DNA of 25,800 bases, from positions 1-25,800 of the forward strand of contig CALFSV010000420.1 of the NCBI GenBank assembly GCA_937916485.1. Direction: 5' to 3'. The notes under the pieces were generated by a model. It made no database searches. It saw only the letters and a list, made by a program, of their open reading frames with translations, and was not told the DNA's origin. Of this stretch, positions 1-25,800 are shown in pieces. Position 1 is the stretch's first letter. The number at the start of each line of letters is the position of its first letter. The stretch is from an uncultured Paracoccaceae bacterium (GTDB taxonomy: Bacteria > Pseudomonadota > Alphaproteobacteria > Rhodobacterales > Rhodobacteraceae). The position numbers and the translations under genes are program-made.

Positions 1-2
1 TC

Positions 3-197
3 CAAATCATGTTGAACGATGACGAGATCAAAGCCATTGACGATTGGCGCTTCCAGAACCGCTTGCCATCCAGAGCAGCAGCGATCCGTGAATTGCTGAG
101 CCGTGGTTTGCAGACCACGGAGTTCAGAGAACCCACAGAGAACAAGCCGTCAGGTCAGTTTGGCGTGATAACTCCACCAGACGAAGCCCTCCCATAA
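3..197 (+). CDS. Ribbon-helix-helix family protein, 5' end outside window
   Basis: This is the C-terminal part of a small protein with the pattern of ribbon-helix-helix DNA-binding proteins. A short strand (QIML) is followed by a helix with IDDWRFQNR, then PSRAAAIRELLSRGL as the second helix. The reading frame stays open upstream of the first ATG at 9, and related proteins have several residues before this strand, so the true start is probably to the left of the window. The C-terminal tail (TEFREPTENKPSG onward) is polar and of unknown role. Proteins of this type act as dimeric regulators or antitoxins, but no toxin partner is visible downstream, so the target is unknown. The codon use is less GC-biased than in the metabolic genes further right, which fits an accessory location. 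Confidence 0.6.
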   Translation, partial: QIMLNDDEIKAIDDWRFQNRLPSRAAAIRELLSRGLQTTEFREPTENKPSGQFGVITPPDEALP

Positions 198-775
198 GAG
201 ACGTCCTTGAGACGCCTGTTCGCTGGAAACCTAGCTTATGCGTCGTTCTTCTTGATGAAATTCAGGCGGTTATGGCGCGCTGGTGACCTTTGCGGGGATC
301 ACTACTAAGGTCCGCTCTGGGCCGACCTCGACGAGAACTGCGCCCATGACCCACGACCCTGCAAACCCCTCTCCCTGCGCAAAGCCGACGCTTGGACCCT
401 CGTCCAAACGATACCAGCTCACCAGTGGCGAACTGGGAAACTTGCGTCAGGGGTGGGACACTAGGATGAGGAGTGCCGACAGGTCTACATGAGGGCGTAC
501 AAGGTAACTGATCGCCTAGAGGCAAAGATAACCTCTGGAGCCTCTGAAACACCCCGCTTCCGGGCTGCTGAGTTGCAGGGGGACACAATCGTCCGGTTTG
601 AAGAGCCCCCCCCCACTGCCAAGTCAGAAGAGCGTTGGCTCGCCTTGTTAGAGGACGATTCTGCCGATTGATGGTCGAACTGGGCCGCCTACAAAGCAAG
701 AATGGCATGCACCTTGGCAGTCAAACCAGGACTTCCAAGAAAAGTGTTTTAAAACAATACGATTATAGGTTGGTT
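198..775. other. Gene-poor stretch between RHH gene and tRNA-Ala
   Basis: No protein family is recognisable in either strand here. The longest plausible reading frames are 283-492 and 489-671 on the plus strand, which overlap by ATGA. The second would give a 60-residue product with an acidic end (SEERWLALLEDDSAD) but has only a weak AGG at 481-483 as ribosome binding site. Both may be decayed remains of an accessory gene. The segment directly follows the 3' end of a tRNA gene, a common insertion point for mobile elements, but no integrase or clear direct repeat is visible. Confidence 0.4.
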
Positions 776-851
<76 letters not shown>

Positions 852-864
852 AAACCGTGCCGTT

Positions 865-892
865 CTCTAAGCGGCGGGCTGGGCGAGATCAA
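865..892 (-). promoter_or_regulatory. Possible sigma70-type promoter for tRNA-Ala
   Basis: On the minus strand a TTGATC hexamer (887-892) stands 16 nt upstream of TTAGAG (865-870), which ends 13 nt before the first base of the tRNA. The -35 box is reasonable and the -10 box is poor, so this is a weak call based on position. Confidence 0.3.
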
Positions 893-946
893 GAGGAAAA
901 TCCCGCCCTGCCAGAGTTTTGTGACAGGCCACAAGGACCCGCCGGA

Positions 947-1282
947 TCAAAGGTCGTCGTCGGCAGCGACATCCTTGAGATCGTCGAAGGAGACGGCGTC
1001 GTCATCCTCGTCGTCCTCAAGCACTTCGTCGCCCAGGTCGACATCATCGTCGTCCTCGTCGTCGTCATCGGCCAGAAGCAGATCGTCATCCACGACCTCC
1101 TTGAGCTTGGCCTTTTTGGTCTGTGCATCCTCGGCATCAGCGACCATAGTCCGGTTCTTGCCAAGGTCGATCGTCACGACCTCGCCGGTGTAGGGGCTGA
1201 TGATGGGATTGGCGTTCAGGTCATAGAACCGCTTGCCCGTCGTCGGGCAGATACGCTTCTTTCCCCATTCTTCCTTGGGCAT
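947..1282 (-). CDS. TIGR02300 family protein (FYDLN acidic domain)
   Basis: The protein has about 111 residues and matches the TIGR02300/FYDLN_acid family, a small alphaproteobacterial family of unknown function. The N-terminal part, about 45 residues, carries the family signature: MPKEEWGKKRICPTTG, then KRFYDLN, then SPYTGEVV. The two short conserved blocks around CPTTG and SPYTG resemble a small zinc-ribbon-like fold, although only one cysteine is present. The second half is a low-complexity tail dominated by Asp, with some Glu, Val and Leu. I chose the ATG at 1282 rather than the upstream TTG at 1297 because family members begin with MPK and a GAAGGAA ribosome binding site lies 7-13 nt before it. 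The tRNA-Ala gene follows on the same strand. Function is not known. Confidence 0.9.
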   Translation of the reverse strand: MPKEEWGKKRICPTTGKRFYDLNANPIISPYTGEVVTIDLGKNRTMVADAEDAQTKKAKLKEVVDDDLLLADDDDEDDDDVDLGDEVLEDDEDDDAVSFDDLKDVAADDDL

Positions 1283-1440
1283 CCAGTGTTCCTTCAATTC
1301 CTATAGCCATTGTCGGCATCATGTCCGACATTGTCATCACGCGGGCCGCAACGGGCGGCCTTGCGGCGGATCAGCGTCCCCTGCCATAAGCTTTGGGGCG
1401 TGTCAAAGCCTTTGGTGCGCATTGTTGCGAAGGGTCATTC

Positions 1441-2133
1441 ATGGGTCGACATATGCTTGCCGGTAACCCCCCGATCGAGGTGGAGCTTAAACGATCTCCC
1501 CGCGCCCGTCGAATGACACTTCGGGTCTCGCGACTTGACGGTCGCGTCACCCTGACCATGCCCCCCCGTCTCGCCGAAAAAGAAGGGCTGGCGTTTCTCA
1601 AAGACCGCGAAAGCTGGCTGCGCACACATCTTGCTGGCGTAGGGGGTGCGTTGCCGATGGTCTTTGGCACCGCCATCCCGCTTGAAGGGGCAGAGGTCCT
1701 CCTGACGGCCGGGGCGGTCCGCCGACCGACGCGAGAGGGATCGGTACTGTTGCTGCCGCCCGACCCCGACAAAGTGGCCGCCCGGACGCTTGCCTACCTC
1801 AAGGCCGCCGCCCGGGACCGCCTTGCCGTAGCCTGCGATCGCCACGCAGCGGCCCTTGGGCGGACCTACGGGCGGCTGACCCTGCGCGACACCCGTTCCC
1901 GATGGGGATCATGTTCGTCCCGCGGGGACCTGATGTTTTCCTGGCGACTGATCATGGCCCCATCCGAGATTCTCGACTATGTCGCGGCGCACGAAGTGGC
2001 CCACCTTGCAGAGATGAACCATTCAGATGCCTTCTGGGCTGTTTGTGGGCGCCTCTATCCGGATTACAAGACGGCTCGACGCTGGCTAAGGAACAACGGC
2101 TCAGAGCTGCACCGCCTGCGATTCGCCCCCTAG
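1441..2133 (+). CDS. YgjP-like metallopeptidase domain protein (M48/DUF45, SprT-like)
   Basis: The product of about 230 residues belongs to the YgjP/DUF45 family, predicted zinc-dependent peptidases. The C-terminal domain has RWGSCSSRGD (about 154-163), then the zinc motif HEVAH (His184, Glu185, His188), with a third ligand candidate His194 in EMNHSDAFW. The N-terminal half is a beta-rich region with RMTLRVSR typical of the family. The ATG at 1441 is preferred over a TTG at 1393 in frame because AAGGG lies 6 nt upstream of it and the family pattern starts just after. The protein has no signal peptide, so it is likely cytoplasmic. Physiological substrates are not established for this family. 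It stands alone between the divergent FYDLN gene and the GntR gene. Confidence 0.9.
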   Translation: MGRHMLAGNPPIEVELKRSPRARRMTLRVSRLDGRVTLTMPPRLAEKEGLAFLKDRESWLRTHLAGVGGALPMVFGTAIPLEGAEVLLTAGAVRRPTREGSVLLLPPDPDKVAARTLAYLKAAARDRLAVACDRHAAALGRTYGRLTLRDTRSRWGSCSSRGDLMFSWRLIMAPSEILDYVAAHEVAHLAEMNHSDAFWAVCGRLYPDYKTARRWLRNNGSELHRLRFAP

Positions 2134-2183
2134 GGCGTCAGGCTCGGCTTGACCACGACGGGATACGTGATCACATTTATCTC

Positions 2184-2834
2184 ATGCAAATCCAACCCCG
2201 CACACCAGACCAGACAGGCGCCGCGCATGACCGTGTGTATCGGTCCTTGCGGACCCGCATCATGCACGGAGAATTGGACCCGGGCGAAGCCCTGACATTG
2301 CGCGGCATCGGCAAACATTATGGCGTCTCGATGACGCCAGCCCGTGAAGCCGTCCGCAGGCTGGCGGCAGAAGGAGCCCTGACCCTGTCCTCGTCTGGCC
2401 GGGTCTCGACCCCGGAACTGTCGAACGACCGGATCGAGGAACTGGCCGCGCTGCGGGCCCTTTTGGAACCCGAACTGGCAAGCCGCGCCCTACCCCGAGC
2501 GCATTTTGCCCTGATCGACAGGTTAGAGGCGATCAATCAGGGCGTCAGCCAGATGGTCGCCCGCCATGACGCCAGCGGATATATCCGCATGAACCTGGAA
2601 TTCCATCGGACCCTTTACCTGCGCGCCCAGGCGCCCGCGATCCTCGCCATGACCGAAACGGTGTGGCTGCAGTTGGGGCCGACGATGCGGGCCCTTTATA
2701 GCCGCCTCAAACGATCGGAACCTCCCTATAACCACAAGCTGATCATCGCCGCCTTGAAGGCCGGGGATGAGCCCGGATTGCGGCTGGCGGTGCGGACCGA
2801 TTCGACCCAAGGGCTTCGCTTGCTCAAGAACTGA
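2184..2834 (+). CDS. GntR family transcriptional regulator (FadR subfamily, FCD domain)
   Basis: This 216-residue regulator has an N-terminal winged helix (about residues 14-75, with [18 protein letters not shown] and [18 protein letters not shown]) and a C-terminal all-helical FCD ligand-binding domain (about 85-205). The FCD domain contains NLEFHRTLY (His141) and [13 protein letters not shown] (His184), both at usual metal-ligand positions. The last ligand position, normally His in an MRRH-like segment, reads VRTD here, so metal binding may differ. The ATG at 2184 gives the normal family length. No good ribosome binding site is visible; an 8-bp palindrome, GTGATCAC (2167-2174), lies just upstream and might be part of an operator. 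The gene is followed 79 bp later by a proline-racemase-family enzyme on the same strand, which suggests that this gene controls hydroxyproline or proline use. That link is inference. Confidence 0.88.
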
Positions 2835-2842
2835 CCGCCGGA

Positions 2843-2861
2843 AGGGGCAGAAAGCGCCCCT
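2843..2861 (+). terminator. Hairpin between gntR and the racemase-family gene
   Basis: AGGGGC (2843-2848) and GCCCCT (2856-2861) form a 6-bp stem with a 7-nt loop directly after the GntR stop codon. No T-run follows, so it may be a weak terminator, an RNA processing site or chance. Confidence 0.25.
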
Positions 2862-2913
2862 GATTATGACTCCTGGACCGGCCCAGGACGGAACACCCGA
2901 AACTGGAGGCCCC

Positions 2914-3942
2914 ATGCGGACGAGCCGAGTGATCCATACAGTCTCAGCCCATGCCGAAGGCGAAGTGGGCGACGTCATCGTGGGCGGTGTCACCCCGCCT
3001 CCGGGCGCTACCCTGTGGGAGATGCGGGACCATATCGCACGGGACGGTGCCCTGCGCCGGTTCATGCTGAATGAACCGAGGGGTGGCGTCTTTCGGCATG
3101 TAAACCTGCTGGTTCCGCCCCGAAATCCCGCCGCCGATGCTGCCTTCATCATTATGGAGCCGGAAGATACCCCGCCGATGTCGGGCTCAAACGCGATCTG
3201 CGTGGCCACGGTGCTGCTGGACACCGGCCTCTTGCCGATGGTGGAGCCTGTGACAGAAATCACCCTTGAGGCGCCCGGCGGCCTTGTCCGCGTCCGGGCA
3301 GAGTGCCGAAACGGCAAGGCCGAACGGATCACGGTGCGCAACCTGCCATCCTTTGCCCTGCGCCAGTCTGCCCCGCTGGAGGTGCCCGGCCTTGGGTCGC
3401 TCGCCGTCGACACCGCCTTTGGCGGCGACAGTTTCGTGGTCATCCCGGCGCGGGCGCTTGGACTGTCCCTTGGCCCCGACGAGGCGCATGACATCGCGCG
3501 TTTGGGCGTAAGGATCACGGCGGCAGCACAGGAGCAGCTGGGCTTTGCGCATCCGACATTGCCGGATTGGGATCACATCTCGTTCTGCCTGTTCGCAGGT
3601 CCCCTGGAAGAGACCGCCACCGGATTTGCCGCTGCCTCTGCCGTGGCGATCCGGCCGGGGAAGGTTGACCGGTCCCCAACCGGCACTGCCGTCTCTGCCC
3701 GGATGGCGCTGTTGCACGCACAAGGCCTTATGAGCGAGGGCCAGACACTTGAGGCCCGCTCGATCATCGGATCGAGCTTTACCGGACGGATCGCCGGGAC
3801 AACCACCCTTGCCGGAACACCCGCGATCCTGCCCGACATCTCGGGCCGCGCCTGGATAACGGGAACCCACCAGCACATGCTGGACCCCGACGACCCCTGG
3901 CCCGAAGGCTACCGCCTGTCCGATACCTGGGGCGCGCGGTGA
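2914..3942 (+). CDS. Proline racemase family protein, probable hydroxyproline dehydratase-like
   Basis: The 342-residue protein has the two-lobed proline racemase fold signature. It begins with a short strand ([13 protein letters not shown]) and contains PRGG (56-58 region), MSGSNAIC (Ser90) and PTGTAVSA (Thr256). In true proline racemases both equivalents of Ser90 and Thr256 are cysteine. In 4-hydroxyproline epimerases at least one cysteine remains, and trans-3-hydroxy-L-proline dehydratases carry Thr at the second site. With neither cysteine present, racemisation by the classical two-thiol mechanism is unlikely, and a dehydratase-type reaction is the better guess. The start at 2914 is supported by GGAGG at 2905-2909. 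The upstream GntR gene is the likely regulator. No proline or hydroxyproline transporter or partner dehydrogenase is nearby, so the substrate remains open. Confidence 0.87.
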
Positions 3943-3994
3943 TCGGGTTTCAGTGACCTGAAGGTACGCCTGCGGCGCAAGGTCATACCTCCGC

Positions 3995-4012
3995 GATCGC
4001 CTTGCGGCGATC
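3995..4012. terminator. Hairpin downstream of the racemase-family gene
   Basis: GATCGCC (3995-4001) and GGCGATC (4006-4012) form a perfect 7-bp stem with a TTGC loop. It lies 52 bp after the racemase-family stop and between two convergent genes. No T-run follows directly, but ATATTTTT appears further on at 4036-4043 after the CCTCCGGCGGG segment, so the combined region may end transcription of the plus-strand unit. Confidence 0.4.
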
Positions 4013-4013
4013 C

Positions 4014-4066
4014 CGTCAGGTTGCCTCCGGCGGGAATATTTTTGGCAAGAAAAAGCTGTCAGCTTT
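4014..4066. repeat. Intergenic motif resembling a Rhodobacterales repeat, with hairpin
   Basis: The segment contains CCTCCGGCGGG, then AATATTTTTGGC, then AAGAAAAAG. From memory, strings of this form recur between genes in many Rhodobacterales genomes, which I could not verify here. Its right end is an AAAGCT/AGCTTT inverted repeat with a 3-nt loop (4052-4066) that overlaps the stop codon of the convergent LacI gene. It is probably a bidirectional termination region. Confidence 0.4.
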
Positions 4067-5111
4067 GGGAAATGGGCCAGGCCATCTTTTGGTCGTGCGG
4101 CACTGGACCGGTCGAATTGCGCAGGACGAGGTCTGCGCGCAGCGTTGTTTGCAGGTCCCGGGCCGGCCTTCCCTCGATATGACCCAAAAGGGCCGCTGCC
4201 AGGGGTTCACAGGCGTCGCGGAAGGGTGCCTGGGTGACCGTAAGCGGGGGCGCGAAGCCGGTTGCGGGCATTTGTGGAAATCCGTCGTCATGGGCGACCA
4301 CCGACACGTCCTGGGGGATCCGGATGCTGAGGTCCTTGGCGGCCCGGTAGACGCCGGCGGCCTGAGGCGTCGCACTACACAGGATTGCAGTCGGCCTTGG
4401 GCCCTGCTGCCCTGACAGCCAGGTCAGCGCCTGGGCGTAGCCCGCCGGTTCTGATGGGGGGTGACCGGCGATGAAATGGTCTGGCACCGAAACGGGCATC
4501 GCTTGCCGGAACCCTTCGGCCCGGTCTCGGGCGAAGGCATAGCGATGTTCCCCGTTCAGGAGTGCGATCCGCCTGTGCCCCAATGCAGTGAGCAGGTTCA
4601 CCGCGTCACGGCTGACAGCATGGTTGTCGATGGCAAAGAAAGGGTAGTCGGCCGCGTCACCGGCCGTGCCATGCATCACGAAGGGGATGTTGCGGGCCTG
4701 AAGGAAGGCCACGCGGGGATCATCCGGTACCGGGGCGTTCAGGATAAAGCCGTCCAGAATGTCCCGTTCCAGCATCCGGGCATAGGCTGCCACCGGATCA
4801 GTCCCCTGATCCACCGCCAGCACAAGGTCGGTGTCCCGCGCCACCAAGGCGGCAGAGAGGCCCGCGACCACCTCAAAAAAGGTCTGGTCAGAGCTCATGT
4901 CGGGATTGAGCTTGACGATCATGCCCACCATTCCCGACCGCCCGGTGACGAGCCTTTGGGCGACACGGTTGGGTCTGTATCCCAACAGCTCGGCCGTCTG
5001 GCGGACCTTTTCGCGGGTCTTTGCGTTGACCTCGGGAAACCCGTTCAGCGCCCGGCTGACGGTTGCCACCGAAAGACCAAGTTCGGCCCCGATGTCCTTG
5101 AGCGTCGCCAA
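4059..5111 (-). CDS. LacI family transcriptional regulator (AglR-like)
   Basis: The 350-residue protein starts with a LacI-type helix-turn-helix (residues 2-25: TLKDIGAELGLSVATVSRALNG) and the hinge helix region (RPNRVAQRLVTGRSGMVGMIV, about 47-66). A periplasmic-binding-protein-like sugar-sensing domain follows (about 60-340), with family landmarks DGFILNAP, FFAIDNHAVSRDAV, LGHRRIALLNG, RAEGFRQAM and SVVAHDDGFPQ. It is divergent from a GH13 alpha-glucosidase, with two CG-centred operator-like sites between them, which is the layout expected of a local repressor of that gene and of itself. The AglR-like label rests on this context and on general resemblance. The natural inducer, perhaps an alpha-glucoside, is not shown by the sequence. 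Confidence 0.92.
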   Translation of the reverse strand: MATLKDIGAELGLSVATVSRALNGFPEVNAKTREKVRQTAELLGYRPNRVAQRLVTGRSGMVGMIVKLNPDMSSDQTFFEVVAGLSAALVARDTDLVLAVDQGTDPVAAYARMLERDILDGFILNAPVPDDPRVAFLQARNIPFVMHGTAGDAADYPFFAIDNHAVSRDAVNLLTALGHRRIALLNGEHRYAFARDRAEGFRQAMPVSVPDHFIAGHPPSEPAGYAQALTWLSGQQGPRPTAILCSATPQAAGVYRAAKDLSIRIPQDVSVVAHDDGFPQMPATGFAPPLTVTQAPFRDACEPLAAALLGHIEGRPARDLQTTLRADLVLRNSTGPVPHDQKMAWPISQS

Positions 5112-5135
5112 ACCGATGTCGTCCTCTGCCTATTT

Positions 5136-5149
5136 TCAAATCGTTTACG
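5136..5149. promoter_or_regulatory. Imperfect CG-centred operator-like site near lacI-type gene
   Basis: TCAAATCGTTTACG lies 25 bp upstream of the LacI-family start codon. It has the same AAA-x-CG-TTT core arrangement as the perfect palindrome at 5223-5238 and could serve autoregulation. The similarity is seen directly; the binding is inferred. Confidence 0.4.
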
Positions 5150-5222
5150 GCTTTGACGTACTTGCCTTTGCACCATAGATCAACGCCGCTGGCATGAACC
5201 CATGGAATACGTCCAGCCGAAA

Positions 5223-5238
5223 TTCAAAACGTTTTGAA
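5223..5238. promoter_or_regulatory. Perfect palindromic operator for a LacI-family repressor
   Basis: TTCAAAACGTTTTGAA is a perfect 16-bp palindrome with a central CG, the form typical of LacI/GalR-family operators. It lies in the 196-bp gap between the divergent LacI gene and the alpha-glucosidase gene, about 70-85 bp upstream of the glucosidase start. A site here would block transcription toward the glucosidase gene. Confidence 0.7.
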
Positions 5239-5307
5239 ACTGGATGCCTGCCTTGTTATGTCTGCCGACGAATCAAGAGACTGCAGTTGTGTCCGAGGGG
5301 GATGTCC

Positions 5308-6948
5308 ATGCGCGAATGGTGGCGAGATGCCGTGATCTACCAGATCTATCCCCGATCCTTTCAGGACTCGACCGGTGACGGGGTGGGCGACCTCAAGGGC
5401 ATTACCCGGCGCTTGCCGCATGTGGCTTCGTTGGGGGTGGATTGCATCTGGCTGTCGCCGATCTTTACCTCGCCGCAGCGCGACATGGGCTATGACGTGT
5501 CGGACTACACCGACATTGATCCGCTGTTCGGCACATTGGCCGATTTCGACGAAATGATCGCGACCGCCCACGACCTTGGCCTGAAGGTGATCACCGACCA
5601 GGTCTTGTCCCATACCTCGGACAAGCACCCGTGGTTCGAGGAAAGCCGGTCAAGCCGGGACAACCCCCGCGCTGACTGGTATGTCTGGGCCAATCCCCTG
5701 CCCGACGGATCCCCCCCGACGAACTGGCACAGCCATTTTGGTGGACCGGCGTGGGAGTTTGATCCCCGTCGCGGTCAGTATTACCTGCACAACTTCCTCG
5801 GCTCGCAACCAGACCTGAACTATCACTGCCCAGCCGTGGTGGACGCTATCCTTGAGACCTGCAAGTTCTGGCTGGACCGGGGTCTCGACGGGTTTCGCCT
5901 GGATACCGTCAACTACTTTTTCCACGATCAGGAACTGCGGTCCAACCCGCCAGCGAGCGGAGGCCATTATGTCATGGCAACCGATCTCTATGGCATGCAG
6001 AAAAACATCTACAACAAAACCCGCCCTGAAAACATTGGCTTTCTTGAACGTTTGCGCCGCCTGACCGATCAGTATGACAACATCATGATGGTCGGCGAAG
6101 TCGGCGAGATGGGCGACCGCGCCATCGAGATCATGGCCGAATACACCCGGGGCGAGCATCGCCTGCACATGTGCTATTCCTTTGCCATGCTCGGCCCCGA
6201 CTTTTCGGCTGACCATTTCCGCCGCTGTATCGAAGGGTTTCAGCGCGGGGCGCCCGATGGCCACCCCAAGTGGTCCTTTTCGAACCACGACGTCCCCCGC
6301 CACCCGACCCGCTGGGCGGCGCATGGCACCTCAGTCGATGCCGTTGCCCGACAGGCCGCGGCCATGCTGATGTCTTTTGAGGGCACCCTGGGCATCTATC
6401 AGGGCGAGGAACTCGGTCAGACCGAAACCGTGATGGAGTTTCACGAGCTGACCGACCTGCCTGCCCTGCGTTTCTGGCCCGAGGTCAAAGGCCGGGACGG
6501 TTGCCGCACCCCGATGGTCTGGGAACGTGACGCCCCCAATGCGGGGTTTAGCACGGGCACCCCCTGGTTGCCGGTCAAGCCGGAACAGGCGGCCAATGCT
6601 GTTGATGGACAAGAGGCCAGCAATGACTCTGTCCTGCATTTCTACCGCCAGATCATTGCCTTTCGCAAAGCCCGTCCCGAACTCACGCTGGGCAAGACGG
6701 TCTTCATTGACCTGCCAGAGCCGATACTGGCCTTCACCCGGACCAATGAGGGCCAATCGCTGACCTGTGTGTTCAACCTGTCACCGAACCCCGTGGCGCT
6801 GTGCCTGTCGGCCCCGGCCACACCGGTTGGCCCCCATGCTGCCGAATTGACCGGGACGGACCTGGCCCTGCCCGGCAGTGGCTATGTCTATCTGGAACAT
6901 GCCGGCAGTCTGGGCCTGCAGGTGTCAGAGGCGACAGAAGCGGCCTAG
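5308..6948 (+). CDS. Alpha-glucosidase, GH13 family (AglA-like)
   Basis: The 546-residue enzyme is a glycoside hydrolase family 13 alpha-glucosidase, expected to cleave alpha-linked glucose from the non-reducing ends of short sugars. Conserved GH13 regions are in order: DQVLSHTSDKH (Asp97, His102), DGFRLDTVN with nucleophile Asp199, VGEVGE with acid/base Glu264, and FSNHDVPRH with transition-state stabiliser Asp328. The first residues (REWWRDAVIYQIYPRSFQD) match the usual N-terminus. The open frame extends upstream, but ATG 5308 has GAGGGG 7 nt before it; ATG 5302 is a close alternative. There is no signal peptide, so the enzyme is probably cytoplasmic. In other alphaproteobacteria relatives sit with an ABC transporter, but none is visible here. 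Confidence 0.93.
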   Translation: MREWWRDAVIYQIYPRSFQDSTGDGVGDLKGITRRLPHVASLGVDCIWLSPIFTSPQRDMGYDVSDYTDIDPLFGTLADFDEMIATAHDLGLKVITDQVLSHTSDKHPWFEESRSSRDNPRADWYVWANPLPDGSPPTNWHSHFGGPAWEFDPRRGQYYLHNFLGSQPDLNYHCPAVVDAILETCKFWLDRGLDGFRLDTVNYFFHDQELRSNPPASGGHYVMATDLYGMQKNIYNKTRPENIGFLERLRRLTDQYDNIMMVGEVGEMGDRAIEIMAEYTRGEHRLHMCYSFAMLGPDFSADHFRRCIEGFQRGAPDGHPKWSFSNHDVPRHPTRWAAHGTSVDAVARQAAAMLMSFEGTLGIYQGEELGQTETVMEFHELTDLPALRFWPEVKGRDGCRTPMVWERDAPNAGFSTGTPWLPVKPEQAANAVDGQEASNDSVLHFYRQIIAFRKARPELTLGKTVFIDLPEPILAFTRTNEGQSLTCVFNLSPNPVALCLSAPATPVGPHAAELTGTDLALPGSGYVYLEHAGSLGLQVSEATEAA

Positions 6949-6964
6949 TTGCGACTGATTGCGT

Positions 6965-6986
6965 AAGGTGGGTCTTGACCCACCTT
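6965..6986. repeat. REP-like palindromic hairpin, copy 1
   Basis: Arms AAGGTGGGTC and GACCCACCTT are perfect complements separated by TT, right after the alpha-glucosidase gene. A nearly identical element with AT at the centre is found at 22258-22279. It may end glucosidase transcription, but the repetition suggests a mobile or REP-type palindrome rather than a gene-specific terminator. Confidence 0.75.
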
Positions 6987-7035
6987 CCCTTCGCCCGGCG
7001 TCCGATCTAGCGTCCCGTCAAAGACAGGACGCAGC

Positions 7036-8238
7036 ATGGCACACCCAAACCGACCGACCCACACTGCCTACGACCTCGTCATCATCGGCGGGGCGATGAT
7101 CGGGTCTTCTATCGCCTGGTGGACCGCCAGGAACCCCGATTTTCAGGGCCGTATCCTGGTGCTCGACCGGGATTTGAGTTTCGAGTACGCCTCCACCACC
7201 CATACCAACTCTTGCATCCGTCAGCAGTTCGGGTCCGAGATCAACATCCGCATCTCCCAGTTCGGCGTCGAATTCATCCGCCAGTTTCAGGATGCAATGG
7301 AAGACCCCGAGGCGCCCGCGATCCTCTTGCAGGATTTTGGCTACCTCTACCTTGCCGACACCCCCTCCTTTGCCGAGGTCCTGGCGGCCAACCAACGGCT
7401 GCAATCCAGCCTTGGGGCCGGAACCCGGATGATGACGCCCGAGCAGATCGGGCAGGAATATCCCTTTTATGCCCTCGACGATATCGTTGCAGGCTCTCAC
7501 AACCCGATCGACGAAGGTTACTTCGATGGGGGCACCATGTTCGACTGGCTGCGCCGAATGTCCCGCAAGCGAGGCGTTGAATATGTGCAAGCCACCGTCG
7601 CGGGCCTGCGTGAAACAGGGGACAGAGTGACCCATGTCGTCCTAGGCGACGGGACCGAGATCGCAGCGGGCCAGGTCGTCAACGCCGCGGGCCCAAGGGC
7701 CGCGCAGGTGGCCAAGATGGCGGGCCTGTCCTTGCCGGTCGAGCCGCGCCGCCGCTTTACCTTTGTCTTTGAGGCGGAAGACCGCCTGCCCCGCGACCTG
7801 CCTTTGACGATTGACCCTTCCGGCGTTCATGTCCGCTCGGACGGTCAGTGGTACATGGCGGGCTGCCCTCCGCACGAGGACCCTGCCGTCGATCCGACCA
7901 ACTTCACGATGGATCACAGCCTGTGGGAGGATAAGGTCTGGCCGGCTGTCGCCACCCGCATTCCTGCGTTCGAGCGTGTCCGCCTGCGCAATTCCTGGGT
8001 TGGCCACTATGCCTATAACACCCTGGATCAGAACGCTATTCTGGGCGCCCATCCAGAAGTTTCCAACCTTTTGTTTGCCAATGGCTTTTCCGGCCACGGC
8101 CTGCAACAATCCCCTGCAGTTGGTCGGGGGCTGTCAGAGCTCATCGTCTATGGCGCCTACCGCAGCCTTGACCTGTCTCCCCTGGGCTTTGCCCGTATCC
8201 TCGACAATAGGCCGTTGATTGAACGGGCCGTCATCTGA
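7036..8238 (+). CDS. FAD-dependent oxidoreductase, DAO family
   Basis: The 400-residue flavoprotein has an N-terminal FAD-binding Rossmann motif (YDLVIIGGAMIGSSIAWW, Gly18-Gly23, with Ala in place of the middle glycine). A strand ends in an acidic residue for the ribose (LVLDRD), and the C-terminal second FAD segment reads GFSGHGLQQSPAVGRGLSELI (about 355-375). This is the D-amino-acid oxidase/sarcosine-oxidase-like DAO fold, whose members oxidise C-N bonds of amino acids or amines, or the C-O bond of glycerol phosphate and hydroxy acids. The start has AGGA 6 nt upstream. The following SDR gene starts 14 bp after its stop, so the two are probably co-transcribed. The substrate cannot be told from the sequence. 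No membrane segment or Tat signal is present. Confidence 0.87.
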   Translation: MAHPNRPTHTAYDLVIIGGAMIGSSIAWWTARNPDFQGRILVLDRDLSFEYASTTHTNSCIRQQFGSEINIRISQFGVEFIRQFQDAMEDPEAPAILLQDFGYLYLADTPSFAEVLAANQRLQSSLGAGTRMMTPEQIGQEYPFYALDDIVAGSHNPIDEGYFDGGTMFDWLRRMSRKRGVEYVQATVAGLRETGDRVTHVVLGDGTEIAAGQVVNAAGPRAAQVAKMAGLSLPVEPRRRFTFVFEAEDRLPRDLPLTIDPSGVHVRSDGQWYMAGCPPHEDPAVDPTNFTMDHSLWEDKVWPAVATRIPAFERVRLRNSWVGHYAYNTLDQNAILGAHPEVSNLLFANGFSGHGLQQSPAVGRGLSELIVYGAYRSLDLSPLGFARILDNRPLIERAVI

Positions 8239-8252
8239 ATTAGGAGCACGCG

Positions 8253-9098
8253 ATGCAAAAGATCGTCCTTACCGGGGCCTGTGGCGCCCTTGGCACTGTC
8301 CTGCGCGAACCTCTCACCTGCAAAGCGGCCGAGCTCTTGTCCGTCGACATCGCTGATGCCCCCGACACCCTCTATCCGGGCGAAAGCTTTGCCCAGGCCG
8401 ATGTGTCAAAGATGGATGAGATCGGGCCGCTTCTCGAAGGGGCCGATATGGTCGTTCACTTTGCCTCGATCGCGGATGAGGCCCCATTTGAGCAGATCCT
8501 GCAATCGAACCTGATCGGCGCCTACAATATCTGGGAGGCCGCTTATAAACACGGTGTGCGCCGCATCATCTTTGCATCATCCGTTCATGCGGTCGGGATG
8601 CACGAGATCAACGCCGGGATCGACCTTGATGCCCCCCACCGACCCGATACCTATTACGGGCTGGCCAAATGCTTTACCGAAGACCTCGCCCGGCTGGCCT
8701 GGGAAAAGCGGGGGATAGAGTGTGTGTCCATCCGCATCTTTTCCTGCACCCCCGAGCCGGGGAATGTCCGTGCCCTTGGGAGTTGGCTGTCACATGGCGA
8801 CTTGATCCAGCTGGTTGAACGGTCGATCGAGGCGCAGACGGTAGGCTATACCCCCATCTTTGGCATCTCGGGCAATACCCGGGCAGCCGTTTCCAATGCC
8901 AAGGCCTCGTTCCTGGGCTATCAGCCCAAGGACAATGCCGAGTATCTGGCCGATGAGCTGTTTGCCAAGGCCAAGCCGGTTGATCCCCAAGACCTTCAGC
9001 ATACGCGATTGGGCGGGCCTTTCGCGATTGTGCCCCTGGGCGAAAGCGGCGTCGCCATGATCAAGCGCCTGTCAGAAGCCGCCAAAGACGACGGCTAG
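8253..9098 (+). CDS. NAD-dependent epimerase/dehydratase-type SDR, uronate dehydrogenase-like
   Basis: The 281-residue protein is an extended or atypical short-chain dehydrogenase. It shows the nucleotide motif TGACGALG (residues 7-14), Asp32 after the second strand (VDIADAP) which favours NAD over NADP, ASSVHAVG with the catalytic Ser, and YYGLAK giving the Tyr135/Lys139 pair. The segment RPDTYYGLAKCFTEDLAR and the later RIFSC and WLSHGDLIQLVERS strongly resemble uronate dehydrogenases, which oxidise galacturonate or glucuronate to aldarolactones. A related sugar or sugar-acid substrate is possible. The ribosome binding site is AGGAG at about 8241. The gene is co-directional with the DAO flavoprotein. 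Its TAG stop overlaps the TAG stop of the convergent histidine kinase gene (9095-9098). Confidence 0.87.
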   Translation: MQKIVLTGACGALGTVLREPLTCKAAELLSVDIADAPDTLYPGESFAQADVSKMDEIGPLLEGADMVVHFASIADEAPFEQILQSNLIGAYNIWEAAYKHGVRRIIFASSVHAVGMHEINAGIDLDAPHRPDTYYGLAKCFTEDLARLAWEKRGIECVSIRIFSCTPEPGNVRALGSWLSHGDLIQLVERSIEAQTVGYTPIFGISGNTRAAVSNAKASFLGYQPKDNAEYLADELFAKAKPVDPQDLQHTRLGGPFAIVPLGESGVAMIKRLSEAAKDDG

Positions 9099-10060
9099 AA
9101 CAGCACCACAAAGGTCGCACCGGGCGGCCCTTCGGGAGACAACAGGATTTCCGCCCCATGCGCCTCGAGCATCCGGCGCACGATGGCAAGGCCCATACCG
9201 GTCCCGCCTTCGTCGCGTCGGGTTGTGAAGAAGGGATCAAAGATCCTACCCCGATTGCCGGGTGAGACGCCCGGACCGTCATCAACGACCGTCAGGCGGC
9301 CAGGTTCGGCCCAGATCCGAACGTTAAGCGCGCCGACGGCGGTCGCATTGCCCAGAAGGTGGTCAAGCACCAGGCGCAAGCCATCGGGTCCAAGTGGCAG
9401 GATGGCGTCTGCCTCAAGGTGCAGGCTGATTTCAGAGTGATCCAGCTGCAGGTCCGACATCAGCGGACCGATCCTGGAATGGCCCAGGCCCATAGGCTCT
9501 TTCGCCTGGGCGAGGATCCGTTGGGCATCCAGAAGGGCCGTCATCCGATCCGCCGCCTCGTCGATCCGGCTTAACAGGCGCGACCGGTCCGCATCGGACA
9601 GATCCGGGCTGTCCAGCAACTCTGCCGCGCCTCGAAGCACGGTCAACGGCGATTTGAGTTCGTGCGTGGCGTGATCGGCATAGGACCGCAACACGGCCTC
9701 GCGGCCCTGCAGGACCCGCCCCATGTCGAGAAAGGCCTGCCCCAAATCCCGCATCTCCCTGGTGCCATAATGTGCCAGTGGGTCCAGGCTTCCGTTGGAA
9801 CCGTCCTTGATGGCCTTGGCCCGGTCCGCCAGCGTCTGGATGGGACGCAACAAGATCCTCCACAGAACAAAACCCAGAATGGCCGTCACCGCACAGACAG
9901 ACAGGGCGACGATCGCCGCCGCCTCGCGAAAACCTGTGACAGGGGCAACATATCGGACGACCACGACCCCCGCCAAGGGCAGGCACAAGACCGCCCCAAG
10001 CGTAAGGCCCAGAACCAGGGCCAGCGAGGGCCGCCACTTGTTGCTTATCCGCCCAGACAT
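9095..10060 (-). CDS. Sensor histidine kinase with minimal sensor region (CreC-like position)
   Basis: The 321-residue kinase has two N-terminal membrane helices (about 11-36 and 47-70) joined by a loop of only about ten residues. A HAMP-like linker follows (LRPIQTLADRAKAIKDG). The H-box is HATHELKSPLT with phospho-acceptor His133, and the ATPase domain has N-box GNA (Asn238), DDGPGV (Asp261) and GGTGMGLAIV (285-293). The near absence of a periplasmic domain suggests that it senses a signal in the membrane or through a partner protein. It overlaps the response regulator gene by 16 bp and so is translationally coupled to it. The third gene of the unit, a DUF4173 membrane protein, is a candidate partner or target. 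Confidence 0.93.
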   Translation of the reverse strand: MSGRISNKWRPSLALVLGLTLGAVLCLPLAGVVVVRYVAPVTGFREAAAIVALSVCAVTAILGFVLWRILLRPIQTLADRAKAIKDGSNGSLDPLAHYGTREMRDLGQAFLDMGRVLQGREAVLRSYADHATHELKSPLTVLRGAAELLDSPDLSDADRSRLLSRIDEAADRMTALLDAQRILAQAKEPMGLGHSRIGPLMSDLQLDHSEISLHLEADAILPLGPDGLRLVLDHLLGNATAVGALNVRIWAEPGRLTVVDDGPGVSPGNRGRIFDPFFTTRRDEGGTGMGLAIVRRMLEAHGAEILLSPEGPPGATFVVLF

Positions 10061-10740
10061 GGTCCCATCCTGATGCCCACCCCATGGACCGTTTCAATCG
10101 CGTCGTCGCATCCGGCCTCAGCCAGCTTGGACCGCAGGTTCCGCAGGTGGCTGTCGACAGTCCGGTCGCTGACATTGACGTTGGTCCCGTAGATGAGATC
10201 AACCAATCGCGGCCGCGGCAGAACGTGATCAGGCCGGTCCAGCAGTCGCGACAGCAACTCCATCTCGCGCGCGGTCAGCGCGACCGGCGCCCCCATCATG
10301 GTGCAGACATGCCGCTCGCGGTCTAGGATCAGCCCGCCCCGCTTTAGCGGCCCCCGGCCGCTTGCTTCTTCGGGACGCGTTCGTTTGAGGATGGCCCGCA
10401 GTCGGGCGACCAGCTCGCGCGGGCTGAACGGTTTGGTGACATAGTCGTCCGCCCCCAACTCCAAGCCAACGACCCGGTCGATTTCATCCCCTTCCGCCGT
10501 CAGGAAAAGGACGGGCACTTCGCTTGTCCGTCGCAGCTGGCGGCAAACCTCCCGACCATCCATTTCGGGCAGTCCGATGTCCAGAACCACAAGGTCCGGG
10601 TTTGTCTGGGCCGCCGCCGCAAGGCCGGTCGCTCCATCAACAGCCTCGGTCACAGTGAAACCGGCCCGCCCCAGCGCGATGCGAAGCACATCGCGGATCT
10701 GGGGGTCGTCGTCGACGACAAGGATGGTGCCAGCGGTCAT
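10045..10740 (-). CDS. Response regulator, OmpR/PhoB family
   Basis: The 231-residue regulator has an N-terminal receiver domain with acidic pocket Asp10-Asp12, phospho-acceptor Asp54 (VVLDIGLPEMDG), Thr81 and Lys103. It ends in a winged-helix output domain (about 130-227), recognisable by LTAREMELLSRLLDRPDHVLPRPRLVDLI and VDSHLRNLRSKL. The cognate kinase is the overlapping downstream gene. The start codon overlaps the stop of the preceding DUF4173 gene (ATGA at 10737-10740), so all three genes form one operon. The regulator probably acts as a DNA-binding dimer; its targets are unknown. Confidence 0.95.
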   Translation of the reverse strand: MTAGTILVVDDDPQIRDVLRIALGRAGFTVTEAVDGATGLAAAAQTNPDLVVLDIGLPEMDGREVCRQLRRTSEVPVLFLTAEGDEIDRVVGLELGADDYVTKPFSPRELVARLRAILKRTRPEEASGRGPLKRGGLILDRERHVCTMMGAPVALTAREMELLSRLLDRPDHVLPRPRLVDLIYGTNVNVSDRTVDSHLRNLRSKLAEAGCDDAIETVHGVGIRMGPCLGG

Positions 10741-12278
10741 TGTGCCTCTCCGGATGGGTCGGTCGGAACTGTAACAGGTAAACTACGGCGCAGACGCGCA
10801 TTACGGTAGCCCCATTCGCGCCAGTCCTGTGGTTCGTTGATCTCAAGCGTCGCAAAGCATAGCGGCGTCGATCCTGCCGCGTCGTGGGCCCGAATGGCAG
10901 GCACCGCACCTTCTCCCAATTCGCAAAGGTAATAGGCGTCAAGCGGGATATCCGGACGAGCCAAGTTGTTCGCAGCGACCACCCCTGCAACATTGACGAA
11001 GCAGACGACATATAGCGTCGCAGTCCCCATCAACAGGGCCCTTGCTATCAGCCAGCCCGTGCTTTTCCCCAGTTGCAGCTGGACCAACATCAGGCCCAGT
11101 CCTGCCGTCACCAACCCCATCCAAAGAAATGCGGCAAAGCGGAGACGCGTCAAACCGTAGGCCTCAACGTAAAGGTCCAGCCTTAGGGCAGATGAGGCGA
11201 CGAGCAGGACATTCTGCCCAATCCAGAACAGCAACAGCCAGCGAAGGTGGCGTCGCCCAACCATATGCGGTTGCGCCAGAAGAGCGAACAAGCCCGCAAG
11301 AAGAGCCGTTATCAGAAGCGGATAGGCCCCTCGATGAGCATAAGCCGCATGCGTCATCCCTTCGGGCAGGGACAGGCCGCCCCAAAGGTAGGTGGCATCA
11401 AGACCTGATTGCAGGACGAACAATCCATTGAACGTGACAAGTGCGCGGGTCACCGAATTGGGATTGAACAGCCCAACACCGAGAGGGCGCGCCAGAACGG
11501 CCCTCGTCGGCCTGTTCATCCGTTCCCCAACTGCTGCAAGACGAAGCGTGGGCCAGAGGACCAGGGCGACCGCCCCCCAGAAAGTCCCCCGCTCTGCGGT
11601 GATGCTTTCAGCCAGCTGCCAATCAACGAACACCTTAAGCCAGCTGTCCAGAACCGGATTGGCCGCGGCGAGCAAAGTGACGAACACAAGGCCAAGGCCA
11701 AGACTAAGCACCCAGTCTCGGAGAAAACGGCGAAGTCCGGAACAGCCGAGTCGGATTGTCGCCCCAGCATCAAGGGCAGACCGGCCGTCATTCGAGACCT
11801 GAGCCAGTCCTGCGCGTGGCAATCGGGCAATCCCACGCAGCGCCCGGGACGCGGTGCCATCCGCCCCAAGGGCAATCCAGACGAGCGCGTGACAGAGCCC
11901 CAGCAAGGCAAAAGCCAGCGACAATGCCTGCACAAGCTCGACAATCGGCAAAAGGGACAGCACCAAACCGAAGCCCGCCCAAAGCATTGCCCGCTTGTCC
12001 TGTATTGCCCCGGGTCTCAGGGCCAGCGCGGTTCCGGCGATGGCAAGGATCATGACGGCAATTGACAGGCCCGGGGCGCTGACCTGCCAGATCAGCAAGT
12101 CGCTGGCAACAACCAGCACCAACAACGCCCCCACGGCTGCGAAACCGGGCAACGATCGCTGTGCGGTTAGGCCACCGTCCGCTACCCCCGATGGTTCTCC
12201 CGGTGGTACTCCCGGTGCCATCCAAAAGGCAGCCCGTGCCAATCCCGAAGGGACGCCCCGGATTAGAATTGTCTTCAT
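10737..12278 (-). CDS. DUF4173 domain-containing multi-pass membrane protein
   Basis: This 513-residue protein is rich in hydrophobic helices, roughly ten to twelve, from about residue 45 to 430. The central block RPTRAVLARPLGVGLFNPNSVTRALV and LQSGLDATYLWGG is what I recognise from DUF4173 proteins. After the last helix there is a roughly 80-residue hydrophilic C-terminus (YYLCELGEGAVPAIRAHD and EPQDWREWGYRNARLRRSL) that is probably on one side of the membrane. The function is not known. The start at 12278 is supported by GGGAAAGG about 9 nt upstream. It is the first gene of an operon with a two-component system that lacks a large sensor domain. That suggests a link to signal sensing or to envelope stress, but no direct evidence exists here. 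Confidence 0.85.
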   Translation of the reverse strand: MKTILIRGVPSGLARAAFWMAPGVPPGEPSGVADGGLTAQRSLPGFAAVGALLVLVVASDLLIWQVSAPGLSIAVMILAIAGTALALRPGAIQDKRAMLWAGFGLVLSLLPIVELVQALSLAFALLGLCHALVWIALGADGTASRALRGIARLPRAGLAQVSNDGRSALDAGATIRLGCSGLRRFLRDWVLSLGLGLVFVTLLAAANPVLDSWLKVFVDWQLAESITAERGTFWGAVALVLWPTLRLAAVGERMNRPTRAVLARPLGVGLFNPNSVTRALVTFNGLFVLQSGLDATYLWGGLSLPEGMTHAAYAHRGAYPLLITALLAGLFALLAQPHMVGRRHLRWLLLFWIGQNVLLVASSALRLDLYVEAYGLTRLRFAAFLWMGLVTAGLGLMLVQLQLGKSTGWLIARALLMGTATLYVVCFVNVAGVVAANNLARPDIPLDAYYLCELGEGAVPAIRAHDAAGSTPLCFATLEINEPQDWREWGYRNARLRRSLPVTVPTDPSGEAQ

Positions 12279-12372
12279 TGTTCTTGCCTTTCCCTCTCAG
12301 TTCGACAGGAGGGATAGGGCCATGAGGTGCAACCCTTCGGCCGTGGTCGTGCAGTTTTTGCGCAGCGGCGCC

Positions 12373-13056
12373 CTAGCCTGCCGCCGCGGCCCGGATCGCT
12401 GCGATATTCGTGCCATACGCTGTGGGATCAGCAACGGAACCACCCCGGAAAGCAGCCGAACCTGCGACCAGTACATCTGCCCCGGCAGCAGCAACCAAAG
12501 GCGCTGTTGCGGGATCGACACCACCGTCAACCTCAAGGTGGATCGGACGATCCCCAATCAGCGCCCGTAGGGTCGCGATCTTGTCGATTTGTGATGCGAT
12601 GAACTTCTGGCCCCCGAAGCCCGGGTTTACCGTCATGACGCAGATCAGGTCGACCATATCCAGAAGCCCTGCGACAGCGTCAGCCGGCGTTCCGGGGTTC
12701 AGCGCCACGCCGGCCTTCATGCCCGCCCCGCGAATGGCCTGGAGGGTCCGGTGAATATGCGGACCAGCCTCGACGTGGGCGGTCAGAATATCGGCACCCG
12801 CATCGGCAAAGGCGTCGATATAGGGGTCAACAGGCGCGATCATGAGGTGCACGTCCATGACGGTTCGGATGTGCGGCCGGATCGCCTTGGCCAACTGCGG
12901 GCCGAAGGTGATGTTGGGCACAAAGTGTCCATCCATCACATCCACATGCACCCAATCAGCCCCTTGTGCTTCTATTGCAGCACATTCCCGACCAAAATCG
13001 GCAAAGTCAGCGGCCAGTATCGACGGGGCGATCTTGACGGAACGGTCAAATGACAT
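12373..13056 (-). CDS. rpe: Ribulose-phosphate 3-epimerase
   Basis: The 227-residue protein has all landmarks of the family: APSILAADF (10-18), HVDVMDGHFVPN with His37, Asp39 and Asp42, DVHLM with His70, TVNPGFGGQKF (143-153) and EVDGGVD with Asp178, plus a C-terminal phosphate-binding GSAAFRG. These include the metal-binding His/Asp residues and the two catalytic Asp residues. The enzyme is cytoplasmic and interconverts ribulose-5-phosphate and xylulose-5-phosphate in the pentose phosphate pathway or Calvin cycle. The start has AGGAG about 9 nt upstream. It is followed on the same strand by the DUF4173 operon with a 94-bp gap, and it is divergent from the AraC gene. Confidence 0.96.
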   Translation of the reverse strand: MSFDRSVKIAPSILAADFADFGRECAAIEAQGADWVHVDVMDGHFVPNITFGPQLAKAIRPHIRTVMDVHLMIAPVDPYIDAFADAGADILTAHVEAGPHIHRTLQAIRGAGMKAGVALNPGTPADAVAGLLDMVDLICVMTVNPGFGGQKFIASQIDKIATLRALIGDRPIHLEVDGGVDPATAPLVAAAGADVLVAGSAAFRGGSVADPTAYGTNIAAIRAAAAG

Positions 13057-13184
13057 GCTTATGTCTCCTAGTGAGGCGAGTTAGGGGGCTTTAGCGCGGT
13101 TTTTGATCAAGGTCACGCGATGTACGCGGGGTTTTGAGCGAAGGGTCGTTTATCTCGTCAGTGTTTATGTGCCAGGTTGATGTT

Positions 13185-14030
13185 ATGACTGAACTACCAC
13201 TCTCCTATGCTGATATCTTCTCTTCGGAAGAGAAGGTCTTGTTGATCAGGGCCGCTCTTGAGACGCGACGCCCGTCTACTTTGCATTCCCAGGACTTCTA
13301 CGAGTTGATCTGGGTTCAGAACGGCCAGGTGCGCCATCATCTTGAGGAAGTTCGACAGGAACTGCGGGAAGGCGACCTTGTTTTTGTCCGCCCCTCTGAT
13401 CGCCATGCCCTTCAGGGACGCAGTGACGATGCTTTGGTGGTTTCGGTTGCACTGCATCCCGAACTGATCGAGTCAATGGGCCAGCGGCATCCATCGGTCG
13501 AGGGCTTTCTTTTCTGGTCCAAGGGCCGTGTGCCGACCCAGCTTAGCCGGGACAGCCGACAGTTGGCCGAGTTGAACCAGTCGGCCCTGCGCCTTGAACG
13601 CGGGAGCCGCAGCGGGCTTGAGGCCGAAGCCTTTTTGATGCCGCTGATCACAGGGCTGATCGGCCAGTCCGAAGTGCTGCCACCCGACTCGCCGGCATGG
13701 TTGGCCGCAGCCTGCGACGCGGCCCGCGACCCCAACGTGTTCCGCGAAGGCGCTGCCGGATTCGCAAGGGCCGCAGGCAAGGCCCACCCCCATGTCAGCC
13801 GGACAGCGCGGCGGTACCTTGGTAAGAGCCCGTCTGACTATGTGAACGCCCAAAGGATGTCCTTTGCCGCCCGCAGGTTGACCGGATCCGGCGACAGCCT
13901 GAGCGAGATTGCGACAGACTGCGGCATCCCGAACCTGTCGCATTTCCACAAGCTGTTTCGACAGACCTACGGGCTGACCCCGCAGCGCTATCGCAAGAGC
14001 CACCAGCGCGACATCATACAGCCTAAATAG
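13185..14030 (+). CDS. AraC family transcriptional regulator with cupin sensor
   Basis: The 281-residue regulator has an N-terminal cupin-like sensor (about 28-90, DFYELIWVQNGQVRHHLEE and LREGDLVFVRPSDRHALQG) and a C-terminal pair of helix-turn-helix motifs of the HTH_18 type (about 195-275). The second of these is LSEIATDCGIPNLSHFHKLFRQTYGLTPQRYR. Alternative in-frame starts exist at 13134 (TTG) and 13167 (ATG). I chose 13185 because CAGG is about 8 nt upstream and the resulting N-terminus is compact. The gene is followed at 79 bp by deoC and then an aldehyde dehydrogenase, all on the plus strand, so it is the likely local activator or repressor of deoxyribose use. The inducer is unknown. 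Confidence 0.88.
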   Translation: MTELPLSYADIFSSEEKVLLIRAALETRRPSTLHSQDFYELIWVQNGQVRHHLEEVRQELREGDLVFVRPSDRHALQGRSDDALVVSVALHPELIESMGQRHPSVEGFLFWSKGRVPTQLSRDSRQLAELNQSALRLERGSRSGLEAEAFLMPLITGLIGQSEVLPPDSPAWLAAACDAARDPNVFREGAAGFARAAGKAHPHVSRTARRYLGKSPSDYVNAQRMSFAARRLTGSGDSLSEIATDCGIPNLSHFHKLFRQTYGLTPQRYRKSHQRDIIQPK

Positions 14031-14061
14031 CATTTGATCGTTTGGTCAAAACTTGCCAAGA

Positions 14062-14098
14062 CCCCGGTGGCATGCAACGGTTTCGCATGCGACCGGGG
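14062..14098 (+). promoter_or_regulatory. Hairpin overlapping the deoC ribosome binding site
   Basis: CCCCGGT (14062-14068) pairs with ACCGGGG (14092-14098) and GCATGC (14070-14075) with GCATGC (14085-14090), with one G-G mismatch and a 9-nt loop. The 3' arm shares GGGG with the deoC ribosome binding site (GGGGAGGG, 14095-14102). The hairpin could restrict translation, or act as a terminator/attenuator after the AraC gene. The two GCATGC-containing half-sites also form a direct repeat at 15-bp spacing, a possible AraC-family site. Confidence 0.55.
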
Positions 14099-14109
14099 AG
14101 GGCCATGGC

Positions 14110-15129
14110 GTGCAGACTGAGACCACTTCTATAGCTGGGACAGGTACCGGGAAAAGGGCTGATACCGCTCAGTTGCCCCAGGTCCATCTGCCACGAAACG
14201 CGGGAATGGAGCTTGACCTCGACTGGGTCGCCCGGGTGCAGGCCAATACCTCGGCGATCGAGAGGCGGGCCCAGACCTTGCCGGGCCGCCGGTCGGTCAA
14301 GAAGGACTGGCAGGCAGCATGGCTGTGCAAGGCCATCTCGCTGATCGACCTGACGACCCTGTCGGGCGATGATACGGTCGGCCGGGTCCAGCGCCTGTGC
14401 GCCAAGGCCCGACAGCCGGTGTCGCCGATGATCCTGGACAAACTGGGCATGACCGGCCTGACGGTTGGGGCCGTCTGCGTCTATCACGACATGGTGCCAG
14501 TTGCGGTCGAGGCCCTCCGGGGCTCGGGCATCCCGGTGGCCGCAGTCTCGACCGGCTTTCCGGCTGGATTGTCGCCGTTTCACCTGCGCCTTGCCGAAAT
14601 CGGCGAAAGTGTTGCGGCGGGTGCCGCCGAGATCGACATCGTTATCTCACGTCGCCATGTGCTGACAGGCAACTGGCAGGCGCTTTATGACGAGATGCGG
14701 GCCTTTCGGGCCGCTTGCGGCGATGCCCATGTAAAGGCCATCCTCGCCACCGGGGAATTGGGCACCTTGCGCAACGTCGCCCGGGCAAGCCTGATCTGCA
14801 TGATGGCAGGGGCGGATTTCATCAAGACCTCGACCGGCAAGGAGGGCGTCAACGCGACCCTTCCCGTTACCTTGACGATGATCCGGGCGATCCGGGACTA
14901 TCAGGCCCGCACCGGGTTTCTGGTGGGCTACAAGCCCGCGGGCGGGATATCAAAGGCCAAGGACGCGCTGGTTTACCTGAGCATGATCAAGGACGAGCTG
15001 GGCGAACGCTGGCTGCAACCGGATCTGTTCCGCTTTGGGGCGTCGTCCCTTTTGGGAGATATCGAACGGCAGTTGGAACACCATGTGACGGGGGCCTATT
15101 CAGCCTCCTGGCGACATGCCCTTGCCTAA
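14110..15129 (+). CDS. deoC: Deoxyribose-phosphate aldolase
   Basis: The 339-residue protein is a class I aldolase that splits 2-deoxyribose-5-phosphate into glyceraldehyde-3-phosphate and acetaldehyde. Catalytic landmarks are EIDIVIS (Asp176), VKAILATGEL, DFIKTSTGKEG with the Schiff-base Lys239, and GYKPAGGI with Lys275. The length is typical of longer deoC types, with an N-terminal extension. The GTG at 14110 is the best start: GGGGAGGG lies 7 nt upstream. An open frame extends to 14053, but no ribosome binding site is present there. An AraC gene precedes it and an aldehyde dehydrogenase follows 53 bp later, which fits a deoxyribose or deoxynucleoside breakdown operon. Confidence 0.95.
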   Translation: MQTETTSIAGTGTGKRADTAQLPQVHLPRNAGMELDLDWVARVQANTSAIERRAQTLPGRRSVKKDWQAAWLCKAISLIDLTTLSGDDTVGRVQRLCAKARQPVSPMILDKLGMTGLTVGAVCVYHDMVPVAVEALRGSGIPVAAVSTGFPAGLSPFHLRLAEIGESVAAGAAEIDIVISRRHVLTGNWQALYDEMRAFRAACGDAHVKAILATGELGTLRNVARASLICMMAGADFIKTSTGKEGVNATLPVTLTMIRAIRDYQARTGFLVGYKPAGGISKAKDALVYLSMIKDELGERWLQPDLFRFGASSLLGDIERQLEHHVTGAYSASWRHALA

Positions 15130-15182
15130 GGCCGCTGCGACGCGGGTGCTGGAAACATGAGTATTTGGGACGAAGCGAAGCC

Positions 15183-17525
15183 ATGACAGTCAAACAGATT
15201 TTCGACACGATGGATTACGGCCCTGCCCCGGAGAGCGCAGCCGAGGCACTGGCCTGGCTGGTGGATATGGGCGACCGCTTTGGCTGCTTTATCAACGGCG
15301 CGTTTACTCCGCCCGGCACCACCTTAGAGAGCCGCAACCCGGCGACGGGCGAAGTGCTGGCCCATGTGACCCAGGCAAGCCAGGCGGATGTGGATGCGGC
15401 TGTGGTTGCAGCCCGCAAGGCCCAGCCCAAGTGGGCAAAGCTGGGCGGTCCGGGTCGGGCCCGGGTGCTCTATGCCATTGCCCGCCTGTTGCAGAAGCAT
15501 TCCCGCCTGTTTGCGGTGCTTGAGACGCTCGACAATGGCAAGCCGATCCGCGAAAGCCGCGATATCGATGTGCCCCTTGCCCAGCGCCACTTCTATTTCC
15601 ACGCGGGCCTGGCCCAGTTGATGGACAGCGAAATGCCGGGCCAAGAGCCGCTGGGTGTCTGCGGTCAGATCGTGCCCTGGAATTTTCCCCTGTTGATGCT
15701 GGCCTGGAAGATCGCTCCTGCGCTGGCGGCTGGCAATACGGTGGTTCTCAAGCCGGCCGAGTATACCTCGCTGACCGCCATGCTTTTTGCGGATATTTGC
15801 CGTCAGGCCGGGGTGCCTAAGGGGGTGGTGAACATCGTGACCGGCGACGGTGCCGTCGGTGAAATGATCGTGGCCGCCGAGGTGGACAAGATCGCCTTTA
15901 CCGGGTCAACCGCCGTGGGCCGCCGCATTCGGGAGGCCACTGCTGGATCGGGCAAGGCGCTGACATTGGAACTGGGGGGTAAATCCCCCTATATCGTCTT
16001 TGACGATGCCGACCTCGACAGCGCGGTCGAAGGTCTTGTCGATGCGATCTGGTTCAATCAGGGGCAAGTCTGCTGTGCAGGATCCCGCCTTTTGGTGCAG
16101 GAAGGAATTGCCGAGACCTTTCATGCCAAGCTGCGCGACCGGATGGACAAACTGCGTATCGGCGACCCGCTGGACAAATGCATCGACGTGGGCGCCATCG
16201 TCGACCCGGTGCAGCTTGCCTCGATCACCCGACTGGTGGAGGCCAATCCGGAGGGCACCCATTACCGCGCCGCCTGTCCCCTGCCTGCCCGGGGGGCCTT
16301 TTACCCGCCCACCCTGATCACCGGCCTGTCGACCTCTTCCCCCCTGATGCAGGAAGAGATCTTTGGCCCGGTCCTGGTGGCGACGACGTTCCGCACGCCG
16401 GATGAGGCTGTCCAGATTGCCAACAACACCCGCTACGGCCTTGCCGCGACGGTCTGGAGCGAGAACATCAATCTTGCCCTCGATATCGCGCCCAAGCTGG
16501 CGGCCGGTGTTGTCTGGATCAATGGCACCAACATGTTCGACGCCGCCGCCCCCTTTGGCGGGGTTCGCGAATCCGGCTTTGGCCGTGAGGGCGGTTGGGA
16601 AGGGTTGCAGGCCTACTCCAGACCCAGGGGCAGCGTGGCAAAGCTGAAGCCTGTCCCGCCCCGGGAAGGCGAAGGCAGCCCTGAGGAGGGGCTGGACCGG
16701 ACTGCAAAGCTATATGTGGGGGGCAAGCAGGCCCGCCCGGATGGCGGCTATTCCCGACCGGTCTACGGCCCGCGCGGCGCTTTGCTGGGTCATGCCAGCC
16801 TCGCCAACCGCAAAGACATCCGCAACGCCGTTGAAGCCACCGGGGCGGCCAAAGGGTGGGCCAAGACAACAGGCCATCTACGTGCCCAGATCCTGTATTA
16901 CATCGCCGAGAACCTGTCGGCCCGCGCCGCGGAATTCGCCAAGCGGATTGACGCCCTGCAAGGGGGCCGTTCAGGTGAGAAAGAGGTGGAGGCTTCGATC
17001 ACCCGCCTGTTCACCTATGCCGCCTGGGCGGACAAGTTCGATGGGCAGGCCCATGGCGTCCCCATCCGGGGTGTGGCCCTCGCCATGCGCGAGCCTGTGG
17101 GCGTGATCGGTGCGCTTTGTCCTGATGACGTCCCGCTGTTGGGGTTGGTGTCGGTCATGGCCCCGGCCATCGCAATGGGCAACCGGGTGGTGCTGGTGGC
17201 CTCAGAGCCCTACCCCCTGGCCGCCACGGACTTTTACCAGGTGCTGGAAACGTCGGACGTTCCGGCAGGCGTGGTCAACATCCTGACGGGCAGCCATGCC
17301 GAGTTGGCCCCGACGCTTGCCACCCATATGGACGTGGACGCGGTCTGGTCCTTTTCCTCGTCCCCGGTGTCGGCCGAGATTGAACGGCGATCGGTGTCCA
17401 ACCTCAAGCGGACCTGGGTCAACAATGGCCAGGACCGGGACTGGATGGCCCTTTTGGGCGAAGGTCGCCCTTTCCTTGAGGCGTCGACAGAGGTCAAATC
17501 TATCTGGATACCCTACGGCGAATAG
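15183..17525 (+). CDS. Two-domain aldehyde dehydrogenase (ALDH16-type)
   Basis: This 780-residue protein is a fusion of two aldehyde dehydrogenase domains. The first (about 30-490) is catalytically complete: VPWNFPL (Asn167), LELGGKSP (Glu263), and FNQGQVCCAG, where Cys297 aligns with the nucleophile. The second (about 507-780) begins with TAKLYVGGKQARPDGGYSRPV and keeps a cofactor-domain-like order. Around the expected nucleophile it instead has VSNLKRTWVNNGQD, with no Cys. That design is known for ALDH16, including a bacterial ALDH16 from Loktanella, a marine rhodobacterium. It lies in one unit with deoC, so acetaldehyde is a likely substrate. The start is inferred from protein homology, since the upstream ribosome binding site is poor and the open frame continues far to the left. 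Confidence 0.93.
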   Translation: MTVKQIFDTMDYGPAPESAAEALAWLVDMGDRFGCFINGAFTPPGTTLESRNPATGEVLAHVTQASQADVDAAVVAARKAQPKWAKLGGPGRARVLYAIARLLQKHSRLFAVLETLDNGKPIRESRDIDVPLAQRHFYFHAGLAQLMDSEMPGQEPLGVCGQIVPWNFPLLMLAWKIAPALAAGNTVVLKPAEYTSLTAMLFADICRQAGVPKGVVNIVTGDGAVGEMIVAAEVDKIAFTGSTAVGRRIREATAGSGKALTLELGGKSPYIVFDDADLDSAVEGLVDAIWFNQGQVCCAGSRLLVQEGIAETFHAKLRDRMDKLRIGDPLDKCIDVGAIVDPVQLASITRLVEANPEGTHYRAACPLPARGAFYPPTLITGLSTSSPLMQEEIFGPVLVATTFRTPDEAVQIANNTRYGLAATVWSENINLALDIAPKLAAGVVWINGTNMFDAAAPFGGVRESGFGREGGWEGLQAYSRPRGSVAKLKPVPPREGEGSPEEGLDRTAKLYVGGKQARPDGGYSRPVYGPRGALLGHASLANRKDIRNAVEATGAAKGWAKTTGHLRAQILYYIAENLSARAAEFAKRIDALQGGRSGEKEVEASITRLFTYAAWADKFDGQAHGVPIRGVALAMREPVGVIGALCPDDVPLLGLVSVMAPAIAMGNRVVLVASEPYPLAATDFYQVLETSDVPAGVVNILTGSHAELAPTLATHMDVDAVWSFSSSPVSAEIERRSVSNLKRTWVNNGQDRDWMALLGEGRPFLEASTEVKSIWIPYGE

Positions 17526-17559
17526 GGAGGCCCAACTAGAAGCGAGGCAGCCTGCAGCC

Positions 17560-18180
17560 CTAACGCCGCCAGCTGCGGAACCAGCGCGAAATGCCAGCCC
17601 GCTGCTCGTCGAAAACGCTGTCGATCTGGTCCAGCCGGGGCTGGATACGCCGCGCCCGAAACCGACGCCAGCGAACGGTGACAGCCCAGCCAATGGCAAA
17701 GAGAACGGTCAGGAAGATGATGTTGAACCAGGGGATCAACCGCGCCTCGGGATCGGCGACCGGGCGGATATCGATGGCGTTGGGGTAGACCGTCAGGTAA
17801 CGGATCCGCCAGCCATAATGGGTGACGACCGCCCAGCGCGGCACTTCGGTCGTCGAAGTCAGATCCTCGGCCTCGGCCTGCAGGTCAGAGCTGTCGAACT
17901 TGAAATAAGGCGGCCAGATCCAGCCCGTATCCTCGTTGCGATAGACCATCACCCTGCCATTGTAGCGGACAGTGTTGATCAGGCGCAGATCGCGTGTTGC
18001 AGCCTCAGCGCTGCCGCTGTCGGCCTGAGCATAGAACAGGCGGTTGTAGGCAGTGAAATCGGTGCGGATCACTTCGGTCGAGACCACCCGCACGATGTCG
18101 CGCTGGGGCAGGACGTAGGACAGGAAGGCTGCCAGCAACGCCAGCACGAGTAACCGGAAGGTCCATTTGATATAGGTCAT
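17560..18180 (-). CDS. DUF1523 family membrane protein
   Basis: The 206-residue protein matches the DUF1523 family, uncharacterised membrane proteins of alphaproteobacteria. A hydrophobic helix near the N-terminus (about 6-24) is followed by a 125-residue domain with YNGRVMVYRNEDTGWIWPPYFKFD and PRWAVVTHYGWRIRYLTVYPNA, probably in the periplasm. A second helix (about 149-168) leads to a basic tail (RWRRFRARR) in the cytoplasm. It is the last gene of the eight-gene unit that includes a AAA+ ATPase, and its stop is 34 bp from the convergent ALDH gene. The function is not known. Confidence 0.85.
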   Translation of the reverse strand: MTYIKWTFRLLVLALLAAFLSYVLPQRDIVRVVSTEVIRTDFTAYNRLFYAQADSGSAEAATRDLRLINTVRYNGRVMVYRNEDTGWIWPPYFKFDSSDLQAEAEDLTSTTEVPRWAVVTHYGWRIRYLTVYPNAIDIRPVADPEARLIPWFNIIFLTVLFAIGWAVTVRWRRFRARRIQPRLDQIDSVFDEQRAGISRWFRSWRR

Positions 18181-18211
18181 GGGGCCAGGCCCTCTGTCGG
18201 CTGTGAGTTGA

Positions 18212-18475
18212 TCAGGTGTAGTTTACCAGATAGAGGATTGTCCCCACGATCACCATGGGGATCACGTAGACGCCAAGGATAAGGCGACGACGGAGCGAGC
18301 TGTCGTAGTCTTTCAATCCGGCCCGGACATAGGCGTCTTTGTCACCATTGGCCCCTTCTTCCAGCCAAGCGGTCTCAAGCTTACCCTTACGCACGGCGCG
18401 AGAATAAAGCGAAACGCTGACGTAGATCACGCTCAGCACCACGAAGGCCATGAAGAACAGCCGGATCACGCCCAT
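18212..18475 (-). CDS. Small two-helix membrane protein
   Basis: The 87-residue product has two hydrophobic helices, about 4-24 and 64-85. They are separated by a hydrophilic stretch of about 38 residues with many charges (RAVRKGKLETAWLEEG and KDYDSSLRRR). I do not recognise the family. The gene starts 3 bp after the stop of the 464-residue gene and is followed by the DUF1523 gene 31 bp later, so it is very likely co-transcribed and coupled to them. A structural or anchoring role in a membrane complex is plausible. Confidence 0.8.
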   Translation of the reverse strand: MGVIRLFFMAFVVLSVIYVSVSLYSRAVRKGKLETAWLEEGANGDKDAYVRAGLKDYDSSLRRRLILGVYVIPMVIVGTILYLVNYT

Positions 18476-18478
18476 CGT

Positions 18479-19873
18479 CTAACTCCTTCTCACTGCGCCC
18501 CAGGGGCCAACCCGTTCGATCAGGGTGTCGGTCTGGGCATCGTCATCGGTTCCGTTTCTGGTTCCGCCCCAAGGCGATGCAGCCGCGCCGCCGGGTTCGG
18601 TCATGGATGCCTCGTGCCCGAAAAGGGCAGCCCGGGTGCCAGCCTTGTCCACCATATATTCGCTGGCCAGAAAGTCAGCGACATAAGCCTGCTTAGCCTC
18701 GGGCCAGCCTGCATAAGCGCGGTAGAACGCCTCTTTGTGGCAGATGAACAATTGCCGGATATCCAGGGGCGAAAGCTCGGCCAGAAGCATATTGACCAAA
18801 TCGGCGTCGGGCACGTCGCGGGCGCGCAGCGTATAGAAATAGGCCGGGTGGTCGCTGTCGATGCTGGGCCAGGCGCCATCTTCCTCGGCCCAGCGGGCCA
18901 GGGCAGCAAGGCCCTTCCACTCGGGCGGAAGGAGTTGGGCGTAGCGGCGACCCAAAAGGCGCAGGTCGCGCCGGCTTGCCCCTTCAAGGTTTTCGCCCAT
19001 GACCCCAGCCAGTTCGGCAACCACAAAGTCCATTTTCTGGTGGAGGATCGCGGCGGCGTCGATGCCACGGGCCTTCACGATCGGCTCTGCCAGTTCGTTG
19101 TCCTGCAGGAACCGCGCAATGGCGGAACGGTCCGAAAAGTCCATCACCTGCGCGATGGGCAAGGTGCCAAGATCGGCCTTGCCCCCGGCTGCAATCAATG
19201 CGGGGTTGGCCACCCCTCGAAACATGTAGATGCCGCCGAAATGAGAAGTCCAGAAATTGTCCTGGGCAAAGGTCATTTCAGACAGCCGCACCGGATTGCG
19301 GGTCAGATCGCCGGTTTCCTTGGCCAGACCGATCATCTGGCCAATCAGAACGTCGTCCCACCAGGCGTTCTCTTCCGTCTTGAACCGGTCGATCATCGCC
19401 CCCAGATTTTTCGCGGTCGCAACGGTGCCCGTCGTCGTGTCAGCCTCGACCGTGATCTTGCGAATGTCGAACAGGCGGGCCGGTGCTTCGACCGTATAGA
19501 CCGAATTCACCAGCTCGCCCGCCACCGCATCGCGGGTCGTCAGGGCAAATAGCTGGGCAAGGTTGTCATTGATGAACTGACGCAGAATGCCCCGCGACGT
19601 CGAGAACGATGCGTTGAGAAGGGGGGCCGTCCGTTGGTCGGTGGTCAAAAGGATGAACTGTCGGTTCACCCCTTCCTGATTGAGGTAACGGTCATCGTTG
19701 AAGGCGTCGCCGATCTCTGGCGAAAATCCTGAAATGTCGATGTGGAACTCGGTCAAATCGGTCTCTTTGCCCGTCAGCGCCTTGAGCGCACGGTTGTACC
19801 GCTCAACCAGAACCGGGGAATCGACCCGGATGAGGTTGCCGAACATCAGCCCCTTTTCGATCAATCGGCGCAT
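18479..19873 (-). CDS. Uncharacterised soluble protein (resembles DUF6638)
   Basis: The 464-residue protein has no membrane helix and no signal peptide. Features include an N-terminal RRLIEKGLMFGNLIRVDSP and RYNRALKALTGKETDLTEFHIDISGFSPEIGD, an Asp-rich middle, and a C-terminal half with LLGRRYAQLLPPEWKGLAALARWAEEDGAW. I associate this pattern with DUF6638 from memory and cannot confirm the number. The last 40 residues are polar and disordered-looking (EPGGAAASPWGGTRNG). The start at 19873 has an AGAGGGGG ribosome binding site close upstream. It sits within the AAA+ operon, 52 bp after the small membrane gene, so a role as a partner of the ATPase is likely. No catalytic motif was seen. Confidence 0.8.
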   Translation of the reverse strand: MRRLIEKGLMFGNLIRVDSPVLVERYNRALKALTGKETDLTEFHIDISGFSPEIGDAFNDDRYLNQEGVNRQFILLTTDQRTAPLLNASFSTSRGILRQFINDNLAQLFALTTRDAVAGELVNSVYTVEAPARLFDIRKITVEADTTTGTVATAKNLGAMIDRFKTEENAWWDDVLIGQMIGLAKETGDLTRNPVRLSEMTFAQDNFWTSHFGGIYMFRGVANPALIAAGGKADLGTLPIAQVMDFSDRSAIARFLQDNELAEPIVKARGIDAAAILHQKMDFVVAELAGVMGENLEGASRRDLRLLGRRYAQLLPPEWKGLAALARWAEEDGAWPSIDSDHPAYFYTLRARDVPDADLVNMLLAELSPLDIRQLFICHKEAFYRAYAGWPEAKQAYVADFLASEYMVDKAGTRAALFGHEASMTEPGGAAASPWGGTRNGTDDDAQTDTLIERVGPWGAVRRS

Positions 19874-19925
19874 GTTGCCCCCTCTGACCGCACCGCCAGA
19901 TCATACTGCGGCGTATGGCACCATA

Positions 19926-20258
19926 CTACCATTTCTCAGTCACCCAGAACTTAGGCAGGCCAGATAGCGAAAGCACCATGATTGGGCCCCACAATAGTGC
20001 CGAAATCAGCCCCAGGCGCAGAAAATGGGCCATGGCCGGCACGATCCCTTCCTCGAACAGGACGCCGATCGGCACCCCTTGCAGGACATAGAGCAAAAAG
20101 AAGAATCCAGTCCCCAGCGCCAGCATGACCAAGGTGGCCACGAAGGCGAGGATCATCAGGGGCCGGACGCCTTCGGGAAACACAAGGCTCAGGCCACGCG
20201 GAACCAGCCAGCCCACCATCGCCAGCACCAACGCCGGGACAATCAGCCCCTCAGCCAT
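19926..20258 (-). CDS. Small membrane protein with three hydrophobic segments
   Basis: The 110-residue protein has hydrophobic segments at about 4-26, 33-58 and 78-97 and a short polar end (LPKFWVTEKW). I do not recognise the family. The ATG at 20258 was chosen, although the open frame extends to 20372 inside the ATPase gene: it gives a clean membrane protein and its first codons overlap the ATPase stop by 8 bp, so translation is probably coupled. It is one of three small membrane proteins in this cluster. Confidence 0.8.
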   Translation of the reverse strand: MAEGLIVPALVLAMVGWLVPRGLSLVFPEGVRPLMILAFVATLVMLALGTGFFFLLYVLQGVPIGVLFEEGIVPAMAHFLRLGLISALLWGPIMVLSLSGLPKFWVTEKW

Positions 20259-22197
20259 TGCCCTGCGCCTTCTGGGCGACAAAGCGCCGCTTGGCCTCCT
20301 CGGTGCGGCCAAAGTCACGGACCATGTTCTCGATTGCCACTTCGTCCGACTTGTCCGCATAGCGAAATTCACTATCGGCGTAGCGGTTGATTTCCTGAAT
20401 GACCATTTCGACGGAGATCGGTTTGCGCAGGCTTTCGATCATGCTGGATTTGGTGTCGTAGTCTTTGAAAAGGAAACGCTCAGGGTTTTCCATCCATTCG
20501 TCGGGCAGTTCAAAGTCCATTGCCCGCACCTTGACCGCATCGGTGATGTTCTTGATCGCCCGACCCGTAAAGCGGGGATCGGCCTCCTGAATGCCCTTGA
20601 GGTAAGTCCCCAGTTTGGTGATCGTATCCAGCTTGCCAATATCGCGGCTCACCCGCTCATAGACCCTGATCAGTCCGTCCTCTTTGGGGCGGTTGTGGCT
20701 TTCAAAGCTGGCGGCGACAGCCTTCTTGATCTCCTGCGCGGCAAAGAGCTCGTGTTCCCCAAGTGGGATGTCATGCTTTTTGCCCAGAAGCAGGCTGAGA
20801 ATGTCGACATAGTCTTCGCGGGTCTGGGGACCATCGACAAGGAACCGGGCCCCAGCCCGCTGGCGCAGGGCATCATCGACGTTTTCAGGATAGTTCGAGA
20901 ACATGCCAAAGGTGCAATTACCCCGAACCACCGTATTCGCCCCGGCAAAGGCATCCATCAACACCGCTGTAATCTCAAGCTGGCCAGCGCTGGATTGCCG
21001 GTCGCCCCGCTTGCCGGCCAGCGTGTCGATATCGTCGATCGTGCCAAAGCCGATGACACCGGGATCGATGATGCTGTCGATAAAGGCGCGGGCGTTCTGG
21101 CCCGACTTGCCCTGATAGCTGTCGATATTGTCAGTCGACAGGTTCTGGTAGCGAAACACATAACCTGCGACCTGACAGTAGTCGTTGATCAGGCCCGCCA
21201 TCATCTGGATCAGCGTCGTCTTGCCAGTGCCCGGCGCGCCATCGCCCATAAAGGTAAAGATAAAGCCGCCAAGTTCGGCAAAGGGGTTCCTCCGGCGCTC
21301 GAAATCATAGGCCATCAGCATCTTGGCCAGACGCAGCGCCTGATACTTAGCGATATGGTTGCCCACAACTTCGTGGGGCTTCTTGAAGGTCATGGTCAGG
21401 GCAGAGCCGCGGGCCTTGCGGGCCGGTGTGAACCCTTCGATATTGAGGCCATCAGCCTCGACCTTCCAATGCGCGGCGACAAAAGGCTCCAGCCTGGGCG
21501 CATTGGCGGCGCGGCCCGCGACCTTGGTCATCAGGGCCTCTGCAAAGGCCAGCACTGTCGCGACAAGGCGGGGTTCGGTGGTGGCAAAGGCGGCGATGTC
21601 CTGATCAAGCTCCCAAAGGGCGCCGTGCAGGGCAAGCTGGCCGTTCTCGGTCAGCACCTCTTCGACATCGCCAATCTCGACCGTATCTTCGCCCGCGTGG
21701 CTGGCCAGCAGGAATGCCGTCGCATTGGCGAAAGTATATAGGGTGACGAGCGCCTCGGCAGTCAGCATCTCGGAAAATGCCGCCCGCTTGTCCTGCGCCA
21801 GTGCCCCGGCAAGGTTAGAGCGTTTGAGGTCGGCCAGACCGGTCAGGTCAGAGTATTGCTCACCCACGGCGAGGGCGATGGCAACTGCGCGGCGCAGGGT
21901 CGATTGCACCGCGGCCTCAACCGGCGTCACCAGTCCCTCGCCACCGTTGACGCCCTCGATCCGGGGCAAAAGCTGGACCCCTTCGGGACGGGCCTGGCGC
22001 CGGGTGACCAATCCGGGCGTGGTTGAGCGAAAGGCACGTCGGGTTCCGATGCCTGGCGACCGTTCCGGGGCTGGCTCGCTCTCTGCCGATGCGATCCGAG
22101 GGGCGTGATCAAATCCTTCCAGCATCGCAAGGGCAGCTGCGTAATGCTTGCGGATGTCTTCCTCGCGCAGTTCCATCTGATCGCTTGTCTGGCTCAT
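20251..22197 (-). CDS. AAA+ family ATPase with large N-terminal extension
   Basis: The 648-residue protein has one AAA+ module at about residues 305-540. Walker A is GDGAPGTGKTT (318-328, Lys326). Walker B is VIGFGTIDDIDT (381-392), where IDDID replaces the common DE-type ending. A sensor 1 Asn lies in MFSNYPENVDDALRQRAGARF (Asn435), which resembles classical AAA ATPases such as Vps4 and FtsH and includes Arg446 and Arg452 as candidate arginine-finger residues. Helices for the lid follow, with FTGRAIKNITDAV (sensor 2). The first 300 residues are not recognised and contain a polar stretch (about 35-75). There is no membrane helix or protease domain, so it probably remodels a protein or complex. 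The ribosome binding site GGAAG is 6 nt upstream. Confidence 0.92.
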   Translation of the reverse strand: MSQTSDQMELREEDIRKHYAAALAMLEGFDHAPRIASAESEPAPERSPGIGTRRAFRSTTPGLVTRRQARPEGVQLLPRIEGVNGGEGLVTPVEAAVQSTLRRAVAIALAVGEQYSDLTGLADLKRSNLAGALAQDKRAAFSEMLTAEALVTLYTFANATAFLLASHAGEDTVEIGDVEEVLTENGQLALHGALWELDQDIAAFATTEPRLVATVLAFAEALMTKVAGRAANAPRLEPFVAAHWKVEADGLNIEGFTPARKARGSALTMTFKKPHEVVGNHIAKYQALRLAKMLMAYDFERRRNPFAELGGFIFTFMGDGAPGTGKTTLIQMMAGLINDYCQVAGYVFRYQNLSTDNIDSYQGKSGQNARAFIDSIIDPGVIGFGTIDDIDTLAGKRGDRQSSAGQLEITAVLMDAFAGANTVVRGNCTFGMFSNYPENVDDALRQRAGARFLVDGPQTREDYVDILSLLLGKKHDIPLGEHELFAAQEIKKAVAASFESHNRPKEDGLIRVYERVSRDIGKLDTITKLGTYLKGIQEADPRFTGRAIKNITDAVKVRAMDFELPDEWMENPERFLFKDYDTKSSMIESLRKPISVEMVIQEINRYADSEFRYADKSDEVAIENMVRDFGRTEEAKRRFVAQKAQGNG

Positions 22198-22257
22198 CGC
22201 ATCTTCCGTTTTCCTGGCGGCGGCTCGGAACCCGCCTTAATTCGTTCACTCATTCGT

Positions 22258-22279
22258 AAGGTGGGTCATGACCCACCTT
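22258..22279. repeat. REP-like palindromic hairpin, copy 2
   Basis: Arms AAGGTGGGTC and GACCCACCTT are separated by AT. The element differs from the copy at 6965-6986 only at the centre. It lies in the 80-bp gap between the 373-residue gene and the AAA+ gene, directly beside the stop codon of the former (22278-22280). It may set relative mRNA levels of the two halves of the operon. Confidence 0.75.
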
Positions 22280-23399
22280 ACCTGTAACTCAGCACGCGCC
22301 CCTGATCGTTGACCACGAATTTGCGGACATCGTGAAACCCCGGTGGATTGAGTTCGGCGAGGGCCTGATACGGCCGTTCTGGCAAAATGATGGACCGCTC
22401 CATCCGTGTTGCACCTGTCTCGACCCCCTTGTTGGCAAAGGGATCCAGGGCAAATATCTGCCGCTCGACCGTGCCGAACCAGCCAGAGCGTTCCTTTTCA
22501 ACTCTCTCGCTGACCAGTTCTTCCTCGGTCCAGACAAGGGCCCAATCCTCGCCCACGGGTGCCTTTGCACTGGCAAGAACATCACGGATCGGACCAAGTT
22601 GCTGGGTGAATGCGTGCGAATACATCGGACCGATGTGAAACCGGCGTAGCCGCGTCGGGTGCAGATCGTCAAAGTCTCGATCAAAGCCGGTGGCAATCGT
22701 CAACAGCTTAAGGCCGCCGAGCGCCTGCGCCATGAGATGGGCCTGCGCCTCGGGCCAGCGCTTTTCGTCCTTGGGCAGGCCGGTGCGGCCCGTGTCCTCG
22801 ACTTCCATCAGGTAGATGACTGGCAGGTTGACCGCGCTGTCGTAGACCGCCCAGCGGATCAGGTAGCGCCTGCGGACACCGCTGTTGCCCAGCCAGATCG
22901 CCTCGGGGTCGTTGCGGCCCCAGAACAGGCCACCCTTGACCAGTTCCTGATAATAAAGCCGCTGGCTAAGGGCATATTGCAGTTTGGTAGGAATGGCCTG
23001 CTCACCCACGATTGAGCGCACCATGTCGTCCTTGAGGGCCGAAACCGACGGCATCGACGCCAGATGGCCTGGGGCCTGCAGGGCATCATTGGCCATTTCC
23101 ATAAGCTCGGAAAAAACCGGGAAACCACTTTCGACCCGGTCAAACGTTAGTTTGCCGGCATGGGTGAAGCGGCCCGAAAAGTGGTACTTATGGGCCAGAG
23201 CCCGAAACGTCAGGCCCAGGCCCACAAGGTAGCGGGCCAGCGCCTCGACTTCGGGTCGGGACAGGCGGCCTTCGGCCTCCATCGTAGCGGCGACCCTGCC
23301 AAGGTGACCGGTGATCTTGTCGAACTTGCCAAAATAGCGCCGGGTGACACGGGTGTCTTCCAGCTCAAAATGGTCAAGCGACAGATCACTCGTCGCCAT
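22278..23399 (-). CDS. Uncharacterised soluble protein in AAA+ operon
   Basis: The 373-residue protein has no membrane helix and no recognised domain. It begins with ATSDLSLDHFELEDTRVTRRYFGKFDKITGH and contains YLMEVEDTGR, FDRDFDDLHPTRLRRFHIGPMYSHAFT and DWALVWTEEELVSERV, suggestive of a compact alpha/beta protein. The first ATG in frame (23447) is rejected in favour of 23399, which has GAGAG about 6 nt upstream and overlaps the end of the small membrane gene by 14 bp. It is downstream of the coiled-coil and small membrane genes and upstream of the ATPase, so it is likely part of the same complex. No catalytic residues can be named. Confidence 0.78.
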   Translation of the reverse strand: MATSDLSLDHFELEDTRVTRRYFGKFDKITGHLGRVAATMEAEGRLSRPEVEALARYLVGLGLTFRALAHKYHFSGRFTHAGKLTFDRVESGFPVFSELMEMANDALQAPGHLASMPSVSALKDDMVRSIVGEQAIPTKLQYALSQRLYYQELVKGGLFWGRNDPEAIWLGNSGVRRRYLIRWAVYDSAVNLPVIYLMEVEDTGRTGLPKDEKRWPEAQAHLMAQALGGLKLLTIATGFDRDFDDLHPTRLRRFHIGPMYSHAFTQQLGPIRDVLASAKAPVGEDWALVWTEEELVSERVEKERSGWFGTVERQIFALDPFANKGVETGATRMERSIILPERPYQALAELNPPGFHDVRKFVVNDQGRVLSYR

Positions 23400-23598
23400 G
23401 ATCACTCTCGTCAGGGGTCCGCACGAGGCGCGAGGCCCCTTCGGCAAGGCTTAGCCCTACCACAAGGGCAACAAGCGGGGCGAAAGGCAGACCCTGCTTG
23501 ATATACACCACCGCTCCGCCACCAAAAATCGCCGCCTGAACCCAGAAGTTAGGCCATGAGGAAGGACGCCCGATGATCGCCGTTCGGTTCAGGATCAC
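23386..23598 (-). CDS. Small membrane protein
   Basis: The 70-residue protein has a hydrophobic stretch at about 19-53 that could form one long or two short helices (FWVQAAIFGGGAVVYIKQG and FAPLVALVVGLSLAEGA), with an acidic end (TPDESDHGDE). Its start codon overlaps the stop of the coiled-coil gene (ATGA at 23595-23598), and its end overlaps the next gene by 14 bp. I do not recognise the family. The tight overlap on both sides supports that it is real and produced with its neighbours. Confidence 0.75.
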   Translation of the reverse strand: MILNRTAIIGRPSSWPNFWVQAAIFGGGAVVYIKQGLPFAPLVALVVGLSLAEGASRLVRTPDESDHGDE

Positions 23599-24677
23599 TC
23601 GCCTGCCCCATATAGGTTCTTGTCGTGCTTCTCCACGATCTTGGAGAACCGGCGCATGAACCGCTCGTCTGCCTTGGCCTTCTGTTCCAGCACTTCGCGG
23701 GCAAAGACCATGTGGTCTTCGTGTGCTTCGAGCATATCCGCCATCCGGTTGTTGGTGGCTGCGCCGATAGCGGCCATGGCCGTCTGCGCCTCCTGATCAG
23801 TCTGGACCCCAATCTCGTTGATGCGGTGGGCAACGTCCTGCTGCTGGGCGGTCTTGAGCGATTTGGACAGCGCATCATAAAGCACAACACGCTGCTTGGT
23901 ATCTGTCTGCAGCTTGTTAATCAGGACCATCTGTGTCGCGGCCTGGTTTTGCAGGCTGTCGATCCAGGTCTTCCCCTTCTCGATATAGCGTTCCAGCGTC
24001 TGGCTTTTGGCCAGCATCACCTGCTCTTGCTGTACGAGCTCGTTGTAGCGGGTGTTCAGAGCGGCCAGATCGGTCTCAAGCTTGGTCCGGGCGGCGGCAT
24101 CCTGTTCGACGGCAATCTTGTTCTCAAGCTCGATGATCTTGGGGTCCATCGCCAATACCTCTGCCCGTACCGACTCGAGGCTGCCAACGGTTGCTTCCCG
24201 CTCCTCGAGGGTGCCGGTGAGGTTGGTCTCTACCTTAGCCTTCTGGTCGTTCAGAAGGGTGAGCTGGCTGTCCAGCAGGCGGACGATGATGTCGGACTTG
24301 GAAATCAGGTCCTGCAACTTGTCGTCTATCGTCGCCATGCGCATTCTTTCTTCGCGCATTGCATCTGAACGGGCAGAAGAGAAAATACCAACAAAGCTTT
24401 CCCAGCCGGTCTTGTTCCGCATTTCGTCAAAGTCTTTTGAGAACGCGGCCGTCACATCGTCAAGGCCCATGATCAGCTCTGCGATATTGGCATTCATCAG
24501 GTCGGTATGAGCATGGACATCGGTCAGCGTTGCATTCTCGATATCAATACTCACATCCGTCCTGTCGGCCATCTTCTGACGGGCGACTTCGATCCGGCTT
24601 GTCAATTCCGCAATCTTGCTTTGCGCTTCGGCGACCTGGTCTTGGCTTTCCCGAATCTGGGCATCAAAATCGGCCAT
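23595..24677 (-). CDS. Long coiled-coil protein, first gene of AAA+ operon
   Basis: The 360-residue protein is largely helical with heptad-like spacing of hydrophobic residues and many Gln, Glu, Lys and Ala. Coiled-coil stretches are evident at about 5-40, 120-240 and 250-345. There is no signal peptide or membrane helix, so it is likely cytoplasmic and could act as a scaffold or as filament-forming material handled by the ATPase. The family is not recognised. The N-terminus is ADFDAQIRESQDQVAEAQSK and the C-terminus FMRRFSKIVEKHDKNLYG. The start at 24677 has AAAGGACGG just upstream and a possible promoter at 24709-24738. It opens the eight-gene unit. Confidence 0.82.
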   Translation of the reverse strand: MADFDAQIRESQDQVAEAQSKIAELTSRIEVARQKMADRTDVSIDIENATLTDVHAHTDLMNANIAELIMGLDDVTAAFSKDFDEMRNKTGWESFVGIFSSARSDAMREERMRMATIDDKLQDLISKSDIIVRLLDSQLTLLNDQKAKVETNLTGTLEEREATVGSLESVRAEVLAMDPKIIELENKIAVEQDAAARTKLETDLAALNTRYNELVQQEQVMLAKSQTLERYIEKGKTWIDSLQNQAATQMVLINKLQTDTKQRVVLYDALSKSLKTAQQQDVAHRINEIGVQTDQEAQTAMAAIGAATNNRMADMLEAHEDHMVFAREVLEQKAKADERFMRRFSKIVEKHDKNLYGAGE

Positions 24678-24708
24678 TTTCCGTCCTTTTGCTGAACAAC
24701 GTTACATA

Positions 24709-24738
24709 ACTATATGGGAAGGATAGCGCGGATATGAA
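24709..24738 (-). promoter_or_regulatory. Possible promoter of the AAA+ operon
   Basis: On the minus strand TTCATA (24733-24738) and TATAGT (24709-24714) stand 18 nt apart, about 31 bp upstream of the coiled-coil start codon. The -10 box is good and the -35 box is weak. The position and the divergent cupin gene make this gap the only place for the operon promoter. Confidence 0.35.
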
Positions 24739-24808
24739 GCTGGCGGAAAGGCGAAATTAGGCTGAAGGGCCGCAATGCAGGCAACGGCTTATCATTCTCC
24801 TCCTTGTG

Positions 24809-24833
24809 GGGCAGACTGCCGCAAAGTCTGCCC
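24809..24833 (+). promoter_or_regulatory. Inverted repeat in cupin gene leader
   Basis: GGGCAGACT (24809-24817) and AGTCTGCCC (24825-24833) form a perfect 9-bp stem with a 7-nt loop, 32 bp upstream of the cupin start codon. No gene ends here, so it is not an ordinary terminator. It could be an operator palindrome or a leader hairpin. Confidence 0.55.
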
Positions 24834-24865
24834 GATAGTCGGGTGCAAAAAAGGAGTGCGGACGG

Positions 24866-25210
24866 ATGGCCGATCACCTCGTCACTGTTACGCTGAAGAA
24901 CACACAGCCAGAGGTCACCCGACCAGACCCAGCAAAGGTCCTGACGGGCGATCCTGTCCATACGACATGGAACATCGAGGAAAGTGATGGGCTCTATTGC
25001 GGTGTCTGGCAATCGACACCGGGCAAATGGCGCATCCGCTATGACGAATGGGAGTACTGCCACATTCTTGAAGGGATCTCGATCCTGACCGAGGATGGAG
25101 GGGCCCGGACGACAGTCCGGGCGGGCGACAGTTTCGTCATCCGCCCAGGATTTGAGGGCACTTGGGAAGTACTGGAAACGACCCGAAAAGACTACGTCAT
25201 CCGCCTTTGA
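24866..25210 (+). CDS. Small cupin domain protein (DUF861/Cupin_3 type)
   Basis: The 114-residue protein is a single-domain cupin of the DUF861 type, related to EutQ and ureidoglycine aminohydrolase-like cupins. The core is WRIRYDEWEYCHILEGISILT, then TVRAGDSFVIRPGFEGTWEVLET (about 55-105). Members of this type often lack a clear metal triad; here only one His (HILEG) and a Glu in DEWEY are in the usual motif. The function is unknown. The start at 24866 is supported by AAGGAG 9 nt upstream. It is divergent from the AAA+ operon and convergent with the broken gene at the right edge. Confidence 0.85.
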   Translation: MADHLVTVTLKNTQPEVTRPDPAKVLTGDPVHTTWNIEESDGLYCGVWQSTPGKWRIRYDEWEYCHILEGISILTEDGGARTTVRAGDSFVIRPGFEGTWEVLETTRKDYVIRL

Positions 25211-25230
25211 TTGCGCGTCCGGCCCTATGT

Positions 25231-25785
25231 TTAGTGTTCTGCGATCACGGCGACGGAGCCGGTTACATTTTCACCGTTCAGGATTGTTGTCACGCCGTCC
25301 CCCGTCCCCAACGACAGGTCGGTCACAGGCGTCCCCTGGAAGAACCCAGAGATCGGGCCATGATCGACAGGTCATCCGATCCAGCCGACAAGGACCCGTT
25401 GACGGTTCCTTCGAGGCCCGCCGTATCAGCAAGTCCAACTTCGCCTGACAGCTCGAGCGTGCCGCTCCAGGCGACCGAGGCCTGACCATTCACTGTTCCA
25501 GCCATATCTGTCACCTCGCCCTCAAAGGCGGAGCTTACAAAATCGGCCCGCACTTCGGCGTCGCCGATGAGGTAACCGGCGTCAGGATGCCCATCGATGT
25601 AGATCGCACCAAAGCCCGCGTAGGTCACGTGTCCCGTGTCGGGAACATCGCTGTCCAAGGGAATGCCGCCATTCTCAATGGCGATGGGCCATTGCGTCAA
25701 AATCAGCAATCTGTCCGTTGATCCGGTCGTCGACGGGTGACGGGCCTGAAGGATGGCCATTGTTCAGATTGTTGGTCTGGCTCAT
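25231..25785 (-). pseudogene. Frame-disrupted gene similar to TbpB-like beta-barrel surface proteins
   Basis: Three reading frames seem to hold one protein. An ATG at 25785 opens a frame (MSQTNNLNNGHPSGPSPVDD) that stops at 25675. A second frame carries the middle from about 25675 to 25365: GIPLDSDVPDTGHVTYAGFGAIYI, ADFVSSAFEGEVTDMAGTVNG, LELSGEVGL and GTVNGSLSAG. A third frame gives the end (PISGFFQGTPVTDLSLGTGDG and GENVTGSVAVIAEH) with a TAA at 25231. The repeated strand-and-Gly pattern is like the C-lobe beta-barrel domain of transferrin-binding-protein-like proteins. At least one shift near 25375 and one near 25680 would be needed, so this is a pseudogene or has sequence errors. No signal peptide or lipobox is seen. 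Confidence 0.5.
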
Positions 25786-25800
25786 CGTTGTCGTGTTACA

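Follow-up and report, generated by a model that had tools for sequence, protein, structure and literature searches.

The eight-gene locus

Eight minus-strand genes, here A to H, were found in the window (the whole 25,800-nucleotide stretch of DNA analysed), with all of their open reading frames lying where an earlier, sequence-only reading had placed them (Table 1). The start of B overlaps the stop of A by 4 bp, B and C share 14 bp (with C taken from the ATG at 23,399) and E, taken from the ATG at 20,258, overlaps the stop of D by 8 bp; the remaining intergenic gaps are 80 bp (C/D), 52 bp (E/F), 3 bp (F/G) and 31 bp (G/H). Three of the proteins scored above Pfam cut-offs, namely D with AAA (PF00004; 43 bits, curated cut-off 21.2), F with DUF6638 (PF20343; 746.8 bits) and H with DUF1523 (PF07509; 225.3 bits), while A, B, C, E and G gave nothing above the curated cut-off in Pfam. 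F, previously called an unknown soluble protein, thus has a family. That no protease or secretion family would be found among the eight genes was borne out, none being matched; neither was any cyclase or HORMA protein in Pfam, NCBIfam or PADLOC.

Table 1. Genes and motifs of the locus (window coordinates)
Feature	Position	Strand	Remarks
A, coiled-coil protein, 360 aa	23595..24677	-	first core gene of the cassette; in 78/80 loci
B, membrane protein, 70 aa	23386..23598	-	occupies the hypervariable A/C slot; start overlaps A stop
C, soluble protein, no family assigned, 373 aa	22278..23399	-	cassette core; in 80/80 loci
D, AAA+ ATPase, 648 aa	20251..22197	-	cassette core; Pfam AAA, 7.8e-11
D Walker A, GAPGTGKT, residues 320-327	21217..21240	-	in 151/152 distinct D genes
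D aromatic pore loop 1, YQGKS, residues 361-365	21103..21117	-	in 151/152 distinct D genes
D Walker B, variant DDID, residues 388-391	21025..21036	-	DD[IV]D in 152/152
D second region of homology, residues 435-447, NYPENVDDALRQR	20857..20895	-	in 152/152
E, membrane protein, 110 aa, three hydrophobic segments	19926..20258	-	in the hypervariable D/F slot; overlaps D stop
F, DUF6638 protein, 464 aa	18479..19873	-	cassette core; Pfam PF20343, 1e-224
GPWG motif, F tail	18497..18508	-	in 132/136 loci with G or H
G, two-helix membrane protein, 87 aa	18212..18475	-	G-H pair; in 76/80 loci
H, DUF1523 membrane protein	17560..18180	-	G-H pair; Pfam PF07509, 4.3e-67

The Pfam match of D agrees with the earlier recognition of classical AAA sequence around its sensor 1. 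Its Walker A motif and aromatic pore loop, which like the second region of homology are kept in at least 151 of the 152 distinct D genes, align with those of solved AAA domains, the loop with those of an i-AAA protease domain and VCP-like ATPases. The Walker B motif, invariably of the DD[IV]D form, departs from hhhhDE with its catalytic glutamate; hydrolysis by D may be weak because the motif has DD and not DE, and we are therefore less confident of fast hydrolysis, not of the AAA fold. The AlphaFold2 model of C was of high confidence (pLDDT 91.8, pTM 0.90) and returned nothing from the PDB with Foldseek at an E value of 0.001; the F model had a pLDDT of 86.6, and structure comparison gave no clear fold match for either protein.

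A four-gene cassette beside a separable membrane pair

Loci were chosen by D, and the best 80 of 578 confirmed stretches served as the Rhodobacteraceae set. In these 80, A was present in 78, C in 80, D in 80, F in 79, G in 76 and H in 77, in the same order and strand, with identities of 77-99% for A (78 loci) and 73-97% for D. The clustering of the region is far above chance, and the proposal of a recurring gene set built around an AAA protein and including membrane partners is upheld. The other two genes lack such conservation: B was recognized by sequence in one locus of the 80, and E in 20. Across the 152 distinct loci kept, the order A-C-D-F held in 150 (the other two end before A), and downstream of it lay G and H together in 135 loci and H alone in one. 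The cassette occurs in Rhodobacteraceae, rhizobia and Vibrio. Among 198 family genomes, A and D were each found in 83 and both in 81, leaving two genomes with A and no D and two with the converse; F was found in 90, including every one of the 83 that carry D, and we take the seven genomes with F and no D to reflect contig breaks or fragments. At one locus (L059) A, C and D are present, and F, G and H were absent by BLAST within 8 kb.

The membrane pair G-H exists without the cassette. DUF1523 was present in 169 of the 198 genomes, and 81 of the 198 have DUF1523 with DUF6638 missing. Of 12 loci lacking the cassette, 8 have G immediately ahead of H; 14 of the 91 neighbours of such loci match those next to cassette loci, 12 of them on the same side, including the aldehyde dehydrogenase gene of the window, and the two on the opposite side both come from a single locus (L232). 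Gaps longer than 150 bp were seen in none of 135 loci either between F and G or between G and H. The GPWG motif in the F tail, nearly constant in loci with G or H, appeared in only 1 of 16 loci without them, and that one is a cut locus (L090) whose genome has both G and H.

Because of this gene order and co-occurrence, the eight genes fall into three parts, the cassette A-C-D-F, the membrane pair G-H and the slot occupants B and E, and A-C-D-F appears to be a unit of gain or loss adjoining an older G-H pair. The sequence-only reading, which had treated the eight as a single system and suggested looking for their joint recurrence in other genomes, is therefore retained for the ordered recurrence of A, C, D, F, G and H and given up for the unity of all eight, G-H being separable and B and E exchangeable.

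Hypervariable slots A/C and D/F

The two remaining genes of the window, B and E, are slot contents, and the slots A/C and D/F are hypervariable junctions whose contents differ even between close relatives. We compared pairs of loci in which the D genes had 85% or more DNA identity, counting a slot as shared when over half its length was: C, F and G+H were common to 125 of 125 pairs, the D/F slot to 6 of 125 and the A/C slot to 9 of 115. This variability is also seen at the DNA level, where ORF calls are not needed. Median GC in the slots was 0.546, vs. 0.612 for D and 0.609 for F.

The D/F gap exceeded 150 bp (open slots) in 124 of the 136 loci with G or H, a proportion above expectation for a purely opportunistic landing site. 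A near-empty slot (gap below 150 bp) was found in the other 12 and in 7 of 16 others, including Vibrio and Shinella, so the core exists without slot content. ORFs from a simple ORF caller covered 72,885 bp of slot sequence on the plus strand and 13,602 bp on the minus strand; a plus-strand ORF of at least 60 aa was present in 123 of the 124 open D/F slots, and in 83 a plus-strand ORF begins at the D stop. Minus-strand coverage was the greater in 18 of the 124. In A/C slots with a gap of at least 150 bp, an ORF encoding a hydrophobic segment was found on the plus strand in 72 of 83 and on the minus strand, the control, in 0 of 83. The commonest D/F content is a small membrane protein, that of the window included, E being a member of the slot cluster with the most loci (28).

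The absence of nucleases and toxins noted earlier holds for the window itself and not for the slot of E, which in some relatives contains nuclease, abortive-infection or toxin-antitoxin proteins. Families of this kind include putAbiC, AbiJ_NTD4, Mrr, DUF559, PIN and DUF2971; by cluster, 24 of the 124 open Rhodobacteraceae D/F slots held content of such types. A DUF559-like endonuclease from these slots also occupies the D/F slot of 7 of the 16 other cassettes, with no match among the 1377 ORFs outside the slot in those loci; the family thus occurs in this slot in two orders. Other occupants include a DUF433 protein with an adjoining PIN-type gene, and putAbiC relatives were found on five plasmids, none of which belongs to the ten records carrying D. 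PADLOC showed no clear defence enrichment in slots relative to flanking genes and no strong match for any core protein. CBASS membership was considered and rejected, the eight genes giving no nucleotide cyclase or HORMA match in Pfam, NCBIfam or PADLOC, just a weak match of D to the PADLOC TRIP13 model (2.5e-6, across the AAA domain).

A proposed remodelling machine with passengers, and its rivals

The account we favor, to which we give about an even chance, is that the A-C-D-F cassette is an AAA+ protein-remodelling machine next to G-H, with slots that collect passengers. D would form a ring whose Tyr-Gln-Gly loop, evident in the sequence, may pull protein through the pore; A, the most conserved partner, would be the likeliest substrate or scaffold, and C and F candidate adaptors. 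In Rhodobacteraceae the cassette sits directly upstream of the separable pair, with the GPWG tail, to judge from its co-occurrence with G and H, probably docking F onto them. A/C and D/F would be co-oriented slots within the operon, their DNA apparently replaced far faster than the flanking genes, for which homologous recombination between conserved flanking sequences would be the simplest route. The D/F slot would then be a landing site, many of its contents small membrane proteins and about one-fifth of open slots holding defence-type families, which are probably autonomous and may borrow the transcription of the operon. Against this account count the high share of open D/F slots, the endonuclease family shared by two orders, the slots covered mainly by minus-strand ORFs, the PADLOC comparison with flanking genes, the DD of Walker B, the locus L059 and the genomes in which F or A was found without D, or D without A.

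Alternatively, A-C-D-F could be a modular immune system that senses infection or envelope damage, with D releasing or activating an effector in the D/F slot and effectors being swapped between strains, which we regard as possible but rather doubtful. It would explain the prevalence of open slots with an ORF of at least 60 aa, often starting at the D stop codon, as well as the fast slot replacement, the defence-type families, the confinement of the DUF559-like endonuclease to the slot and the patchiness of the cassette. Against it stand the cores with near-empty slots, the autonomous look of several occupants (the DUF433 protein with its PIN-type neighbor, Mrr and the plasmid-borne putAbiC relatives), a commonest occupant with no defence link, the high conservation of the core in D, and the PADLOC results for both core and slots. 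Equally tentative is its fuller form, an unrecognized platform for immunity or envelope surveillance in alphaproteobacteria and vibrios, combining a threading AAA+ ATPase and a coiled-coil sensor with an F tail docked on G-H, a plug-in effector at D/F and a fast-changing membrane partner at A/C.

We consider it improbable that the locus encodes the filament or membrane-shaping device suggested earlier, pictured here as a polymer of A with small membrane anchors that D remodels as Vps4 remodels ESCRT-III. A is indeed a conserved coiled-coil protein, three loci have a gene of the PspA family close to the cassette, open A/C slots mostly encode a membrane protein, and a single-sequence search of solved relatives of D placed fidgetin-like 1 first (2.5e-5), i-AAA second and then katanin and Vps4. 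However, the profile search put i-AAA (2.1e-5) and VCP-like ATPases at the top, the anchors B and E show no sequence conservation, and A had no significant match to the profiles of PspA/IM30 (hhalign probability 3.4, P 0.013, coiled coils being prone to weak chance matches) or TelA (PF05816; probability 1.1 and 1.9). TelA was also absent from the 25 of 52 Pfam families listed for 19 A proteins, and 10 of 15 genomes with the cassette encode a TelA at another place. Small ORFs of high GC are easily spurious, and with cluster counts from a simple ORF caller one might suppose that the genes are unrelated chance neighbors and the variable slots annotation noise; we hold this to be highly improbable, as it is already contradicted by the conserved order, along with co-occurrence across Rhodobacteraceae, rhizobia and Vibrio, the slot result obtained on DNA and the minus-strand control.

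A, C and DUF6638, families of no assigned role, are here linked to a single ATPase in a unit of four genes whose mechanism is testable, and DUF1523 is detached from that unit. If the slots are true exchange sites, the cassette would serve in marine alphaproteobacteria as a ready trap for new effectors, both abortive-infection and membrane ones, and reading the D/F slot of each genome would yield candidates with no need to search for defence islands; should the core drive the slot genes, it would be a new modular immune system.

Of the two Pfam families without assigned function, DUF6638, to which F belongs, is here seen to accompany A, C and D, and DUF1523, to which H belongs, can be separated from the cassette. 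With the classical AAA threading ATPases (FtsH/i-AAA, VCP/p97 and the Vps4-katanin-fidgetin group) D has in common Walker A, the aromatic pore loop 1 and the second region of homology. It differs from them in a Walker B of DD and not DE, in an N-terminal portion of ~290 residues (helical by eye) with no Pfam match above cut-off, in that no protease domain was found in it, and in having partners of no assigned function. CBASS and similar immune systems combine a fixed core with variable effectors; the locus resembles them in its conserved core with an exchangeable effector-like gene and in the weak TRIP13 match, but its eight genes differ in lacking a cyclase or HORMA match. As in defence hotspots, constant genes flank replaceable contents, some of defence type; unlike in hotspots, the slots are gaps of one or a few genes within a single co-oriented operon, are entered by an ORF at the stop codon of the preceding gene in 83 of 124 cases, and often hold small membrane proteins.

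Eight genes and their spread

The eight minus-strand genes that the sequence-only reading had proposed as one membrane-associated AAA+ system, with overlaps of 4, 8 and 14 bp and gaps of 3 to 80 bp, were all confirmed in the window; we call them A to H in order of transcription. Pfam assigned the ATPase D to AAA, the membrane protein H to DUF1523, and F, taken in that reading for an unknown protein, to the overlooked family DUF6638; A (coiled-coil), B and E (small membrane proteins), C (soluble) and G (two-helix membrane protein) received no Pfam assignment. No NCBIfam model passed its cut-off for any of the eight, and PADLOC and PHROGs gave weak matches at most, that of D being generic AAA.

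Scanning one genome per species with D yielded 578 confirmed stretches. In the best 80 of these 578, tblastn with the window proteins recovered A in 78, C and D in 80 each, F in 79, G in 76 and H in 77, all six with unchanged order and strand; B was found in one and E in 20. Misses were mostly cut contigs, a true exception being L059 (Roseovarius sp. ZX-A-9), which keeps A, C and D, with F, G and H not found over 8 kb. Relatives of D also lie on large replicons of Sinorhizobium, Shinella and Rhizobium (50-52%) and Vibrio (38%), in an A-C-D-F setting (hereafter the cassette) in all four fetched; in Vibrio mfd follows, and in S. meliloti A-C-D and F are separated by a gene with an endonuclease domain, then an IS element. 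Of 398 genomes sampled across the phylum, 26 carry DUF6638, and of 385 from the class, seven carry a near-full-length D; each of 20 longer stretches (18 picked from the 26 DUF6638 genomes, two from the class-level sample) holds the complete set of A, C, D and F. Locus L122 is from Mesorhizobium. With 60 more regions fetched, and identical D genes and incomplete loci removed, 152 loci remained: 150 with A-C-D-F and two with C-D-F, both cut contigs. Downstream, 135 had G and H, and one H alone.

Features by position
Feature	Locus	Position (nt)	Strand	Remark
tRNA-Ala (GGC) gene	window	776-851	-	
deoC-like ORF, then long ORF with aldehyde dehydrogenase repeats	window	14053-17525	+	end to end with cassette; by eye, deoxyribose-type catabolic cluster
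521-aa ORF in C/D junction (usually <150 bp)	L075	6401-7966		by eye, multi-span membrane protein
DUF559-like endonuclease gene and ISRm16 transposase in D/F gap	L086 (S. meliloti)	11079-12824		
PspA/IM30-family gene within a few kb of cassette	L134	6902-7615	same as H	downstream of H
PspA/IM30-family gene within a few kb of cassette	L027	3686-4360		
PspA/IM30-family gene within a few kb of cassette	L057	3799-4500		

The cassette and the membrane pair

A single sample of 198 family-level genomes had F in 90, D and A in 83 each and H in 169. Every D genome had F (83 of 83) and A accompanied D in 81, while H occurred without F in 81 genomes and F without H in two. Where a genome had H but lacked A, D and F, G directly preceded H at 8 of 12 loci (one G copy lying inside a longer open frame). 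Of the 91 proteins flanking these 12 loci, 14 matched proteins that flank the cassette elsewhere: 12 lie on the corresponding side, including the product of the aldehyde dehydrogenase gene adjoining H in the window, and two (both L232) on the opposite one. Given H without F, G-H in cassette-free loci and the matching flanks, gain or loss of the cassette probably took place next to a G-H pair that was already resident. The proposed gene cluster is real and recurs across genomes, the check set for it, but its boundaries differ from those of one eight-gene system.

Where G or H is present, F carries a GPWG motif near its end at 132 of 136 loci; where both are absent, at 1 of 16. That one is L090, a truncated locus; G and H are present in its genome (L096). 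L094, also among the 16, is truncated too and its F lacks GPWG; its genome has H, with G not found (L138). Since the tail motif tracks the membrane pair, these sequences suggest that F may bind G-H directly. Predicted C has, at high confidence, a helical N-terminal part and then a beta-rich part, and the model of F is mixed, with low confidence in its tail; neither model had a significant PDB match, which does not prove new folds.

Turnover and content of the two slots

Among the 136 loci with G or H, gaps >150 bp occurred at A/C in 83 of 134, C/D in 16 of 136, D/F in 124 of 136, and F/G and G/H in none of 135 each. We compared pairs of loci with an open D/F slot, counting as shared at least half the length. 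At D DNA identity of at least 85%, C, F and G+H were common to all 125 pairs, the D/F slot to six (103 had no match whatever) and the A/C slot to 9 of 115 (101 had none); at 75-85%, C and F were common to all 1491 pairs, G+H to 785, the D/F slot to seven and the A/C slot to 0 of 582. GC of the D/F slot was below that of D at 97 of 124 loci. Its ORFs mainly follow the operon (72,885 bp vs. 13,602 bp on the opposite strand, minus-strand coverage being greater in 18 of 124), and in 83 of 124 a plus-strand ORF starts -8 to +25 bases from the stop of D. For the A/C slot, 72 of the 83 loci had a plus-strand ORF containing a hydrophobic segment, against 0 of 83 in the minus-strand control.

E of the window belongs to the largest D/F cluster (28 loci). 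Five plasmids encode relatives of a second cluster (15 loci, grouped by single-linkage BLAST), and in three cases the annotation reads putative phage abortive infection protein; putAbiC was matched directly by one protein in each of two slot-protein sets searched, that of the first (L058) falling in this cluster. Further contents were AbiJ_NTD4 (three loci), DUF559 endonuclease-like (three), Mrr (one), DUF2971 (one) and DUF433 with a likely PIN neighbour (one), making 24 of 124 loci with the 15-locus cluster. The S. meliloti DUF559-like gene recurs in six further cassettes without G-H: a model built from three Rhodobacteraceae DUF559 slot proteins found a relative in the D/F slot of 7 of the 16 such cassettes, and matched 0 of their 1377 ORFs outside it. 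By PADLOC, however, slot proteins showed no clear excess over flanking proteins.

Proposed remodelling by the cassette

The locus falls into three parts: a four-gene cassette with a putative remodelling function, a membrane pair that can occur without it, and two slots whose content changes fast. Of 15 genomes with the cassette that were examined, 10 have a TelA-family gene elsewhere (L142-L151).

The AAA domain of D aligned to an i-AAA protease domain and VCP-like ATPases in profile comparison, and to fidgetin, i-AAA, katanin and Vps4 as a single sequence, its YQGKS loop coinciding with their aromatic pore loop. Walker A was recognised in 151 of the 152 distinct D genes, as was the pore loop in 151; DD[IV]D and the second region of homology occur in every one. 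From these alignments and conserved motifs, pulling on a protein substrate is the best-supported predicted activity of D. The DD form of its Walker B, which we take to occur also in NSF D2, suggests that hydrolysis may be slow.
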